Assembly: GCA_902766095.1 (NCBI GenBank)
Contig: CACXCN010000031.1
Coordinates: 1-64,000 of the forward strand
Origin: an uncultured Selenomonas sp.
Lineage (GTDB): Bacteria; Bacillota; Negativicutes; Selenomonadales; Selenomonadaceae
Direction of reading: 5' to 3'
Length of the DNA stretch: 64,000 nucleotides
Shown here: piece by piece, positions 1 to 64,000 of the stretch
How positions within the stretch are numbered: the first letter of the stretch is position 1
How the letters are laid out: every line of letters begins with the position of its first letter
Translations under genes and position numbers: made by a program
The notes under the pieces: model-generated
The model's database searches: none
What the model was told of the DNA's origin: nothing
Seen by the model: only the letters and a program-made list of their open reading frames with translations

Positions 1-2
1 TC

Positions 3-59
3 TTGAAGAAGCACCACATTGTATTTCGCAAGATTCCGCGTGACATCCGAAAGCTCTGA
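3..59 (+). CDS. 3' end of an unidentified upstream gene
   Basis: An open frame runs in from the window edge and stops at a TGA at 57-59, giving only 18 residues rich in Lys and Arg and ending IPRDIRKL. It is too short to assign. The 105 bases between it and the methyltransferase hold a short AT-rich spacer with no hairpin that I can see. Confidence 0.25.
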   Translation: MKKHHIVFRKIPRDIRKL

Positions 60-164
60 GGGGTGGAAACATGGAACTGAAAGCATAAGCATTAGTAGAA
101 ATACAGTGCTTGAATGTTATGCCGACGAATCAAAGTATGCTAATATTAAAGAGGAAGATTTAAA

Positions 165-1031
165 TTGTCAAAAGTGCCACATTTAGTTCAATATCAGGGG
201 AGCAAGAGAATACTTGCTCCTAAAATCACGGCGTATTTTCCTACACGATTTAATCGTTTGATAGAACCGTTTTGCGGAACAGGAGCTTTAACGATTTATT
301 CAGCGACAAAATCATTATGCAAAAAATATATATTAAATGATATTAATACACAAATTGTTGATATGATTGACGAATGTATAAATAATCCTGAAAAATTATA
401 TGAGGAGTATAAAAGTATATGGGAAAAACAATTTTTAGAAGGCGTAGATAAGATAGATTATTATTATAAGATGCGTGATAAATTTAATGAAGCAGAATCA
501 ATACCGGCCTTGACATTATTCATATTAGCTCGTGTCGCAAAAGGGGCTATACGGTATAATTCATCAGGTAAGATGAATCAGATTTGTGATAAACGCAGAA
601 ATGGCACTAAACCGGAAACTATAAAGAATAATGCATTTGATATATCACACTTATTAAAAGGAAAAACAACTTTATATAGTATGGATTATCGAGAAATTTT
701 GAAAATGGCCCAAAAAGGGGACTTAATATATATGGACCCTCCCTATCAAGGAGTGGCACATGGATTAAGTTCACGATATTTGTACAGCCTGCCATTCGAT
801 GAATTTGTAAAATCATTAGAGTACCTGAATGCTAGAGGCATAGATTATATAGTAAGCTATGATGGCAAAACAGGGGACAAAACATTCGGTAAAGATTTAC
901 CAGAATATCTTGGCTGTAAACATATACTCATAGAAGCTGGTAGAAGTAGTCAAGCTACATTAAATGGAAAAAAAGCTTATACATTAGAATCCTTATATAT
1001 AAGTGAGAAATTATGGAAAAGAGATGCATGA
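165..1031 (+). CDS. Dam-type (D12 class) DNA adenine N6-methyltransferase
   Basis: Predicted to transfer a methyl group from S-adenosylmethionine to the N6 of adenine in a short DNA site. Visible motifs of the D12 family are the N-terminal YQGSKRIL segment, the SAM-binding EPFCGTGAL (about residues 36-44) and the catalytic DPPYQG (about 193-198). At 288 residues it has the family's usual length, so it looks intact. The start is a TTG preceded by GAGGAAGA. The gene is much more AT-rich than the chromosomal genes further right, suggesting transfer. Its stop overlaps the start of the next frame as ATGA, an arrangement common in restriction-modification pairs, but that partner is broken. Likely role: modification or protection of the mobile element. 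The target site cannot be read from sequence. Confidence 0.85.
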   Translation: MSKVPHLVQYQGSKRILAPKITAYFPTRFNRLIEPFCGTGALTIYSATKSLCKKYILNDINTQIVDMIDECINNPEKLYEEYKSIWEKQFLEGVDKIDYYYKMRDKFNEAESIPALTLFILARVAKGAIRYNSSGKMNQICDKRRNGTKPETIKNNAFDISHLLKGKTTLYSMDYREILKMAQKGDLIYMDPPYQGVAHGLSSRYLYSLPFDEFVKSLEYLNARGIDYIVSYDGKTGDKTFGKDLPEYLGCKHILIEAGRSSQATLNGKKAYTLESLYISEKLWKRDA

Positions 1032-1327
1032 GTGTGAAGAACGTAAAGCTTGAAAGTGGAGAAGTAATAAGTGAGGAATTTTATAATAAACTTAAATCGA
1101 TAACTAAAACACGACCTAAAGCTGTAATTGAATTTATAATGAAAAATCTGAGGAAATACTTGGACCGGACTACGAGAAAAAGTATTCTCCAAAGCCTTTC
1201 GAAGACTAAGCATGTAGGGCTTTCCCTCCGGAAAGCGGCAAAGCTGCTCGCCATCAACCGTACGAGCCAATACTACCACCCAAAGGAGAGTGCTCCATCG
1301 GATGAAGAATCGGGAAACGAAAACTGA
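1028..1327 (+). pseudogene. truncated partner gene of the methyltransferase, fused to an IS3-type relic
   Basis: The frame starts at an ATG overlapping the methyltransferase stop. The first 35-40 residues (VKNVKLESGEVISEEFYNK onwards) are AT-rich like the methyltransferase and resemble nothing I recognise. From about 1150 base composition rises and the frame reads into a helix-turn-helix-like segment with SLRKAAKLLAINRTSQYY, typical of the start of IS3-family OrfB transposases. By its position the native gene was probably the cognate restriction enzyme, now cut off by an insertion and later decay. That identity is inference only. Confidence 0.5.
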
Positions 1328-1352
1328 AATCACCGATATGGTACCCCCTGCA
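1160..1352 (+). mobile_element. decayed IS3-family transposase (OrfB N-terminal) fragment
   Basis: The R-x-A-x-x-L-x-I-x-R-x-S-x-Y-Y pattern around 1225-1275 matches the N-terminal part of IS3/IS150-type OrfB proteins. After it the natural continuation (NRETKTEITDM) lies in a different frame from about 1303, so the relic also carries a frameshift. Nothing of the DDE catalytic domain remains, and the CRISPR repeats begin at 1359. Confidence 0.5.
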
Positions 1353-1358
1353 TACCTG

Positions 1359-1522
1359 GTAGCATCTCGCACGTGTGCGGGAAATGAAAAGCGTGGTAGC
1401 CAACATCCTTGTCGCCGTGGTTTATAGCATCTCGCACGCATGCGGGAAATGAAAATCAATCTCCCGCGCTGTTGTTCCCTCGTGTATGGTCGTAGCATCT
1501 CGCACGTATCGGGAAATGAAAA
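1359..1522 (+). CRISPR. type I-C-like CRISPR remnant: 3 repeats, 2 spacers, no cas
   Basis: Three imperfect copies of a 31-32 base repeat lie at 1359-1390, 1424-1455 and 1492-1522. They begin GTAGCATCTCGCAC and end GCGGGAAATGAAAA, with a short CGCAC/GTGCG stem. The 3' GAAA ending and 32 nt length resemble type I-C repeats. Spacers are 33 nt (1391-1423) and 36 nt (1456-1491), as expected for I-C. The second repeat differs in the loop, and the third is one base short, so the array end is degenerate. The upstream side abuts the IS relic, so a longer array may have been truncated. No cas gene is in the window. I found no spacer match elsewhere in the window by eye. Confidence 0.7.
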
Positions 1523-1549
1523 GAATCTGGGCGGGTGGTATTTCATATA

Positions 1550-1593
1550 AACTCAAACTTCGCAGGCGCTTACGCACCTGCGAAGTTTGAGTT
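1550..1593. repeat. perfect 17-bp inverted repeat with 10-nt loop
   Basis: Left arm 1550-1566 (AACTCAAACTTCGCAGG) pairs perfectly with 1577-1593. The loop is CGCTTACGCA. No T-run follows on either strand, so it is not a standard terminator. It sits between the two CRISPR remnants and could be a transcript-processing hairpin, an old element end or a protein-binding site. Confidence 0.7.
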
Positions 1594-1626
1594 AAGTAAC
1601 TGATAATATCAGTAAACATACTCAAG

Positions 1627-1714
1627 ATTTCCCGCCGCATAGGCGGCTTAGAGAATCTTCTCAATCTCAGTCATCAGCTTCCAGTTGTTTCCCGCCGCAT
1701 AGGCGGCCTAGAAA
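1627..1714 (+). CRISPR. type I-F-like mini-CRISPR: 2 repeats, 1 spacer, no cas
   Basis: Two 28-base repeats (1627-1654 and 1687-1714) flank one 32-base spacer (1655-1686), exactly the type I-F geometry. The intact second repeat starts GTTTCCCGCCGCAT and ends GGCGGCCTAGAAA, sharing with known I-F repeats the GCCG/AGGC stem and the TAGAAA tail. The first repeat differs at three positions. The spacer, read in reverse complement, encodes WKLMTEIEK and matches the 3' end of the adjacent relaxase gene (1898-1929) at 24 of 32 bases, with CC (I-F PAM) just before that site at 1896-1897. The array would have to borrow host I-F Cas proteins. Confidence 0.85.
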
Positions 1715-1745
1715 AAAACAGACTGAGCACGGTCTGAAAATGTGC

Positions 1746-1780
1746 AAGAGCCCCAACGTCCGACAACGCTGGGGCTCTTT
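1746..1780. terminator. bidirectional intrinsic terminator
   Basis: A strong stem (AAGAGCCCCA...TGGGGCTCTT) with a short CGT/ACG extension is followed by TTTACTTT on the plus strand. It lies between the I-F array and the 3' end of the relaxase, so it could end both the array transcript and the minus-strand relaxase operon. The next 80 bases up to 1861 hold nothing else that I can see. Confidence 0.7.
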
Positions 1781-1860
1781 ACTTTGTGACTGTATGTCAC
1801 CGTACTTCTTTCGTCACGCTTATTATATCACTGATGATGTGCTCAAGCAAGAAATCAATC

Positions 1861-4860
1861 TCAGATATTGTTATACAGCCGCTTCTCTTCCTCTTCCATT
1901 TTCTCGATTTCTGTCATGAACTTCCAAGTTTTGAGTCCCATATCATCATCGATGCCGGTATTGCGCTCGACAAAGCGCGGACATACGGCATCATTATTGA
2001 GCAAAGCTTTCATAATCGCGCCCGGCTTATCTACACCGCCATTCGGCGTCCGAACGGATGGGGGAGGTCCGCCTTGATCTCTCATCGCGTCCGGATTGAT
2101 CCGATACGAGATCCGATTCTCCTTATCTTTCTGTACCTGTACCTTCAAAAGATTCATCGCCTGCTGCGCTTCAATCATCTTACCTTTGACAATCTCGGCC
2201 TTGCCAGCGACGAACTCATACTTCTTGTTCGCCTTGCTATGCTTATCCATGATGCCAAGAGCAATCGCCTGAATCTTCTCACTGGCTTCCGGTGCCGCAC
2301 ACCGCTCATCAAGCATCTTCAGCTTTCTCTCAATCGTATCACGCTGCCCCTGCAGACTGCTTAAATCGGCATCCAGCTTTTTTTTCTGCTCCGCATATTC
2401 CGGCAGCAATCCATTCTTGGCAATGTCATCCTGAAGCTTCTTCTGGTCAGATTCTATGTACTTAATCTTCTTATTGACCGCACGAAGTTCCTTTCGAGTC
2501 TCCGAATAGGCACCTTTCGTGAATCTGTCTTTTGCGATTCCCAGAGCCCGCTCGCTCGAAAATGCATATTTCTTGAGCTTCTGTGCTGCGGCAAGCAGTT
2601 TCTCATATTCCTTCTTGTAACCATAATAACGACGACGCATGATGGCATACAGTTCCCGCGTATGATATTCTTCAAGCCGGTTCTCCGACATCTCGGTATT
2701 GAACAGCGCCTGTTCCAGTGTCTTTGCCGATACCTCCAGATTCTGTTCAGCTTGCTGAAGCTTCAGCCAGTCGTGCCTGGAAGCATTCTTATTGCGGTTG
2801 ACAATAAGCTGAATCTGTTTTTTTATTTCCGAATCATTTTTCAGCCGGAATTGTATCTTGTCTACCAGCTCCTTCTGAGCTTTCTGCCGTTCATCAAGTT
2901 CTTGGTATTTATTATTCAAGGCAACCAGTAGCTCATTATAAGCCTTGATTTCTTCCTGGTCATCCGTCTCCGGCTGATGGATGCTCTGGCCGAACGTCAT
3001 CCAATGATTCAGTTCGGCCAGCGTACTCTTATATGCCTGGTACTGCTCCCGCTCGGTCGGCGTCATATATTCCAGCTCGGCCTCTTCCCAGAACTCAGCG
3101 ATAGAAATCGACAACTCTTTCAGCCGGTCGTATTCCCGAAGATTCTTCAAGAACTCCTCGCGCAGTTCTCCGATATACGAGGACGCATCCGGATTGCTCT
3201 CAACGAATTCACTCGAAGACAGAATTCGTTGAATCCGCTCCTGTAGCTGTTTCGAGTACTGGTTCTCTTGCTTTTCGGCCTTCTCCCACTCGATTTCCAT
3301 ATGAGTATAGAGCAAGTCCTGATACTGCTTCTTGAGCTGTCGGTAGTTCTTGATATTCTGCGCTTCCGGACTCTGCTCATCCAGCACTCCGTACTTGCTG
3401 ATATGCTCCTCTGGAAGCCTGTCCAGCAGGCTCGCGAGGAACGTATCGCCATTCGCTTCTGCCTCCATCTTCTGAGCTTTCAGCGATCGATGATCAATCC
3501 GCGCCTGATAGCCATATTTTTCCAGAACCGAATTCGTAATATCCTGATATGACACCCGTAATTTACTGATAAATGCAGAATCTTCAAAGCGCCGATCCAC
3601 TGGGGCGCCTTTTTTACGTCGTGCTTCCTCGCTCTGATCTTTAGCATCACTTCGCAATGATTTTTGAAAATACTTCGAGATATCCCGTTCCTTCTTCTGC
3701 TCGATATCATCGATGATGCAGGGGCTGAACATGAGATGCACATGAATATTATGCGTGCCATCAGACATCGCGCCGATCTTGTCATGTACAGCAAACGCAT
3801 AGTAATGGTTCGGCATGTTCTTTTCTATGAACTGATTGATGATTTCGAGGTTTTGCTCGAGCGTCAGCTCATTCTGCAACGCAAACTCAATTTCCTGATA
3901 TCGTCGTGCCCCTTTTGGTGAATAGCGATCGGCTGCCTTGAAGAATTTGTTGGGGGAGTCTTTTGCCCATGCTGGCAGCTTATGAGCCGTATAGACACAG
4001 CCACCTTTTTTCTGAAAAGCCTTCTCGCGATTGATGTACTCGACATGGCTCTGCGCATGAACCGCCTCGATATTCTCATTGACATTCTTCAGGATCTGCC
4101 TGGCTGTCTTTACTGCTCGTCTTCGTCTCCCCCTTGAAAAATCCCGTCGCACAGGGGGATGGGATGAGGCTCCTGGGTTGACCAGCTCGTCATCTTCATC
4201 GCGTTGCACCAGCACAGGAGATTCGCTTTGTCCATCACGAGCCAGAGTCCGTTCGGACAACTGGTGCAGGCTGGGTAGGGTTTCTGGGGTAGGAGCCTCG
4301 AGGATTGACTTGCGAGCTGAGATAATGTCGGGCTTGTCGGGCTCGAAAATGCCACCGGATGCTTTTCGGACAATCCGTCCGCCTGCGGCTTTGTATCTTC
4401 TTTTTTCATCTTCAATTTCCTCTCTTTCAGCGACCAGAGCTTTCTGAAGCTCACCATCAAAAAAAGTTATTGGCAAGTCAGCCATAGCAGCAGCCATCAC
4501 GCATTTCTGCTTGAAGCTGTCTGTTCCCTTGATAATGATGCGGTCATGCATCGATTCCTTGGCCACCATCAAAGCGATGGCCAGCGTATCCAGCGAAGGA
4601 TCGTTCTCTATTTTCAGACCGTCCTCCGTATTGATGATATTCCCGTAAGGCGACTCATAGAGCAGGGCACGCGAACCATCCAGAACATCTTTCTTCGAAA
4701 ACGACAGGATCAGGTTGTTCATCTTCGAAGCGTCCTTCTGGTCAATGTTCTTATATTGACCCTCGCGGTTGATATATTCGACATGCTGGGTCGCCCGGAC
4801 ACGTGTGCCGCTCCTGCCTGGGCGCTTATCGGTCTTGACTGTAAAATGGTATAACGCCAT
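1861..4860 (-). CDS. MobA/MobL-family relaxase, 999 residues, split catalytic domain
   Basis: Predicted to nick the element's oriT and lead the strand during mobilization. The ATG at 4860 fits GGAGGG 8 bases upstream and yields MALYHFTVK, the usual MobA/MobL opening; an in-frame TTG further up lies inside the ribosome site. The metal-binding three-histidine motif is HNIHVHLMF near residue 370. The relaxase fold appears interrupted: HVEYINRE occurs at about residues 26-33 and again at about 269-276, with a charged, Pro-rich insert of about 240 residues between, after which the usual MobA sequence (VYTAHKLPAWAKD onward) continues. The C-terminal half is a long coiled-coil-rich region. The last 15-25 residues contain WKFMTEIEKM, mirrored by the nearby I-F spacer. 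It is the last gene of the minus-strand operon. Confidence 0.88.
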   Translation of the reverse strand: MALYHFTVKTDKRPGRSGTRVRATQHVEYINREGQYKNIDQKDASKMNNLILSFSKKDVLDGSRALLYESPYGNIINTEDGLKIENDPSLDTLAIALMVAKESMHDRIIIKGTDSFKQKCVMAAAMADLPITFFDGELQKALVAEREEIEDEKRRYKAAGGRIVRKASGGIFEPDKPDIISARKSILEAPTPETLPSLHQLSERTLARDGQSESPVLVQRDEDDELVNPGASSHPPVRRDFSRGRRRRAVKTARQILKNVNENIEAVHAQSHVEYINREKAFQKKGGCVYTAHKLPAWAKDSPNKFFKAADRYSPKGARRYQEIEFALQNELTLEQNLEIINQFIEKNMPNHYYAFAVHDKIGAMSDGTHNIHVHLMFSPCIIDDIEQKKERDISKYFQKSLRSDAKDQSEEARRKKGAPVDRRFEDSAFISKLRVSYQDITNSVLEKYGYQARIDHRSLKAQKMEAEANGDTFLASLLDRLPEEHISKYGVLDEQSPEAQNIKNYRQLKKQYQDLLYTHMEIEWEKAEKQENQYSKQLQERIQRILSSSEFVESNPDASSYIGELREEFLKNLREYDRLKELSISIAEFWEEAELEYMTPTEREQYQAYKSTLAELNHWMTFGQSIHQPETDDQEEIKAYNELLVALNNKYQELDERQKAQKELVDKIQFRLKNDSEIKKQIQLIVNRNKNASRHDWLKLQQAEQNLEVSAKTLEQALFNTEMSENRLEEYHTRELYAIMRRRYYGYKKEYEKLLAAAQKLKKYAFSSERALGIAKDRFTKGAYSETRKELRAVNKKIKYIESDQKKLQDDIAKNGLLPEYAEQKKKLDADLSSLQGQRDTIERKLKMLDERCAAPEASEKIQAIALGIMDKHSKANKKYEFVAGKAEIVKGKMIEAQQAMNLLKVQVQKDKENRISYRINPDAMRDQGGPPPSVRTPNGGVDKPGAIMKALLNNDAVCPRFVERNTGIDDDMGLKTWKFMTEIEKMEEEEKRLYNNI

Positions 4861-4879
4861 AGGTGAACCCTCCAAAAAA

Positions 4880-5197
4880 TTAAGGGATTGCTTTCTTTAT
4901 CCAGGAGGGAGGCATCTTTTCCTTTTCCTGTTCCGACTCCACCTTTAGCAGGTCGCGCCGGTACTGCATTTCCAAGTTAATCCAGAACGATGCTGGCACA
5001 TGGAACACGTTCTCGAGCCCTGCAGGCAGCACCGTTGTAAGTTTCGCCTCACCGCTGAGCAGCCGATTCAGCTGTTCTGCAGTAATCCCCATACGGGCAG
5101 CCATTTCCTGCCTGCCTATACGATGATCTTCCATGAGCTCCCGAACGGTCTCCCCAGGCGGGATGGCGATACAGCTTCGGCTTTCAGATATCCCCAT
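4880..5197 (-). CDS. HigA-like XRE-family helix-turn-helix protein
   Basis: The 105-residue protein follows the HigA/VapI pattern: IPPGETVRELMEDHRIGRQ, an HTH around residues 24-55 (MAARMGITAEQLNRLLSG) and the family hallmark FWINLEMQYR. HigA proteins bind their own operator and neutralise a HigB mRNA interferase, but no HigB-like gene is adjacent. It ends 19 bases before the relaxase start, so it is more likely a regulator of mobilization, or an orphan antitoxin. The ATG at 5197 is chosen because GGAGG lies 6 bases upstream; a TTG two codons earlier falls next to that site. Confidence 0.75.
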   Translation of the reverse strand: MGISESRSCIAIPPGETVRELMEDHRIGRQEMAARMGITAEQLNRLLSGEAKLTTVLPAGLENVFHVPASFWINLEMQYRRDLLKVESEQEKEKMPPSWIKKAIP

Positions 5198-5289
5198 ATC
5201 CAACCTCCAAACAACAACATCAACAAAACAGCAGCATGGATTTCACTTTTTGCATTTCCTGTTCGTATATTTCACTTATTATTTACAGA

Positions 5290-5502
5290 TCACATTAAGC
5301 GTTTAATGATATCCCGCAGCATCGCGGCTCCGGAATCGCCAGTGACATTGCACCATGTGTGCATGCCATTGACAAAGGTGACATCGACAACCTCGTCGCC
5401 GTTTTTCAAGCAATATTCAAGACGAGCAACATCACTTCCGGCTCGTGTCTGACGAATCACAGGAGTAAAAGATTCTACTATCTTCTTCTTATTTTCTTTC
5501 AT
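5290..5502 (-). CDS. small hypothetical protein, 70 residues
   Basis: Begins MKENKKKIVESF with GAGGAGG about 10 bases upstream of the ATG. The sequence alternates short beta-like stretches (DVARLEYCLKNGDEVVDVTF) and ends in a helix (AAMLRDIIKRLM). No family recognised and no signal peptide or membrane segment. It sits between the RNA repair gene and the HigA-like gene on the same strand and is probably co-transcribed. Confidence 0.55.
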   Translation of the reverse strand: MKENKKKIVESFTPVIRQTRAGSDVARLEYCLKNGDEVVDVTFVNGMHTWCNVTGDSGAAMLRDIIKRLM

Positions 5503-5524
5503 GGTTGTCCGTCCTCCTCAGTAT

Positions 5525-7720
5525 TTAATTGCTTTGCATTTTCTGTTCCACAGCCCGCCGGATGTCGATAATGTTGTGCTTCTCGAGCTCTCCTGGCTGC
5601 TGGCACAGCTTCTGCATGACCTTGAGCGCTTCAATATAATATGGCTTCCATTCATCCCTGGCTACGTACCAGCCATAGGACCGGCCATCTTCCATGCATT
5701 CCTTGACGCCCCGCATCATCTTCCAGAACTTGTACGACGGCGACTTGAGCTTGACCATGAATCCGTTCGCGTCCTCGAACACATAGCCTTCCAGCGGCGT
5801 ATCGATGTGGCGGCAGATCTCCGTGAACTGGCTGAGCCGGTCGAGCGTGCCCTCGAGTTGCTTGCATTCCATCCCGAGCCTTCCGGCCACCGCCTTGACC
5901 TCGCTATAGGGAAGCTTCTCAGTGACAAAAGAATTCCTTATTATATCCAGCAGCACCAGATGCTCTTCATCATATGGCACGATGTGCGAATCATTGACAG
6001 GGTCGATGCACTCGCAGACGAGCGTGGCCTCATGGTCTCGGCAATAGGCAGCCATGGCTTCCGTATCCAGCCCCAGATGCCCGACCACTTTTTTCAGAAA
6101 ATCCACGTGCGGGCTGTCCGTCGAGGATTTCGAGCAATACATCAGGCCATCCGAATCCGGATCCGCTGCCAGCAGCCCGAGGAAGCCATTGTACTTCCGG
6201 AATACCGAGACAGGGAAGGCGAACCGCTTGTGGAGGTTCTGGATCTCCGTCTCCGGCAGTTCCCCGACATTGAAGAACTTGTCATAGGAGCGGCAGATGA
6301 CCCTGCCATCCTTTACGAACAGGCCGCGGGCTTTGCAGGTCAGCATGTTCCACTGACGACTCTTGAAAGCGTCCCGCGTGAAGTTATAGGAAGAAACTCC
6401 GTCAGACAGATCTTTCTTCATAATGAGCTTCGAACTGTCGAGAAGCCTGAGCCATTCCTCATCCGACTTCGGCACGAACGGGGCTGACGGCTTCTCGGGC
6501 AGCCGATAAATCCTGTTCGGGAACTCCATGACCTCGATATGGTCGTCCGGCCCGATATGCAGCACCCGGAGAGCCCCGCCAAGCTCGATGGGGGAGCAGA
6601 GATTATAGATGCGGTCATCCACCCTGGGAGCCAGCTCGTAAAGATTCCGATGCCCATGGATGAGCACATGGTCGTCCGGCGTGTTCTGCTTCCAGGCCGC
6701 ATAGACAGCATCCAGCTCCTCATACTGCCCGACACCTTTGATCATCTGACTGCTGGCCATGAAGATGCTCGGGGCAACCGGAATCCCGCCATGCGTGATG
6801 CAGTACGTCTTCGACCCGAACCTTGCATAAGCCATCTGCGAAAGCCGCGAGCAGAACCTGCGGATATCCTTCCTGCTGATATCCCGTATCTCGTTCATCG
6901 TGTGAAAGAATTCCGGAGGGAAGGGGAGCTCCCGGTTTCTGAAAACACTTACCATAGGCATGGCCGCATCCGAATACAGCCGGAGGCTTCTCTCATGATT
7001 GCCTTCCAGAAAAAGGAAATTCTTCTTGTCCAGGTTGTCAATGAAGAACTGCAGGACTTCCTTGTTCTGGATTCCGCGGTCGATGTAGTCGCCGGTAAAG
7101 ACGTAAAGCGTATGCTCATCATACGGGAACCTCGAGAAATACTCCTGCAAAGGCTCGAAGCATCCATGGATATCCCCGAACACGGCAATCCGCTCATACC
7201 GGCCATTCCAGTCGATCGCCAGCGGTGCATGAAGCATGTCCACGGCCTCTTCCGGAGCCATCACCTTGTACCGATTGGATATCTTCTGCCTCGATGCAAT
7301 GACATCACAGATATAGTAGATGCGGTCCTCCGGCACGAACTTATAGCCTTCGCGCTTCCGGTTCTGCTTCAGGATCGTCTCAATCGGCACGCCCGTGAAG
7401 TCCACAATATAGGCTCTGTAGCGGTATTTCTCGATCAATGCCCGATACTGGTTCAGCAGATCATGGCTGTAATGCGTCGCATCAACAATCGTAAACTCTC
7501 CGCGTTCCATCCGCTGCTCGAGGCATTCCCGAAGCCTCTGCCAGACCAGCCTGTCATTTCGCTGCGAAATCGACAGGCTGCCATGGATGTCAAAGACCGG
7601 CGACTGATATTCCAGCCGGATATCATCGGGAGACAGCGTATATGGCTCCAACTGATTCTTCTTTACCCAGGTAGACTTTCCAGAGCCCGGGCAGCCCCGC
7701 AATATATACAACACTCTCAT
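5525..7720 (-). CDS. three-domain RNA repair enzyme: polynucleotide kinase, phosphatase, RNA ligase
   Basis: Predicted to heal and seal broken RNA. Residues 1-170 form a P-loop kinase (RGCPGSGKST at 8-17; conserved VDATHYS) that would phosphorylate 5'-OH ends. Residues about 178-400 are a metallophosphoesterase with FGDIHGC (about 180), GDYIDRG (about 212), GNHER (about 240) and a late THGG and IHGHR, which would remove 3' or 2',3'-cyclic phosphates. Residues about 440-731 resemble a T4 Rnl1-type ligase: ARGLFV, KFFNVGE, then the nucleotidyl-lysine motif KYNG (about 507), EGYVFE and VKLKS near the end. At 731 residues it resembles the three-part design of bacterial Pnkp, but the ligase motifs look more like Rnl1. 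No Hen1 methyltransferase is adjacent. The ATG overlaps the HNH gene stop (ATGA), so the two are translationally coupled. Confidence 0.85.
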   Translation of the reverse strand: MRVLYILRGCPGSGKSTWVKKNQLEPYTLSPDDIRLEYQSPVFDIHGSLSISQRNDRLVWQRLRECLEQRMERGEFTIVDATHYSHDLLNQYRALIEKYRYRAYIVDFTGVPIETILKQNRKREGYKFVPEDRIYYICDVIASRQKISNRYKVMAPEEAVDMLHAPLAIDWNGRYERIAVFGDIHGCFEPLQEYFSRFPYDEHTLYVFTGDYIDRGIQNKEVLQFFIDNLDKKNFLFLEGNHERSLRLYSDAAMPMVSVFRNRELPFPPEFFHTMNEIRDISRKDIRRFCSRLSQMAYARFGSKTYCITHGGIPVAPSIFMASSQMIKGVGQYEELDAVYAAWKQNTPDDHVLIHGHRNLYELAPRVDDRIYNLCSPIELGGALRVLHIGPDDHIEVMEFPNRIYRLPEKPSAPFVPKSDEEWLRLLDSSKLIMKKDLSDGVSSYNFTRDAFKSRQWNMLTCKARGLFVKDGRVICRSYDKFFNVGELPETEIQNLHKRFAFPVSVFRKYNGFLGLLAADPDSDGLMYCSKSSTDSPHVDFLKKVVGHLGLDTEAMAAYCRDHEATLVCECIDPVNDSHIVPYDEEHLVLLDIIRNSFVTEKLPYSEVKAVAGRLGMECKQLEGTLDRLSQFTEICRHIDTPLEGYVFEDANGFMVKLKSPSYKFWKMMRGVKECMEDGRSYGWYVARDEWKPYYIEALKVMQKLCQQPGELEKHNIIDIRRAVEQKMQSN

Positions 7721-8283
7721 AGAATCTCATCCTTCAAATTTCGTGTCCCTAAATTCCCCAGAATATCTGTCAGCTGCCGCTGGAACATCCGGCATTCCCT
7801 GAGTATCATCAATGTGAAGTAGAGCGTGTACTCATCATCTGCCAGATAGCAGTAGGCCGTCTTCAAACTGCTCAAAGCCAGATACATCCGGTTGGCCTCG
7901 GCTTTCAGTTCCATGAGCTCCTTCTGCCTGTCCAGTATCGGCAGATCTGTCAGGAACGGTTTGTGTGAGCTGTTAAGTTCAGATTCGATTCGCTCTATTC
8001 CCTCGAGCCTTTCTTTATTCTTCTTGAAGCCATCAAAATAGAAATCATGGCCCAGCTTCTTTCGGAATTCTTCCAGAGTCAGAGACGACTTCTGCGTATT
8101 GCATTCATAGCAAGACAGCGCCAGATTGGAAAAATCCGATGTCCCACCGACGCTTCTTGGGATGATATGGTCGATGGTACAGTCGAACGTTCCCAAAAAC
8201 AAAGGCTTCCCGCAGTAAGCACAATGCCCGCCAAATTTCTGATAGACCTTCTGCTTTTTCGATTTCGTTATCATTATACCCAC
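7717..8283 (-). CDS. HNH endonuclease
   Basis: A zinc-bound HNH nuclease: CAYCGKP (first Cys pair), DHIIPRSVGGTSDFSNL (catalytic His region) and CYECNTQK (second Cys pair) all lie in the first 75 residues. The remaining 110 residues are helical and match nothing I recognise, perhaps a target-binding part. Start is uncertain: GTG at 8283 or ATG at 8274, the latter with GTGGG just upstream. The stop overlaps the RNA repair gene start, suggesting a functional pair. Whether it cuts DNA or RNA cannot be told from the sequence. Confidence 0.82.
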   Translation of the reverse strand: MGIMITKSKKQKVYQKFGGHCAYCGKPLFLGTFDCTIDHIIPRSVGGTSDFSNLALSCYECNTQKSSLTLEEFRKKLGHDFYFDGFKKNKERLEGIERIESELNSSHKPFLTDLPILDRQKELMELKAEANRMYLALSSLKTAYCYLADDEYTLYFTLMILRECRMFQRQLTDILGNLGTRNLKDEIL

Positions 8284-8306
8284 ATGCCTGTCTTATTCAT
8301 CAGCAG

Positions 8307-8882
8307 TTACCGTTTCAGATCATGATACGCTTCCATGACTTTCTTTACGTACTGCACTGCCGGGCCGCTCTGCTTCTGCGGCTTCCTAGTCTCCGTATAG
8401 TATACGTAGGCAACGTTATAGAGATCCGGCTCATCCGAATCCGAAGCCGTCATATCCTGGCACTTCCTGATCTTCTTCGCTGCATAAAGAGTTCCCTCAT
8501 ACGGGTCGCGCAGCTCGAGGATGGAAATATCATTGAACTCCGGATTCAGCTGCATAAGCCCATACGAGTCATCTACCGGATTGTACGCATGGACGTTGAA
8601 TCTGGATTCCACTTCCATGACAGCAGCCAAAAAAGTGTTCTCGATACCTGTCTCTTGGGAAGCACGGTCGATGATGTCTACGACTTTCTCGGTCTGATCC
8701 TCATCCTGCGTGCATTCAAGGACCTCGGCAGAGATGACTTTTTTCTGTACCACCTCAGGAGAGCTGGTCAGGCAGCTGCGTGCCTCTATCACGGAAACTG
8801 AGAATGCGATGACACATAGAATTGTAAAAAAAGCACATATAACAGATCTTCCAATAGAGATGCGCTCATACATTCTTTTCAT
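8307..8882 (-). CDS. lytic transglycosylase (SLT-like), membrane-anchored
   Basis: Cleaves peptidoglycan glycan strands, typically to open a passage for conjugation or secretion machinery. There is one N-terminal membrane or signal segment (ICAFFTILCVIAFSVSVI, about residues 12-30). The catalytic Glu lies in AAVMEVESRFN (about residues 87-97), followed by SYGLMQLNP and the AYVYY segment typical of SLT folds. The ATG at 8882 is chosen since AGGAAGGGG lies about 8 bases upstream. At 191 residues it is a compact VirB1/IagB-like form. Its presence hints at transfer functions although no T4SS genes are seen here. Confidence 0.82.
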   Translation of the reverse strand: MKRMYERISIGRSVICAFFTILCVIAFSVSVIEARSCLTSSPEVVQKKVISAEVLECTQDEDQTEKVVDIIDRASQETGIENTFLAAVMEVESRFNVHAYNPVDDSYGLMQLNPEFNDISILELRDPYEGTLYAAKKIRKCQDMTASDSDEPDLYNVAYVYYTETRKPQKQSGPAVQYVKKVMEAYHDLKR

Positions 8883-8918
8883 AGCTCGACCCCTTCCTGA
8901 CATTAGTCGTATTCATCT

Positions 8919-9362
8919 TTATTCATCAAGCGTGTATTCCTCATATGACAAATCCGGGTATACATGAAAATAGAATTGGCTTTCCCCGTTTGCTGATGTA
9001 ATGCATACATCTTTTCTATTCTCTTTTGTGAATACGTCGATTTTGTCTCCTGTGAGCGCTCCGGTCTCGATTTCATCGTATGAGGAAAATTGTTCTAGGA
9101 CATGCTGCGCATGGATATGGACTTGCTCGACGCGGGCTTGATGGTCATTATATTCCATTCCACTTACGATGGAGAACGCTTCTAGGCCTATCATCACAGC
9201 GCACATAAGAGCTACCAGTGAATCATCCTTTATCGTTGCAATGATAAACAGGATAAATGAAACTAAGGCAATTGCGAAACATATTGTTCCGCCTGTAAAA
9301 CTCACCACGTACACGAAAAGGCCGACCGTTACCGATACAAAGAGTTCTGTTGTTAGTTCCAT
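8919..9362 (-). CDS. membrane protein with C-terminal FSSY-PDLSY module (copy 1)
   Basis: The 147-residue protein has two or three N-terminal membrane helices (about residues 5-65) followed by a soluble module of about 55 residues starting at VLEQFSSYDEI and ending FHVYPDLSYEE. The same module recurs in three neighbouring genes on this strand. Start ATG at 9362 has AGGAG 9 bases upstream. It is nearly adjacent to the next paralog, so the two arose by tandem duplication. Function unknown; topology suggests the module lies on one membrane face. Confidence 0.65.
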   Translation of the reverse strand: MELTTELFVSVTVGLFVYVVSFTGGTICFAIALVSFILFIIATIKDDSLVALMCAVMIGLEAFSIVSGMEYNDHQARVEQVHIHAQHVLEQFSSYDEIETGALTGDKIDVFTKENRKDVCITSANGESQFYFHVYPDLSYEEYTLDE

Positions 9363-9848
9363 TTACTTAAGTCTCCTAGCATTTATCACTATTTCCGGTA
9401 ATGGGTTAAGATCGGTTAGAACAGGGTCAAATAGCCATTTTAGGAACCGGTTAGAATGTGTAGGTAAGTAAAAATCCCACGGCATTAGATAGAATATTTC
9501 ATATGACATGTCTGGGTACACATGAAAAGAAAATTGATACTCTCCATTTTTTCTTTCATAAAAAGTTCTAGGAATTCTGATGAATAAGTCTTTTTTATTT
9601 TTCTTAACAACTACATCGACTCGAGCCCCGAGAAAATTTCCTGACTGAATGTTGTCATATGACGAGAATTGTTTGACCACACGACATGCATGATTAGCCG
9701 TTTTCTCATACGCTTTTTGCTTAGGAATGAGATATATAAAAGCCCCAACGAGAAAAATGCAATATATTGTACCACACACTGCAACGAAACATGTTGCTAT
9801 TATTGCTGTATATAGTGCCAATTTGAGAGCAGTTGCAATTATCATCAT
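9363..9848 (-). CDS. membrane protein with FSSY-PDMSY module (copy 2)
   Basis: 161 residues: a long N-terminal hydrophobic region (about residues 3-42), the module from VVKQFSSYDNI to FHVYPDMSYE, then an extra 40-residue tail rich in aromatic and Pro residues. The start ATG overlaps the stop of the preceding Lar-like gene and has GGAG about 10 bases upstream, pointing to translational coupling. It has the same layout as the gene after it. No known family recognised. Confidence 0.62.
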   Translation of the reverse strand: MMIIATALKLALYTAIIATCFVAVCGTIYCIFLVGAFIYLIPKQKAYEKTANHACRVVKQFSSYDNIQSGNFLGARVDVVVKKNKKDLFIRIPRTFYERKNGEYQFSFHVYPDMSYEIFYLMPWDFYLPTHSNRFLKWLFDPVLTDLNPLPEIVINARRLK

Positions 9849-10051
9849 TTTTCAAACTCCGCTATTTTGGCATTCCATTTCTGCTCTGCAGACATGATGC
9901 TTCTGCCAATATTGGCGACAATCCCGCAGTTCTGGCATTCGAACCAGTAGATATGTTCGTGCTCATGCGACAGCTCGTTCAGAATGTCTGTCCGGAGTGT
10001 CGGCTTCATACCGCAGCGCGGGCAGTTCTTTAAATCTTTCTCAGTAGTCAT
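9845..10051 (-). CDS. Lar-like zinc-ribbon protein
   Basis: A 68-residue protein with two CxxC pairs (NCPRCGMKP and FECQNCGIV) and the closing WNAKI, the pattern of Lar-type restriction alleviation proteins and related phage zinc ribbons, whose usual form is CPFCG...CxxC...WNxR. Lar proteins modulate type I restriction so that incoming DNA escapes cutting. The resemblance is to the fold and motif order only, so a role in anti-restriction is inference. AGGAGG lies 11 bases before the ATG. Confidence 0.6.
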   Translation of the reverse strand: MTTEKDLKNCPRCGMKPTLRTDILNELSHEHEHIYWFECQNCGIVANIGRSIMSAEQKWNAKIAEFEK

Positions 10052-10086
10052 GGCTTGATTATCCTCCTGCTTTTGTTTTGTAAGTA

Positions 10087-10336
10087 CTAGAAATCAATTT
10101 CTGTATATGACAAATCCGGATTCACTTGGAAATAATATATCTTCTTGCCGAGAGAGGGTGGAAATGTATTATTACAAATAATACGTACATACTTTTTGTC
10201 GCTCATCTCGTACACTTTGATTTCATGCCCTAAAAATTCTCCTGAACGAATATCTTTGTACGACGAAAATCGTTGCAAAAGAGCATACAGTGAATACTAA
10301 AATCGATAGAACATTTATGAATTTATTTTCTTCCAT
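10087..10336 (-). pseudogene. frameshifted membrane protein with FSSY-PDLSY module (copy 3)
   Basis: An ATG at 10336 with GAGAGG upstream opens a hydrophobic leader (MEENKFINVLSILVFTVCS), but this frame runs off the module and stops after about 35 codons. The module (LLQRFSSYKDI to VNPDLSYTEI) continues in the +1 frame down to the stop at 10087, where the only local starts are non-ATG codons next to an in-frame stop. A single-base indel near 10285 would join both parts into one protein of about 82 residues. Either the gene is broken or the sequence has an error there. Confidence 0.5.
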
Positions 10337-10371
10337 TTTGTCTTTGCCTCTCAGATTGTCTTGCTTCCTTA

Positions 10372-10959
10372 CTAGAGCTCAATTTCCGTATACGACAAAT
10401 CTTTATTGACATAAAAAAGGTATTGATCTGACGAAGAACAAGAAATGCGCACATACTTTTCTTTCTCCATCTCATATACTTCGATTCGAACAAGGTGATC
10501 GTCAGGGTCCTTTCCTAATTGGATATCTTCATATGACGAGAAGCGATGCAAGATGTTATATGCTCTCATACGGCTTTCCGAAGGAAAATCCTTAGATTCG
10601 ACTTCTTCGTATGACAAGTCCGGATGAACATAATAGAAAAATTCTGTATTGGGGAAGTGATTATAAGGAATGGAAAATCGTACATATTTCCCAGTTCCAT
10701 TTTCACATGTGTCAATTTCGTATTTAGAAATCTTTCCAGAATGGATATCTTCGTAAGACGAGAAGCTTTGCAGAATATTGGTTACTTGGACGGGGTTCTG
10801 CATGGACTCTAATTCGTGAGACTTATTTTCCTGATAGCAATTATATAAGATAAGGCACATTGCAAAAGTCGCTATACATGCAAAAAGAATTCTCTCCCCT
10901 GACCAGTCCCAAATTTCTTCTCGAATAAGGAAAAGACCCAGAACCGCTACCAATATCAA
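10372..10959 (-). CDS. membrane protein with two tandem FSSY-PDLSY modules (copies 4 and 5)
   Basis: The frame carries one or two N-terminal membrane helices (about residues 1-45) and then two modules: ILQSFSSYEDI to YVHPDLSYEE and ILHRFSSYEDI to YVNKDLSYTEI. The spacing between them shows a direct internal duplication. No ATG or good ribosome site precedes the frame, only TTG codons after a stop, so the N-terminus may be truncated or frameshifted. The second module is closest to the module of the neighbouring broken gene. Function unknown. Confidence 0.55.
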   Translation of the reverse strand: MILVAVLGLFLIREEIWDWSGERILFACIATFAMCLILYNCYQENKSHELESMQNPVQVTNILQSFSSYEDIHSGKISKYEIDTCENGTGKYVRFSIPYNHFPNTEFFYYVHPDLSYEEVESKDFPSESRMRAYNILHRFSSYEDIQLGKDPDDHLVRIEVYEMEKEKYVRISCSSSDQYLFYVNKDLSYTEIEL

Positions 10960-11018
10960 GCCTATGTCAGCAATTTCGAATTATGTCATCACCCTCAAGC
11001 TCCTTCGACATCCTTGAG

Positions 11019-11369
11019 TCACATTATCGGAATCATCCTGCTCATAAAGAGAAAATGGCAAATCGTGCATACAGTTATCAAGGCACCTTCGACGCCGAAA
11101 GCAAAAAAGTACGAATTGTGCTCGTCATCATAAGTGCAAAAGAAGCCGATGATAGGGGGGAAGGCATAAATCCAGGGATATTGTACGAAATCGGCTGGTG
11201 CCAGAAAATCCAGTGCAGCATAAAGCGCTACCCAGAAGAATCCGCAGCCGATTGCCCAGATGATGCTTCGCTGCCGATTCCGTTTCTTCATCCGCTGCTT
11301 CTCTTTTTCGGTTTCCGACTGGACTCTCGGCTGTTTCTGAATCCCTGTGTTTTCGTAATCAGATACCAT
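11019..11369 (-). CDS. small membrane protein, first gene of the minus-strand operon
   Basis: 116 residues: a charged N-terminus with many Lys, Arg and Glu (about residues 10-35), then three hydrophobic helices (IIWAIGCGFFWVALYAAL; YPWIYAFPPIIGFF; ALITVCTICHFLFM). Start ATG at 11369 follows AAAGGAAATG at slightly long spacing. No family recognised. It lies nearest the divergent control region and would be transcribed first. Confidence 0.5.
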   Translation of the reverse strand: MVSDYENTGIQKQPRVQSETEKEKQRMKKRNRQRSIIWAIGCGFFWVALYAALDFLAPADFVQYPWIYAFPPIIGFFCTYDDEHNSYFFAFGVEGALITVCTICHFLFMSRMIPIM

Positions 11370-11394
11370 AGTATTTCATTTCCTTTATCAATAC

Positions 11395-11625
11395 ACGAGA
11401 TTTATATCTCAATATTTACCAAAAGAGGAGAAAATAGACTCATATATAGGCCAACCGCAGGTTCAAGGAGCGAAGGCGACTGGCAAATGAAGAATCCTGT
11501 TTACAGGATTCGATCGTCCGCGAAGTGGCGTAGTGGTCGGGAAAATGGCGTTATCTCGAAGAGATAATGCGTAAGTGAGCTTCTAGTAAAGTCCCTACGC
11601 AGTAATTGTATCATATCGAAACTAA
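11395..11625. other. non-coding divergent control region with several hairpins (candidate oriT or structured RNA)
   Basis: Between the two divergent operons I see no credible gene but dense dyads: GAGAT/ATCTC (11398-11411), GAATCCTG/CAGGATTC with a 4-base loop (about 11502-11521), TTATCTC/GAGATAA with a 3-base loop (about 11551-11567), and TGCGTA paired with TACGCA further out (about 11568-11601). The nested layout would suit a structured RNA or a transfer origin. The relaxase lies at the far end of the minus operon, so oriT identity is a guess. Confidence 0.4.
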
Positions 11626-11630
11626 GACTT

Positions 11631-11648
11631 TGCGCAACATGTTGCGCA
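11631..11648. promoter_or_regulatory. perfect 18-bp palindrome, probable operator
   Basis: TGCGCAACATGTTGCGCA is fully self-complementary. It lies 27 bases upstream of a -10 box at 11676, i.e. at or just beyond the expected -35 region of the plus-strand operon. A dimeric regulator, perhaps the HigA-like protein of this element, would be a natural ligand, but that pairing is inference. Confidence 0.6.
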
Positions 11649-11670
11649 TTTCAACAAAAAATTCAAATAC

Positions 11671-11681
11671 TATGGTATAAT
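11671..11681 (+). promoter_or_regulatory. extended -10 promoter of the plus-strand operon
   Basis: TATGGTATAAT contains TG-N-TATAAT, an extended -10 element; the -35 region is weak, fitting an activated or repressor-controlled promoter beside the palindrome at 11631. The first gene starts about 115 bases downstream. Confidence 0.55.
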
Positions 11682-11798
11682 CTACTCAAGTATATCCCAC
11701 GTTCTGTTCATAAGCTTACGTAAAGCGTTGCTGAGCAGAAATTCTAACGACCTGTCTCCGAAAGAGAATAGGATTATTGCGATAAGGGTGTGATTTTC

Positions 11799-12101
11799 TT
11801 GCCATATGAAAGTGTCTCGCAGCTTGAGCAGAAGCTGATGATGACCAAAAGACAGATGGCAGCGACAAAAAGAGAGCTGGACCGTGTTGCGGAAAATATG
11901 AGAAAGATGAAGCAGCGTGAACATATCGCGAAGCTCATAAAAGCAGGACGTGTCCTGGAAGACGCTGGTATCTTGGATCAGTACAATGAGAACGATTTGT
12001 ACTTATTCGTCGTTATGTACAAAGACTTCATCTGCCACAAGAAAACACTGGATGAGGATCTTGTAGAAAAAAGCCCAGGGTTCAATTTCATGTCTGAATG
12101 A
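11799..12101 (+). CDS. small coiled-coil mobilization-like protein
   Basis: About 100 residues: a long amphipathic helix (LEQKLMMTKRQMAATKREL onward) followed by REHIAKLIKAGRVLEDAGIL, similar in style to the RxHxLIxxGxxLE segment of TraD/MobC-like and DUF3847 accessory proteins encoded beside relaxase genes. Such proteins usually help load the relaxase at oriT. The start is taken as TTG at 11799, because AAGG plus a TTTTC spacer precedes it exactly as the next gene's GTG start; a GTG at 11790 is the alternative. Confidence 0.55.
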   Translation: MPYESVSQLEQKLMMTKRQMAATKRELDRVAENMRKMKQREHIAKLIKAGRVLEDAGILDQYNENDLYLFVVMYKDFICHKKTLDEDLVEKSPGFNFMSE

Positions 12102-12118
12102 AGAAAGGATTGATTTTC

Positions 12119-12676
12119 GTGAAATACTCGTACACATCAAAAATCGAAAAGAAGCAGGAAGAACTGGAGAAGCTGCAGGCGGCGATGCAGAAGCTGCAGG
12201 AGCGGATGCAGTCTACCAAGGATGCTATCACGGTGTTGAATTCCAAGCGGTACAAAAAATGGTACAGTGACTTCGAGAAGGAAATCAACCGTCATGTAGC
12301 AGAAATCGACCTTGACAGCGTTCCCGTAGCTGATGTTGTCAGCTATATTATTGAAGAAACTGAGAAGCGCCATCAGAAGTCCGCTGAGGCGGAAGCCGTT
12401 CCGACTGACAAAAAAGCCCCTGAGCAGAAAAACGAACACCCGGCTGAAGTTCCGGCAGCTGCCGAAGAGCCGGAAAAGAAGTCCGAGCCGGAGCCCTACG
12501 AACCAGCCAAGCCCGAAAGAGCTGCTAAACCGGCTAAATCAGAAGAAGCATCGAAACCGGCTGAACCGGCCAAGTCCGAGGAAGCACCTGAACCACCTGC
12601 TGACACGACAGATGAAAAATCAGCAGAAGAGACGCCGGAACCGGAACCAGCCTGGACAGCCCCTGAGTCGTTCTGA
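12119..12676 (+). CDS. coiled-coil protein with Pro/Ala/Glu/Lys-rich tail
   Basis: The GTG at 12119 has AAAGGA at suitable distance; the ATG at 12098 overlaps the previous stop but has no ribosome site. Residues about 8-50 form a coiled coil, and a short folded stretch follows (KKWYSDFEKEINRHVAEIDL). From about residue 90 to the end the protein is a low-complexity linker with repeated EPxKPE and KSEEAxxPAEP units, likely extended and disordered. Perhaps a scaffold or tether; no family recognised. Confidence 0.55.
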   Translation: MKYSYTSKIEKKQEELEKLQAAMQKLQERMQSTKDAITVLNSKRYKKWYSDFEKEINRHVAEIDLDSVPVADVVSYIIEETEKRHQKSAEAEAVPTDKKAPEQKNEHPAEVPAAAEEPEKKSEPEPYEPAKPERAAKPAKSEEASKPAEPAKSEEAPEPPADTTDEKSAEETPEPEPAWTAPESF

Positions 12677-12697
12677 TGTTATTAAGGAGATTTTTTG

Positions 12698-12913
12698 ATG
12701 GACAAGCTCGAACAGGAACACGAAGAAAAAGAAAAAGCTATCCAAGAGCAGGCAACATTCTGCCGGATGCTGGCAAGCCACATTGAAGACCAGTCGCACA
12801 AGCATAAGTATTGCTCGCATGGCAATGCCCCTGATGCGACAACAACAGCCATACGGCGCAATATCGTGGTACTGCGTCAAGAACTGGTCAAACTGTCAAA
12901 ACTGTTATGGTGA
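12698..12913 (+). CDS. small hypothetical helical protein, 71 residues
   Basis: The ATG follows AAGGAG at 8 bases; a TTG one codon earlier is less likely. The sequence is charged and helical, starting MDKLEQEHEEKEKAIQEQ, with a central HKHKYCSHGN patch that could bind a metal. It sits in a tight series of small same-strand genes. Function unknown. Confidence 0.5.
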   Translation: MDKLEQEHEEKEKAIQEQATFCRMLASHIEDQSHKHKYCSHGNAPDATTTAIRRNIVVLRQELVKLSKLLW

Positions 12914-12919
12914 TAAAAA

Positions 12920-13201
12920 ATGGCACATGAACATATCGACTGGAAATGGCCGGTGTCGAAAATCATAGAAGACGCTCCGGAACTGCTCGGATACGATAAG
13001 GCAGATCTCATAGACTGGCTTCATAACGCCGCTTTCGAGTATGCCGAGGACAAGGGAACAGTGCGTATCATACAAGATATCATCGAAGACCGTGAAAGCT
13101 GCTATAGCAAAAAACTGATGGATATGAGCCACATCCAGTTGTTGGATGTGGCTGCCCGTATGCTCAGTGCACTGGAAGGGGATTCACCTGAAAGCCAGTA
13201 A
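12920..13201 (+). CDS. small hypothetical protein, 93 residues
   Basis: Starts 6 bases after the preceding stop with GGTGA just upstream. Begins MAHEHIDWKWPVSKIIEDAP and is acidic and helical; no membrane segment. No family recognised. Operon position suggests a role shared with its neighbours. Confidence 0.5.
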   Translation: MAHEHIDWKWPVSKIIEDAPELLGYDKADLIDWLHNAAFEYAEDKGTVRIIQDIIEDRESCYSKKLMDMSHIQLLDVAARMLSALEGDSPESQ

Positions 13202-13233
13202 AAATAATACAAAATGCTAGAAAGGATATTGTT

Positions 13234-13816
13234 ATGGAGATAATAGGACTTGCCTTAATGAGTATTCCCGTCATATTGTACACTACTGGTTTTTTTGACT
13301 TAAATATTGATGATTATCATTATGAAAAAGATATAGCCGAATCATCTCCCAAACAAACTTCCCAGCAGGAAAAACTTTTGCGCTTCCCGGCTATTGCTCT
13401 ACTTGAAGTCGCATCCAGACTTGTTGCCAGCAGCTCGTCGTTTCATAGACTACTATCAAAACCGAGTTGCTTACATTCTTGAAAGATATGTCGAACTGAC
13501 TCAGGCAGGACTGAGTGAAGACAAAAGCCAAAGAGAAAGAAGCTGGAATATGTTAAAAAATATAAATCTTAATGAACTGCTGCTCATAATCGCCTTCGTC
13601 ATTTTCTGTGACGCGCTAATCGTATTCATCATACCTTCGATGATGGTTTACATGATGCACCAGAATGGCGCTTCTCAAGAAGCCATTCTCAATGCCTATA
13701 ATTCATTGTCAAGAACAGGAGAGGTTTTCATCGTGATTGCCGTCAGCTACGCTTTCTTCACCTTGAGAAAGAGAAGACAAAAATCAGCATCGGATTTTTT
13801 CAAGGAAATTTTGTAA
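13234..13816 (+). pseudogene. frameshifted small membrane protein, first of three paralogs
   Basis: An ATG at 13234 with AAAGGA upstream opens a frame with an N-terminal membrane helix and an acidic stretch, but this frame ends in low-quality sequence at 13482. From about 13385 the +1 frame carries protein-like sequence to 13816 (HPDLLPAARRFIDYYQNRV, then two membrane helices and a basic RKRRQK end) with no ribosome site of its own. One base change near 13380-13400 would fuse both into about 190 residues. The C-terminal half resembles the next two genes. Confidence 0.45.
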
Positions 13817-13935
13817 CTATTTATAGCAACAAAGGAGCACAGTAATCGATAAATTAGGAATTCCTCCAACTTCAGCTGTGGGGAGTATCAACAGCCACAG
13901 AAAAAAATTTCATTCTACATGAGGTGATAAAAATT

Positions 13936-14145
13936 ATGAAATATCTGGGTCTGTTCGTAATTGGCTTTATTCTAATATCAATCATCATGCCTCCTATTAT
14001 GGGTGCTCTTCTTATGAAGACTACTAGTGCTTCTTTGGAATTTGCAACTCAAACTGCTGTGATGTTATCAATTAGTGGAACTATTTTCTTAGTGTGTATA
14101 TTCATCTATAACTTGTTTATTAAAAAGAGAAACCATGATATGTGA
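13936..14145 (+). CDS. small two-helix membrane protein, second paralog
   Basis: 69 residues: helix 1 (YLGLFVIGFILISIIMPPIMG), a short polar stretch, LSISG, helix 2 (TIFLVCIFIYNLFI) and a basic KKRNHD end. The layout IIxP, about 20 polar residues, LSxxG, helix, basic tail is shared with the genes on both sides. GAGG precedes the ATG by about 11 bases; GTG at 13924 is the alternative start. The 107 bases before it hold a CTGTGG/CCACAG hairpin (13878-13902 area) of unknown role. Confidence 0.5.
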   Translation: MKYLGLFVIGFILISIIMPPIMGALLMKTTSASLEFATQTAVMLSISGTIFLVCIFIYNLFIKKRNHDM

Positions 14146-14159
14146 GATGGGGTGAATCT

Positions 14160-14516
14160 ATGGATTTCATGGAAATTCTAAAAAACGTGTTGGGTCATAC
14201 AGGAAGCTTTTTTGAGTTGTGTCAAACTACTGCTGTACTTTGCTACCTCATATTACCGAATAGCGAAAAGAAAGAATCTGCTGGCACAGCAGAACATAAA
14301 AAAATCAGTAAGGATGCCTGTTACATAGGCCTCCTCGTGGTCGCCTATAATTTGCAAGCAATCATCCTGCCTGCTTGTTTTGCCTATGTTTTCATCAATT
14401 TCGGAATACCTCAAGATCGCGTACTCGATGCGGCTAATAAGATGTCAGACTTCGGAACCATTCTTCTTACGTTGGTTTGTGTCTGCTATATCTATCGTCA
14501 TCGTAATGATCTGTGA
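14160..14516 (+). CDS. small membrane protein, third paralog
   Basis: 118 residues with a first helix near the N-terminus (SFFELCQTTAVLCYLILP), then the shared core: a helix ending ILPACFAYVFIN, a polar loop with PQDRVLDAANKMSDFG, a final helix and YRHRNDL. The loop lines up with the loop of the first paralog (SQEAILNAYNSLSRTG). GGGGTGA lies before the ATG at 14160; an in-frame ATG at 14142 overlaps the previous stop. Confidence 0.52.
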   Translation: MDFMEILKNVLGHTGSFFELCQTTAVLCYLILPNSEKKESAGTAEHKKISKDACYIGLLVVAYNLQAIILPACFAYVFINFGIPQDRVLDAANKMSDFGTILLTLVCVCYIYRHRNDL

Positions 14517-14615
14517 GTCTATATAGTACATGCATAATTACAAGAAACTTTTCGAGTGATTTGCATGTACTATTTTTTTGTAAGCAAAAACCTCGATGTA
14601 AAGGAGAGACCCGCC

Positions 14616-15296
14616 ATGGACACACCGAACCAGAATCAGGAAAATGAGCTCTCGATGCGCGAACGCTACATTCAGGAGCATGAGAAGCGCCTCGAGCTCA
14701 ACGAGAAATACCTCGAGCTCAAGAACAAGTACATCAACCTGAAAATCAAGTATAAGGAACTCATGGACAACTATACGAAGCTCGTCGCCGAGCTCGATGC
14801 CGAAAAAGAGCTCAACACGAAGCGCGAGGCATTCTTCAACGAGCAGATCAGTGCCCTTAAAAAGGACCTGGGCAGCATGAAGGAATATCTTTCCAGCCAT
14901 GCGTCCGACTTCAACCTGGAAAACACCAAGAAGACAATCAGCAACATCGAACGCTCATCGGCGAATCGTGAAGAAATCGACAAACAGGTAGACGGGGCAA
15001 AACGCTTCCTGGCCATCCTGCATACGGATACGGACACGAAGCCCCATGGCCCTATGGCTGCCCAGCAGGACTTCATGCAGATGATGGCCCGGGCCTATAA
15101 TGACGAACCGACCAGCAAGGGCTACGTAATCAAAGCGGCGCAGGAAGCCATCAACAAAGGATACCTGCCAAAAACCGTAACCGCCATGATCAACCGATTC
15201 GCGCCCGAGGCCGTCAATCATCCGGATGGCGAATATGCCCGCTGGGTGATGTCGAAGATCGACGTAAGGAAGCAGAGCAAAAGCTTTTCCAAGTAA
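14616..15296 (+). CDS. coiled-coil protein, 226 residues
   Basis: The ATG follows AAGGAG by 9 bases. Residues about 12-95 form a long coiled coil with repeated LELNEKYLELKNKY-type heptads. The C-terminal part (about 130-226) is a separate domain with GPMAAQQDFMQMMARAYN and GYLPKTVTAMINRFAPEAV. No known family recognised. Probably structural or DNA-associated in the element's operon. Confidence 0.55.
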   Translation: MDTPNQNQENELSMRERYIQEHEKRLELNEKYLELKNKYINLKIKYKELMDNYTKLVAELDAEKELNTKREAFFNEQISALKKDLGSMKEYLSSHASDFNLENTKKTISNIERSSANREEIDKQVDGAKRFLAILHTDTDTKPHGPMAAQQDFMQMMARAYNDEPTSKGYVIKAAQEAINKGYLPKTVTAMINRFAPEAVNHPDGEYARWVMSKIDVRKQSKSFSK

Positions 15297-15325
15297 TCAG
15301 GGAACTGGAAGGAGAGACTTCTATT

Positions 15326-16252
15326 ATGGAAACAAAAACCATCACACCGAATGAATTCACGAATATCATGCGCTCCCATGAAATATGGCGGGCCTCGGAC
15401 GGCAGGGAAGGGAAGCAGGCCGTCTTCAAGAACTACGACCTGTCCCAAGTGAACTTTGCCAGCCTCAACCTTTCCTGCGCAGATTTTTCAGAGGCCGTCA
15501 TTCCCAACAATAACTTTTCCGGTGCCAGCCTCGTCAATGCCGATCTGAGTCACGCCGTCCTCACCGGCTGCAACCTGTCCGATGCAGATTTCACCGGTGC
15601 TGATCTTCAGAAGGCCGACCTCGAAAACACCATATGCAGCCGCACGAACTTCTTCAGCGTGACCGCCAATGGCGCCAGCTTCAATGGTGCCGACCTCTTT
15701 ATGTCCAATTTCTTCTGCTCCAAACTGGCCGACACGAAATTCGAGAATGTCTCCGCTGTCTCGGCATGCTTCAATAATGCGGACCTGTCGAAAGCCCGGC
15801 TCGATCATTCCAATTTCACCTGCAGCGAATTCAACCAGGCATCCCTCGACTCTGCCATCTGCAATGCAACGAACTTCAACGAAGTATCGCTTGTCAAAGC
15901 CGACATGAAGAACGCCAGACTCGATGAGTGCCGCTTCACCGGTGCGAACATGAAGTATGCCGATATGAAGAACGCTTCTATCAACCTGACCTCGTTCTAC
16001 AAGGCATCCCCGATTGCGGATGTCAAGACGAACGAAAGCCTGCTCTCCGTTTCCGTCGATACGAACCATTCCTTCATATATAATGTGAACCGCGACCAGG
16101 TATCCTTTTCCGATCACAAGCCTCCGGTCTCCATGACTGCTTTCCTGCGTCTTCCAAAAATCGCGAACAACCAGCTCCTGGCCAATATTTGCCAATCAAT
16201 AAAAATAAATCGGGATCGTTTTTTAAGTTCCAGAAAAAATATTTCAAGATAA
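15326..16252 (+). CDS. pentapeptide-repeat protein
   Basis: From about residue 38 to 230 the protein consists of consecutive A(D/N)LXX-type pentapeptides such as ADFSE, ADLSH, ADFTG, ADLQK and ADMKN, which fold into a right-handed four-sided beta helix. Some members (Qnr, MfpA) mimic DNA and protect gyrase; others have unknown roles. Nothing here proves a gyrase link, although a topoisomerase gene follows. GGAAGGAG precedes the ATG. At 308 residues it is intact; the last 60 residues are non-repetitive. Confidence 0.75.
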   Translation: METKTITPNEFTNIMRSHEIWRASDGREGKQAVFKNYDLSQVNFASLNLSCADFSEAVIPNNNFSGASLVNADLSHAVLTGCNLSDADFTGADLQKADLENTICSRTNFFSVTANGASFNGADLFMSNFFCSKLADTKFENVSAVSACFNNADLSKARLDHSNFTCSEFNQASLDSAICNATNFNEVSLVKADMKNARLDECRFTGANMKYADMKNASINLTSFYKASPIADVKTNESLLSVSVDTNHSFIYNVNRDQVSFSDHKPPVSMTAFLRLPKIANNQLLANICQSIKINRDRFLSSRKNISR

Positions 16253-16450
16253 GATTTTATGAAACATCTATGGATATTCCACTAAATCGTAAATATTTGA
16301 TTCCTAAATAGCCAATATACCTACCATAAATCATTATTAAGCACCATTATTTGTGTAATAACTACATTATTCATCACTAAGACTATAATATTTCATACTT
16401 AAACCTGTCATAAAGCTTATGAAGCAACTCGCTCGTTTGATTTTTTTGTT
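16253..16450. other. AT-rich spacer, nothing recognised
   Basis: Very AT-rich sequence between the pentapeptide gene and the tRNA promoter. I see no open frame with a ribosome site, no terminator and no clear repeats. Confidence 0.5.
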
Positions 16451-16452
16451 GG

Positions 16453-16481
16453 TTGCATTTTTCCATCAGGTGTAATATAAT
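16453..16481 (+). promoter_or_regulatory. sigma-70-type promoter of tRNA-Glu
   Basis: TTGCAT at 16453-16458 and TATAAT at 16476-16481 are separated by exactly 17 bases. The tRNA begins about 110 bases further on. Confidence 0.6.
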
Positions 16482-16594
16482 CAAATCAACAAGTTAAATC
16501 TCCATTATGTGATAACAACCTCTCACAAAACTTGTTATTTTCCCATTATCTTATTTGAGTTCAGAAGGCTCTCCCATCAAAGCCTTCAACTCAT

Positions 16595-16670
16595 GGTTCC
16601 TTGGTCAAATCGGTTAAGATATCACCCTTTCACGGTGATGATGCGGGTTCGAATCCCGCAGGAATCTCCA
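16595..16670 (+). tRNA. tRNA-Glu (anticodon UUC)
   Basis: A 76-base tRNA with encoded CCA. The acceptor stem GGTTCCT pairs with AGGAATC (one G-T), the anticodon stem-loop is CACCCTTTCACGGTG with anticodon TTC, and the T-arm is GCGGGTTCGAATCCCGC. The first T-arm and anticodon pairs are intact, so it should be functional. It lies alone, with its own promoter and terminator, inside the mobile region. Confidence 0.93.
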
Positions 16671-16698
16671 TTTCTCATCAGAAAATATCCCTTTCTTG

Positions 16699-16728
16699 AA
16701 GCCTCGGCCTCCCGAGGCTTATTTTTTT
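16699..16728 (+). terminator. intrinsic terminator after tRNA-Glu
   Basis: AAGCCTCGG (16699-16707) pairs with CCGAGGCTT (16712-16720), followed by ATTTTTTT. Confidence 0.85.
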
Positions 16729-16821
16729 GCGCAAAAACAACAAAAGACCATAAACCACGGCATTTTTCAGGAACTATACTTGGATATGTAAGCTTTTGGA
16801 TTTAAAAGATGGAGGTATTTT

Positions 16822-19101
16822 ATGCGCCTATTTATTGCAGAAAAGCCGTCACTCGGACGGGCGATTGCAGACAACCTGGGAAAGGGAAGCAAGAAGGATG
16901 GATACATCTCCCTCAACGACGGGAAAGACATCGTAACCTGGTGCTTCGGCCATATCCTCGAGCAATACAACCCAGACGAGTACGATGAAAAGTACAAGCA
17001 CTGGACCATTGAGGACCTGCCCATCCTCCCGAGTGTATGGAAGCTCAAGATCAAGAAGGATGCAGCCAAGCAGTTCAAGGTTATCAAAGAACTCGTCAAG
17101 CAGGCAGATTATGTCGTCAACGCAGGCGACCCGGACCGTGAAGGCCAGCTGCTCGTCGATGAAGTCCTCGAGTACATCGGCAACAAGAAGCCGACGAAAC
17201 GCATCCTGCTGAACGCGCTGGACAGCAAGAGTGTTCAGACAGCCCTGCAGGACCTGCGCGACAACAAAGACTTCGCAAGCTTCCGGGACAGTGCCAGAGC
17301 CCGCAGCCAGGCCGACTGGCTCGTAGGTATGAACCTCACCCGCGCCTACACCATAAAGAGCAGGCAGGCTGGCTATGAAGGAGTTGTCCATGTTGGACGA
17401 GTCCAGACCCCGACGCTCGCCCTCGTCGTCCGTCGGGAAGATGAAATTCAGCACTTCCAGCCGACCACGCACTACGTCTGCCAGGTGAACTGGAAGCATG
17501 AGAATGGAGACATCCCGACCACCCTCAAGTATAAGCCGGATATGGAAGGCCTCGATTCCGAAGGCAGACTCACATCGAAAAGTGTAGCCGAAGGCCTGCT
17601 CTCCAAGGTCGAAGCGATTGCCAGCCATGGCGACGGCGCCACAATCACCAAAGTCGAGCGCAAGCAGAAGCAGGAAGGCCAGCGCCTGCCGTACTCCCTG
17701 TCATCGCTGCAGGTCGAGGCTGGACGCAAGTACGGATACTCCCCGCAGCAGGTCCTGGACACCATGCAGGGCCTCTACGAGAAGAAGCTGACGACCTATC
17801 CGCGGTCGGACTGCGAATACCTGCCGACCAACCAGCTTGGTGATGCCAAGGCTATCATATCCAACCTGAGCGCCATCCAGGACCTCGCCGTATATTGCGA
17901 TAAAGCGGATACATCCATTCGCTCCCGCTGCTGGAACGACAGCAAGATCAGCGCTCATCATGCCATCATCCCGACCGTCGTCAAGGCACCGGACTCGCTG
18001 ACCGAAATCGAGCAGCGCATGTATACCATGGTGGCCAAGGCCTATCTGGCACAGTTCTATCCAATCCATACCTATATGGCCACGAAGATCACCATCGAGT
18101 GCGCTGAGGAAACATTCATCGCCAACGGGAAGCAGATCCTTACGAACGGCTGGAAAGAGCTCTATGCCAAGGACGCCAAAGAGAAGGACGAGGAAGAGGC
18201 CGATACGCCATCCCTGCCGGAAGTCGAAGAAGGGGACAGCGCAGCCTATGGCAGCGGCAAGATACAGGAAAAGATCACCAAGCCACCGAAACGCTTCACC
18301 GAAGCCACCCTGCTCCAGGCTATGAAAGAAATCTACAAGTACGTCAAGGATAAAGAGCTGGCCAAGGGACTCAAGGAATGCAAGGGCATCGGCACCGAGG
18401 CCACCCGGGCCGGAATTATCGAGACACTGAAAAAGGCTGACTTCTTCACGGTAGAAAAGAAAAAAATCGTGCCGACCGACAAAGGCCGCATGGCGATCAG
18501 CGTCCTGCCAGATGCCATCACCTATCCGGACACCACGGCGAAATGGGAGGCCGAGCTTGACCAGATTGTAGATAAGAAGATCAGTCTGGACGACTTCCTG
18601 AAGCACCAGACCCAGATTCTCAACGACCTGCTCAAAGAAGCCAAGGAAGCCAGCATCGCGGCCAACAAGGACGCTGTACTGTGCCCGAACTGCGGCAAGC
18701 CGATGCGCCGCCGCAAGGGCAAGACCGGATTCTTCTGGGGCTGCAGCGGCTATCCGAAATGCAAGACCACCTTCCCTGACAAGAAAGGCAAGCCGGACAT
18801 GGAAGCCAAGAAATCCAAATCGACCGGCAAGACGGCCAAGTGCCCGGTCTGTGGCAAGAAGCTCCGTCAGATCAAAGGCAAGTTCGGCATCTTCTGGGGC
18901 TGCGAAGACCGCGACTGCGGTGCCACCTTCCCTGACCACGACAACAAGCCTGTCATCGTCAAGTGCCCGAGCTGCGGCAAGGGATATCTCAAGCGCAGCG
19001 AATCGAAGAAGCATCCCGGCAAATTCTACTGGTGGTGCTCGGAGCGCTGCGGTGCTCCTTCCGTCTGGGATAAAGACGGTCTGCCGGATTTGAAGAAATA
19101 A
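16822..19101 (+). CDS. topB: DNA topoisomerase III (type IA)
   Basis: Relaxes and decatenates DNA by cutting one strand; plasmid and ICE copies often assist transfer or replication. The TOPRIM domain is at the N-terminus (LFIAEKPSLGRAIADNL; AGDPDREGQL near residue 103). The catalytic tyrosine lies in TTYPRSDCEYLP near residue 326. From about residue 620 three zinc ribbons follow: CPNCGKPM, CPVCGKKL and CPSCGKGY, each with the FFWGC or FYWWC closing motif. 759 residues, intact, GGAGG before the ATG. Confidence 0.95.
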   Translation: MRLFIAEKPSLGRAIADNLGKGSKKDGYISLNDGKDIVTWCFGHILEQYNPDEYDEKYKHWTIEDLPILPSVWKLKIKKDAAKQFKVIKELVKQADYVVNAGDPDREGQLLVDEVLEYIGNKKPTKRILLNALDSKSVQTALQDLRDNKDFASFRDSARARSQADWLVGMNLTRAYTIKSRQAGYEGVVHVGRVQTPTLALVVRREDEIQHFQPTTHYVCQVNWKHENGDIPTTLKYKPDMEGLDSEGRLTSKSVAEGLLSKVEAIASHGDGATITKVERKQKQEGQRLPYSLSSLQVEAGRKYGYSPQQVLDTMQGLYEKKLTTYPRSDCEYLPTNQLGDAKAIISNLSAIQDLAVYCDKADTSIRSRCWNDSKISAHHAIIPTVVKAPDSLTEIEQRMYTMVAKAYLAQFYPIHTYMATKITIECAEETFIANGKQILTNGWKELYAKDAKEKDEEEADTPSLPEVEEGDSAAYGSGKIQEKITKPPKRFTEATLLQAMKEIYKYVKDKELAKGLKECKGIGTEATRAGIIETLKKADFFTVEKKKIVPTDKGRMAISVLPDAITYPDTTAKWEAELDQIVDKKISLDDFLKHQTQILNDLLKEAKEASIAANKDAVLCPNCGKPMRRRKGKTGFFWGCSGYPKCKTTFPDKKGKPDMEAKKSKSTGKTAKCPVCGKKLRQIKGKFGIFWGCEDRDCGATFPDHDNKPVIVKCPSCGKGYLKRSESKKHPGKFYWWCSERCGAPSVWDKDGLPDLKK

Positions 19102-19125
19102 CCCCATCAAAGGAGGTGAACGACC

Positions 19126-19203
19126 ATGTATGTTTGTCCGAAATGCGGCCACGTACAGGACCATCCCGGCTACTGTGACAACTGTGGCGCCCAGGTAAGC
19201 TGA
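19126..19203 (+). CDS. 25-residue zinc-ribbon microprotein
   Basis: A strong AAAGGAGGTGA ribosome site lies before ATG. The tiny protein starts MYVCPKCGHVQ and contains a second CDNCGAQ: two CxxC pairs 13 residues apart, enough for one zinc ribbon. It follows topB, whose own C-terminus is a row of zinc ribbons, by 24 bases. It may be a detached finger or an independent regulator. The Shine-Dalgarno strength argues that it is translated. Confidence 0.6.
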   Translation: MYVCPKCGHVQDHPGYCDNCGAQVS

Positions 19204-19287
19204 AAGCAGGAAGAAAGCAGTTCAGGCATGCGGGTGTTTCTTCCCTGAAAGATTCTTTGTCCCTGCATGTCAATTTTGAGGTAGATT

Positions 19288-19872
19288 ATGTCAACTAAAA
19301 TAAACTTTCCTATATATGATGCTGAAAAAAAGCCGCGTTCGCTGAAAGCCATGAAAGAGGATTTCCCCAACTACTTGAGCGATGACCTGTCTGAAGATGT
19401 CGTCGTCATGTTCACTGGGGGCGAGCCATCGCAATGCAAGGCCTTCGAACTTTTCCTCATAAAGATTGCGGAATACTCTGTCCATCCGGTGATCGAGACC
19501 ATCGCTCCGAAAATCGAGCATTATTCCTTGTTCCTGAATTCCGTTATCAACACAATCAACGAAAGCTACCGGGGACAGAAAGCCACGCTCAAGCTCCGGC
19601 TGGGCAGCACGTCGGAACGGCTGCGCAAGGCGCACTATGGCGATGTCATCTCTCTTTCTGAGCTGTCCAAGGGCTTCGAACATTTCCCGGCTGTCATCAA
19701 CGAAGGGAAGGTCGTACTGGTCTTCGATGCGACGCTCCAGATTGATGCCATGAAAATCCAGAAGCTTTTCCCGCCAGATAAATTCGTCATCGAGCTGGTG
19801 CAGCCGGTAGATGCGGAGCTGTTCAATCCGGCACCTCTCCGGAAAGCTGGCTATCTTGTTGCGATCCGATAG
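19288..19872 (+). CDS. companion of the radical-SAM gene, with GGEP motif but no CxxxCxxC
   Basis: 194 residues. VVVMFTGGEPSQCKAF (about residues 38-53) looks like the GGEP strand that holds SAM in radical-SAM barrels such as QueE. Near the end VVLVFDATLQIDAMKIQKLF and FVIELVQPVDAE resemble late barrel strands of RlmN-type enzymes. The N-terminus is too short to hold an iron-sulfur CxxxCxxC motif and none is present, so it cannot be a standard radical-SAM enzyme alone. It is followed after 11 bases by a full radical-SAM gene, suggesting a working pair. Function unknown. Confidence 0.5.
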   Translation: MSTKINFPIYDAEKKPRSLKAMKEDFPNYLSDDLSEDVVVMFTGGEPSQCKAFELFLIKIAEYSVHPVIETIAPKIEHYSLFLNSVINTINESYRGQKATLKLRLGSTSERLRKAHYGDVISLSELSKGFEHFPAVINEGKVVLVFDATLQIDAMKIQKLFPPDKFVIELVQPVDAELFNPAPLRKAGYLVAIR

Positions 19873-19883
19873 GAGGAAGCTGT

Positions 19884-21029
19884 GTGAATAAAAAAATCGG
19901 CCTTATCGATGCCGACCTGCTCGGAAGAGGCACCAGGCACCCGAACCTCTCCCTGCTCAAGCTGGCCGGTTGGCATAAGAAGCAGGGCGATGACGTTGAG
20001 CTGGTCAAGACCTGGGAAGATTTCGAATCGGCTGCAGGAGCGTATGACCACCTGTACCTTGCCCGCGTATTCGACTTCACCAAGGTCCCCGAGGGCATTC
20101 TGGACAGGAAGAACCTGACCTACGGGGGCACAGGCTTCCGTCAGGGCTTCGTTACCTATGCCCCGAACCCGGAAGCACCGGAAGCCATCGAGCGGTCGGG
20201 ATTCCTGCGGGCACTGCCGGACGCTGTGGAACATACCATGCCGGACTATCATCTGTATGACAGCTTCGTGGCTGATGAAATCGCACGGGGAATCCATGCG
20301 GGCAAATATAAGGACTATGCGGACTTCAGCATCGGCTTCATGACACGCGGCTGCTTCCGTCATTGCAGCTTCTGCGTGAACCAGTGCTCCAACGGTGCCG
20401 TATTCCATGCCCATCTGAAAGAATTCCTCGACCCCGCACGGAAGATGATCTACCTTTGGGACGACAACATCCTGTCCTATCCGAAATGGAGAGAGGTTTT
20501 CGAAGAGCTGGCCGAAACCGGAAAACGCTTCCAGTTCAAGCAGGGAATGGATATCCGGCTGATGACCGATGAGAAAGCCGAGATATTGTCCAATTCCAAA
20601 TACTACAGCGACTATACATTCGCGTTCGACCATCTGGAAGAACGCAGGTTCATCGAACATGGCCTCGACATCTGGAGAAATCATAGTTCAAGAATTCCGA
20701 GGCTGTATGTCCTGGTCGGCTGGGACAGCCAGGACGCGAATGACATCGAGGCCGCCTTTCTCCGCATCAAGATACTGATGCAGCACCGCGCCCTTCCATA
20801 CATCATGCGTCATGAATATTACCAGCGCTCGAAATACAAGGGAATGTATACCACCATGGCCCGCTGGTGCAACCAGCCCAGCTTCTTCAAAAAGAAAAGC
20901 TTCATTGAATACTGCGAAGCGAATGGCGAAACGAGCAGCGCGATGCGCTATGCCTCTGAATTCGCGCACGATCATCCCGAAATAGCAAAGAAGTACTATA
21001 CCATGCGCTTCGACCAGTTGTCATCCTGA
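19884..21029 (+). CDS. radical-SAM protein with B12-binding-like N-terminus
   Basis: The iron-sulfur motif is CFRHCSFC (CxxxCxxC, near residue 155). The N-terminal part (IGLIDADLLGRGTRHPNL, then KKQGDDVELV) resembles the Rossmann-like, often cobalamin-binding domain of B12-type radical-SAM enzymes. The late barrel has FKQGMDIRLM and YVLVGWDS. 381 residues, GTG start with AGGAGG upstream. Substrate unknown. Partner gene with a GGEP motif lies directly upstream. Confidence 0.75.
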   Translation: MNKKIGLIDADLLGRGTRHPNLSLLKLAGWHKKQGDDVELVKTWEDFESAAGAYDHLYLARVFDFTKVPEGILDRKNLTYGGTGFRQGFVTYAPNPEAPEAIERSGFLRALPDAVEHTMPDYHLYDSFVADEIARGIHAGKYKDYADFSIGFMTRGCFRHCSFCVNQCSNGAVFHAHLKEFLDPARKMIYLWDDNILSYPKWREVFEELAETGKRFQFKQGMDIRLMTDEKAEILSNSKYYSDYTFAFDHLEERRFIEHGLDIWRNHSSRIPRLYVLVGWDSQDANDIEAAFLRIKILMQHRALPYIMRHEYYQRSKYKGMYTTMARWCNQPSFFKKKSFIEYCEANGETSSAMRYASEFAHDHPEIAKKYYTMRFDQLSS

Positions 21030-21138
21030 GACTGGAAGACGGGGAACAGATAAGCCCCAGATGGCACATAAATTGAATAACTGGAAGCCTTCCCTGGATG
21101 ATACTATTTCTGTAGTATTGGAAAAGGAGGGCTTTCTT

Positions 21139-21288
21139 ATGTTCGTATATTCACCGGAAAAATATAATGAAATGATTGAAGATATGCTTGGCTGCGATAT
21201 GGCCGAACAAAATCAGATGGCCAGAGACGAAGCCTTATGCAATAAAAAGGGAAGTGAACGCAATGAACAGCATGATGAACGTCGGTGA
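21139..21288 (+). CDS. small hypothetical protein, about 49 residues
   Basis: The ATG at 21139 has AAAGGAGGG at good distance and begins MFVYSPEKYNEMIEDML. The same frame is open from an ATG at 21061, which lacks a clear ribosome site. It ends 26 bases inside the next gene, so the two are probably coupled. No family recognised. Confidence 0.4.
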   Translation: MFVYSPEKYNEMIEDMLGCDMAEQNQMARDEALCNKKGSERNEQHDERR

Positions 21289-23779
21289 AGTCATGAACGA
21301 TCGGGAGCTCGTAGCCCGGATATTGACGAACAATCTGATCAAGTATGGCGACATCCTGCCGGACGGCTTCGAGTTCCAGGCGACGCATGGCACAGAGGCT
21401 ACGTCTGTCGTCCCGATGCGCCGGTCGAACTACCTGCGCTACGCTGCCTATCTGCATGAGGACTCTTCGCATAACCCGCATTTCGTGTCCGGGGATGACC
21501 TCTTGCGGCTCAACTGCTCGCTGAAAAAAGGCGCCAGACCGCTGTACCTCGAGTCCTGGTATGGTTCACAGGAAGCGGGCTACTCAGCCCGCCTGGTCGA
21601 GTACTACAATGTGGATGACGTAGAAGGCGAAGCTCCTGAACTTGATGCCCTTAAGGCATTCGACAAGGAGCAGAGCCAGGCCGACCGTCTCGATGCCCTG
21701 CGCGGGCATCTCAGCGCCGATCCGGAGTTCAAGCCATATGACAACGAGTCTTTGAGCGCCGCAACGATACGCGAGTACATGATGCACAAACTGGCCAGTC
21801 GGTATCAGCAGGACGATGAAAATGCCAGCCAGATCAATGCGGCGGTCTGCCAGAACCTTTTCCATGATTATGGAATCAGCTATTTCGACAAGGAAAACCC
21901 GCTCTTCTTCGACGACGAGATCCAGTCGTTCCAGAAAAATCCGCGCCAGCTGTTCGGTGTCCTCATGGAAGCATCGAAGCGGTATTCCGGATTCGAAAAA
22001 GAACTTGCCGAGCTCCAAAAGAATGCCGACCTGACGCAGCAGGCCGCACCGGAGCCTGAGACGCCGAAGGAAGAGACCGCAAAAGACAACGCTCCATTCA
22101 GGACATTGAAAGTCCATCTGGACTTTGCCAATACCATCATCACGCACCCGCTTACGGGTGAAGTCATGGCAGAAAACGGCGACGCAACCTTTACCGGAGA
22201 AGAAGCTTACCTGTTGTTATGTGCCATGCTTCACGAAGACAAGGAACGATTCAATGACGAAAAAGATTTTTTCCGTTATGGTGATGGCAAAGCATCCTAT
22301 TCACTGGAATACGGCGAAGGCGATGACAAGTTCATCCTTGGCAGCAACCGGCATGATCTGGGATACCTGGAATATGGAAACAGAACTTCCATAACAGACG
22401 CTCTAAAATATGTCACCAAACGCCCTTATGAGTTCCTGCTCGATAATCCCGAGAAGCTTAACAGCTATATTGGGAAATGTATATGCGATGGGGCAGATAG
22501 TGAAGCGAAAAGAAAAGCTTATTGCCAGAACAAGATAAAGGAACTCGATAAGGCTTTCCAGGGGTTCCAGGATGAAGAAAAAGCTTATCTTGCCTCTCAA
22601 AAAGAGGTTGATTCGTACAACCATTACAAAGCCAGGCTTTACACCTACATCTGCCGCGAAGAAGATCTGACCGACGAGAATCTTCGCGGAAACCATGGGA
22701 ACCGGAAGATATCAAAAGACCTGATTGAAGAAATCCTTCCTGCAGACGAGCTGAAGAACTACTGCGTCATCCCTGTCGGGGAAACGTTCAAGAAGGTGTG
22801 CCATTCTTTTGCCAGCGACGCCTCTGCAGACACGGAGTATGCAAATTATACCGAGCTGCGCAACGGCCTGCCGTCATCGATGGTGGCCTTCACAAGCACC
22901 AAGCCGCCGACTTCGGATGCGATATGCAACAAACCGCTGCTGAACGTCATGTCTGCCGACGACCTCGAAATCATGAAATCCATCCGGGATTTCAACATAA
23001 AGATCGAGGTCATAGAGAAACCAGCATGGCAGAGTTATAAGGACGATGCGGATCTGCTGCGTAAGACATGCAGAGAATACGGATTCGAAAACGGGGCTCA
23101 AATTAATGGATATAAAGCGATAATGACTCTTTGCGATTTGTGCGAAAAAGAAGAAAAAGCCTATGCCGATGCCATAAGCTCGCGGATTTATTTCCCCGGC
23201 GACTATCCAACGCTTAAAATATCTTATGATTTCGGAGACCAAAAACATCCATTCGGCATATACAAGTGGGGGACAGGAGAACTGTCCGGCCAGGCCACGA
23301 TCGGCCAGAACTTCGGCTATAAAAACGAAGTGCCTGCCTTAGTTAGCAAGATGCGCCGCAGCCTGTACAAAATCGAGCATCTGACCGGCGATATCATCCC
23401 TAGGAGTTTTCTTGAAAGCGAGCAGAGAATACCGCAGAAGCTTCCCGATTACGAAGAAAGCCTGAAGACGTATCACAAGCAGTATCCGGCTCCTGAAATC
23501 CCTATCAGCAGGCCGCCTGCGGACTACTATGTTGAGTGCTACAGATACTTCCGAGATGAGGCTCTGCTTGATCCGAATAACAACTACAAAATCAAGGTCA
23601 TCCAGGCTGCTACCGTAGCCATGGCACGCTCAGGCAGAAACGAAGCTAAAATCCAAACTATAGCAAACCATCTTGCTCAAATGCCCTCTTACAAAGAAGA
23701 TGCAAAAGAAATCCTGAATACATTGAAAATGCCATGGATCAAACCGGTCTTTGCGGAAGCAAAAAAACATGAAAGATAA
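21263..23779 (+). CDS. large element protein with ArdC-like N-terminal domain
   Basis: 838 residues from the ATG at 21263, preceded by AAGGGA. Residues about 55-120 read FVSGDDLLRLNCSLKKGARP and then YYNVDDVEGE, which follows the layout of the single-stranded-DNA-binding N-domain of ArdC antirestriction proteins (hxxGxxLxKGxxxxxV...VFNxxQ). The C-terminal 700 residues show no helicase, nuclease or primase motif that I can see. ArdC-type proteins accompany conjugating DNA and shield it from restriction; this assignment rests on pattern similarity only. It precedes ssb, in keeping with ssDNA handling. Confidence 0.5.
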   Translation: MNSMMNVGEVMNDRELVARILTNNLIKYGDILPDGFEFQATHGTEATSVVPMRRSNYLRYAAYLHEDSSHNPHFVSGDDLLRLNCSLKKGARPLYLESWYGSQEAGYSARLVEYYNVDDVEGEAPELDALKAFDKEQSQADRLDALRGHLSADPEFKPYDNESLSAATIREYMMHKLASRYQQDDENASQINAAVCQNLFHDYGISYFDKENPLFFDDEIQSFQKNPRQLFGVLMEASKRYSGFEKELAELQKNADLTQQAAPEPETPKEETAKDNAPFRTLKVHLDFANTIITHPLTGEVMAENGDATFTGEEAYLLLCAMLHEDKERFNDEKDFFRYGDGKASYSLEYGEGDDKFILGSNRHDLGYLEYGNRTSITDALKYVTKRPYEFLLDNPEKLNSYIGKCICDGADSEAKRKAYCQNKIKELDKAFQGFQDEEKAYLASQKEVDSYNHYKARLYTYICREEDLTDENLRGNHGNRKISKDLIEEILPADELKNYCVIPVGETFKKVCHSFASDASADTEYANYTELRNGLPSSMVAFTSTKPPTSDAICNKPLLNVMSADDLEIMKSIRDFNIKIEVIEKPAWQSYKDDADLLRKTCREYGFENGAQINGYKAIMTLCDLCEKEEKAYADAISSRIYFPGDYPTLKISYDFGDQKHPFGIYKWGTGELSGQATIGQNFGYKNEVPALVSKMRRSLYKIEHLTGDIIPRSFLESEQRIPQKLPDYEESLKTYHKQYPAPEIPISRPPADYYVECYRYFRDEALLDPNNNYKIKVIQAATVAMARSGRNEAKIQTIANHLAQMPSYKEDAKEILNTLKMPWIKPVFAEAKKHER

Positions 23780-23802
23780 GAATACGAAGCCTTTTTTGGG
23801 TG

Positions 23803-23808
23803 TATAAT
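23803..23808 (+). promoter_or_regulatory. candidate -10 box of ssb
   Basis: TATAAT in GTGTATAATAAA, 75 bases before ssb. The -35 side is poor, so confidence is limited. Confidence 0.4.
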
Positions 23809-23882
23809 AAACATAGTTCTTAAGGCGCTAAGGCGCATCCTAGTTTATATGTCATTTATATTGAAAGAAATGAGGCATCCAA

Positions 23883-24296
23883 ATGAACAACGTACAGCTT
23901 GTAGGCAGACTTGCGAGAGACCCAGAGATAAGAGACCTCAGCAACGGCAATTCGGTTCTCAACTTCACCCTCGCGGTCAACCAGCGCAAGACCAAAAGCA
24001 ACCCGAACCCGCAGGCCGACTTCATCTCCTGCGTTGCATGGAACGGAGTGGCCCGCATCATATCGAAGTACTGCAAGAAGGGAAACCGAATCGGCGTCAT
24101 CGGCCGCGTCCATTCGTATACCTATGACGGCAGCGACGGCAAGAAGCGCCGTATCGTGCAGATCATCGTCCGCGAGGTCGAATTCCTCGACTCTCCGCAT
24201 AAGGGTGAGCAGGCCCACGCCACAGAGCATGACGAGAACATATCTGCCGCTGACGAGCAGACGACGCTTGACCAGATAAATGAGGTTCCATTCTGA
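23883..24296 (+). CDS. ssb: single-stranded DNA-binding protein
   Basis: An OB-fold SSB of 137 residues: MNNVQLVGRLARDPEIR at the start, then FISCVAWNGVARI and IGVIGRVHSYTY. The acidic tail ends EVPF instead of the usual DDIPF, still able in principle to dock partner proteins. Element SSBs protect the transferred strand. It is the last recognisable gene of the element. Confidence 0.93.
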   Translation: MNNVQLVGRLARDPEIRDLSNGNSVLNFTLAVNQRKTKSNPNPQADFISCVAWNGVARIISKYCKKGNRIGVIGRVHSYTYDGSDGKKRRIVQIIVREVEFLDSPHKGEQAHATEHDENISAADEQTTLDQINEVPF

Positions 24297-24336
24297 GCCA
24301 CATATGGCCTAGGAACATATAATCATCCTCCTCTTA

Positions 24337-24375
24337 TCCCTCACGGCTAAGCTGTGGGGGATTTTATTTTTTTTA
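24337..24375 (+). terminator. intrinsic terminator after ssb
   Basis: TCCCTCAC pairs with GTGGGGGA (one G-T wobble) around GGCTAAGCT, followed by TTTTATTTTTTTT. It marks the end of the element's recognisable transcription. Confidence 0.75.
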
Positions 24376-24482
24376 ATTTTATTTTAAATGTACCTAAGCA
24401 CTTTTAAGCACATCGATGGGCAGTGAAGAAATCTTTATGTATTATATTTTAGAATTTTAGTAATAAAAATTATTTTGTAGTG

Positions 24483-24510
24483 TTGACTTTATAAATTATC
24501 GTATTATAAT
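24483..24510 (+). promoter_or_regulatory. strong sigma-70 promoter of the mmd operon
   Basis: TTGACT and TATAAT are separated by 16 bases. Transcription would start near 24517 and leave an untranslated leader of about 320 bases before mmdA. Confidence 0.7.
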
Positions 24511-24516
24511 ATTGAA

Positions 24517-24835
24517 TAAGAAGGTCGGCTTTTGCTAGAAAAGCCGTAATCCTCTTGATATATAAGGCCTTATGCAATGCTGGAGCACTACTATAATCTA
24601 ATAATATATCATTATCTTTTCTTATTGATATAGATTATTTAATATAGTAGTTACAAGTAAACTATTAAAAAACATTTTATTGCCGGTGGTTTCTGAAGGG
24701 TGATGCATTATCACCAGGTAATAAATTACTTGCATTTTCTACTGTCCTGGTGCACAATAGTAGATGCAGATATACTCAGAGCCCTCCCGGGAACGATAAG
24801 CAACAGCTGGAGGGTTTGAATACAGGAGGTATATA
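24517..24835 (+). other. long structured leader of mmdA / junction of element and chromosome
   Basis: No gene is visible. The leader holds several dyads: GGCTTTT/AAAAGCC (about 24526-24544), the palindrome ATAAGGCCTTAT (about 24561-24572), GGTGAT/ATCACC (about 24700-24716), and a larger CCTCCC...GGAGGG pairing near 24783-24815. No known riboswitch consensus recognised. The border between AT-rich element-like and chromosomal sequence must lie in or just before this stretch. Confidence 0.45.
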
Positions 24836-26365
24836 ATGGCAACTGTTCAGGAAAAAATCGAACTCATGAACGAGAAGAAAGAGCATATCCGCCAGGGCGG
24901 TGGACAGGCTCGCATCGACAAGCAGCATGCCAAAGGCAAGCTGACCGCGCGTGAGCGCCTCAACCTGCTCTTTGATGAGGGCAGTTTCGTCGAGCTGGAT
25001 ATGTTCATGAAACATCGTTGCACGAACTTCGGCATGGAAAAGAAAGAGATGCCGGCGGATGGTATCGTGACGGGCTATGGCACAGTCAACGGCCGCCTCG
25101 TCTATGCCTATTCGCAGGACTTCACCGTTTCCGGTGGTGCTCTGGGCGAGAAACATGCTCACAAGATCTGGAAGGTCCAGGATCTGGCCATGAAGATGGG
25201 CGCTCCCTGCATCGGCATGAACGATTCGGGCGGTGCGCGTATCCAGGAGGCCGTTGATGCGCTCTCCGGCTTTGCGGGCATCTTCTTCCGCAATACGGCT
25301 GCTTCGGGTGTCATCCCGCAGATATCGGTCATCATGGGACCGTGCGCCGGCGGCGCTGTCTACAGCCCGGCCATCACGGACTTCATATTCATGGTCAAGA
25401 ATACGAGCCAGATGTTCATCACGGGTCCGAAAGTTATCGAGACCGTCACGGGCGAGCAGGTCACAGCTGAGGCTCTCGGTGGTGCAGTAACGCATAACCA
25501 GAAATCCGGCGTGGCTCATTTCGCTTGCGAGAACGATGAGGACTGTATCGCGAAGATTCGCGCGCTGCTGGACTATCTGCCGAGCAACAACATGGAGGAT
25601 GCTCCGAGCGTCGAGCCGACGGATGATCCGAACCGTCAGGACGAGAGCCTCAACAGCATCATCCCGGACAACCCGAATATGCCTTACGATATGAAGGCAG
25701 TCATCGCCTCGGTCGTTGATGCCGGCTCGTTCTTCGAGGTTCAGGAGATGTTCGCTGAGAATGCCATCATCGGCTTTGCCCGCGTCGATGGCCGTTCCGT
25801 CGGTGTCGTAGCCAACCAGCCGGCTTTCATGGGCGGCTGCCTCGATGTCGATGCTTCGGATAAGATCGCTCGCTTCGTACGTTTCTGCGATGCATTCAAC
25901 ATTCCTCTGCTGACGTTTGTCGATGTGCCGGGCTTCCTGCCGGGCGTCGATCAGGAGCATAACGGCATCATCCGTCATGGCGCCAAGATGCTCTATGCCT
26001 ACAGCGAGGCTACGGTGCCTAAGGTCACGGTCATCACGCGTAAGGCTTACGGCGGTTCTTACATCGCTATGTGCTGCCGCGAGCTCGGTGCTGATCAGGT
26101 CATGGCTTGGCCGACGGCTGAGATAGCTGTCATGGGCCCGGATGGTGCAGCCAATATCATATTCCGCAAGGATCCGGATAAGGAAGCCAAGAAAGAGGAA
26201 TATAAGGCTGAGTTCGCTACCCCGTACATCGCCGCAGAGCGTGGCTATGTCGACATGGTCATCGAGCCGAAAGAGACGCGTCCGTATGTCGTTACGGCAT
26301 TCAACGCTCTCGCCAGCAAGCGCGAAGTAGGTCCGGCCAAGAAACATGGTAATATTCCACTGTAA
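24836..26365 (+). CDS. mmdA: methylmalonyl-CoA decarboxylase alpha subunit (carboxyltransferase)
   Basis: Transfers the carboxyl group of (S)-methylmalonyl-CoA to the biotin carrier, a step of succinate-to-propionate fermentation coupled to sodium export in Veillonella relatives. Two crotonase-like carboxyltransferase halves are evident, with MNDSGGARIQEAVDALSGF and GPCAGGAVYSPA in the first and FVDVPGFLPG and KAYGGSYIAM in the second. 509 residues, normal for MmdA. AGGAGG is 8 bases before ATG. Propionyl-CoA carboxylase beta subunits are close homologs; the following small subunit and biotin carrier support Mmd. Confidence 0.9.
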   Translation: MATVQEKIELMNEKKEHIRQGGGQARIDKQHAKGKLTARERLNLLFDEGSFVELDMFMKHRCTNFGMEKKEMPADGIVTGYGTVNGRLVYAYSQDFTVSGGALGEKHAHKIWKVQDLAMKMGAPCIGMNDSGGARIQEAVDALSGFAGIFFRNTAASGVIPQISVIMGPCAGGAVYSPAITDFIFMVKNTSQMFITGPKVIETVTGEQVTAEALGGAVTHNQKSGVAHFACENDEDCIAKIRALLDYLPSNNMEDAPSVEPTDDPNRQDESLNSIIPDNPNMPYDMKAVIASVVDAGSFFEVQEMFAENAIIGFARVDGRSVGVVANQPAFMGGCLDVDASDKIARFVRFCDAFNIPLLTFVDVPGFLPGVDQEHNGIIRHGAKMLYAYSEATVPKVTVITRKAYGGSYIAMCCRELGADQVMAWPTAEIAVMGPDGAANIIFRKDPDKEAKKEEYKAEFATPYIAAERGYVDMVIEPKETRPYVVTAFNALASKREVGPAKKHGNIPL

Positions 26366-26415
26366 TATATGACGGGGTATGCCTCGTTGAAACGCTATTG
26401 CAAGGGGGTAAGACT

Positions 26416-26562
26416 ATGAGCAACAAAGCGAAAGATGTCGAGCCGGAAGTCGTAGCAGCTATATCGGCTGCCGTACAGATGATGACCGCTAACAAGGTCG
26501 TGGCTGTACGCATCAAGCGTTCCGATATATGGGCTCAGGCTGCTCGCGGCGGCCGCCGCTGA
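26416..26562 (+). CDS. 48-residue small subunit, MmdE (epsilon)-like
   Basis: Begins MSNKAKDVEPEVVAAISAA and ends WAQAARGGRR, with AAGGGGG 7 bases before the ATG. In Veillonella the epsilon subunit is a 55-residue protein that stabilises the complex and resembles the C-terminus of delta; this gene has the right size, place (between mmdA and mmdC) and basic C-terminal WxxxGR-type end. The match is by position and general pattern. Confidence 0.6.
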   Translation: MSNKAKDVEPEVVAAISAAVQMMTANKVVAVRIKRSDIWAQAARGGRR

Positions 26563-26615
26563 GTCTGGGACGGATAATCGCTTGGCAGGATGGAATTTGT
26601 TTGGAGGAATATCAG

Positions 26616-27017
26616 ATGAAAAAATTCAATATCACCGTCAACGGCAATGCTTATGAGGTCGAGGTAGAAGAGGTAAAGACGGCTGCTGCTGCTGCTCCGA
26701 AGGCTGCTGCTGCTCCGAAGGCTGCTGCACCAGCTCCGGCTGCTGCTCCGGCCCCGGCTCCGAAAGCTGCTGCTGCTCCGGCTAAGACGGCTGCTGGCGC
26801 TGGCGAGCATTCGATTGATGCTCCGATGCCGGGCAAGATCGTCAAGCTCTGCGTTGATGAGGGTGCTCAGGTCAAGGCTGGCGATGTCATCCTGATCCTC
26901 GAGGCTATGAAGATGCAGAACGAGATTGCTGCTGATGCTGATGGCACGCTGAAGAAGTTCAATGTTGCTGCCGGCCAGAGCGTGAAAGCGCATGAGTCGC
27001 TGGCTATCCTCGGCTGA
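26616..27017 (+). CDS. mmdC: biotin carboxyl carrier protein of methylmalonyl-CoA decarboxylase (gamma)
   Basis: 133 residues. A short N-terminal beta domain (KKFNITVNGNAYEVEVEEV) is followed by an Ala/Pro-rich flexible linker (about residues 25-60) and a biotinyl domain with EAMKM, whose Lys carries biotin, about 35 residues before the end. It shuttles carboxyl groups from MmdA to the membrane subunit MmdB. GGAGG lies 8 bases before the ATG. No mmdB follows. Confidence 0.9.
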   Translation: MKKFNITVNGNAYEVEVEEVKTAAAAAPKAAAAPKAAAPAPAAAPAPAPKAAAAPAKTAAGAGEHSIDAPMPGKIVKLCVDEGAQVKAGDVILILEAMKMQNEIAADADGTLKKFNVAAGQSVKAHESLAILG

Positions 27018-27043
27018 GGCTTAGTGTAATACAGCTTATATGA

Positions 27044-27092
27044 AGCGGGTTGTGAAAACTGCTACGGCATGATTCACAATCCGCTTTTTGCT
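27044..27092 (+). terminator. intrinsic terminator of the mmd operon
   Basis: AGCGGGTTGTGAA (27044-27056) pairs with TTCACAATCCGCT (27073-27085), one G-T wobble, followed by TTTTGCTG. Confidence 0.75.
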
Positions 27093-27224
27093 GTGCGGAC
27101 AGTGCCCCTCACCATGGAAGTGGACATGCCTGCCGACCGGCAGTCCCATCTGCATATGGCACATGAAGACGATTTGTGTTATGCTATAGACTGTGATATG
27201 GTATCCAATTAATGAGGCAGATAT

Positions 27225-28706
27225 ATGAGGATGAAGCTACCCAGCTGGCGCAAGGCAGCAAAATGGCTGGGAATAGGTGCTGTCATAGCGGCCTTGCTGG
27301 TATTCCTGGTGCTGGAGCTATTCAGCCGCGGAGCTGCGCTGATTTTCAATAGGGCTATGGAACAGCAGGATCTCTTGCGAGGCACGATAACAGTAGAAAA
27401 GATTTACGCAGATGCTCTGGGGCATGTCTTCTTTGAGAATCTCGAGTGGGATGATCCGGACGGAGATCAGATACTATTCGTACCCAGTGGCGATTTCGAG
27501 GTCCGCCTCTGGGATGTCGTAAGCGGTCATATGAAATCGACGACATTGCAGGAATTGAATCTGAATGATGCCAAGGTGTCCATGCATTTCACTGATGATA
27601 TGAAGGTCGACTTCATACGCCAGTCGCCAGATATGAAGAATCTCGACAAGGACCCCGAGGACGAATGGGAGCGGACGGTCAGCCTCGTAGGCAAATCGGA
27701 GGAAGAACTGAAGGCAATCGGAGAGCGCAAGCGTCTGCATCGCGAGAAAAAGATGATGAAGCGCTGGAGTAATTTCAACCGCAAAGGCCAGCGCATCAAA
27801 TGCCGTCTGAATTTCAACCGCTGTCAGGTCGAGATGCTGTATAAGGAGCGTCACTATATCATGCGGGGTGTGCAGCTGCATGCGGATATCAATACGGAGC
27901 GCTCGATCATACTGCAGGCCACGACTGGCGGCTTCGGCGGCGATATGATAGGCAACAGCATAAACATAGATGGCACGGTAGATCTGCATGATGCGATGCC
28001 GCAATGCGATCTGCGGCTGTCGCTCTACGATGTAGATCCGTCCTCGCTCGGTTTCGGCGTGAACATCCATGACAAGATGACCCTGACCTCGCATTTCACG
28101 GGGGCGCTGGCCAATCCTGTAGGCGAGGGCTACATAAAGATGCCCAAGCTGGATATCCCGGCGCTGTCCTTCACGAATGTGGTGGGCAATATACATTGCG
28201 AGGATTCCCAGATAACATTTTCGGATGTCCATGCCAATGTCTATGACGGGACGCTCGTAGCTGAGGGCGTATATAATATTGATACGCGGTATTATCATCT
28301 GCAGGGACATGGTGAGAACCTGAGCACCCGTATCGCGCTGCCGGACAGCCACCTGTCGTGCCGCGTAAATATGGATATCGAATTCGATTCCAAGGGCAAT
28401 CATCGCACGAATACCGTGCGGGGGACATTCGAGTCCGGACCGGGGCGGTTCCATCTGATGCCGTTCCAGAAACTGTCCGGATCATTCAGTGATGCGTATA
28501 AGGACCTGCGGTTCTACGATGTCCTCATCGAGGCGAATGGCTTCTCGGTCTCGACAGATGCATTCAGCATCATAAAGGGAAAGCTGACATTGAATCCTGT
28601 ACAGCTGCGCGATGCCGAGGGGCGGTTGCTGGGAACGTTCGATTTGCAGGCAGAAAAAGCACGTATGGATCAGACACGCAATAATGTCGAAGCGGTAAAG
28701 CATTGA
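27225..28706 (+). CDS. AsmA/TamB-like envelope protein
   Basis: 493 residues with one N-terminal membrane anchor (about 15-35) and a long region of beta-rich repeats, e.g. GGDMIGNSINIDGTVDL, LTSHFTGAL and VYDGTLVAEGVYNI. This is the general style of AsmA-like lipid-transfer bridges of diderm bacteria, supporting an outer membrane in this organism. Residues 120-190 are highly charged and helical. GAGG lies 7 bases before the ATG. Exact subfamily unknown. Confidence 0.6.
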   Translation: MRMKLPSWRKAAKWLGIGAVIAALLVFLVLELFSRGAALIFNRAMEQQDLLRGTITVEKIYADALGHVFFENLEWDDPDGDQILFVPSGDFEVRLWDVVSGHMKSTTLQELNLNDAKVSMHFTDDMKVDFIRQSPDMKNLDKDPEDEWERTVSLVGKSEEELKAIGERKRLHREKKMMKRWSNFNRKGQRIKCRLNFNRCQVEMLYKERHYIMRGVQLHADINTERSIILQATTGGFGGDMIGNSINIDGTVDLHDAMPQCDLRLSLYDVDPSSLGFGVNIHDKMTLTSHFTGALANPVGEGYIKMPKLDIPALSFTNVVGNIHCEDSQITFSDVHANVYDGTLVAEGVYNIDTRYYHLQGHGENLSTRIALPDSHLSCRVNMDIEFDSKGNHRTNTVRGTFESGPGRFHLMPFQKLSGSFSDAYKDLRFYDVLIEANGFSVSTDAFSIIKGKLTLNPVQLRDAEGRLLGTFDLQAEKARMDQTRNNVEAVKH

Positions 28707-28755
28707 GCATCGTCATTCATGAATTTTTATATTCTTTTTAGGAGGAACGGATATT

Positions 28756-31365
28756 TTGGTTGAGCTTTTAGCGCCAGCTGGCAGCCGCGAATCGCTGGTT
28801 GCCGCTATAGAGAGTGGGGCAAATGCGGTATATCTGGCCGGGAACATGTTCGGAGCCCGCGCCTATGCCAGCAACTTCGGTCCGGAGGAACTGCGTGAGG
28901 CCATCAGATTCGCACATCTGCGTGGCGTCGCTATCCATGTGACGGTCAATACGATCGTAGCTGAGGATGAGCTGGAGCAGCTGGCGGACTATCTGCGCTT
29001 TCTGGACGAGGCAGGCGCTGATGCCATACTGGTGCAGGACCTCGGTGTGGCCCGCATAGCCAGACGCGTGGCTCCGGGGCTGGCGCTGCATGCCAGCACG
29101 CAGATGTCCGTGCATAGTCTGGCCGGCGTGCAGGCCATGGCCGAGCTGGGCTTTACCAGAGTCGTCCTCGCACGCGAGCTGACACTGGACGAGATCAGCG
29201 ATATCTGCCGGCATACGGATATCGAGATCGAGATGTTCATGCACGGAGCGCTATGCGTCTGCTACTCGGGGCAGTGCCTGATGAGCAGTCTCATCGGCGG
29301 ACGCAGCGGCAATCGCGGCCGCTGCGCGCAGCCATGCCGCCTGCCGTATACGCTCGTGGATATGGATGACCCACAGCGGGATTTGCTGAAAGGAAAGGCT
29401 GGTCAGTACCTGCTGTCGCCGCGGGATATCAACACAATCGATATCCTGCCACAGGTGTTGCAGACCGGCATAACGTCGCTGAAGATCGAGGGCCGCATGA
29501 AGCGGCCGGAATACGTGGCAACGGTTGTCAGCACGTACAGGAAGGCCATCGATAAATGCTACGCGCTGCAGGCAGGACCGGACGCCATGCAGGATGCCTA
29601 TACGGTACCGGAGACGTCGCACGATGCCCTGCGGCAGATATTCAATCGGGACTTCAGCACCGCCTACATGGAGCAGCAGCCCGGTCATAAGCCGGGAGCA
29701 GCCATGATGAGCGATCGCCGTCCGAATAATCGCGGCCTGCTGCTGGGGCGCGTCCTGAGCTATGATGCGGGACAGCGCCGGATGACATTGCGCCTCTCCG
29801 GACATCTGGCCGTCGGCGACCAGCTTGATATATGGGTGAAGGTCGGTGGCCGCGTGGCAATCACTGTAGATACGATGACGAACACAGATGGTCGTCAGAT
29901 CACGAATGCCGAAGCAGGAGAAACGATCAGCCTGATACTGCCTGAGCCTCATGGCCAGGGAAAGCGCAGGAACAGTCTGCCGCAGATACATGAACATGAC
30001 CGTGTGTTCAAGGTCTACGATGCCGGACTCATGGAAAAGGCCAAAGCGCTGTATGCCAGCGGCGCTCCTGTGCGGCGGATAGGGCTGCGGGCACAGGTGC
30101 GGGCCGCTATCGGCGAGCCGCTTCATCTCCGGCTTATCGATGCGGATGGCTGTCAGGCCGAGGCTGATACGGAGTTCATCGGCGAACCAGCCCGCAAGCG
30201 TCCGCTGACGCGCGAGGTGATCAGCAAGCAGATCGGCCGCATGGGCAGCTCGATATTCGATCTGGAGCAGCTCGACTGTGATATCCAGGGCGATGTCATG
30301 GTACCGATGAGCGAGCTCAACGAGGTCCGGCGTCAGGCGGTGGCCAAACTGGAAAAAGCACGGTTGGCCAGATATGATCATGATGCCCGGCAGATGCAGC
30401 AGGCCCATCAGGCCGCCTTCGCTGCAACGACAGGAAAGACGGCCTCCGCAGATGAGACTGAGCAGGGACAGTTGCCAGCTGCCCAGCTGATGGTCCAAGT
30501 CGACGATATCCCTAAGCTGCAAGCTGCATTGGCCGCCGGAGCAGACGGCATCCTGTTCGGCGGTGAGAATTTCGCGCATAAAGCCATACCGGCTGCTGAT
30601 TACGAGCGGGCGGCGGAACTGACCAGAACTGCCGGAGCCCGTATAGATTTCGCGTTGCCGCGTATCATACGCGGTTATGAACAGGCAGCCAGCGAGAAGA
30701 TGCTCGCTCTGTGTGATGAGCTGCAGCCGGCCGCCGTACATGTGCATTCACTCGGTGCTCTGGCTCTGGCCAAGCAGCTGACGAGCCGCCCGCTGCATGC
30801 CGATTGGTCGCTGATCACATATAATTCGGAGGCCCTTCAGTTCCTGCAGGAGCAGGGCGTCGTCGAGGCTACGCTATCTCCGGAGCTCAACCTGAAACAG
30901 CTCGAACAGCTGCTGCCGAAGACCAAACTGGGACTGTCCGTATTGGCCTATGGTCGTTTGGAGCTCATGCTGTCGGAGTACTGTGTCGCCGGCTCCTTCC
31001 TGGGCAACGTGGGCAGCGGCCATTGCTCAGGTCCATGCCGGACCGGTCGGCATTTCGCCCTGCGTGACCGCAAAGAAGCCTTGTTCCCCCTGGCCATGGA
31101 CCAGTTCTGCCGCATGCATGTCCTGAACAGCAAGCCGCTGTCCATGCTGCCGCATGCCGCCAGACTGAGCCGGCTCGGGCTGACGCTGCGTCTCGATGGG
31201 CGCTATATGGAACCAGAAGAAATAACGAATCTCGTATACGATTACCGCAAAGCACTGCGTCTGCCGCCCGATGAACAGGATCTGACGGAGCAGCAGCGGA
31301 CCTGGCTGCAGGAACATGAGGGCAGTGACTTCACGCGCGGACATTTCTTCCGCGGTGTCGAATAA
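28756..31365 (+). CDS. U32-family (RlhA/YrrO-type) RNA hydroxylation protein
   Basis: 869 residues. The N-terminal U32 core begins LLAPAGSRESLVAAIESGANAVYL and contains the Cys cluster YSGQCLMSS...RGRCAQPC near residues 170-197. A middle beta domain resembling DUF3656 and a second barrel-like half with GHCSGPC complete the E. coli RlhA layout. RlhA hydroxylates a 23S rRNA cytidine using prephenate-derived chemistry and a metal cluster; the shorter TrhP acts on tRNA. Length favours RlhA. TTG start with GGAGG upstream. Confidence 0.75.
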   Translation: MVELLAPAGSRESLVAAIESGANAVYLAGNMFGARAYASNFGPEELREAIRFAHLRGVAIHVTVNTIVAEDELEQLADYLRFLDEAGADAILVQDLGVARIARRVAPGLALHASTQMSVHSLAGVQAMAELGFTRVVLARELTLDEISDICRHTDIEIEMFMHGALCVCYSGQCLMSSLIGGRSGNRGRCAQPCRLPYTLVDMDDPQRDLLKGKAGQYLLSPRDINTIDILPQVLQTGITSLKIEGRMKRPEYVATVVSTYRKAIDKCYALQAGPDAMQDAYTVPETSHDALRQIFNRDFSTAYMEQQPGHKPGAAMMSDRRPNNRGLLLGRVLSYDAGQRRMTLRLSGHLAVGDQLDIWVKVGGRVAITVDTMTNTDGRQITNAEAGETISLILPEPHGQGKRRNSLPQIHEHDRVFKVYDAGLMEKAKALYASGAPVRRIGLRAQVRAAIGEPLHLRLIDADGCQAEADTEFIGEPARKRPLTREVISKQIGRMGSSIFDLEQLDCDIQGDVMVPMSELNEVRRQAVAKLEKARLARYDHDARQMQQAHQAAFAATTGKTASADETEQGQLPAAQLMVQVDDIPKLQAALAAGADGILFGGENFAHKAIPAADYERAAELTRTAGARIDFALPRIIRGYEQAASEKMLALCDELQPAAVHVHSLGALALAKQLTSRPLHADWSLITYNSEALQFLQEQGVVEATLSPELNLKQLEQLLPKTKLGLSVLAYGRLELMLSEYCVAGSFLGNVGSGHCSGPCRTGRHFALRDRKEALFPLAMDQFCRMHVLNSKPLSMLPHAARLSRLGLTLRLDGRYMEPEEITNLVYDYRKALRLPPDEQDLTEQQRTWLQEHEGSDFTRGHFFRGVE

Positions 31366-31396
31366 CATTTTATTGAAAAACGTATAGAAGGTCGAA

Positions 31397-33766
31397 ATGG
31401 AAAAAGATTCATTCAAGATACTGGAATACAGCAAGATCAAGGATATGCTGGCGGAGCGCGCGAGCTCGCGTCTCGGCCGGGAACGCGCCGAGCAGCTGCA
31501 GCCCAGCTCTGACAGCAGCGAGGTAGAGGAATGGCTGTCAGAAACGGCTCAGGCATCACTCGTGCTCGAGACGGGCACGCCGCCGCTCGGCGGCATCCGC
31601 GATATCCGCGAACTGCTGAAGAAGGTGCGCAAAGGCGCAGCCCTGGATCTGGCTGAGCTGCAGGATGTACAGTCTACGCTCTATGCGATGCGTCAGGTAA
31701 AATATTTTTTCCGCGACAGCGAACTTGATGTTCCCATATTGAAGGACTGGGCCCATGCCATAGAGATACTGGGACAGCTCGAGCGCCATATCGACAATAT
31801 CGTCGATGAGCACGGCAATATGCGGGAGACAGCCAGTGTCGAACTGGCACGTATCCGCCGTGAACTGCGCCAGTCTCAGAATACGATAAAGGAACGGGTC
31901 AACGGCATCCTTCATTCAGCCGAATATCAGAAATATTTCCAGGATGCCATAGTCACTGTGCGCGATGACCGGTACTGCATCCCAATCAAGGCGGAATACC
32001 AGTCGCGGTTCCCCGGCCTCATACATGACCGCTCCGCCAGCGGATCGACGCTGTTCATCGAGCCGATGGCGGTCGTCGAGCTCAATAACGACATCAAGCA
32101 GCTCGAGCTGGCTGAACAGCAGGAAGTGGCCCGCATCATGCGCGATATCTCGCGTGAGATCGGCAAAAACAGCGAAACGCTGCTCGACAACTGCAGCATA
32201 TTGGCTGACCTTGATTTTGCTTTTGCCAAGGCCAGGCTGGCAGCCGATATGGGAGCAGTGCGGCCGGTACTGAATGCCGAAGGCGTAACGCGCATATACG
32301 GAGCCCGTCATCCGCTGATTCCCAAAAACAAAGTCGTCCCCATCGATATCCAGCTGGGCGACGGCTATAAGATGCTGCTGGTGACAGGACCGAATACGGG
32401 CGGCAAGACAGTGAGCATGAAGACGCTGGGACTCATCGTGCTCATGGTCCAGTCTGGCTGCTATATGCCTGCGGATCCCGGCTCGGAGATCGCCGTATAT
32501 GACAATCTATATGCCGACATCGGCGATGAGCAGAGCATCGAGCAGAGCCTGTCGACGTTCTCCGCACATATGACGAATATCGTGCATATATTGAGCCAGG
32601 TCGAGCAGCATGACCTCGTGCTGCTCGATGAGCTCGGGGCCGGTACCGACCCTGAGGAGGGTGCGGCTCTGGCCATGGCCATCCTGGAGCATCTGCTGCA
32701 TGTCGGTTGCACGACCATGGCTACGACGCATTACTCTGAGCTCAAGACGTTTGCTTATTCGACGGCTGGCGTCGAAAATGCCAGCGTCGAATTCGATGTC
32801 AAGACACTGCGGCCGACCTACCGGCTGCTCATAGGCATACCGGGAGCCAGCAATGCCTTTGCCATCAGCCGCCGGCTCGGTCTGAACCAGTCGCTGATCC
32901 TGCGGGCGAAAGAGCTCATAGCCAGCGACCACGCCCAGTTCGAGCAGGTAGTGAACGAGCTGGAGCATGAGCGTACGCTCTATGAACAGAAGAACGCAGA
33001 GATTCGTGAACGCCAGCAGCATGTAGAGCAGATGGAAAAGAAGATCGCTGCGGTCAAAGAAGAAATCGACCATAAGCGCAATGAACTGCTGAAGCGGGCA
33101 CGGGAGCGCAGTGCTGCGCTCGTCCGGCGCACGCGCCGCGAGTCTGAGGACGTCATAAAGGAACTCAAGGAACAGTTCGACGATCAGGGCATCAAAGCCC
33201 GTCAGCGCGCCATCCAGGAGGCCCGGGCCCGTCTGAACAAGGCGTTCGAACAGGCGCAGCCGGGCATCATGCCGGAAAAAGTGGGGAAGCGCATCAGTCT
33301 GCATAAACTGCAGCCCGGCGATACCGTCTACGTGAAGAAGCTCGCGCAGAAAGGGACCGTCCTCGAGATATCCGGCAAAGAGCTCACAGTGCAGCTCGGT
33401 GTATTGCGCACGAAAGTCAGGGCTTCGGGGTGCACATTCGTGGCTCATGCGGCCAAGGAAGAACCGAAAAAGACTGCTGTGCGCAGTGCTCAGGCTTCGG
33501 GCATGCTGACCAAGACGGCCCAGGCACATCGCGAGCTCGATATCCGGGGCATGATGGTCGATGAGGCCGAGGTCGTCGTCGGGAAATTCATCGATGACGC
33601 TCAGATCGCAGGCTTGAGCCAGATACTGATCATCCATGGCAAGGGAACCGGAGCTCTGCGCAAAGGGATCCATGAATACCTGCGCCATCATAAGAGCGTA
33701 CAGAGTTTTACCCTGGCCGATATCGACGAGGGTGGCAGCGGTGCCACGGTAGTGAATCTGAAATAA
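31397..33766 (+). CDS. mutS2: endonuclease MutS2
   Basis: 789 residues. MutS-type ATPase with Walker A GPNTGGKTVSMK (about residue 330) and Walker B LVLLDELGAGTDP, then a long coiled coil (about 520-640), a KOW-like stretch and a C-terminal Smr domain starting near LDIRGMMVDEAE with the IHGKGTGALR nuclease motif. It suppresses homologous recombination and rescues collided ribosomes in Firmicutes. Intact. Confidence 0.93.
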   Translation: MEKDSFKILEYSKIKDMLAERASSRLGRERAEQLQPSSDSSEVEEWLSETAQASLVLETGTPPLGGIRDIRELLKKVRKGAALDLAELQDVQSTLYAMRQVKYFFRDSELDVPILKDWAHAIEILGQLERHIDNIVDEHGNMRETASVELARIRRELRQSQNTIKERVNGILHSAEYQKYFQDAIVTVRDDRYCIPIKAEYQSRFPGLIHDRSASGSTLFIEPMAVVELNNDIKQLELAEQQEVARIMRDISREIGKNSETLLDNCSILADLDFAFAKARLAADMGAVRPVLNAEGVTRIYGARHPLIPKNKVVPIDIQLGDGYKMLLVTGPNTGGKTVSMKTLGLIVLMVQSGCYMPADPGSEIAVYDNLYADIGDEQSIEQSLSTFSAHMTNIVHILSQVEQHDLVLLDELGAGTDPEEGAALAMAILEHLLHVGCTTMATTHYSELKTFAYSTAGVENASVEFDVKTLRPTYRLLIGIPGASNAFAISRRLGLNQSLILRAKELIASDHAQFEQVVNELEHERTLYEQKNAEIRERQQHVEQMEKKIAAVKEEIDHKRNELLKRARERSAALVRRTRRESEDVIKELKEQFDDQGIKARQRAIQEARARLNKAFEQAQPGIMPEKVGKRISLHKLQPGDTVYVKKLAQKGTVLEISGKELTVQLGVLRTKVRASGCTFVAHAAKEEPKKTAVRSAQASGMLTKTAQAHRELDIRGMMVDEAEVVVGKFIDDAQIAGLSQILIIHGKGTGALRKGIHEYLRHHKSVQSFTLADIDEGGSGATVVNLK

Positions 33767-33829
33767 CATCTGCTGCGAAAAACGGGGGATACGGGTTTTA
33801 CCAATCAGAATCTAAAAGGACTATTCAAA

Positions 33830-33850
33830 AAATAGGTGATGTGGTAGAAT
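33830..33850 (+). promoter_or_regulatory. extended -10 promoter before the PBP gene
   Basis: GTGGTAGAAT contains TG-N-TAGAAT about 60 bases upstream of the PBP start. The -35 side is not clear. Confidence 0.4.
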
Positions 33851-33910
33851 AGTAGCAGTATCATATATCGAAGGATGCAGCTTATGCGGCTGCATCGCAG
33901 GAGGCACTTG

Positions 33911-36040
33911 ATGGAGAAACGTCCGCATGCAAACCGTCCTGTCCGTCATCATAGGCCGACAGCGAAGAAACCAAGCGGTGGCAATACATTGAAAAGAGTG
34001 TTATTAGGATTCGTCATAGTCGTGGGAGTAATGACCCTCGGTGTAGCGGCGGGATTCATAACAGCTAATCTGAATACGAAGCCGGATATCGCCAATGATA
34101 TACGGCCGCCAGCGTCATCCCAGATTTATGACATCAATGGCAATGAGATAGCGAATGTGCATGCCGATGAGAATCGCATGCCCGTAAAGATCAACCAGGT
34201 TCCGAAGAATCTGCAGAATGCTTTCGTGGCCGTCGAGGATAATCGCTTTTACGAACATATCGGTATAGATCCGCGCGGCATCGCTCGCGCTCTGTATGCA
34301 AATATCCGGGGACGCGAGGTGTCCGAGGGTGGCTCTACGATCACGCAGCAGCTGGCCAAGAACGCCTATCTGACGCAGGATCGCACCATAGCGCGCAAGG
34401 TTCAGGAAATATTCCTGGCCCTCCAGCTCGAACGCCAGTACACAAAGCAGGAAATACTGGAAATGTATCTGAACCAGATATACTTCGGTCAGGGAGCTTA
34501 TGGCGTCCAGGCGGCAGCTCAGACGTATTTCGGCAAAGACGTCAGCGACCTGACGCTCAACGAATGCGCCATGCTGGCCGGCATCCCGAAAAGCCCGAAC
34601 TACTACTCGCCCAGCAATAATATGCAGGCAGCGACGGAGCGCAAGGCTACGGTACTTGACCAGATGGTCAAATACGGCTATATCACGAACAGCCAGGCGA
34701 CCAAGGCCAAGAACGAGAAGCTGGAAATCGTGAAACCGGTTAAGAAGGCGGATACGACCGAGGCTTCGTATTTCATTGACTATGTGACCCAGACGCTCAT
34801 AGATAAATATGGCGCTGATGCTGTCTATAAAGAGGGCCTCAAGATCTATACGACCATCGACATGGATATGCAGCGGGCCGCTGAAGCAGCGCTCAAACAG
34901 CTGCCTACGTATACGAAAGACGGCAACGGCATCGTACAGCCGCAGGGCGCGCTCGTAGCCATCGACCCGCATAACGGCTATGTGAAAGCCATGGTCGGCG
35001 GCCGCGGTACTGATCAGTTCAACCGGGCAACCATGGCCGTGCGGCAGCCGGGTTCGGCCTTCAAGCCGTTCGTATTCGCAGCAGCTCTCGAGAACAAGTT
35101 CACGCCGAATACGGTCATAAATGATAGTCCGATCGATATCAACGGCTGGAAGCCACAGAACTATGAGCGCACGTTCAGCGGCAAGGTATCGCTGCGCGAA
35201 GTCGCCAGACGTTCGCTGAACGTCCCGACCGTAAAAATCGCGCAGAAGCTCGGCATCGACAAGCCGATCTATTATGCTCAGGAAATGGGCATATCGACGT
35301 TCGTGCTCGAGGGGCCACAGAATGACCGCAACCTCTCGACCGCTCTCGGCGGACTGACCAAGGGTGTGACGCCGCTCGAGATGGTAAGCGCCTATGGCAC
35401 ATTCGTCAACAAGGGCGTCCACGTGGATCCGGTTGTTATCGTCAAAGTACTGGACCGCAATGGCAAGGTGCTCGAGCAGGCATCGCCGAAACAGCGCAGT
35501 GTCATAAGCGAAGCCAGCGCCAGCGAGTTGACCAGCATGCTCCAGGATGTCGTCGAGCATGGCACTGGTACGGCAGCGCGCCTGGACCGCCCTGCCGCCG
35601 GCAAGACCGGAACGACCAGTGACTATCATGATGCCTGGTTCATAGGCTATACGCCGGATCTCGTGGCTGGTGTATGGATGGGCAATGACAACAATACGCC
35701 GATGCACGGAGTGACGGGTGGTACCATACCGGCAAAGATATGGAAAGCCTTTATGCAGAAGGCTGTAGCCAGCATGCCGGCCAAGAATTTCGATGGATCA
35801 TCAGCATCTACGAGCGAACCGGTCCAGGAGCTCGAAGATGATAAGAAATCCGGCTTGAAGAGCTCGAAGAAGAATGACAAGAATCAGGGCGCCAAGGGCA
35901 CCACGGATAATGCCAAGAACGGCAGTCCGTCTGGTGGCAATGACGAATCGCCAACGCCATCGGCACCGGCACAGCCTGCGGCACCACCGGCTGCCCCAGC
36001 ACCATCACCTGGAGGCGGCGTCTCTAAGAGCAGCAACTAA
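33911..36040 (+). CDS. class A penicillin-binding protein (PBP1A)
   Basis: A bifunctional peptidoglycan synthase of 709 residues from the ATG at 33911 (GGAGG upstream). One membrane anchor (about 35-58). Glycosyltransferase motifs EDNRFYEHIGID and GGSTITQQLAKN lie near residues 110-150. The transpeptidase carries SAFK (active Ser, in RQPGSAFKPF), SLN (RRSLNVP) and KTGTT. The last 90 residues are a Lys/Ser/Pro-rich disordered tail, ending with PAPSPGGGVSKSSN. Confidence 0.92.
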   Translation: MEKRPHANRPVRHHRPTAKKPSGGNTLKRVLLGFVIVVGVMTLGVAAGFITANLNTKPDIANDIRPPASSQIYDINGNEIANVHADENRMPVKINQVPKNLQNAFVAVEDNRFYEHIGIDPRGIARALYANIRGREVSEGGSTITQQLAKNAYLTQDRTIARKVQEIFLALQLERQYTKQEILEMYLNQIYFGQGAYGVQAAAQTYFGKDVSDLTLNECAMLAGIPKSPNYYSPSNNMQAATERKATVLDQMVKYGYITNSQATKAKNEKLEIVKPVKKADTTEASYFIDYVTQTLIDKYGADAVYKEGLKIYTTIDMDMQRAAEAALKQLPTYTKDGNGIVQPQGALVAIDPHNGYVKAMVGGRGTDQFNRATMAVRQPGSAFKPFVFAAALENKFTPNTVINDSPIDINGWKPQNYERTFSGKVSLREVARRSLNVPTVKIAQKLGIDKPIYYAQEMGISTFVLEGPQNDRNLSTALGGLTKGVTPLEMVSAYGTFVNKGVHVDPVVIVKVLDRNGKVLEQASPKQRSVISEASASELTSMLQDVVEHGTGTAARLDRPAAGKTGTTSDYHDAWFIGYTPDLVAGVWMGNDNNTPMHGVTGGTIPAKIWKAFMQKAVASMPAKNFDGSSASTSEPVQELEDDKKSGLKSSKKNDKNQGAKGTTDNAKNGSPSGGNDESPTPSAPAQPAAPPAAPAPSPGGGVSKSSN

Positions 36041-36071
36041 ATAAACTAGAATAAGGACAGGAGCGAGACTT

Positions 36072-37286
36072 TTGGCTGAAAATGTATTTGATACCCTGAA
36101 AGAACGCGGCTTTATCGCCCAGTGCACGAACGAAGCTGAATTGCGTGAGCTTTTAGCAAATGAGAAAGTGACATTCTACATCGGCTTCGATCCGACGGCG
36201 GACAGCCTGCATGCGGGACACTTCATCGCTTTGATGGCCATGGCACATCTCCAGCGGGCTGGTCACCGCCCCATATGCCTGGTGGGCGGTGGCACGGGTA
36301 CGGTCGGTGATCCGACAGGCCGTACCGATATGCGCAAGATGCTGACCGACGAAGATATCGAGCATAACTGCGAATGCTTCAAGAAGCAGATTTCCCGTTT
36401 CATAGATTTTTCGAACGGCCGGGCCATCATGGCCAACAATGGGGACTGGCTGCGCAAGCTGAACTACATCGACCTGCTGCGCGAGGTCGGGGCAGATTTC
36501 ACGGTCAACCGCATGCTGGCTGCTGAGTGCTACAAACAGCGCTGGGAAAAGGGGCTGACATTCCTCGAATTCAACTACATGGTCATGCAGGCTTATGACT
36601 TTCTCGAGCTGAACCGCCGCTATGGCTGCCGGCTCCAGATGGGTGGTGATGACCAGTGGTCGAACATCATCGCCGGTGTGGAGCTCTGCCGCCGCAAGAA
36701 CAATATCGCAGTCTACGGCCTGACGAACAAGCTGCTCACGAAGAGTGACGGCAAGAAGATGGGCAAGACGGCTGGCGGCGCTCTCTGGCTCGATGCCGAG
36801 AAGACATCGCCGTATGAGTTCTATCAGTACTGGCGCAATGTCGATGATGCGGATGTAGAGAAATGTCTGTCACTGCTGACATTCCTGCCTATGGATGAGG
36901 TTCATCGTCTCGGCGCTCTGAAGGATAAAGAGATCAACGAAGCCAAGAAAGTACTGGCCTACGAAGTAACGAAGATCGTCCATGGCGAAGAAGCAGCCAA
37001 TCAGGCTCAGAAATCGGCCGAGGCTCTGTTCGGTGGCAGCGGCTCAGCGGAAGCGATGCCGGAGATCAAGGCGGCGGCTGGCAGCAAACTGCTCGATGTA
37101 CTCGTCGCGGGTCAGGTATTTGCTTCGAAGGGAGAAGGACGCCGCCTCATCAAGCAGAACGGCTTGTCGCTCAACGATGCGAAAGTGCAGGATGCCGAAT
37201 ATGTGCTGCAGACTGCTGATTTCAGCCAGGATGGCGCGGCTATCGTGAAAAAAGGTAAGAAAAAATATTACAGACTGGTACAGTGA
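36072..37286 (+). CDS. tyrS: tyrosyl-tRNA synthetase
   Basis: Charges tRNA-Tyr. HIGH-type motif SLHAGHF near residue 44 and KMSKS-type motif [10 protein letters not shown] near 223; C-terminal S4 RNA-binding domain (about 335-404: [18 protein letters not shown]). 404 residues. TTG start with GGAGCG upstream. The lack of a T-box-like leader in the 31 bases before it suggests it is co-transcribed with the PBP gene. Confidence 0.93.
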
Positions 37287-37309
37287 TCGAACAGGCTGAT
37301 GCGTCTGAT

Positions 37310-37338
37310 TTGACTGAATAGCTTGCTTGTGCTAAAAT
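37310..37338 (+). promoter_or_regulatory. sigma-70 promoter of yebC
   Basis: TTGACT at 37310-37315 and TAAAAT at 37333-37338, 17 bases apart, about 72 bases before the gene. Confidence 0.65.
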
Positions 37339-37410
37339 GTATAGGTTAATGTACGTTCATTGTGCGAACTCTAGCGCAAGCAATAATAAGAAAAGGAGCG
37401 TTTTCTTCAA

Positions 37411-38142
37411 ATGTCGGGACATTCTAAATGGGCGAATATAAAGCGTAAAAAAGGTGCAAATGATGCGATACGCGGCAAGATCACGACCAAGATTGGCCGT
37501 GAGATAACCATAGCCGTACGCATGGGCGGTCCGGATCCGGTCGGCAACATGCGCCTGAAGCTGGCTCTGTCGAAGGCCAAGGCCAACAACATACCGAAGG
37601 ACAATATCAAGCGCGCCATCCAGAAGGGTGTAGGCGCCACTGACGGCGGCAACTATGAAGAGCTGACCTATGAGGGCTATGGCCCGGGCGGCACCGCCGT
37701 TATGCTCGATATCCTGACGGATAATCGCAATCGCACGGCTGCTGATGTCCGGCATCTGTTCTCGAAATATGGCGGCAACCTCGGCCAGGATGGCTGCGTC
37801 GCCTGGATGTTCAAGAAAAAAGCGATATTCGTAGTCGAAAAAGAGACATTCGACAATGAGGATGAGCTCATGGAGATCGCCCTCGAGGCCGGTGCCGATG
37901 ATATGTCATCTGAGGATGATATTTTCGAGATAACGGCTGAGCCTGAGGCCTATGATGATATCGAGAAGGCTCTGGGCGAGCATGGCATAGAGACGGCTTC
38001 GTCCGAGGTCACCATGGTACCGGATACCATGGTTCATCTGGAGGGCAAGGACGCTGACAAGATGCAGGAACTCATCGAAGCTCTGGAAGATGATGATGAC
38101 GTGCAGAACGTCTACAGCAACTATGAGGGCAGCGAGGAGTAA
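37411..38142 (+). CDS. yebC: YebC/PmpR-family protein
   Basis: 243 residues starting MSGHSKWANIKRKKGANDA, the family's signature. YebC proteins help ribosomes through Pro-rich stretches or act as regulators. The acidic end (DDDVQNVYSNYEG) is typical. It commonly precedes ruvC, as here. Confidence 0.93.
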   Translation: MSGHSKWANIKRKKGANDAIRGKITTKIGREITIAVRMGGPDPVGNMRLKLALSKAKANNIPKDNIKRAIQKGVGATDGGNYEELTYEGYGPGGTAVMLDILTDNRNRTAADVRHLFSKYGGNLGQDGCVAWMFKKKAIFVVEKETFDNEDELMEIALEAGADDMSSEDDIFEITAEPEAYDDIEKALGEHGIETASSEVTMVPDTMVHLEGKDADKMQELIEALEDDDDVQNVYSNYEGSEE

Positions 38143-38161
38143 TCCTTATTTGATTTGAGAA

Positions 38162-38197
38162 GTGGGCTCAGGCATATGTTTGAGCCCGCTTTGTTTT
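38162..38197 (+). terminator. intrinsic terminator between yebC and ruvC
   Basis: GTGGGCTCA (38162-38170) pairs with TGAGCCCGC (38181-38189), followed by TTTGTTTT. It may act as an attenuator, since ruvC starts 14 bases later. Confidence 0.7.
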
Positions 38198-38210
38198 GAT
38201 AGGAGGAACT

Positions 38211-38723
38211 ATGCTGGCATTGGGGATCGACCCGGGGACGGCGATTTGCGGCTACGGCTTTGTCGAGCAGGTAGGCAGCCGCCTCGTGCCGCGCGAATAT
38301 GGCGCCATCGTGACGAGTCCGAAGATGCGCATGCAGGACCGGCTCATGAAGCTTTATGATGAACTGGATGGCATCATAAAGGAATATAAGCCTGATGTCA
38401 TGGGCGTGGAGCAGCTGTTCTTCAACCGTAATGTCACCACGGCCATACCAGTCGGCCAGGCGCGCGGCATCGTGCTGCTGGCAGCTGCCAAGAACGACCT
38501 GCAGCTCGTCGAGCGCACGCCTCTGCAGGTGAAGCAGGCCATGACCGGCTACGGCAAGGCGACGAAGCAGCAGATCATGTTCATGGTCACCAAACTGCTC
38601 AACCTGCCCAAGCCGCCGCATCCTGATGATACGGCGGATGCTCTGGCTATCGCTATATGTACCTTGCGCTGTATGAACAGCATCGTATTCCGCAACAAGC
38701 TGCGGCAGGGGCAACCGGTCTGA
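38211..38723 (+). CDS. ruvC: Holliday junction resolvase RuvC
   Basis: 170 residues from the ATG at 38211 (AGGAGG 4 bases upstream). Acidic catalytic residues are in ALGIDPGTAICGYG (Asp), GVEQLFFNRN (Glu) and HPDDTADALAIA (Asp pair). It cuts four-way junctions with RuvAB. First gene of ruvCAB. Confidence 0.95.
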   Translation: MLALGIDPGTAICGYGFVEQVGSRLVPREYGAIVTSPKMRMQDRLMKLYDELDGIIKEYKPDVMGVEQLFFNRNVTTAIPVGQARGIVLLAAAKNDLQLVERTPLQVKQAMTGYGKATKQQIMFMVTKLLNLPKPPHPDDTADALAIAICTLRCMNSIVFRNKLRQGQPV

Positions 38724-38753
38724 TTATCGTCCGTCTACGTAGGAGAACTCATT

Positions 38754-39353
38754 ATGATAGGATTTTTACGCGGCCAGGTGGCTGAACTGGGGACTGACCA
38801 TTGCCTGCTTGATGTGAACGGGGTCGGATATCGTATCTATATACCGGCTCGTACGCGCGAGGAACTTCATAAAGGCGATACGGTGACTCTGTATACTCAT
38901 ATGAGTGTGCGCGAGGACGCGATTCAGCTCTATGGCTTCCGCGAATCGCGTGAATACGATTTATTCCGGGAACTGATCAATGTATCCGGCATCGGCCCGA
39001 AAGTCGCTCTGGGAATCATATCTACCATATCGCTCCCAGAGCTGGCGGCGGCCATACAGAATGAGCAGCTAAAAGTCTTGACACGCCTGCCGGGCATCGG
39101 CAAGAAGTCCGCCGAGCGTCTGATTCTGGAGCTGCGGGATAAGCTGGCCTTTGCCGGCGACGAAATCCCGCAGCCGGGTACGAATGTCGCTCCGCCCGTA
39201 GGGGACGATGCGATCGCACAAGCCACGGCGGCCCTGCTGCAGCTGCAGTATACGCCGAGCGAGATCGCACCGGTGATGAAAGACATGCCTGCCGGACGCT
39301 CGACGGCTGATATCATCAAACTGGCTCTGGCCAGATTGAACAAGCTGGGCTGA
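38754..39353 (+). CDS. ruvA: Holliday junction DNA helicase subunit RuvA
   Basis: 199 residues. Starts MIGFLRGQVAELG, with two helix-hairpin-helix motifs (ELINVSGIGPKVAL and LTRLPGIGKKSAERL) that bind the junction, and a C-terminal RuvB-contacting domain joined by a flexible linker. Confidence 0.95.
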   Translation: MIGFLRGQVAELGTDHCLLDVNGVGYRIYIPARTREELHKGDTVTLYTHMSVREDAIQLYGFRESREYDLFRELINVSGIGPKVALGIISTISLPELAAAIQNEQLKVLTRLPGIGKKSAERLILELRDKLAFAGDEIPQPGTNVAPPVGDDAIAQATAALLQLQYTPSEIAPVMKDMPAGRSTADIIKLALARLNKLG

Positions 39354-39406
39354 GCCATCGGCCGCAGCAGAATTCCGCATGATACAGGAGAGCAGAGGAG
39401 GATACG

Positions 39407-40426
39407 ATGGCTGATATAGATAGCCTGTCCGAGGGGCGGGTAGTCACGGGAGGCGAGCAGTCGGGCGACATATGGCAGTACAGCCTGCGCCCAACCCATC
39501 TCTCGGAGTACATAGGTCAGGATAAGGAAAAGGCCAAGCTGAAGATATATATAGAGGCCGCCTTGAAGCGCGGCGAGGCTCTGGACCATGTCCTGCTCTA
39601 TGGGCCTCCGGGACTCGGAAAGACGACCCTGGCCGGCATCATCGCCAGCGAGCTCGGGGTCAATTTCCATCAGACCTCGGGCCCGGCCATTGAGCGCCAG
39701 GGCGATTTGGCTGCCCTGCTGACGAATATGCAGGAGCATGATGTGCTGTTTATCGACGAGATCCATCGCCTGTCCCGCAGCGTCGAGGAGATCCTGTACT
39801 CGGCGATGGAGGACTACGCCCTCGATATCATCGTCGGCAAAGGCCCGAGTGCGCAATCCATCAGGCTCGACATCGCGCCGTTCACGCTCATAGGCGCCAC
39901 GACGAAAGCCGGTGCTCTGGCACCGCCGCTGCGAGACCGATTCGGCGTCATCGCACGGCTCGAGTACTATACCGTTGATGCCCTCGTCGAGATTATCCGC
40001 CGGGCCGCCGGCATACTGCAGATAGATATCGAGCCGGGCGGTGCCCATGAGATTGCCCGGCGCTCGCGCGGTACCCCGCGCATCGCCAACCGTCTGCTCA
40101 AGCGCGTCCGCGATTTCGCCCAAATCAAAGGGGAGGGCATCATCACGGACAAGCTGGCCGACAGCGCCCTCGATATGCTCGAGGTGGACAAGGCGGGCCT
40201 GGACCGCACGGACCGCCGCTTGCTCCATACGATGATAACGAAATTCGCCGGCGGCCCGGTCGGTCTCGAGACGCTTGCGGCTGCAATCAGTGAATCAACC
40301 GATACGATCGAGGATGTCTATGAGCCCTTCCTGATCCAGCTGGGCTTTATCAATCGTACCCCGCGCGGGCGCGTAGTGACTGAGGCCGGTTATGAGCATA
40401 TGGGCATACCGTATCCCGTAGCCTGA
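39407..40426 (+). CDS. ruvB: Holliday junction DNA helicase RuvB
   Basis: 339 residues. AAA+ motor with Walker [13 protein letters not shown] (about residue 65), Walker B FIDEIHRL, and sensor and arginine-finger region [18 protein letters not shown]. The C-terminal winged helix ends [19 protein letters not shown]. Confidence 0.96.
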
Positions 40427-40451
40427 GCCAGATCGAGGAGGACGATCAGAT

Positions 40452-41084
40452 ATGAAATTACTTCTGCACATGTGCTGCGGCCCCTGTTCCTGCTATCCGT
40501 TGAAGAAGCTTCGCTCCGAGGGAATCGAGCCTACGGGCTACTTTTTCAATCCCAATATCCATCCGTATAAGGAATGGGAACACCGACTAGAGACGGCCAA
40601 AGAATTCGCGCAGAAAACAAATATGGAAATCATAACGGATGAGAACTATAGATTGCGTGAATTCCTCAAGAAAGCATTGCCGGCGGAAGCCATCCCCAAT
40701 GGACGGTGCACGATGTGCTATACCTGGCGACTGCAGGAAACAGCGCGCTATGCCGCTGAACATGGCTACACTCATTTCACCTCTACGCTTTTCTACAGCA
40801 TATACCAGCAACATGATCTCATGCGGCGGACAGCGGAAAAATTCGCTGCCGAGTACGGTGTTGATTTCTACTATGAAGATTTCCGCCCCGGATGGCAGGA
40901 GGGCATAGACCTGTCCCATGAGCTTGAGCTCTATCGCCAGCCGTACTGCGGATGCGTATTCAGTGAAGAGGAACGCTACAGCAAGGCCATACGCAAGGCG
41001 CGCAAGAAAGCCAACAAGGCAAAAAAGCGGGCCCGGCTGGCAGCCGCAGCTGCTGAGCAGGCAGCCCAGGATGCAGCTCAGTGA
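40452..41084 (+). CDS. queH: epoxyqueuosine reductase QueH
   Basis: Reduces epoxyqueuosine to queuosine in tRNA. Conserved cysteines: LHMCCGPC at residues 5-12, RCTMC (about 90) and YCGCVFSEEERY (about 175), which hold an iron-sulfur cluster and metal. 210 residues; the last 35 are a Lys/Ala-rich tail. queA lies 1.4 kb downstream. Confidence 0.9.
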   Translation: MKLLLHMCCGPCSCYPLKKLRSEGIEPTGYFFNPNIHPYKEWEHRLETAKEFAQKTNMEIITDENYRLREFLKKALPAEAIPNGRCTMCYTWRLQETARYAAEHGYTHFTSTLFYSIYQQHDLMRRTAEKFAAEYGVDFYYEDFRPGWQEGIDLSHELELYRQPYCGCVFSEEERYSKAIRKARKKANKAKKRARLAAAAAEQAAQDAAQ

Positions 41085-41107
41085 GTCGAACTCGATGATG
41101 AGGTGTG

Positions 41108-42412
41108 ATGACGCACATGATAACAGCAAAGAAACTATTACGGCTGGGCTTGTTCTGCCTGAGCCTGTTGCTGTGGCTGCCCCATGATGCTGCTGCAGCC
41201 TGGCAGCCACAGGTGAAAGTCGGCCTGAGCAGCGGACAGACCGGAGTAAACCTGTCTGTCAGCGGAGCTGCTGGTGAGCTCGTATCTGGTGACGAAATCA
41301 TAGCCAGAGTGCCAATCGGACAAAACATAGCCATCACCTGGGATGCCAAAGGCATGCTCGTGAACGGGCAGATCCTGGGCAACGGCACACTGCAGCTGCG
41401 GCCGGCAGCAGCCGCTAAGGACGCTGTGAAAAAAGAGAAAACTCCGGCGAGCAGCAAGCAGAACAAGCAGAAAAAAAATGCGGTAAAAAACGCAACGGCA
41501 GCCAATGCCAGTCAGAAGGCAACCCCGGCGGATGCATTCCGAGTCCGCATCAATGGCACGGTATACCGCGGATCAGCTGAGGTGCTCCACAAACAAAACG
41601 GCCTGACTATTGTTAATGCGCTGGGAGTCGAAGATTACCTGCGTGGAGTCATTCCCATAGAGATGTCAGCAGAATGGCCGGACGAAGCCCTGAAGGCCCA
41701 GACGATAGCGGCACGGACATTTGCCCTGAAGAACCGCAGCCGCCATAAGGCAGAAGGCTACGATATTTGCGCAACCACGCACTGTCAGAGCTATCGCGGC
41801 GTAGCCGTGGAGCGTGCTCCATCAGATGCCGCTGTTGCTGATACTCGCGGTCTGGTACTGACCTATGATGGCAGTCTCATCGATGCGTTGTTCCATACGG
41901 ATTCCGGTGGCATGACTGAGGACAGCGAGGCCGTATGGGGGACGAAGCTGCCTTACCTGCGGGCAGTGCGTGAGCCGGAGGTGGAGACGCAGCCATGGAC
42001 GATTACCTTGCCACAGGCGACGGTCAGTGCTCGTCTGAGCAGTTCCAAAGGCGCAGGGAGAAAAATAGGCGACATAAAGAAGATCGAGCTTGGCGATTTG
42101 CATTTCAACGATAAGCAAGCCGATATGACGCTGGGGCGCACGCGCTCCGGCCGGGTACGGACGGCCATCTTCATCGGCCGGAATGGGTCGCTTTCCATCA
42201 CTGGTAATGAATTGCGTAAACTTTTCGGCCTGCATAGTACGATGTTCACGCTCAAGCTGGAGCATGATAACGTCGTATTCCAAGGCTATGGATCCGGGCA
42301 TGGCTTGGGCCTCTCGCAGTTCGGTGCCAAACGCCTGGCTGATAAAGGCGAGACAGCGGCACAGATACTGAAGCATTACTATACAGGTGTCGATATCAAA
42401 AATCTATATTGA
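41108..42412 (+). CDS. SpoIID/LytB-domain secreted protein
   Basis: 434 residues. Signal peptide about residues 10-32 (LGLFCLSLLLWLPHDAAAA). The SpoIID domain reads YLRGVIPIEMSAEWPDEALKAQTIAARTFA and then HCQSYRGV, with SGHGLGLSQFGA near the end. SpoIID-type proteins are lytic transglycosylases on stripped glycan or amidase enhancers. In a non-sporulating or unknown host it would serve wall remodelling. Start uncertain: 41108 (close GAGG) or the ATG at 41117. Confidence 0.8.
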   Translation: MTHMITAKKLLRLGLFCLSLLLWLPHDAAAAWQPQVKVGLSSGQTGVNLSVSGAAGELVSGDEIIARVPIGQNIAITWDAKGMLVNGQILGNGTLQLRPAAAAKDAVKKEKTPASSKQNKQKKNAVKNATAANASQKATPADAFRVRINGTVYRGSAEVLHKQNGLTIVNALGVEDYLRGVIPIEMSAEWPDEALKAQTIAARTFALKNRSRHKAEGYDICATTHCQSYRGVAVERAPSDAAVADTRGLVLTYDGSLIDALFHTDSGGMTEDSEAVWGTKLPYLRAVREPEVETQPWTITLPQATVSARLSSSKGAGRKIGDIKKIELGDLHFNDKQADMTLGRTRSGRVRTAIFIGRNGSLSITGNELRKLFGLHSTMFTLKLEHDNVVFQGYGSGHGLGLSQFGAKRLADKGETAAQILKHYYTGVDIKNLY

Positions 42413-42485
42413 TGAATCAATCCTGCCACTGTCATCAGACGATATAGATATCAGATAATATAGATATAGAAAGAAGATTTAAAAT

Positions 42486-43577
42486 ATGCTACTTACCGAT
42501 TTCGATTATGATTTGCCTGAAGAACGTATCGCTCAGACTCCGATCGAGCCACGCAACGCCTCGCGCCTCATGGTTCTCGACCCAGTCAAAAAGACGATCG
42601 AGCATCGTCATTTCTATGATCTGAAGGATTATCTCGTTCCTGGCGATACCTTGATATTCAACGATACCCGCGTCATGCCAGCCCGTCTCATCGGCCATCG
42701 CGATCAGACCGGCGGCCGTGTCGAGGTATTCCTGTTGCGGCGCCTCGATGCCAATCGCTGGGAAACATTGGCCAAACCGGGCAAGAAGGCCAAAGAGGGC
42801 AATGTCATCAATTTCAGCGATGAGCTATCCTGCACCGTCATCGAGCATACGGATTTCGGCGGGCGTATCGTAGAATTCCATTACGATGGCGTATTCGAAG
42901 AGATCCTGGATCGCCTCGGTGAGACGCCGCTGCCGCCGTACATACACGAAAAACTCGAGGACAGCGAGCGCTACCAGACCGTTTACAACCGTGAGGAAGG
43001 CTCCGCAGCTGCACCGACCGCGGGGCTCCATTTCACCAAAGAGCAGATGCAGGAACTCAAGGACATGGGGGTCAATCTGGGATTCGTGACGCTGCACGTC
43101 GGGCTCGGGACTTTCCGGCCTGTGAATGTCGACAACATCGAGGATCATGTCATGCATAAAGAGCATTACGTGATATCCGATGAGACAGCCAAACTCGTGA
43201 TGGATACGAAGGCAGCCGGACACCGCGTCATAGCCGTCGGTACGACGAGCATCCGGACGCTCGAATCAGCGGCCACAGCCAAGGGCCAGATCGCTGGCAA
43301 AAGCGACTGGACCGGTATATTCATATATCCGGGCTACGATTTCAAGATCGTCGATGCCCTGATAACGAATTTCCACCTGCCAAAATCGACCCTGATCATG
43401 CTGATATCCGCCTTCGCCGGCCGCAAATTCATCCTCGACGCCTACAAGACAGCCGTCGAACAAAAATATCGGTTTTTCTCGTTTGGTGACGCCATGTTCA
43501 TCTCGTCACCACAGCCACAGGCTGAAAGAGAAAAAGAAGTTTACGAACTGGAACATATGCATGACCACGATGAATAA
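42486..43577 (+). CDS. queA: S-adenosylmethionine:tRNA ribosyltransferase-isomerase
   Basis: 363 residues starting [19 protein letters not shown], the standard QueA opening, with [10 protein letters not shown] and [17 protein letters not shown] near the end. It builds epoxyqueuosine on preQ1-tRNA, feeding QueH encoded just upstream. The usual neighbour tgt is not here; a terminator follows. Confidence 0.95.
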
Positions 43578-43602
43578 GCCATCATGCCATGAACATATCG
43601 AA

Positions 43603-43636
43603 AAGCCTGCTTCCATGAAGGAAGTGGGCTTTTTAT
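43603..43636 (+). terminator. intrinsic terminator after queA
   Basis: AAGCCTGCTTCC (43603-43614) pairs with GGAAGTGGGCTT (43620-43631), followed by TTTTAT. Confidence 0.85.
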
Positions 43637-43749
43637 ACATCGTAACGCAAAGTGAATGTTAAGTTATTGATTCGATGATTGAATCTGTGATTAAGTGGTT
43701 GCAGTTAGCAAGCATAGCAAATGTGAGGCAAATGGAAGCTTCTGAGCTT

Positions 43750-43781
43750 TTAGTGTGGCTAAGGGGAATTAGCCACACTAA
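43750..43781. repeat. perfect 13-bp inverted repeat in the spacer before the recombinase
   Basis: TTAGTGTGGCTAA (43750-43762) and TTAGCCACACTAA (43769-43781) with loop GGGGAA. No T-run follows. It lies in a 330-base AT-rich gene-free spacer (43637-43964) that otherwise shows only the recombinase promoter. Confidence 0.65.
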
Positions 43782-43910
43782 GATTGAGGCTTTGCCAACG
43801 ACGCATTTTGCTTCGTATTAAGAAAATACTGCGTCTTGTATTGATTGACTGAATCAAACTCTTTTTAGGCCCCGTATCTTCCTGGAATCTGCTTGGCACT
43901 ATTTCTGCTT

Positions 43911-43940
43911 TTGTATCAGCTGGTCATCTTATGCTATAAT
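43911..43940 (+). promoter_or_regulatory. promoter of the tyrosine recombinase
   Basis: TTGTAT at 43911-43916 and TATAAT at 43935-43940, 18 bases apart, 24 bases before the start codon. Confidence 0.6.
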
Positions 43941-43964
43941 GAATAGATATCGGAGGCAATCATT

Positions 43965-44972
43965 ATGAACAACAAACAGCTTGCGCCACGGGACAGCAAT
44001 TTATCATATGCATTGAATACCAGTGCGCTTACGCCGGATTATTTTGTCGAGCATTATGCCGACTTTCTGCCGCGTGTCATCGCCAAAGGCAATCCCTCTG
44101 AGGATACCATGCGCCATTACTGCAATCAAATCGATTTTTTCATCCGCTGGTGCCTCAGTAATAAATGTCATCCGCTTGCCGTGCAGACATACCAATTGCT
44201 CATATATCGTGAATATTTGCTGAACCAGCAATATAAGGCTGACAGTATCCAGCTCATGCTGGCAGCTGTGCGGGCTTTCTTTTCTGCAGCAAAGACCGTC
44301 GGGCTCATCACTGAGAATCCGGCAACAGATATCGATTCACCCTCTGTGAGCCGTACGAGTGATGCCCTGCTCCATTTCTACACTCCGCAGCAGATGCAGG
44401 CCATCATACATGTTTTTGACCAGGATCCTGATGACTTCACCCGGACGCGGAACAAGCTCATCCTTTACCTGATGGGCGTCGAGGGGCTGCGCAATGTCGA
44501 GGTGCACAGAGCCTGCCGCGAGGATATCAACTGGGAGGTAAAGGCAATCATGATACGCGGCAAAGGTGCCAAGGGCCGGATGGAGCCGATTTACCCCTGC
44601 GATGAGACTTTCGCGCTGATCAAGGAATATCTGGATGCTGTCCCCAGGGATCATGCCATAAAGAAAGACGGCGTGCTGACCCCATTGATACTATCGTCAT
44701 CACACCGCAATTTTCTAGGACGCATATCGCGCAACGGTATCCGTAATGTCATGAACAAGGCCCTCGAAGCCTGTGATTTGAAGCACCCCGGCTATTCCTG
44801 CCATGTCTTCCGCCACAGTTGCGGGACGAATCTTTATCAGGCCACGAAGGATTTGCGCCTTGTTCAGGAAACGCTGCGTCATCGTGATCCGAAAGTGACA
44901 GCCCGCTATGCCCATGTAAACCAGCGCTTGAAGCATCGCGTCACTTCAGCCCTGGTTCCGCATGATGATTGA
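43965..44972 (+). CDS. tyrosine recombinase (Xer/integrase family)
   Basis: 335 residues. An N-terminal SAM-like DNA-binding domain (about 40-110) is followed by the catalytic domain with Arg in GVEGLRNVEVHRA (about 176), Lys in RGKGAKGR, HVFRHS (H-x-x-R, about 280), HRDPKV and the Tyr in TARYAHVN (about 313). It recombines DNA at specific sites. Stands alone with its own promoter and terminator; it could be a XerD-like house enzyme or an integrase left by a lost element. Confidence 0.88.
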   Translation: MNNKQLAPRDSNLSYALNTSALTPDYFVEHYADFLPRVIAKGNPSEDTMRHYCNQIDFFIRWCLSNKCHPLAVQTYQLLIYREYLLNQQYKADSIQLMLAAVRAFFSAAKTVGLITENPATDIDSPSVSRTSDALLHFYTPQQMQAIIHVFDQDPDDFTRTRNKLILYLMGVEGLRNVEVHRACREDINWEVKAIMIRGKGAKGRMEPIYPCDETFALIKEYLDAVPRDHAIKKDGVLTPLILSSSHRNFLGRISRNGIRNVMNKALEACDLKHPGYSCHVFRHSCGTNLYQATKDLRLVQETLRHRDPKVTARYAHVNQRLKHRVTSALVPHDD

Positions 44973-45008
44973 TCATTCCAACCACTTTTTCACAGTATTC
45001 TATTCATG

Positions 45009-45035
45009 CAGCCGACAATGTCGGCTGTTTTTTTA
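45009..45035 (+). terminator. intrinsic terminator after the recombinase
   Basis: CAGCCGACA (45009-45017) pairs with TGTCGGCTG (45019-45027), then TTTTTTT. Confidence 0.85.
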
Positions 45036-45111
45036 CCCCAAATGCTATTTACATTTTTTTCAAGCTGCATGTCATACATGGCTTCGCTGCCGATCCGCTG
45101 AACGCATCAGT

Positions 45112-45154
45112 AAAAAAGGCAATTCTCCCCTGCTTTATGGGGAAAATTGCCCTG
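45112..45154 (-). terminator. intrinsic terminator of pnp
   Basis: Read on the minus strand, GGCAATTTTCCCC pairs with GGGGAGAATTGCC and is followed by TTTTTTACTG. It ends the rpsO-pnp transcript, converging with the recombinase gene. Confidence 0.8.
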
Positions 45155-45184
45155 ATTTACTTACGATGTGAGATGATGTAGGTA

Positions 45185-47263
45185 TTACAGCAGCACCTTG
45201 TGGCTGACATTTATACGGCCGCGGTCATCGATCTCAGTAACCTTGACCTGCAGCTGGTCACCGACCTGTACGACATCCTCTACGTTCTCTACGCGGCGTT
45301 TCGCCAGCTGGGATATGTGGCAGAGACCTTCACGGCCCGGCAGCAGTTCGACAAAAGCACCGAATTTCATGAGACGGGTGACACGGCCGGTGTAGATCTC
45401 GCCGGGCTTTATCTCATGTACGATATCCTCGATCATCTGTTTAGCCTTGGCCATGCCGGCAGCATCGCTCGAGGTCAGGAATATGTTGCCATCCTCGTGA
45501 ATGTCGACCTGGACGCCGGTCTCCTCGGTGATGCCCTTGACGACCTTGCCGCCCTTGCCGATGACATCGCTGATCTGATCGACCTTTATCTTGACCGTCT
45601 CGACGCGCGGTGCATATGGCGACAGCTCTTTGTTCGGCTCGGAGATGCACTCGAGCATCTTGCCGAGGATGAAAGCACGGCCGCGTTTGGCCTGCTCCAA
45701 AGCCGATGCCAGGATGTCGCGGTTGATGCCGGCCACCTTGATATCCATCTGGATGGCAGTGACGCCCTCCGTGGTGCCGGTGACCTTGAAGTCCATATCA
45801 CCGAGAGCATCCTCCATGCCCTGGATGTCCGTCAGTATCGTGTAGGCATCGCCCTCTTTGACGAGGCCCATAGCGACGCCGGAAACCGGACGCTTGATCG
45901 GTACGCCGGCATGCATGAGCGACAGCGTGGAGCCGCAGGTCGAGGCCATGGAGCTCGAGCCGTTCGACTCGAGAACCTCGGACACGACGCGAATCGTGTA
46001 CGGGAATTCCTCTATGGACGGGATGACCGGCAGCAGGGCACGCTCTGCGAGAGCACCATGACCGATCTCACGGCGGCCTGGACTGCGCATAGGCTTCGCC
46101 TCACCGACGGAGTAGCCGGGGAAATTATAGTGATGGATGTAGTGCTTTGCATACTCAGGACCAAGCCCATCGATGATCTGCTCATCGCCGAGAGCGCCAA
46201 GCGTAGTGACGGACAGGACCTGCGTCTGACCGCGGGTGAAAAGCCCCGAGCCATGCGGGCGCGGCAGGATGCCGACTTCGCAGGTCACCGGACGTACCTC
46301 GTCAGTAGCGCGGCCATCCGGACGTATCTTTTCATGTGTTATCATGTGGCGCACGAGCGATTTCTCGATGTCGTGGAACGCAATCTCGATCTCTTTGTCC
46401 ATCTCCGGATAGTCTGGCAGGAAATGATCCATGACGTCAGCAGCGATGTCAGCGATATGAGCATCGCGATCGAGCTTGTCCGGATTGCGGACCGCTGCAT
46501 CGAGACGCTCGCCGCAGTAGTCGCGGATGCCGTCCATGAGCTCGTCCGGTACCGTGAACAGCTTTGCGATATGCTTCTCCTTGCCGCATTCATCCTGGAT
46601 TTTCTTCTCGAAGGCGACGATGCGCTTGATCTCCTCATGACCGAACATGATGGCGTCGAGGATTACCTCCTCTGGCAGCTCGTTTGCTCCGGCTTCGACC
46701 ATCATGACGGCGTCAGCAGAGCCGGCCACGGTCAGGTTCAGGGTGGAGACGGCACGCTGCTCCTCGGTCGGATTGATGACGAACTCATCATTCACGCGGC
46801 CGACGCGCACACCGGCAATCGGGCCATTGAACGGGATATCCGATACTGAGAGCGCACACGAGGCACCGATCATGCCGACCAGTTCCGGAGCATTGTCCGG
46901 CTCATACGACAGTACGGTCGCGACAATCTGGACATCATTGCGATAGCCTTTCGGGAACAGCGGACGTATCGGACGGTCGATCAGACGGGCACACAGCACG
47001 GCCTCGTTCGAGGGACGCCCTTCGCGCTTGATGAATCCGCCTGGTATCTTGCCGCCGGCATACATCTTTTCCTCATAGTCGACGGTCAGCGGGAAGAAGT
47101 CTACTCCCTCACGCGGCTCAGCGGAGGCTGTGGCCGTCACCAGCACTACGGTGTCACCATAGCGGACCAGCACTGCGCCATTGGCCTGCTTGGCCATCTT
47201 GCCATTCTCGATGATCAGCTTGCGTCCGCCAAGCTCCATCTCATAAGTATGGAAACCTTCCAT
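45185..47263 (-). CDS. pnp: polyribonucleotide nucleotidyltransferase
   Basis: 692 residues from the ATG at 47263 (GGGAGGAAG upstream). Two RNase PH cores ([19 protein letters not shown] and [14 protein letters not shown] with [18 protein letters not shown]), then KH ([17 protein letters not shown]) and S1 ([20 protein letters not shown]) RNA-binding domains. Phosphorolytic 3'-5' RNA decay. Located after rpsO as in most bacteria. Confidence 0.96.
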
Positions 47264-47394
47264 CAAACTTCCTCCCATATTTTATCTAACATTTATTTAC
47301 TTTAATTTTATATATTCGACATTATAGCGCCCATACCTTTTCCCGGTGCATGGTTTTTATTGCAGGAATTATCGGCCAGGACCGATTGAAACGA

Positions 47395-47430
47395 TAGAGG
47401 CTGTCGCGATATAAATTGCGACAGCCTCTA
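47395..47430 (-). promoter_or_regulatory. perfect 13-bp hairpin in the pnp leader
   Basis: TAGAGGCTGTCGC (47395-47407) and GCGACAGCCTCTA (47418-47430) with a 10-base AT-rich loop. No T-run on either strand, so not a normal terminator. In E. coli a leader stem cut by RNase III starts PNPase autoregulation; this hairpin, about 130 bases before pnp, would suit such a role. Inference. Confidence 0.55.
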
Positions 47431-47503
47431 AGCAGCTATTATTATGCCATTGTCCGATCCCCGCTTACCGCCGGGATGAGGCAATGACTGAGCTAAACTA
47501 TTC

Positions 47504-47782
47504 TCAGTGCTCCATCGTGGAACGGATGCCGAGACGAGAGACTATCGAACGATAGCGCTCGATGTCCTTCTTGTAAAGGTATGCCAGGAACGAACGACGG
47601 CGGCCGACCATCTTCAGCAGGCCACGACGGGAATGATGATCCTTCTTGTGCTGCTTCAGGTGCTCCGTGAGGTAGTTGATACGAGCCGTCAGAACGGCAA
47701 TCTGTACCTCTGGCGAACCAGTGTCACCCTCATGGACGGCATACTTCTTCATGATTTCCTGTTTCTCTGTCTGAGTAAGCAT
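47504..47782 (-). CDS. rpsO: 30S ribosomal protein S15
   Basis: 92 residues with [20 protein letters not shown] and [20 protein letters not shown], the standard S15 sequence that binds 16S rRNA. GGAGG precedes the ATG. Confidence 0.97.
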
Positions 47783-47950
47783 TAAAAATCCTCCTATTTC
47801 TATATAGACCAGCAGCTAGGAAAACGTCGGAGTGCCTCGTTATCTGAGCTGCGGTGCCAACAAACATATTAAGTATACATGGCCCTAGAGAGTCTGTCAA
47901 GGGTGGTCGGAACTTATTTTTCGGTGAAATGTGCAGATGAGAATTTCAAC

Positions 47951-48490
47951 CTATTTTGTGCCCATTGAAAAGGCATCGATTTCCAGTATGCATTCCAGGC
48001 AATCGTTTTTGCTCTTCACGCGGGGGGTCTGGATGATCGTATAGCGCTCTCCATCTTGGAGCTGTTCAAGGAAATCAAGCAGCTGGAAATAGTTGCCACG
48101 GAGTTTCAGTTTCAGCGGGAGAACCCGGAGGCCGTCCTGAACGCGCAGCTCGCCGGGCGTCAGTTCGCAGAGCTCGAGCTGGCTGGCCAGCGCCTTGCTC
48201 TGCAGGTAGCCGACGATGCGTCCCTGCTCGATATCATCGGGCAGAGCCTTATCAGCCCGCTCCTGACGCTGTTGCAAGTCCTGCTCATATTTCTTCTCGT
48301 CGCTGATATGGGCATTGTGGAAATTCGTGACCTTCAGGACCTGGGCAGCTGCAACCTGAGCCCGTGCCTCTGCAGAAGCAGCCGCACCATGCAACGGCGC
48401 GCGGAGCAGGAATATGTATATGACGATCAGCAGCAGGCAGATAGCGGCTGCGAGCAGCAGATAACGATTTTTTGCAGTAAAGCGTTCCAT
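47951..48490 (-). CDS. PilO-like type IV pilus assembly protein
   Basis: 179 residues with one N-terminal membrane helix (LLLAAAICLLLIVIYIFLL), a coiled-coil stretch (about 35-80) and a ferredoxin-like C-terminal part (YFQLLDFLEQLQDGERYTII). PilO pairs with PilN in the inner-membrane platform. It is the last gene of the pilus cluster. Confidence 0.7.
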   Translation of the reverse strand: MERFTAKNRYLLLAAAICLLLIVIYIFLLRAPLHGAAASAEARAQVAAAQVLKVTNFHNAHISDEKKYEQDLQQRQERADKALPDDIEQGRIVGYLQSKALASQLELCELTPGELRVQDGLRVLPLKLKLRGNYFQLLDFLEQLQDGERYTIIQTPRVKSKNDCLECILEIDAFSMGTK

Positions 48491-48508
48491 TTCATCATCT
48501 CGTATAAG

Positions 48509-49789
48509 CTAGATTTTCAAATGCAGACGGAAGTTGAGTGTGCCACTAGTCGCCCCCTCATGCTGTTCTGATCGGCCGGAGGATTCGAGCGTCACCCCGT
48601 CAGCAAAGAATTCGTCATGCTCCAGCTGCTCGACGTAGGCCGTCAACGAGGCATAGTCGGTGGCCTGCCCGCTCAGCCGTACCTCGTTATCGTCGCCCGC
48701 CTCGACACTGTCGAGCCAGACGCCATCGACCGTCACTGTGCCGAGATGTACGAGCAGGGCATACCAGGGTTGCTGCTGGTCAGCCAGCTGTGCGACGAGC
48801 TGTTCCTTTTGCTCGGCGCGCGTGCGTACCTGTTCCCACAGCTCGCAGCGTTTCCGGTCCGGAGCCATCTCGGCAAGCTGGCTCTCGGACTGCAGCATGT
48901 GCTGGCGGCTCTCATAGAAGCCCCAGGCATCATGAGCGGTAAGTATGCTCAGCGATAGCAGGCAAATTCCGACCAGCAGCAGAGCCAGACGCCGATAGTC
49001 GAGGCTGTCATCGTTTGGCCGGTCCTGCATGATGAAGCTCAGCTCCGCCCAGCGGGCTCGTTTCGGCACCGCGGCCCAGACCGCATACAGTACAGCGTCC
49101 CGCTGCTCCTGATCCACATGGTCAGCCGCGTAGCTGACGATATGGCCGGCGACCTGCAGCGTACCGCTCCCCTGCGGCAAGGCCTCGATATCAGGGCCGG
49201 AGTATAGCTCGGCAAGCGGTGGTATGGCCTCGATGTCGATCAGGTCGAGGCCGGCCGTGCGGCAGGCATGACGGATACCGTCGAGCAGCAAGCGGGGCAT
49301 GGCGGACAGCCAGGCGGTCTCGGCGGTATCGTCCAGCGTCACCTCGACGGTCTGGCAGAGATCGATATCTATGCCATCATGGCGCAGTCGCCCGTCCATC
49401 TCGCAGTGGAGGGCATAGCGACGCTGCTCTTCATCGGCAATATGCGGCAGATGGACGATGTAGCCGAACATATCGGTCGCCGGTATACTGATCGCGATGG
49501 GGTAGCCCTGCCAGCCATAGCGCTTCAGTCCCATGTCGATGATGTCCACCAGCTCGGCGGCTCCCCACTGCCCTGCTGTCGGACCGTCTGCGAAGCTGCT
49601 GCGCCGCTCCTCTGCCACGACAGAAACGATTTCCCAGCCCTCGTCCTGGCGCTCGAGCAGGACGAGCAGCACGCGGTCCGGCTGCGGCCGCACGCCGACG
49701 ATGTAGTCCATGCGGTAACGAAGGAAATCGCTCAGGCGCCCCAGAAGCTGCCGGTTCAGCAATTCATTTAAGCCATGACTGCCAAACAT
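48509..49789 (-). CDS. PilM-PilN fusion protein
   Basis: 426 residues from the ATG at 49789 (GGGGAGGG upstream). Residues 1-265 follow PilM, the cytoplasmic actin-like ring protein (ISIPATDMFGYIVHLPHI, then AMPRLLLDGIRHACRTAGL). A membrane helix follows (LALLLVGICLLSLSIL, about 268-285), then a coiled coil and a PilN-like periplasmic domain (VRLSGQATDYASLTAYVEQL). PilM normally docks onto the N-terminus of PilN, so a covalent fusion makes structural sense. Confidence 0.7.
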   Translation of the reverse strand: MFGSHGLNELLNRQLLGRLSDFLRYRMDYIVGVRPQPDRVLLVLLERQDEGWEIVSVVAEERRSSFADGPTAGQWGAAELVDIIDMGLKRYGWQGYPIAISIPATDMFGYIVHLPHIADEEQRRYALHCEMDGRLRHDGIDIDLCQTVEVTLDDTAETAWLSAMPRLLLDGIRHACRTAGLDLIDIEAIPPLAELYSGPDIEALPQGSGTLQVAGHIVSYAADHVDQEQRDAVLYAVWAAVPKRARWAELSFIMQDRPNDDSLDYRRLALLLVGICLLSLSILTAHDAWGFYESRQHMLQSESQLAEMAPDRKRCELWEQVRTRAEQKEQLVAQLADQQQPWYALLVHLGTVTVDGVWLDSVEAGDDNEVRLSGQATDYASLTAYVEQLEHDEFFADGVTLESSGRSEQHEGATSGTLNFRLHLKI

Positions 49790-50225
49790 ATCGTGCCCTC
49801 CCCTTGCCTGCATTGACATCCTTCAACTCGGCTTTCACCAGCACCATGCGCCTCCAGGTCATAGCTCCGCGGCGCTGCTCAGTATCACGGCTCACACCGG
49901 CGATATAGAGCAGATCATTCTCCGGCGTAACAGATATCTGCGTGATGATTTCCCGCTCCGTATCCTCGCGAGGCGGCAGACGGTTGAAAGCGCCACCGCG
50001 CTTCATGTCATTGACGAGCTCCGGCTGCGCCATGACCTGCAGGGCGTACTCCTCGACAGCTCCCTCGGCAGCCAGACGCAGCTCGGTCTCACGCACATAT
50101 TCCCGTGTGTTCCGCTGACCCTGCCCGACGAAATAAGCGACCCCGCTGGCGAACATGATGACGAGCAGCATGATGCAGAGACTGATGAAGCTCGCCATGC
50201 CCCGCTCATCACGGTAGATCGGCAT
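49764..50225 (-). CDS. PilX-like pilus accessory protein
   Basis: 153 residues from the ATG at 50225 (GAGGAGG at 9 bases). Starts with a membrane helix after a short leader (RGMASFISLCIMLLVIMFAS), followed by a soluble part rich in charged residues. Overlaps both neighbours slightly (PilW-like upstream, PilMN downstream), showing tight coupling. Confidence 0.6.
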   Translation of the reverse strand: MPIYRDERGMASFISLCIMLLVIMFASGVAYFVGQGQRNTREYVRETELRLAAEGAVEEYALQVMAQPELVNDMKRGGAFNRLPPREDTEREIITQISVTPENDLLYIAGVSRDTEQRRGAMTWRRMVLVKAELKDVNAGKGRARYVWQSWLK

Positions 50226-50778
50226 CGCGTGTCGCCTCCTCCTGAAATGTCCGGGCAACCGGCTCGTAGACTGCTGTCGTCAGTGTATAGGTGCGCCGTG
50301 TGACCATGCTCCGGCAGGTGAGGCTCAGACGATAGAGACCGGGCTTCCCCTCCACAGCATCGCAGCGGAATTCCACCACGATGACTCTGCCGAGGGCATT
50401 ATCCCCCGTCATCGGCGCATAGGCAGCGCCATCGACGAGTTTGCTGCCGTTCACGCTGTAGCGCTGGACATCGTGATAATCAGCCGGTACATCGTAGCCA
50501 TAGCCCAATGTATTTCCTGTCTGGTTGATCTTGATGGTGGCCAGCTGCTTCTGGTCCGTAGCTATGCTGTTGCCCCAAAGAGCATCATTCACCATGCGCT
50601 GCATGCAGATGGCGACCTCCTGCTGGAGCTCTTCGTCGCCATTCAGCAGCATATAGCTGCGTACACATAGTACTACGGCCAGCCCCAGCCCCACCAGCAG
50701 CATCCCAATCAGCGGCAGGGCAGTTGCCAGCTCGAGCAGCAGGTAGCCCTGCTCGCCGGTACGGCGTACGCTACTCAT
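50209..50778 (-). CDS. PilW-like minor pseudopilin
   Basis: 189 residues from the ATG at 50778, overlapping the previous stop. A type III-like prepilin leader EQGYLLLELATALPLIGML carries the Glu at +5 typical of pilins, followed by a C-terminal globular domain. Predicted to be cleaved by the prepilin peptidase nearby. Confidence 0.62.
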   Translation of the reverse strand: MSSVRRTGEQGYLLLELATALPLIGMLLVGLGLAVVLCVRSYMLLNGDEELQQEVAICMQRMVNDALWGNSIATDQKQLATIKINQTGNTLGYGYDVPADYHDVQRYSVNGSKLVDGAAYAPMTGDNALGRVIVVEFRCDAVEGKPGLYRLSLTCRSMVTRRTYTLTTAVYEPVARTFQEEATRDADLP

Positions 50779-51217
50779 CGGTTGCCGGCGTCTGCTCTGA
50801 CAGCCGGTGACTGCCGATGAAACGATGCAGGCTGAGCTGGCCATTGCGCCCTCCCCCCTCCCAGCTGACAGATACATCGACATCGTACGCGGGGGCTGAG
50901 ACAGCAGACGCCGATCCGACCACTACGGCATTCACCTCGTATCGGAGATCGTTCACCGTGAGGTCGCTGGGCTCGCCCTGCCACGGCACTGTCCCCGGCG
51001 TGATGCCGCCATGGTCGGCCTGCCATTCGAGGTAGGCCAGCTGCGACTGGGCCAGGAATATGCCGGCCTCGCGTGCCCCATCCTGACGGCTGAGACGCGC
51101 CGCCTGATATATGGTGAATACGCCTCCTGCCACCAGCGTCGCCAACAGTGCGATGATAATGGTCTCCAGCAGGAAGAATCCTGTCTCGCTGCCTGCAGCC
51201 CGTTCTGATACGTGCAT
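50771..51217 (-). CDS. PilV-like minor pseudopilin
   Basis: 148 residues from the ATG at 51217 (GGGAGGAAA upstream). Prepilin leader TGFFLLETIIIALLATLVAG with Glu+5; the rest is a beta-rich head domain (NDLRYEVNAVVVGSASAV). Confidence 0.62.
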   Translation of the reverse strand: MHVSERAAGSETGFFLLETIIIALLATLVAGGVFTIYQAARLSRQDGAREAGIFLAQSQLAYLEWQADHGGITPGTVPWQGEPSDLTVNDLRYEVNAVVVGSASAVSAPAYDVDVSVSWEGGGRNGQLSLHRFIGSHRLSEQTPATDE

Positions 51218-51249
51218 GAAATTTCCTCCCATGCTACTCATGATCCGCT

Positions 51250-51729
51250 CTAGAACAGCGTCATATAGGCCTGCCAAAGCCATTGCCCCGCGAGAACCGC
51301 GATCCAGCCGCCAGCCGCGAGGAAAGGGCCGAAAGGCAGAGCATCACGACCGGTGCAGCGCCGTCCGAGCAGCAGTCCGGCTGCCACGAATCCGCCGAGC
51401 ACGAAGGCTGCCAACAGGGCGATGAATATCCCGGGACAGCCCAGCCATATCCCCATGACCAGGCCGAGCTTCACATCGCCGCCCCCGAGACCGCCGCGCG
51501 TCACGCGGCGCAGCAGCCACAGGCTCCCACCGCCTGCGGCCGCGCCAGCCAGTACCGTAACCCACTCCGCATCCAGCTGGCACACATGAAACAGCTGCCA
51601 CAGGAGCCCGAGGACTCCCAGTGGCAGCACGATACGATTGACCAGCAGCCCTGTCCGCACATCAGCTATCCCCAGCCATATCAGTGTAAACAGGAATACT
51701 GTCCTCATGATATCCATATCCATACTCAC
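51250..51729 (-). CDS. minimal prepilin peptidase (A24)
   Basis: Aspartic membrane protease that cleaves prepilin leaders. Catalytic Asp residues lie in GIADVRTGLL and GGGDVKLG (GxGD-type). Only 159 residues and about five helices: the N-terminal methyltransferase half of PilD/GspO is missing, as in TadV or archaeal forms. Start GTG 51729 or ATG 51723. Confidence 0.8.
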   Translation of the reverse strand: MSMDMDIMRTVFLFTLIWLGIADVRTGLLVNRIVLPLGVLGLLWQLFHVCQLDAEWVTVLAGAAAGGGSLWLLRRVTRGGLGGGDVKLGLVMGIWLGCPGIFIALLAAFVLGGFVAAGLLLGRRCTGRDALPFGPFLAAGGWIAVLAGQWLWQAYMTLF

Positions 51730-51778
51730 TCAAAAGCTGCCTTGTCATATCCGGCTCGAAGCCGGCTTTGCTATAGTG

Positions 51779-52198
51779 TCAGTTCGTCTGGGACGTCGTG
51801 TCATGGACGAAGTCATTCGCGGTATGCTCGAGGCAAGTAGCCCGAACCTCACCGGTCTTCGTGGTTCCTTCGCCAATCGCATATGTAGTGCCCTCCGGCA
51901 CCGGCTGAGGATCAGCCTTGCCACGCATGTAACACTTGCCTGCCGGCGGTTTCAGCTTGTCGGCGTCCTGCAGATATTCCGTCAGATCAGATAGTGACTT
52001 CGGATTTGTCCCTTTCTCTGTCTGATAGAGCGCGATCGAGGTATCGATTGTCGTCAGGTCGGACTGGATGCGGGCCGTATTGGCCCGGGTCATCATCGCT
52101 GACAGCCGCGGTACCGCGATCGCCGTCATCACACCGATGATCATGACCGCGATCAGGACACTAAGCAGCGTAAAGCCTGCCTCATCATTTTTTTGCAT
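51779..52198 (-). CDS. type IV pilin / major pseudopilin
   Basis: 139 residues from the ATG at 52198 (GAGAGG upstream). Classic leader GFTLLSVLIAVMIIGVMTAI, except that position +5 is Ser rather than Glu; then a helix and a short head domain typical of GspG/PilE-like proteins (SLSDLTEYLQDADKLKPP). Confidence 0.75.
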   Translation of the reverse strand: MQKNDEAGFTLLSVLIAVMIIGVMTAIAVPRLSAMMTRANTARIQSDLTTIDTSIALYQTEKGTNPKSLSDLTEYLQDADKLKPPAGKCYMRGKADPQPVPEGTTYAIGEGTTKTGEVRATCLEHTANDFVHDTTSQTN

Positions 52199-52222
52199 GA
52201 TACCACCTCTCAAAAATACATC

Positions 52223-52735
52223 CTATCTCTCCAGGCGCACGCGGGCACCGGAGCTGACCATGAGGTGCCAGCCCCGGCGGGGACCGGCATCATTGTATAT
52301 GTGAAAGGTAACCGGAGAACTTACGAGATTGCCATTTTTAGCGAAGTAAACCTCGCCGTATGAGTCTTCGCCCGAACTCCGTACCCAGGTAACATGTGTG
52401 AATGGCAACAGCTTATGACTCATCAGGTAATTGAACGCACCCATGCGCACTCGGTAGTAGCCGGGACTTATCTCGACGATGAGCAAACTGCCACTGTAGA
52501 TATCCTGGTCATGATAGATCGCTGCCTGATGGACGCCGGTGCGGCTGATTGTCTGGGCATAGCGTATGTCGGACAGCAGGCATTGCGCTGTATACTCAGT
52601 AGCCGCCTCTGCATACATGCGTGCCAGCCGGGGCATTGCCACGACGGTCACGATGCCCATGAGCATCGTGACGATCATGACCTCGAGCAGCATCCATCCT
52701 GACTGCCCGAACTTCCCCGGCTGGTATTCATGCAT
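52223..52735 (-). CDS. GspH/FimT-like pseudopilin
   Basis: 170 residues from the ATG at 52735 (AGAGGG at 9 bases). Leader SGWMLLEVMIVTMLMGIVTVV with Glu+5, then RYAQTISRTG and a beta-rich domain as in FimT/GspH. First gene of the cluster; pilB, pilC, pilT and pilQ are not in the window. Confidence 0.7.
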   Translation of the reverse strand: MHEYQPGKFGQSGWMLLEVMIVTMLMGIVTVVAMPRLARMYAEAATEYTAQCLLSDIRYAQTISRTGVHQAAIYHDQDIYSGSLLIVEISPGYYRVRMGAFNYLMSHKLLPFTHVTWVRSSGEDSYGEVYFAKNGNLVSSPVTFHIYNDAGPRRGWHLMVSSGARVRLER

Positions 52736-52900
52736 GTGGGCGCCCTCTTCATCTAAGCGTTTTATCATTAAGCATATACTAACACTTTTGGCGCTTGATT
52801 GCAAGTATTATTTAATTGTATACACTGTGTTTTGTAACAGTAATTATCGCTCTCCAAGCAGTTGTAAATTATTTCAGCTTAAATACTCGTAGATATCATC

Positions 52901-53458
52901 TCAGATAATCTTTTCCCCGTGATAGAGCTCTCCGCCGATCTCAGGATAGACGCCGTAGCCGATGGCCCACTCCGTCTTGTATTTGATGGCCTGAGCATGG
53001 ATGCTGTCCATACGGTCCTGCGTACGGACGATCTTGCCCGGGACACCGACAACGAGGGAATTCGGCGGGATGACGGCATTTTCTTTTACCAATGCACCAG
53101 CGGCAATGATCGAGCCACGACCGATCTTTGCTCCCGTGAGGACTGTCGCATTCATGCCGATGAGGACGTGATCCTCGATGACACAGCCGTGCACCGTTGC
53201 CCCGTGACCGATAGTCACATAGTCGCCGATGATGCAGGGGTCGTCATCCGCGACATGCAGGCAGACGAGGTCCTGAACGTTCGAGCACTCGCCCACGGAT
53301 ATGTAGTTCACATCGCCCCGGGCGACGACGCCGGGCCAGAGGCTGGCATAGCGTGCGACACGCACATCGCCGGACAGGAATACCTGCGGCGCTACGAAGG
53401 CTTCTTCATCAATCTGCGGGCGCTTGCCCTGGAATTCATCATTTTTCAAAGTATACAT
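52901..53458 (-). CDS. gamma-class carbonic anhydrase-like (hexapeptide-repeat) protein
   Basis: 185 residues from the ATG at 53458 (GGAGGG upstream). Left-handed beta helix of YrdA/PaaY/CaiE type: GDVRVARYASLWPGVVARGD, VQDLVCLHVADDD, GHGATVHGCVIED, GMNATVLTGA. The metal-binding His residues are in CLHV, GHGATVHGC. The Zn-type hydratase activity is possible but many homologs are inactive. Confidence 0.8.
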   Translation of the reverse strand: MYTLKNDEFQGKRPQIDEEAFVAPQVFLSGDVRVARYASLWPGVVARGDVNYISVGECSNVQDLVCLHVADDDPCIIGDYVTIGHGATVHGCVIEDHVLIGMNATVLTGAKIGRGSIIAAGALVKENAVIPPNSLVVGVPGKIVRTQDRMDSIHAQAIKYKTEWAIGYGVYPEIGGELYHGEKII

Positions 53459-53496
53459 AATCGACCCTCCATTTCTCCATATACATTCGTCGTACA

Positions 53497-53528
53497 GAAA
53501 AAAAATCCTGCCCCGGATGAGACAGGAT
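53497..53528 (-). terminator. intrinsic terminator of the ABC exporter operon
   Basis: On the minus strand ATCCTG pairs with CAGGAT, followed by eight T. Located just after the second permease. Confidence 0.7.
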
Positions 53529-53535
53529 GTATGAT

Positions 53536-54669
53536 TCACGACCGACACCACCGCCAGCGGCAGAGCAGAATGGCAATAACCAGATACGAGGCAGCCATCA
53601 CCGCTAATGCTGTCAGGCTGGTACTCAGCCCGGGCGTGTGTCCGGCCAGGAAAAGCTGGCGGACGTTGTTCGAGAACCAGGTCAGTGGGAACAGGTGCGC
53701 GATGTCTTGGAGTACGGGTGGCAGCGAATCCAGCGGCCAGGTATAGCCCGACAAGATGAAGGCTGCGACCGGATACATGATAATGGCGCGCAGGAACTGC
53801 ATCTCGTTCTGAAAGCAGCTGGCGACGAACATACCGAAGCCCATCGCAGCAGCTATGAACAGCAGCGACAGTGACATGAGCTGCCACAGCGGTGCCTGTA
53901 GTGGCAGGCCGACGACCGCCTCGATGAGAGCCACGATGATGAGCCAGGCGATGACCGCCTGTGACCAATAGAACAGCAGTTTTGCTAGGACGAGCTGCCA
54001 GGCGGGTGCCACTGCGGCTTCGTCCGGATGCTCGGTCTCGTAGCTGATACTAGCTCCTACAGCAAAGAATATGCCTTGCTGGAAGGCGACGCAGGCAAGG
54101 CCGAGCAGGAAGAATTTCACATAGCCCTGAGTCGGATTGTCGAGTACGCGATAGTTCACCGTTACAGGCGCGATATGTTTCGCCATTGCTTCCTTGTCGG
54201 CTCCGAGGCGGAGAGCAGCGCGTTCCGCAGCGACCTTGGTCGAGAAGCTATTGACGATATCCTGAGCTGCCGAGCTCGTCACATTCGTCACGATGATGTT
54301 TGCGCCATTCACCATATAGAGTACGGTTGAATGGCTGCCCGTCTTGACATGGCGCGCAAAATCTTTCGGAATGCCGATGGCGACGAGGGCCGTCTTATCC
54401 CGCAGAGCCTGCTGCATCTCCTCCTGAGATGATACATAGGCTGTAATGCTGTAGCTGTCGCTGGCTTCGAAGTCTTTGATGAGTTCACGGCTCAGCGCCG
54501 AGTTATCCTCGTCATAGATGACGGCAGGGATGTTCTTTACCAGATTCGGGTAGTAAAGCATACCGAATACGATGAGATAGGCCACGCCGGCGGCAAACAG
54601 GAAGCCGATGCGCCGCGGATCGTGCAGCGACTGCCAGAACTCGCGCTTCAAAAGTCGGAGGATATTCAT
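53536..54669 (-). CDS. ABC-2 type permease (YhhJ/YbhR-like)
   Basis: 377 residues. One helix near the N-terminus (RRIGFLFAAGVAYLIVFGML), a large extracytoplasmic domain (about 45-170: AVIYDEDNSALSRELI), then five helices. Pairs with the preceding permease; the ABC ATPase is not encoded here. Confidence 0.8.
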   Translation of the reverse strand: MNILRLLKREFWQSLHDPRRIGFLFAAGVAYLIVFGMLYYPNLVKNIPAVIYDEDNSALSRELIKDFEASDSYSITAYVSSQEEMQQALRDKTALVAIGIPKDFARHVKTGSHSTVLYMVNGANIIVTNVTSSAAQDIVNSFSTKVAAERAALRLGADKEAMAKHIAPVTVNYRVLDNPTQGYVKFFLLGLACVAFQQGIFFAVGASISYETEHPDEAAVAPAWQLVLAKLLFYWSQAVIAWLIIVALIEAVVGLPLQAPLWQLMSLSLLFIAAAMGFGMFVASCFQNEMQFLRAIIMYPVAAFILSGYTWPLDSLPPVLQDIAHLFPLTWFSNNVRQLFLAGHTPGLSTSLTALAVMAASYLVIAILLCRWRWCRS

Positions 54670-54670
54670 C

Positions 54671-55873
54671 TCAGCTCACCTCCCCTGCCGTTGCTGCGGC
54701 ACGGTGTTTCTCTCGGAAATGGCGGCGGATGGCGAATATGAGCTCGCCGAGGCTGCCAGGGATGAGGCAACCGAGCAACATGCAGCCAAGATTCGGCCAA
54801 AGATCAGGCGAATACCCATTCAGCATGATATCGCGCAGGACATCACCGGAATAGCTCATCGGCAGCAGGCTGCCGAACATGTAGGCGTAGCTCGACATAT
54901 CGAAGGTCGGCCAGGACAGACCCGAATACAGCACGCCCGGCATGATGTAGAGCATCGGTATCTGCAGCGAGAGCGGCCGGCTCGGCGAGCAGGCGGAGAA
55001 CAGCATGAGGGCTCCGGCCACGAATAGCAGGAAGCCCGTGGCATCGATGAAGGCGTCGAGCCAGTTTCCCACCATCGGCACGGCAAAAACATAGATGCAG
55101 ATCAGCATGGCGATAGTGAATCCGACGAGACTCCACAATATGTAGGGAATGACTTTCGCCGGCAGGAGGAGCCAGACTGGTACCGACGGCCATTGACGGC
55201 GTTGCAGCTCCGTGATGAGCAGCGGAGCCAGTGCCAGCATAAGACCAATCTGGAGGCCGTTCAGCATGAGGCCGCCGAGCATGAATTCCGTATAGCCATT
55301 GACCGGATTGCCGAGTATACGCACGCCGAGGCGGACGGGATAGACCGTATTGAGTGCCTCCTGCGGCAGCAGGCCGGCGCTCTGCATGACGGAGTTGGCC
55401 ACCGATACGCAGAGACTGCGTGCGATCTCCTGAGCTGCCGCTATGGCCGCATTGCCGAACATATTGTTCGCGGAATCGACCATGAGCATGATATCCGCTG
55501 TATCACCCGTCTTGAAATCTTTTGAGAAATCCTGCGGTATCTCGAGTGCAGCCCGGGCCTCACCGCTGTATATGGCCTCGCGCATCTCCTCCTCGCTCTG
55601 GACATATGCAGTTATAGTGAAGCGGTCGGAATCGCCAAACGCCGTTATGATCTGGCGGGAAACGTTGCTCTGCTCCTCATCATAGATGCAGAGCGGTATG
55701 TCATTGACCACGTTGTAGGTGTAGACGCAGCCGAACAGGAGGGCAAAGGCTACTGGGACACCGATATTGATCAGGCATACCTTGCTTCTTACCAAATACC
55801 GCATCTCGGCACCGAATATGGCAGCGAACTGGCGGAGCCACCCGGATAACCCCGGCTGCCTGGTGCCGCTCAT
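54671..55873 (-). CDS. ABC-2 type permease
   Basis: 400 residues with the same layout as its downstream neighbour (CIYDEEQSNVSRQIITAF in the outer domain), a paralog. Its start overlaps the stop of the membrane-fusion gene (ATGA). Confidence 0.8.
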   Translation of the reverse strand: MSGTRQPGLSGWLRQFAAIFGAEMRYLVRSKVCLINIGVPVAFALLFGCVYTYNVVNDIPLCIYDEEQSNVSRQIITAFGDSDRFTITAYVQSEEEMREAIYSGEARAALEIPQDFSKDFKTGDTADIMLMVDSANNMFGNAAIAAAQEIARSLCVSVANSVMQSAGLLPQEALNTVYPVRLGVRILGNPVNGYTEFMLGGLMLNGLQIGLMLALAPLLITELQRRQWPSVPVWLLLPAKVIPYILWSLVGFTIAMLICIYVFAVPMVGNWLDAFIDATGFLLFVAGALMLFSACSPSRPLSLQIPMLYIMPGVLYSGLSWPTFDMSSYAYMFGSLLPMSYSGDVLRDIMLNGYSPDLWPNLGCMLLGCLIPGSLGELIFAIRRHFREKHRAAATAGEVS

Positions 55874-56892
55874 GACTTCTCACCAGCCGTTGCCAGCCGG
55901 AATCTCATGCCGGGCCATAGGGCGGGCGAGTTGACCTGTATCTTGACATTAAAGCTGATGATATCGCTGGCATCGGCCCGCTCGCTCGTGGCACGCTGCG
56001 TGGCGAATTCCGCTTTCTTGCTGATATCGGTCACGGTGCCGGTCACGCGTGTCTCACCATCGCGGCCGATGAGCTCGACCTCCTGACCGAGTGAGAAATC
56101 CTTCAACTGGGTTTCGGGCACTTTGATATCCACCCAGTTATCGGTCGGGTCCTGTATGGCGACGAGCGGTGTTCCCGTCGATATCATGGATCCCTCTTCG
56201 ATGTATTTCTCGGTTATAACGCCATCGAACGGGGCCCGTATCTCCGTCTCGTCGAGATTCACATCGACTTCCTGCAGGGCAGCCTGGGCCTGCTCGAGCT
56301 GCTTGGCCAGAGCCTCCTCCTTTGCCTTGTCGGCGCTGACCTGCATCGTACCGGAGGCGGCCTCATCGACAGCCGCCTGAGCCTGATTGGCTGCGGCCTG
56401 AGCCGTCTCATAGCGCGTAGCATACTGGTCATAGGTCTGCTGGGAAACTGCCCCGTCCGCCAGCAAGTCGCGATAGCGTACATAGTCCGCCTGAGCGAGC
56501 GATAAATCGGACTGTGCCTTGTCGAGTGCTGCCCGAGCTTGCCCGACGGCAGAAGCTGTCGTTCCGGACTGCATACTCGTAACGACACCAGCCTGCAGCT
56601 GCTGAGCCTCTACATTCTTTATCGCGGCCTCGGCCTGCAGACGCTGGGCATCGAGTGAGCGCCGATCGATGCGTGCGATCACGTCACCGGCCTTCACCGT
56701 ATCGCCCTCTTTGACGAGCAGTTCGATGACGCGCCCGGATATCTTCGAGTTGATATCGATTTCCTTGGCATCTGCCCGCCCCCAGCTGACCGCTTGCGAC
56801 TTGTCAGCCGCTCCGCAGCCTGACAGCAGCAGTGCCGTCAGAGCCAGCAACAAGAGACTCAGAGCTGGGATTGTTTTCCTTATCTGCATCAT
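55870..56892 (-). CDS. HlyD-family membrane fusion lipoprotein (YbhG-like)
   Basis: About 340 residues. Lipobox LLLSGCGAAD (Cys near residue 26) predicts a lipoprotein. The barrel-sandwich hybrid (KISGRVIELLVKEGDTVKAGD) is split by a coiled-coil hairpin (about 85-205) and followed by a beta barrel (RAPFDGVITEKYIEEGS). Forms the periplasmic conduit of the exporter. Start 56892 chosen for spacing to AAGGAAGG; 56898 is close. Confidence 0.85.
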   Translation of the reverse strand: MMQIRKTIPALSLLLLALTALLLSGCGAADKSQAVSWGRADAKEIDINSKISGRVIELLVKEGDTVKAGDVIARIDRRSLDAQRLQAEAAIKNVEAQQLQAGVVTSMQSGTTASAVGQARAALDKAQSDLSLAQADYVRYRDLLADGAVSQQTYDQYATRYETAQAAANQAQAAVDEAASGTMQVSADKAKEEALAKQLEQAQAALQEVDVNLDETEIRAPFDGVITEKYIEEGSMISTGTPLVAIQDPTDNWVDIKVPETQLKDFSLGQEVELIGRDGETRVTGTVTDISKKAEFATQRATSERADASDIISFNVKIQVNSPALWPGMRFRLATAGEKS

Positions 56893-56909
56893 TACCATCC
56901 TTCCTTTAT

Positions 56910-56923
56910 TTGAACATGTTCAA
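56910..56923. promoter_or_regulatory. TetR-type operator before the exporter operon
   Basis: TTGAACATGTTCAA, perfect 14-bp palindrome, just upstream of the fusion-protein gene. The same sequence recurs upstream of tetR. Confidence 0.75.
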
Positions 56924-56980
56924 GTGACTGTCAAAAAACAAAGGGCACTATGCCCTTGCCCTTTATCCCTAGCATTTATC

Positions 56981-57637
56981 TCAAAATGCCAGCGGAATAT
57001 TTATGAGTTCGCTGGCAATATGTTTCCAAAGGTCTCCTTTTTGCTGCATGCGCTGTATGGTGGCCTTTATCTCATCGTCAGATACCTTGAACAAGACCAG
57101 GACTGCGCACGTTATGTCCTTCCGGCTGGCTACGAGATCTACCGGATGATCGAAATACATCTCGGCCAGGCAGCCATGCATGGCCCCCTTGAGCAGCAGC
57201 GCCTTGCGGTAGTATTCATCATTGGTGAAGGCATCACCGAATTCGCGTTTGGCCAGACGAGCGAATGCCTGGACGAACGTCTCGAATATGAGTGGCGAGT
57301 TGTAGCATTGGTAATAGATTTCGCGGATATTCTTGTCCTCAGACAATGTCTTCAGCTCAGTCTCGCATACTGCTGCATAGCGGAATGCCGGTGTCTCATC
57401 GGCGCAGCAGGCTTCGATGCGCTCGATACATTCGCGGATGATGTTGCGGAACAGGTCCTGGAATATTTCTTCCTTGTTGCGATAGAAATAATAGATGCTG
57501 CCCGTGAGAACTCCGGAACGCTCGACGATATGCCGGATTGTCGTCCGGCGGTAGCCATCCTGGACCAGACTGTCCTTCGTCGCATTCAGGATGCGTTCCT
57601 TTATCTCCTTCGTATGCTCGGGAGATATTTTTCTCAT
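56981..57637 (-). CDS. TetR-family regulator of the exporter
   Basis: 218 residues. N-terminal HTH: RILNATKDSLVQDGYRRTTI, then VLTGSIYYFYRNKEEIF (the typical YxHFxxKEEL segment). The C-terminal ligand domain is helical. Encoded directly upstream of the exporter operon on the same strand, with identical palindromes in front of both. Confidence 0.88.
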   Translation of the reverse strand: MRKISPEHTKEIKERILNATKDSLVQDGYRRTTIRHIVERSGVLTGSIYYFYRNKEEIFQDLFRNIIRECIERIEACCADETPAFRYAAVCETELKTLSEDKNIREIYYQCYNSPLIFETFVQAFARLAKREFGDAFTNDEYYRKALLLKGAMHGCLAEMYFDHPVDLVASRKDITCAVLVLFKVSDDEIKATIQRMQQKGDLWKHIASELINIPLAF

Positions 57638-57685
57638 GAGTCTCCCTCCTCTGTGTATGATTCCGTAGAGAAAACGCCTTTCATA

Positions 57686-57703
57686 TATTGAACATGTTCA
57701 ATA
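57686..57703. promoter_or_regulatory. TetR-type operator before tetR
   Basis: TATTGAACATGTTCAATA, 18-bp perfect palindrome containing the 14-bp core found at 56910-56923. It lies 50 bases before the tetR start, consistent with autoregulation. Confidence 0.78.
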
Positions 57704-57775
57704 ATTATTGTAGCTCTGAATTCCTTATTGTCAAGTGCAAGCGCCCGATCCACTGGTGCGATGGCTTAGGAAGAC

Positions 57776-57804
57776 AAAAAGGAGGCTGCTGTTCACAGTC
57801 TCCT
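57776..57804 (-). terminator. intrinsic terminator of the deacetylase gene
   Basis: AGGAGGCTG (57780-57788) and CAGTCTCCT (57796-57804) form a stem; read on the minus strand it is followed by TTTTT. Confidence 0.7.
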
Positions 57805-57810
57805 TCGATC

Positions 57811-58668
57811 TCAGGGGTTCGGTATGAAGCGGGCCAATAGCGTATGACCGCCCTTGACGAGGCTCGCCCGGTATCTCTCCAGAGGAGCAACCAGCGGCGC
57901 ATACTTCAACCGGGCCACGAAGCGTGCATACGTGTGCGAGTTGCAACCGAATATCGGTACGCGGTCGAGGACGAACGGATTATTCGATGGTTCTGCGAGG
58001 CCGTAGTTGACCGTGAAAGCAGCCCGATAGCCGGCATCCTTCGTCATCTGCTCCACCTCTTCATCATAGGTGCCACAGGGGTAGGCGATGAAGTTGATAT
58101 TCTTCTTGAGATGCCATTCGATGGCAGCCTTGGAGTCCTCGAGCTGTTTCTTGATCTCGGCTTTGGAGCCGGCCTTTTCCTCTGAAAGCTCCATATGCGA
58201 CAGCGTATGACTCTCGAAATCGATGAGCCCGCTCTCCTGCATGTCCGCTGCCTCGCTCCAGGTCAGATAGTTCGGATATACGCCGAGATAATCCGATATC
58301 AGGAATATGGTTGCCCGCAGATTGTATTTCTGCAGTACGGGATAGGCGTTCTTGTAGTTATCAATATAGCCGTCGTCGAATGTGATGATGACCGGCTTCT
58401 CAGGCAGCGGCGTGCCATTCTGCCAGGCATCCATCATTTTCGCCGGCGTTATGGTCGTGTAGCCATTATCGTGCAGATACTTCATCTGCTTCTCGAACTG
58501 ATCCGTGTGGACCGTCAGGGCATTGTTATCGCGGTCATTGATCTGATGATAGTTCAGTACCGGTACAGCCTGCGGCGGAGCCGAGGTCGCCACATGGTAC
58601 AACGCTGCGGCCGCCAGACAGAACAGGACAATAACGGCAACGACGATATTTCTCAAGCGCTTATTCAT
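57811..58668 (-). CDS. polysaccharide deacetylase (NodB domain)
   Basis: 285 residues with an N-terminal membrane anchor (IVVAVIVLFCLAAAALYHV). NodB motifs: TFDDGYIDNY (catalytic Asp and metal Asp), SHTLSHMEL (HxxxH) and YPCGTYDEE. Similar in layout to PgaB/IcaB deacetylases. Substrate is likely an N-acetylated cell-surface glycan. Confidence 0.85.
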   Translation of the reverse strand: MNKRLRNIVVAVIVLFCLAAAALYHVATSAPPQAVPVLNYHQINDRDNNALTVHTDQFEKQMKYLHDNGYTTITPAKMMDAWQNGTPLPEKPVIITFDDGYIDNYKNAYPVLQKYNLRATIFLISDYLGVYPNYLTWSEAADMQESGLIDFESHTLSHMELSEEKAGSKAEIKKQLEDSKAAIEWHLKKNINFIAYPCGTYDEEVEQMTKDAGYRAAFTVNYGLAEPSNNPFVLDRVPIFGCNSHTYARFVARLKYAPLVAPLERYRASLVKGGHTLLARFIPNP

Positions 58669-58775
58669 GATGAAAAATTTTCTCCCGCCTTTATAGTGCT
58701 GGTTTTGTCGTGCTTATCGCACGCCCACTATTCTATAACAGAGCGCTGCATAGTGTCAAGGCAGGTCGCAAGCGA

Positions 58776-59471
58776 TCAGGCGGAATGCCAGAGGCTGACC
58801 ATCTCTGTAGCCGCCTGCAGCGGATCTGTCGCGCCGGCGATGGCACTGACGACGAAGAATCCCTCCACGCCGGTAGCTTTCAAATCTTTCAGATCGCGCG
58901 ACTTCACGCCTCCGCCAACGACTACCGGCAAAGGGCTGAGCCGGTGCAGCTCCGTGAGTTCTGAAAACGTGCGCTGGATGAAACGTCCGTCGGCGGTATG
59001 ACCAGCCTCGGGCTTCGTGTCCGTGGCATGCAGCGGACCAGCCCCGAAATAATCGATATCGGCGGTATCGGTGTTCTTTACGTAATCCAGCAGGTCAGCC
59101 GTAGGCGCCGAGAGTCCGACGATGGATTCCGGACCGAGCAACTTGCGGCAGACAGCTGTAGGGATATCGCTCTGACCGACGTGGATGCCGTCCACTTTTA
59201 TATTCTGCTCGCGTGCAGCCAACACGACGTCGAGACGATCATCGACGAGCAGGGCCACGTCCTCGGATTTCCCGAGTTCGGCAATCACGGCGGCGGCACG
59301 GCCGGTCTCCGCTATGAGCTCCCGGGCGCTGGCCGTCTTCGACCGTATCTGCACACAGGTAAATCCGCCCTGCAGCGCCGCGCGTACGATATCGCTGACT
59401 GGGCGCCCCAGCGTATTCTCTGGTCCTACCACGAGATACGCCGATATATCAAGTTTCTTCCTCATGTTCAT
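58776..59471 (-). CDS. thiE: thiamine-phosphate synthase
   Basis: 231 residues. A TIM barrel with VQIRSKTASARELI, VALLVDDRLDVVLA, GIHVGQSDIPTAVCR, and VVVGGGV near the end, all ThiE hallmarks. It joins HMP-PP with thiazole phosphate. AAAGGAAG lies 9 bases before the ATG. End of the thi cluster. Confidence 0.92.
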   Translation of the reverse strand: MNMRKKLDISAYLVVGPENTLGRPVSDIVRAALQGGFTCVQIRSKTASARELIAETGRAAAVIAELGKSEDVALLVDDRLDVVLAAREQNIKVDGIHVGQSDIPTAVCRKLLGPESIVGLSAPTADLLDYVKNTDTADIDYFGAGPLHATDTKPEAGHTADGRFIQRTFSELTELHRLSPLPVVVGGGVKSRDLKDLKATGVEGFFVVSAIAGATDPLQAATEMVSLWHSA

Positions 59472-59490
59472 ATCGCCATACTTCCTTTAC

Positions 59491-59799
59491 TCAACCCTTG
59501 TCAGCTGCGATTTTCTCTTCGAGTCGTTCCAGCTTGCCATGCATCATATCCTTGTAACCGGGGCGGATATCGGCTTTGAGGACGACTTCGGTGCGGATGC
59601 CCTGGTCAGCCAGGACCATGGTGGCTCGCTTCACGACATCCATGACGTCATCCCACTCGCCTTCGATCTCTGTGAACATGGAGGTCGTGCGACAGCTCAG
59701 GCCGGAGTCGCGTATGACCTTCACGACCTGCCCGACATACGATGACATCTCCTCTCCCGTACCACATGGAGCAATGGCTACAGCAATCAATGTATTCAT
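59491..59799 (-). CDS. thiamine-binding-type protein (MTH1187/YqgV family)
   Basis: About 102 residues with the family pattern: NTLIAVAIAPCGTG, then TTSMFTEIEGEWDDV. Members bind thiamine-like ligands in a ferredoxin-like fold. Two adjacent ATG codons (59802 and 59799) follow GAGGG. Confidence 0.78.
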   Translation of the reverse strand: MNTLIAVAIAPCGTGEEMSSYVGQVVKVIRDSGLSCRTTSMFTEIEGEWDDVMDVVKRATMVLADQGIRTEVVLKADIRPGYKDMMHGKLERLEEKIAADKG

Positions 59800-59843
59800 C
59801 ATAACCCTCTTTCCTGTAAAGCAATCAGCTGGGCGAACGGTGC

Positions 59844-60725
59844 TCAACAGTTTGTATACGCATCGATCTGCGAGGCCAGCTGAGCCGGATTCGCATCGCT
59901 GAACAGCGCGAATTCGCTCTGGGCCACCGCCTCGGCATCCGCCTGATATAACTCATCGCGGAACATGTATTCGAAAGAGCCCGGGCCTGCAGCTTTGGCC
60001 GCAGCGGCGGCGCCAGCATAATTGTACATCTGGACAGCAGTCAGCGCCGCGGTGAAAGCATCAGCCACAGCAGCGTATACGGCCGTCACGCCACCCAGGG
60101 AACAGCCAGCACCGGTGATGCGAGTGAAAAGCTCGGAGCCCCCCTTCGCGATGGCCACCAGGCTGCCATCCGTGACGAGATCGCATGCTCCCGAGACCGC
60201 GACTACGCCTTTGATGGCCTTAGCGACAGCCATAGCCGGGCGCAGAGCCGCCGTGATGGAGTCCGTCGAATCGACGCCGCGCACTCCACTGTCTGCCGTC
60301 AGACTCTCTACGCTCCAAAGGTCGGCCAGAGCGATCAGCTCTGAGGCATTGCCGCGAACGATGGTCGGCGGTGTATGGAACAGCTCCGCGAGTATGATGC
60401 GACGCTCCGCCCCTACCCCGATGCCGACGGGGTCGAGCACCCAGGGTTTGTGCTTCGCTGCCAGCTCAGCAGCCGTACGGAGCATGCTCTCCGCATGGAC
60501 CGGCAGCAATGTCCCCATATTGATATACATGGCATCGCCGATGTCAGCCATACCGACACCTTCGTCAGGCAAGTAGACCATGGCCGCCGAGCCGCCCACT
60601 GCGAGCTGCGTGTTCGCCACAAGATTGATGGTAACATTGTTCGTTATGGAAGGGACGAGCGGATTCTTTTCTTGAGCTGCTTTGACTGCGGCTGCAATGC
60701 AGTTTTGTAATTCTTTTTTATCCAT
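59844..60725 (-). CDS. thiM: hydroxyethylthiazole kinase
   Basis: 293 residues from the ATG at 60725. PLVPSITNNVTINLVANTQLAVGGSAAM, VLDPVGIGVG, GNASEL and ITGAGCSLGGV are ThiM signatures. Salvages thiazole for ThiE. No TPP riboswitch consensus upstream. Confidence 0.93.
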   Translation of the reverse strand: MDKKELQNCIAAAVKAAQEKNPLVPSITNNVTINLVANTQLAVGGSAAMVYLPDEGVGMADIGDAMYINMGTLLPVHAESMLRTAAELAAKHKPWVLDPVGIGVGAERRIILAELFHTPPTIVRGNASELIALADLWSVESLTADSGVRGVDSTDSITAALRPAMAVAKAIKGVVAVSGACDLVTDGSLVAIAKGGSELFTRITGAGCSLGGVTAVYAAVADAFTAALTAVQMYNYAGAAAAAKAAGPGSFEYMFRDELYQADAEAVAQSEFALFSDANPAQLASQIDAYTNC

Positions 60726-60755
60726 TATATCATATCCTATCATGCAAGCATTCAT

Positions 60756-60809
60756 AAAAAAAGAAAAGCTCCACCTATCGATTATGCAATAATCTCTAGC
60801 TATGGAGCC
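60756..60809 (-). terminator. nested-hairpin terminator before thiM
   Basis: On the minus strand GCTCCA pairs with TGGAGC around an inner GATTAT/ATAATC hairpin, followed by TTTTCTTTTTTT. It ends the preceding trpF transcript, or attenuates thiM. Confidence 0.75.
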
Positions 60810-60826
60810 TCTCTGTGTCGTCCGAA

Positions 60827-61120
60827 TCAACGTACAGGTGTATTTATTTCTTTTATGACTTTCGATTCCTCGCGCCCCATGCACCAGCCTAGAACCTTGA
60901 TCTCAGCATAAAGCATCAGACGCTGCTCACGATTGTCCTGCTTCTGACTCATGAGTTGCTGATACTCCTTGCGGTCCAGGTCATAGCGAGCCCTTATCTC
61001 CTGCGGAGACCGCGGCTTTTCAGGACGGTTGGATCTGTGTATCCGGGCCAATTCCTCAACTGTCAACGGCTTTTGCTGGCCACGTTCACTATCCACTACC
61101 ACAGCAAGGTCATCTCCCAT
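60827..61120 (-). CDS. hypothetical helical protein downstream of trpF
   Basis: At least 97 residues, rich in charged residues (KPLTVEELARIHRSNRPEK, RARYDLDRKEYQQLM). The same frame is open back into the trpF stop region (LGNLPVYKADEVIETIEEM) so the true start may lie further upstream at a non-ATG codon; no good ribosome site is seen. Function unknown. Confidence 0.4.
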   Translation of the reverse strand: MGDDLAVVVDSERGQQKPLTVEELARIHRSNRPEKPRSPQEIRARYDLDRKEYQQLMSQKQDNREQRLMLYAEIKVLGWCMGREESKVIKEINTPVR

Positions 61121-61175
61121 TCCTCTATCGTCTCTATGACTTCATCAGCTTTGTATACGGGCAGATTGCCAAGGG

Positions 61176-61799
61176 TCAGATTTCCCAATTATCCAGGTTC
61201 TTGACCACTCGCATAAATGCCTTGATCTTCTTTATATCCTTGGACCCGTCTGTCTCGAGGCCACTGGAAGCATCGACTGCGAAGGGATGAAGGATGCGAT
61301 ATACGTCGGCAACATTGCTGCTGTTTATGCCCCCAGCAACAATCACACCCCGTCTCACTTTCTTTATTTCAGGGGCGGCCTGCCGCCAGTCAAAAACCTC
61401 TCCAGCTCCACCTGGCGCGGCCTTGTTCCCCTTATCAATCAGTACCAGCTCACAGGGATATTCATTCGCCGCCTCCGGCGTAAAATCATCCCCATAGCGA
61501 AACGCCTTGATTATGGGATAGTCAATCTTCTTTGCATAATCAATCGACTCATGCCCATGCAGCTGGACATAATCAAGCTGGCATTGCTCAGCAATCCTGT
61601 TCACGACCTCCGGATCTTCATCGACAAAGACCCCCACCTTGCGGATGCGGCCGAGATGCTGTATGATATCAGCCACTGTCTCAGGAGCTACATAGCGCTT
61701 GCTAGAGGGCCAAAACATGAACCCGACAAAAGCAGCTCCTGATTTTTCTGCACTACGCGCGTCCTCGTAGTTAGAAAATCCGCACATTTTGACCAGCAT
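61176..61799 (-). CDS. trpF: phosphoribosylanthranilate isomerase
   Basis: 207 residues. VKMCGFSNYEDARSAEKSGA with catalytic Cys, VGVFVDED, VQLHGHES and VDASSGLETDGSKD with catalytic Asp: TrpF. Isolated from other trp genes in the window. Upstream 61800-61986 holds AT-rich spacer; I see no leader peptide. Confidence 0.93.
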   Translation of the reverse strand: MLVKMCGFSNYEDARSAEKSGAAFVGFMFWPSSKRYVAPETVADIIQHLGRIRKVGVFVDEDPEVVNRIAEQCQLDYVQLHGHESIDYAKKIDYPIIKAFRYGDDFTPEAANEYPCELVLIDKGNKAAPGGAGEVFDWRQAAPEIKKVRRGVIVAGGINSSNVADVYRILHPFAVDASSGLETDGSKDIKKIKAFMRVVKNLDNWEI

Positions 61800-61986
61800 G
61801 AATGTCCTCCTTTCCTAAAAAACACTTGCTCACTTGTACATCTAAAATATGGCTTCGCATATTTATACCACTAAATTGTAAACCTTGCCATAATCATACA
61901 CGCTCATGTTTATACTGTCAAGACTATGTACCCTCTTAGAAAACATGTTCTGAAATAACTGTATCTAAACGCATAGTCATGAAACT

Positions 61987-62145
61987 CTATTTATTTGTCT
62001 CTTCAGCCGCCTCGAGGTCGTCATAAAGAGAGGAAAGGGCACGCTTCGCTATGAATATCGGACAGCTTGGCGAACATATATCGCAATGCCCGCAACATTC
62101 TTTCACAGCCGTGAGGGCTGCCCGCACTTTTTCTATCTGCAGCAT
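61987..62145 (-). CDS. 52-residue Cys-rich protein
   Basis: The ATG at 62145 has AAAGGAGG at good distance. The centre reads CCGHCDICSPSCP: five Cys in 13 residues, apt for an iron-sulfur cluster or zinc; flanked by helices. No family recognised. Lies downstream of clpB behind a GGAGAC/GTCTCC hairpin. Confidence 0.55.
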   Translation of the reverse strand: MLQIEKVRAALTAVKECCGHCDICSPSCPIFIAKRALSSLYDDLEAAEETNK

Positions 62146-62242
62146 GATCTGCCTCCTTTTGAAACAGGAACAGGAGACCATACCCCTTCTCTGGTTACAG
62201 TCTCCCATTCTTTAATGAAACATATTTCTACGATTCTGAAAC

Positions 62243-64000
<1,758 letters not shown>

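Follow-up and report, generated by a model that had tools for sequence, protein, structure and literature searches.

A leaderless, single-spacer type I-F mini-array adjoins the relaxase gene that its spacer resembles on a putative integrated mobilizable element of Selenomonas

We describe a type I-F CRISPR mini-array that lies immediately beside the MobA/MobL relaxase gene of what appears to be an integrated mobilizable element, in a window (the whole 64-kb stretch of DNA analysed) from a contig of a 2.34-Mb Selenomonas genome that is 99.8% complete. The array has a single spacer, which, judged from its codons and the protein motif they specify, comes from the coding sequence for the conserved C-terminal motif of a relaxase close to, but distinct from, the resident one. 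The reading that we favor, with a probability of about 0.6, is that this leaderless one-spacer array excludes sister elements by means of borrowed Cas proteins, and its role would thus be competition between elements.

A type I-F repeat/spacer/repeat unit

Window positions 1627 to 1714 hold a type I-F repeat/spacer/repeat unit by repeat and spacer length: both repeats are 28 nt, both Cas6f stems (a 5-bp hairpin) are intact, and the spacer is 32 nt. The features of this region are as follows.

1594-1626, plus strand: the 33 bp upstream of repeat 1, with the palindrome CTGATAATATCAG, lacking a native I-F leader; a promoter here is only putative
1627-1654, plus strand: I-F repeat 1 (ATTTCCCGCCGCATAGGCGGCTTAGAGA), which provides the 5′ handle CTTAGAGA and has the same core as cas-linked arrays
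1655-1686, plus strand: 32-nt spacer ATCTTCTCAATCTCAGTCATCAGCTTCCAGTT, whose reverse complement codes for NWKLMTEIEK(I/M)
1687-1714, plus strand: I-F repeat 2 (GTTTCCCGCCGCATAGGCGGCCTAGAAA), which matches Rfam CRISPR-DR4 at 35.3 bits and whose Cas6f-type stem is intact on folding
1719-1736, minus strand: terminator-like hairpin and T-run, which closes the relaxase transcript just ahead of the array
1746-1779, no strand assigned: GC-rich hairpin between array and relaxase, a possible terminator of the array transcript

The type I-F assignment rests on the Rfam CRISPR-DR4 match, in which repeat 2 exceeds the gathering score, and on the repeats of cas-linked arrays in the same bacterial family. 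The repeat core GCCGCATAGGCGGCTTAGAAA recurs within that family, where genomes with cas genes have it in long I-F arrays, and the long arrays of its Cas7f/Csy3 genomes use the repeat GTnnnCCGCCGCATAGGCGGCTTAGAAA and close variants of it. The handle in the family consensus is CTTAGAAA, from which each of the two repeats differs by one base. A sequence-only reading of this DNA had proposed a 28/32/28 I-F-like mini-array at this place, 147 bases from the relaxase stop, and both statements hold, with 147 bp separating the end of the array from the stop codon.

The native I-F leader of the family, typically AAAATTnGGGTAAAAT about 60 bp ahead of the first repeat, is absent upstream of the array, so that acquisition of further spacers is improbable. 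No sigma-70-like promoter was recognised upstream of the array. Beyond the 33 bp upstream lies a very strong hairpin of 17-20 bp without a T-run (1550-1593); the 87-nt stretch containing it has a fold z-score of about -10, and it is possibly a processing, replication or transfer site.

Farther out, positions 1309-1523 carry a second, degenerate set of three to four repeat copies (TAGCATCTCGCACGTGTGCGGGAAATGAAAA and variants) spaced 65-68 apart, with a 5-bp stem and a variable loop; these are CRISPR-like, yet match no I-F repeat. We considered them as another mini-array and set this aside, the intervals having no convincing match in the loci compared. The only other exact copy of this motif in 380 Negativicutes genomes is at about 1499-1590 of locus L090 (G175:C131), where two copies are flanked by a tyrosine-recombinase-like ORF and a TnpC-like ORF, surroundings that may be of Tn554 type.

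An orphan array in a family with patchy type I-F Cas

The array is an orphan and not part of a complete I-F CRISPR-Cas locus, the carrier genome having no match to Cas7f or Cas1 in a protein-family search for these two proteins; to act, it would therefore need a different host, or a cell that I-F Cas also enters. Cas7f/Csy3 is present in 25 of 189 genomes of the family, and the repeat core is found in their cas-linked arrays, so that the association of this repeat with I-F Cas in hosts, which the sequence-only reading had left to be checked, is indeed seen. We reason that an element that switches hosts would meet this patchily distributed system often enough for the array to matter.

These observations also bear on whether the array is a relic, acquired (perhaps through recombination) from an I-F array of a host and carried now as inactive cargo whose spacer still records a relaxase. 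The lack of Cas7f and Cas1 in the carrier, the missing leader and unrecognised promoter, and the one-base handle changes in both repeats are what a relic might display. However, the Cas6f stems, the 28-nt repeats and the 32-nt spacer length are all intact, the array sits between terminator-like hairpins and beside the gene it mirrors, and mobile elements change hosts in a family where 25 of 189 genomes have I-F Cas; we thus regard a relic as unlikely, albeit an explanation to be taken seriously.

The carrier element and its relaxase

The array and the gene it resembles lie near the left edge of the contig, in a region with the following additional features.

1861-4875, minus strand: MobA/MobL relaxase of 1004 aa, with the C-terminal motif TWKFMTEIEKMEEEE, identified by Pfam PF03389 and PF18821 and by family C-termini
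1896-1897, plus strand: CC, the I-F PAM dinucleotide, 5′ of the self site
1898-1929, plus strand: self site, matching the spacer at 24 of 32 bases, within the relaxase gene at the codons of the conserved C-terminal motif
16822-19101, plus strand: topoisomerase III of the element (Pfam)
23883-24296, plus strand: single-strand binding protein (SSB), near the right end of the element

The presence of a relaxase together with a chromosomal right flank suggests that the carrier is a mobilizable element in integrated form. From about 24.8 kb onward the genes are of chromosomal type, a chromosomal-type carboxylase ORF starting at 24836. The left end lies beyond the contig, and no integrase was seen on the element. 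Its set of relaxase, topoisomerase III and SSB also occurs together on plasmid NZ_CP017043.1, which encodes one of the two nearest relaxases (the other is in genome G028), each about 45-46% identical to the resident protein; the annotated nearest relatives of the relaxase sit on Selenomonas plasmids. Other genes within the element include one for an RNA-repair-like protein of 731 aa with kinase, phosphatase and RNA ligase domains (5525-8283), which adjoins an HNH endonuclease gene, and a tRNA-Glu gene (16595-16670) just ahead of topoisomerase III.

MobA/MobL relaxases share a motif of approximately [N/D/T]-W-x-L-M-S-E-x-[E/D]-K-D-E in their last 20 or so residues, its W-x-L-M-S-E-x-x-K-D-E portion lying about 10-20 residues from the end, in proteins of about 1000 aa that are otherwise diverged (for example, at loci L031-L054 and L089). 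The motif is possibly a secretion or partner-binding signal.

The spacer derives from a relaxase gene

The self site is the best match to the spacer in the 64 kb on both strands, followed by a runner-up with 21 of 32 bases. The sequence-only reading had drawn attention to this 24-of-32 match and its 5′-CC, and to the peptide NWKLMTEIEK encoded by the reverse complement of the spacer against TWKFMTEIEK in the relaxase, and comparison across the window and with the resident peptide gives the same result. The mismatches fall at spacer positions 3, 9, 12, 15, 21, 23, 30 and 31. Four of them are synonymous third-base changes, as that reading had counted, but each of the two substituted codons contributes one more, so that its tally falls short of the six of eight that lie at codon position 3 (hypergeometric p = 0.005); this bias indicates that both sequences diverged under coding selection, each specifying the motif.

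On a C-terminal motif profile derived from 18 other relaxases, the spacer peptide scores 21.1 bits and the resident peptide 15.8 bits, the spacer peptide thus being nearer the family consensus than the resident one. The maximum is 5.1 bits among 661 other I-F spacers, and 11.1 bits among 117,000 10-mers from the rest of the window. On these sequence comparisons, the resemblance between spacer and relaxase is homology and not chance.

The spacer begins with AT and the PAM is CC, and the coding strand reads AT-GG; a source with an intact PAM would have coded for K-M-[E/D/G/A/V], and the resident relaxase has K-M-E. Among ten relaxase sites compared, only the resident one has the CC; elsewhere the dinucleotide is CA, CG or CT, mostly on account of a K-D or K-A at that place. 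With CC and the K-M codon confined, in this comparison, to the resident, the source was probably a sister of the resident relaxase, or possibly its ancestor. Together with the motif profile and the codon-position bias, this strongly supports the proposal, already made by the sequence-only reading, of a related relaxase gene as the origin of the spacer.

If the source was the element's own ancestral relaxase, the resident gene would have changed after spacer acquisition, evading self-targeting, while the spacer stayed frozen. The K-M codon and CC common to resident and spacer, and absent from the other relaxases compared, are compatible with such an origin, and synonymous escape on the gene side would likewise yield a bias toward codon position 3. 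Differences at 8 of 32 positions, including two amino-acid replacements, exceed what escape needs, however, and the spacer peptide is the closer of the two to the family consensus, although an ancestor would look so too. An ancestral self spacer therefore seems doubtful to us.

The resident site is predicted to escape interference

The I-F Cascade seed comprises positions 1-5, 7 and 8, and mismatches are tolerated at each sixth position as well as toward the end distal to the PAM (PMC7305327). By these published rules, the self-site mismatches at positions 12, 30 and 31 would be tolerated, and those at 3, 9, 15, 21 and 23 poorly tolerated, position 3 being in the seed. With five of the eight mismatches poorly tolerated, the seed mismatch among them, self-interference against the resident site is thus unlikely, and the suggestion that codon drift, including seed position 3, spares the carrier gains support from this comparison.

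The same mismatches weigh against the idea that the guide, pairing imperfectly with its own relaxase gene, acts as a repressor that does not cleave, in the way that CreA/CreR-type RNAs act on promoters. The best match in the window is indeed the element's own gene, with a CC and adjoining the array, but the site has a seed mismatch at position 3 and four more poorly tolerated mismatches (PMC7305327), lies far from the promoter, in the 3′-terminal part of a gene of 3 kb, and is in a host where the Cascade subunit Cas7f was not found. We accordingly rejected a Cas-regulating or CreA-like regulatory crRNA, which would have a seed match near a promoter, and consider self-regulation in general improbable.

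As a control, we compared 664 distinct family I-F spacers with about 200 kb of sequence comprising the element, 29 relaxase loci and a Selenomonas plasmid stretch. Five pairs reached 24 of 32 bases, from which we estimate roughly a 1-in-400 expectation for such a match by one spacer in 64 kb, before the CC, the gene and the frame are counted. Chance resemblance of an unrelated spacer can be dismissed, for although five control pairs match as well, none of the five has a CC, no other I-F spacer approaches it on the motif profile (5.1 bits at most among 661, compared with 21.1), and the codon-position bias has p = 0.005. We found no credible reciprocal targeting of the element by the 664 spacers.

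The donor and related arrays

The sequence-only reading had looked to a perfect protospacer with 5′-CC inside a MobA/MobL gene; none was found in plasmids or phages (by blastn with the spacer), in viral and GTDB contigs (searched with a degenerate codon pattern of the motif), or in 380 genomes of the class, where a search allowing up to three mismatches returned the array itself as the sole match. A close relative of the relaxase was likewise not confirmed in GTDB contigs. The missing donor is weak evidence, since even the nearest relaxases fall below half identity and this branch is poorly sampled. Within the sequence examined, none of 30 other relaxase loci has a similar array, and the one described here is unique among them.

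Comparison with known mini-arrays

The array has the properties of mini-arrays of mobile genetic elements, with one spacer and no cas genes on a mobile element (such arrays having one or two), a spacer from the homologous gene of a related element, as judged by homology in the C-terminal motif, and an altered orthologous site in the carrier, whose eight mismatches, five of them poorly tolerated, predict escape. In the Sulfolobales viruses SPV1 and SPV2, mini-array spacers target close relatives near the array, and the virus's own copy is changed (Medvedeva et al. 2019, PMC6858448). The Selenomonas array shares with them the few spacers, the lack of cas genes, the choice of an orthologous region of a relative, the nearness of target to array and the changed own copy. 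Unlike those arrays, which have leaders, belong to archaeal viruses and have identified cross-targeting partners, it is leaderless, of type I-F and carried by a mobilizable bacterial element, with its donor not found.

The same pattern, leaderless, is described for phage mini-arrays (Faure et al. 2019, as presented in PMC6858448 and PMC11656645). In so far as those accounts describe them, the phage and prophage arrays resemble ours in being leaderless, with host-type repeats, and in targeting array-adjacent genes in relatives and not in the carrier; they differ in carrier, ours being a probable integrated mobilizable element, and in target, which here is a relaxase instead of a virus gene. Orphan arrays and CRISPR systems aimed at other elements are also known from plasmids, ICEs and IMEs, and are considered capable of working with host Cas in trans (PMC9071438, PMC9841420). 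Ours is similar in its conjugative or mobilizable type of carrier and its apparent aim at other elements, and unlike them in having a single spacer, placed right next to the orthologous gene, whose self copy has diverged. What is new here is the mobilizable element as carrier and the relaxase as target, the mini-array pattern itself being known from viruses.

RNA anti-CRISPRs (Racr) are solitary repeat units that mimic repeats (PMC10651486), and the array resembles them as a small RNA unit based on repeats and carried by a mobile element. We rejected a Racr function, for the array has a pair of repeats and, between them, a genuine 32-nt spacer that derives from coding sequence and bears homology.

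Two other loci with I-F repeats came to our attention. A solitary I-F-like repeat at about 1494-1521 of locus L064 (G040:C41), in a genome without Cas7f and just upstream of an IS200-like transposase ORF, is a candidate RNA anti-CRISPR-like unit or relic. A viral contig (L094, IMGVR_UViG_2840797934_000004) has an I-F array of three to four repeats with the same core at 3880-4080; this contig is phage-like, with tail genes and transposases, and we set it aside as having no bearing on the present case.

A model for exclusion of sister elements

In the favored reading of exclusion through borrowed Cas, Cas6f in a host with I-F Cas would cut the array transcript, Cascade would then load the guide, and Cas2/3 would destroy incoming or co-resident sister elements whose relaxase gene still matches beside a CC. 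The carrier's own site would be spared through its five poorly tolerated mismatches, including seed position 3, and in the present Cas-less host the array would be silent cargo. Weighing against this reading are the failure to find a perfect protospacer, the lack of Cas7f and Cas1 in the carrier genome, the unrecognised promoter, the absence of such arrays from the 30 other relaxase loci and the one-base handle changes.

A more speculative extension, which we hold to be unlikely but worth stating, is that the array and the adjoining diverged relaxase form a linked cassette of guide and resistant allele, directed at the conserved C-terminal motif of a relaxase family, that spreads in the manner of a toxin paired with an immunity gene, such that a sister element recombining in the array would also gain the immune relaxase end. 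If true, this would explain why array and target lie so close together in virus mini-arrays, a closeness that Medvedeva et al. called unexplained (PMC6858448).

Mini-arrays that lack cas genes and lie next to a diverged copy of their own target were known from viruses; the array extends this pattern to a probable mobilizable bacterial element and to its key transfer gene. As another, unrelated case of the same geometry, it makes the linkage of a guide to a resistant allele an idea open to testing. An active array would amount to element-versus-element exclusion acting on relaxase genes and dependent on the Cas system of the recipient.
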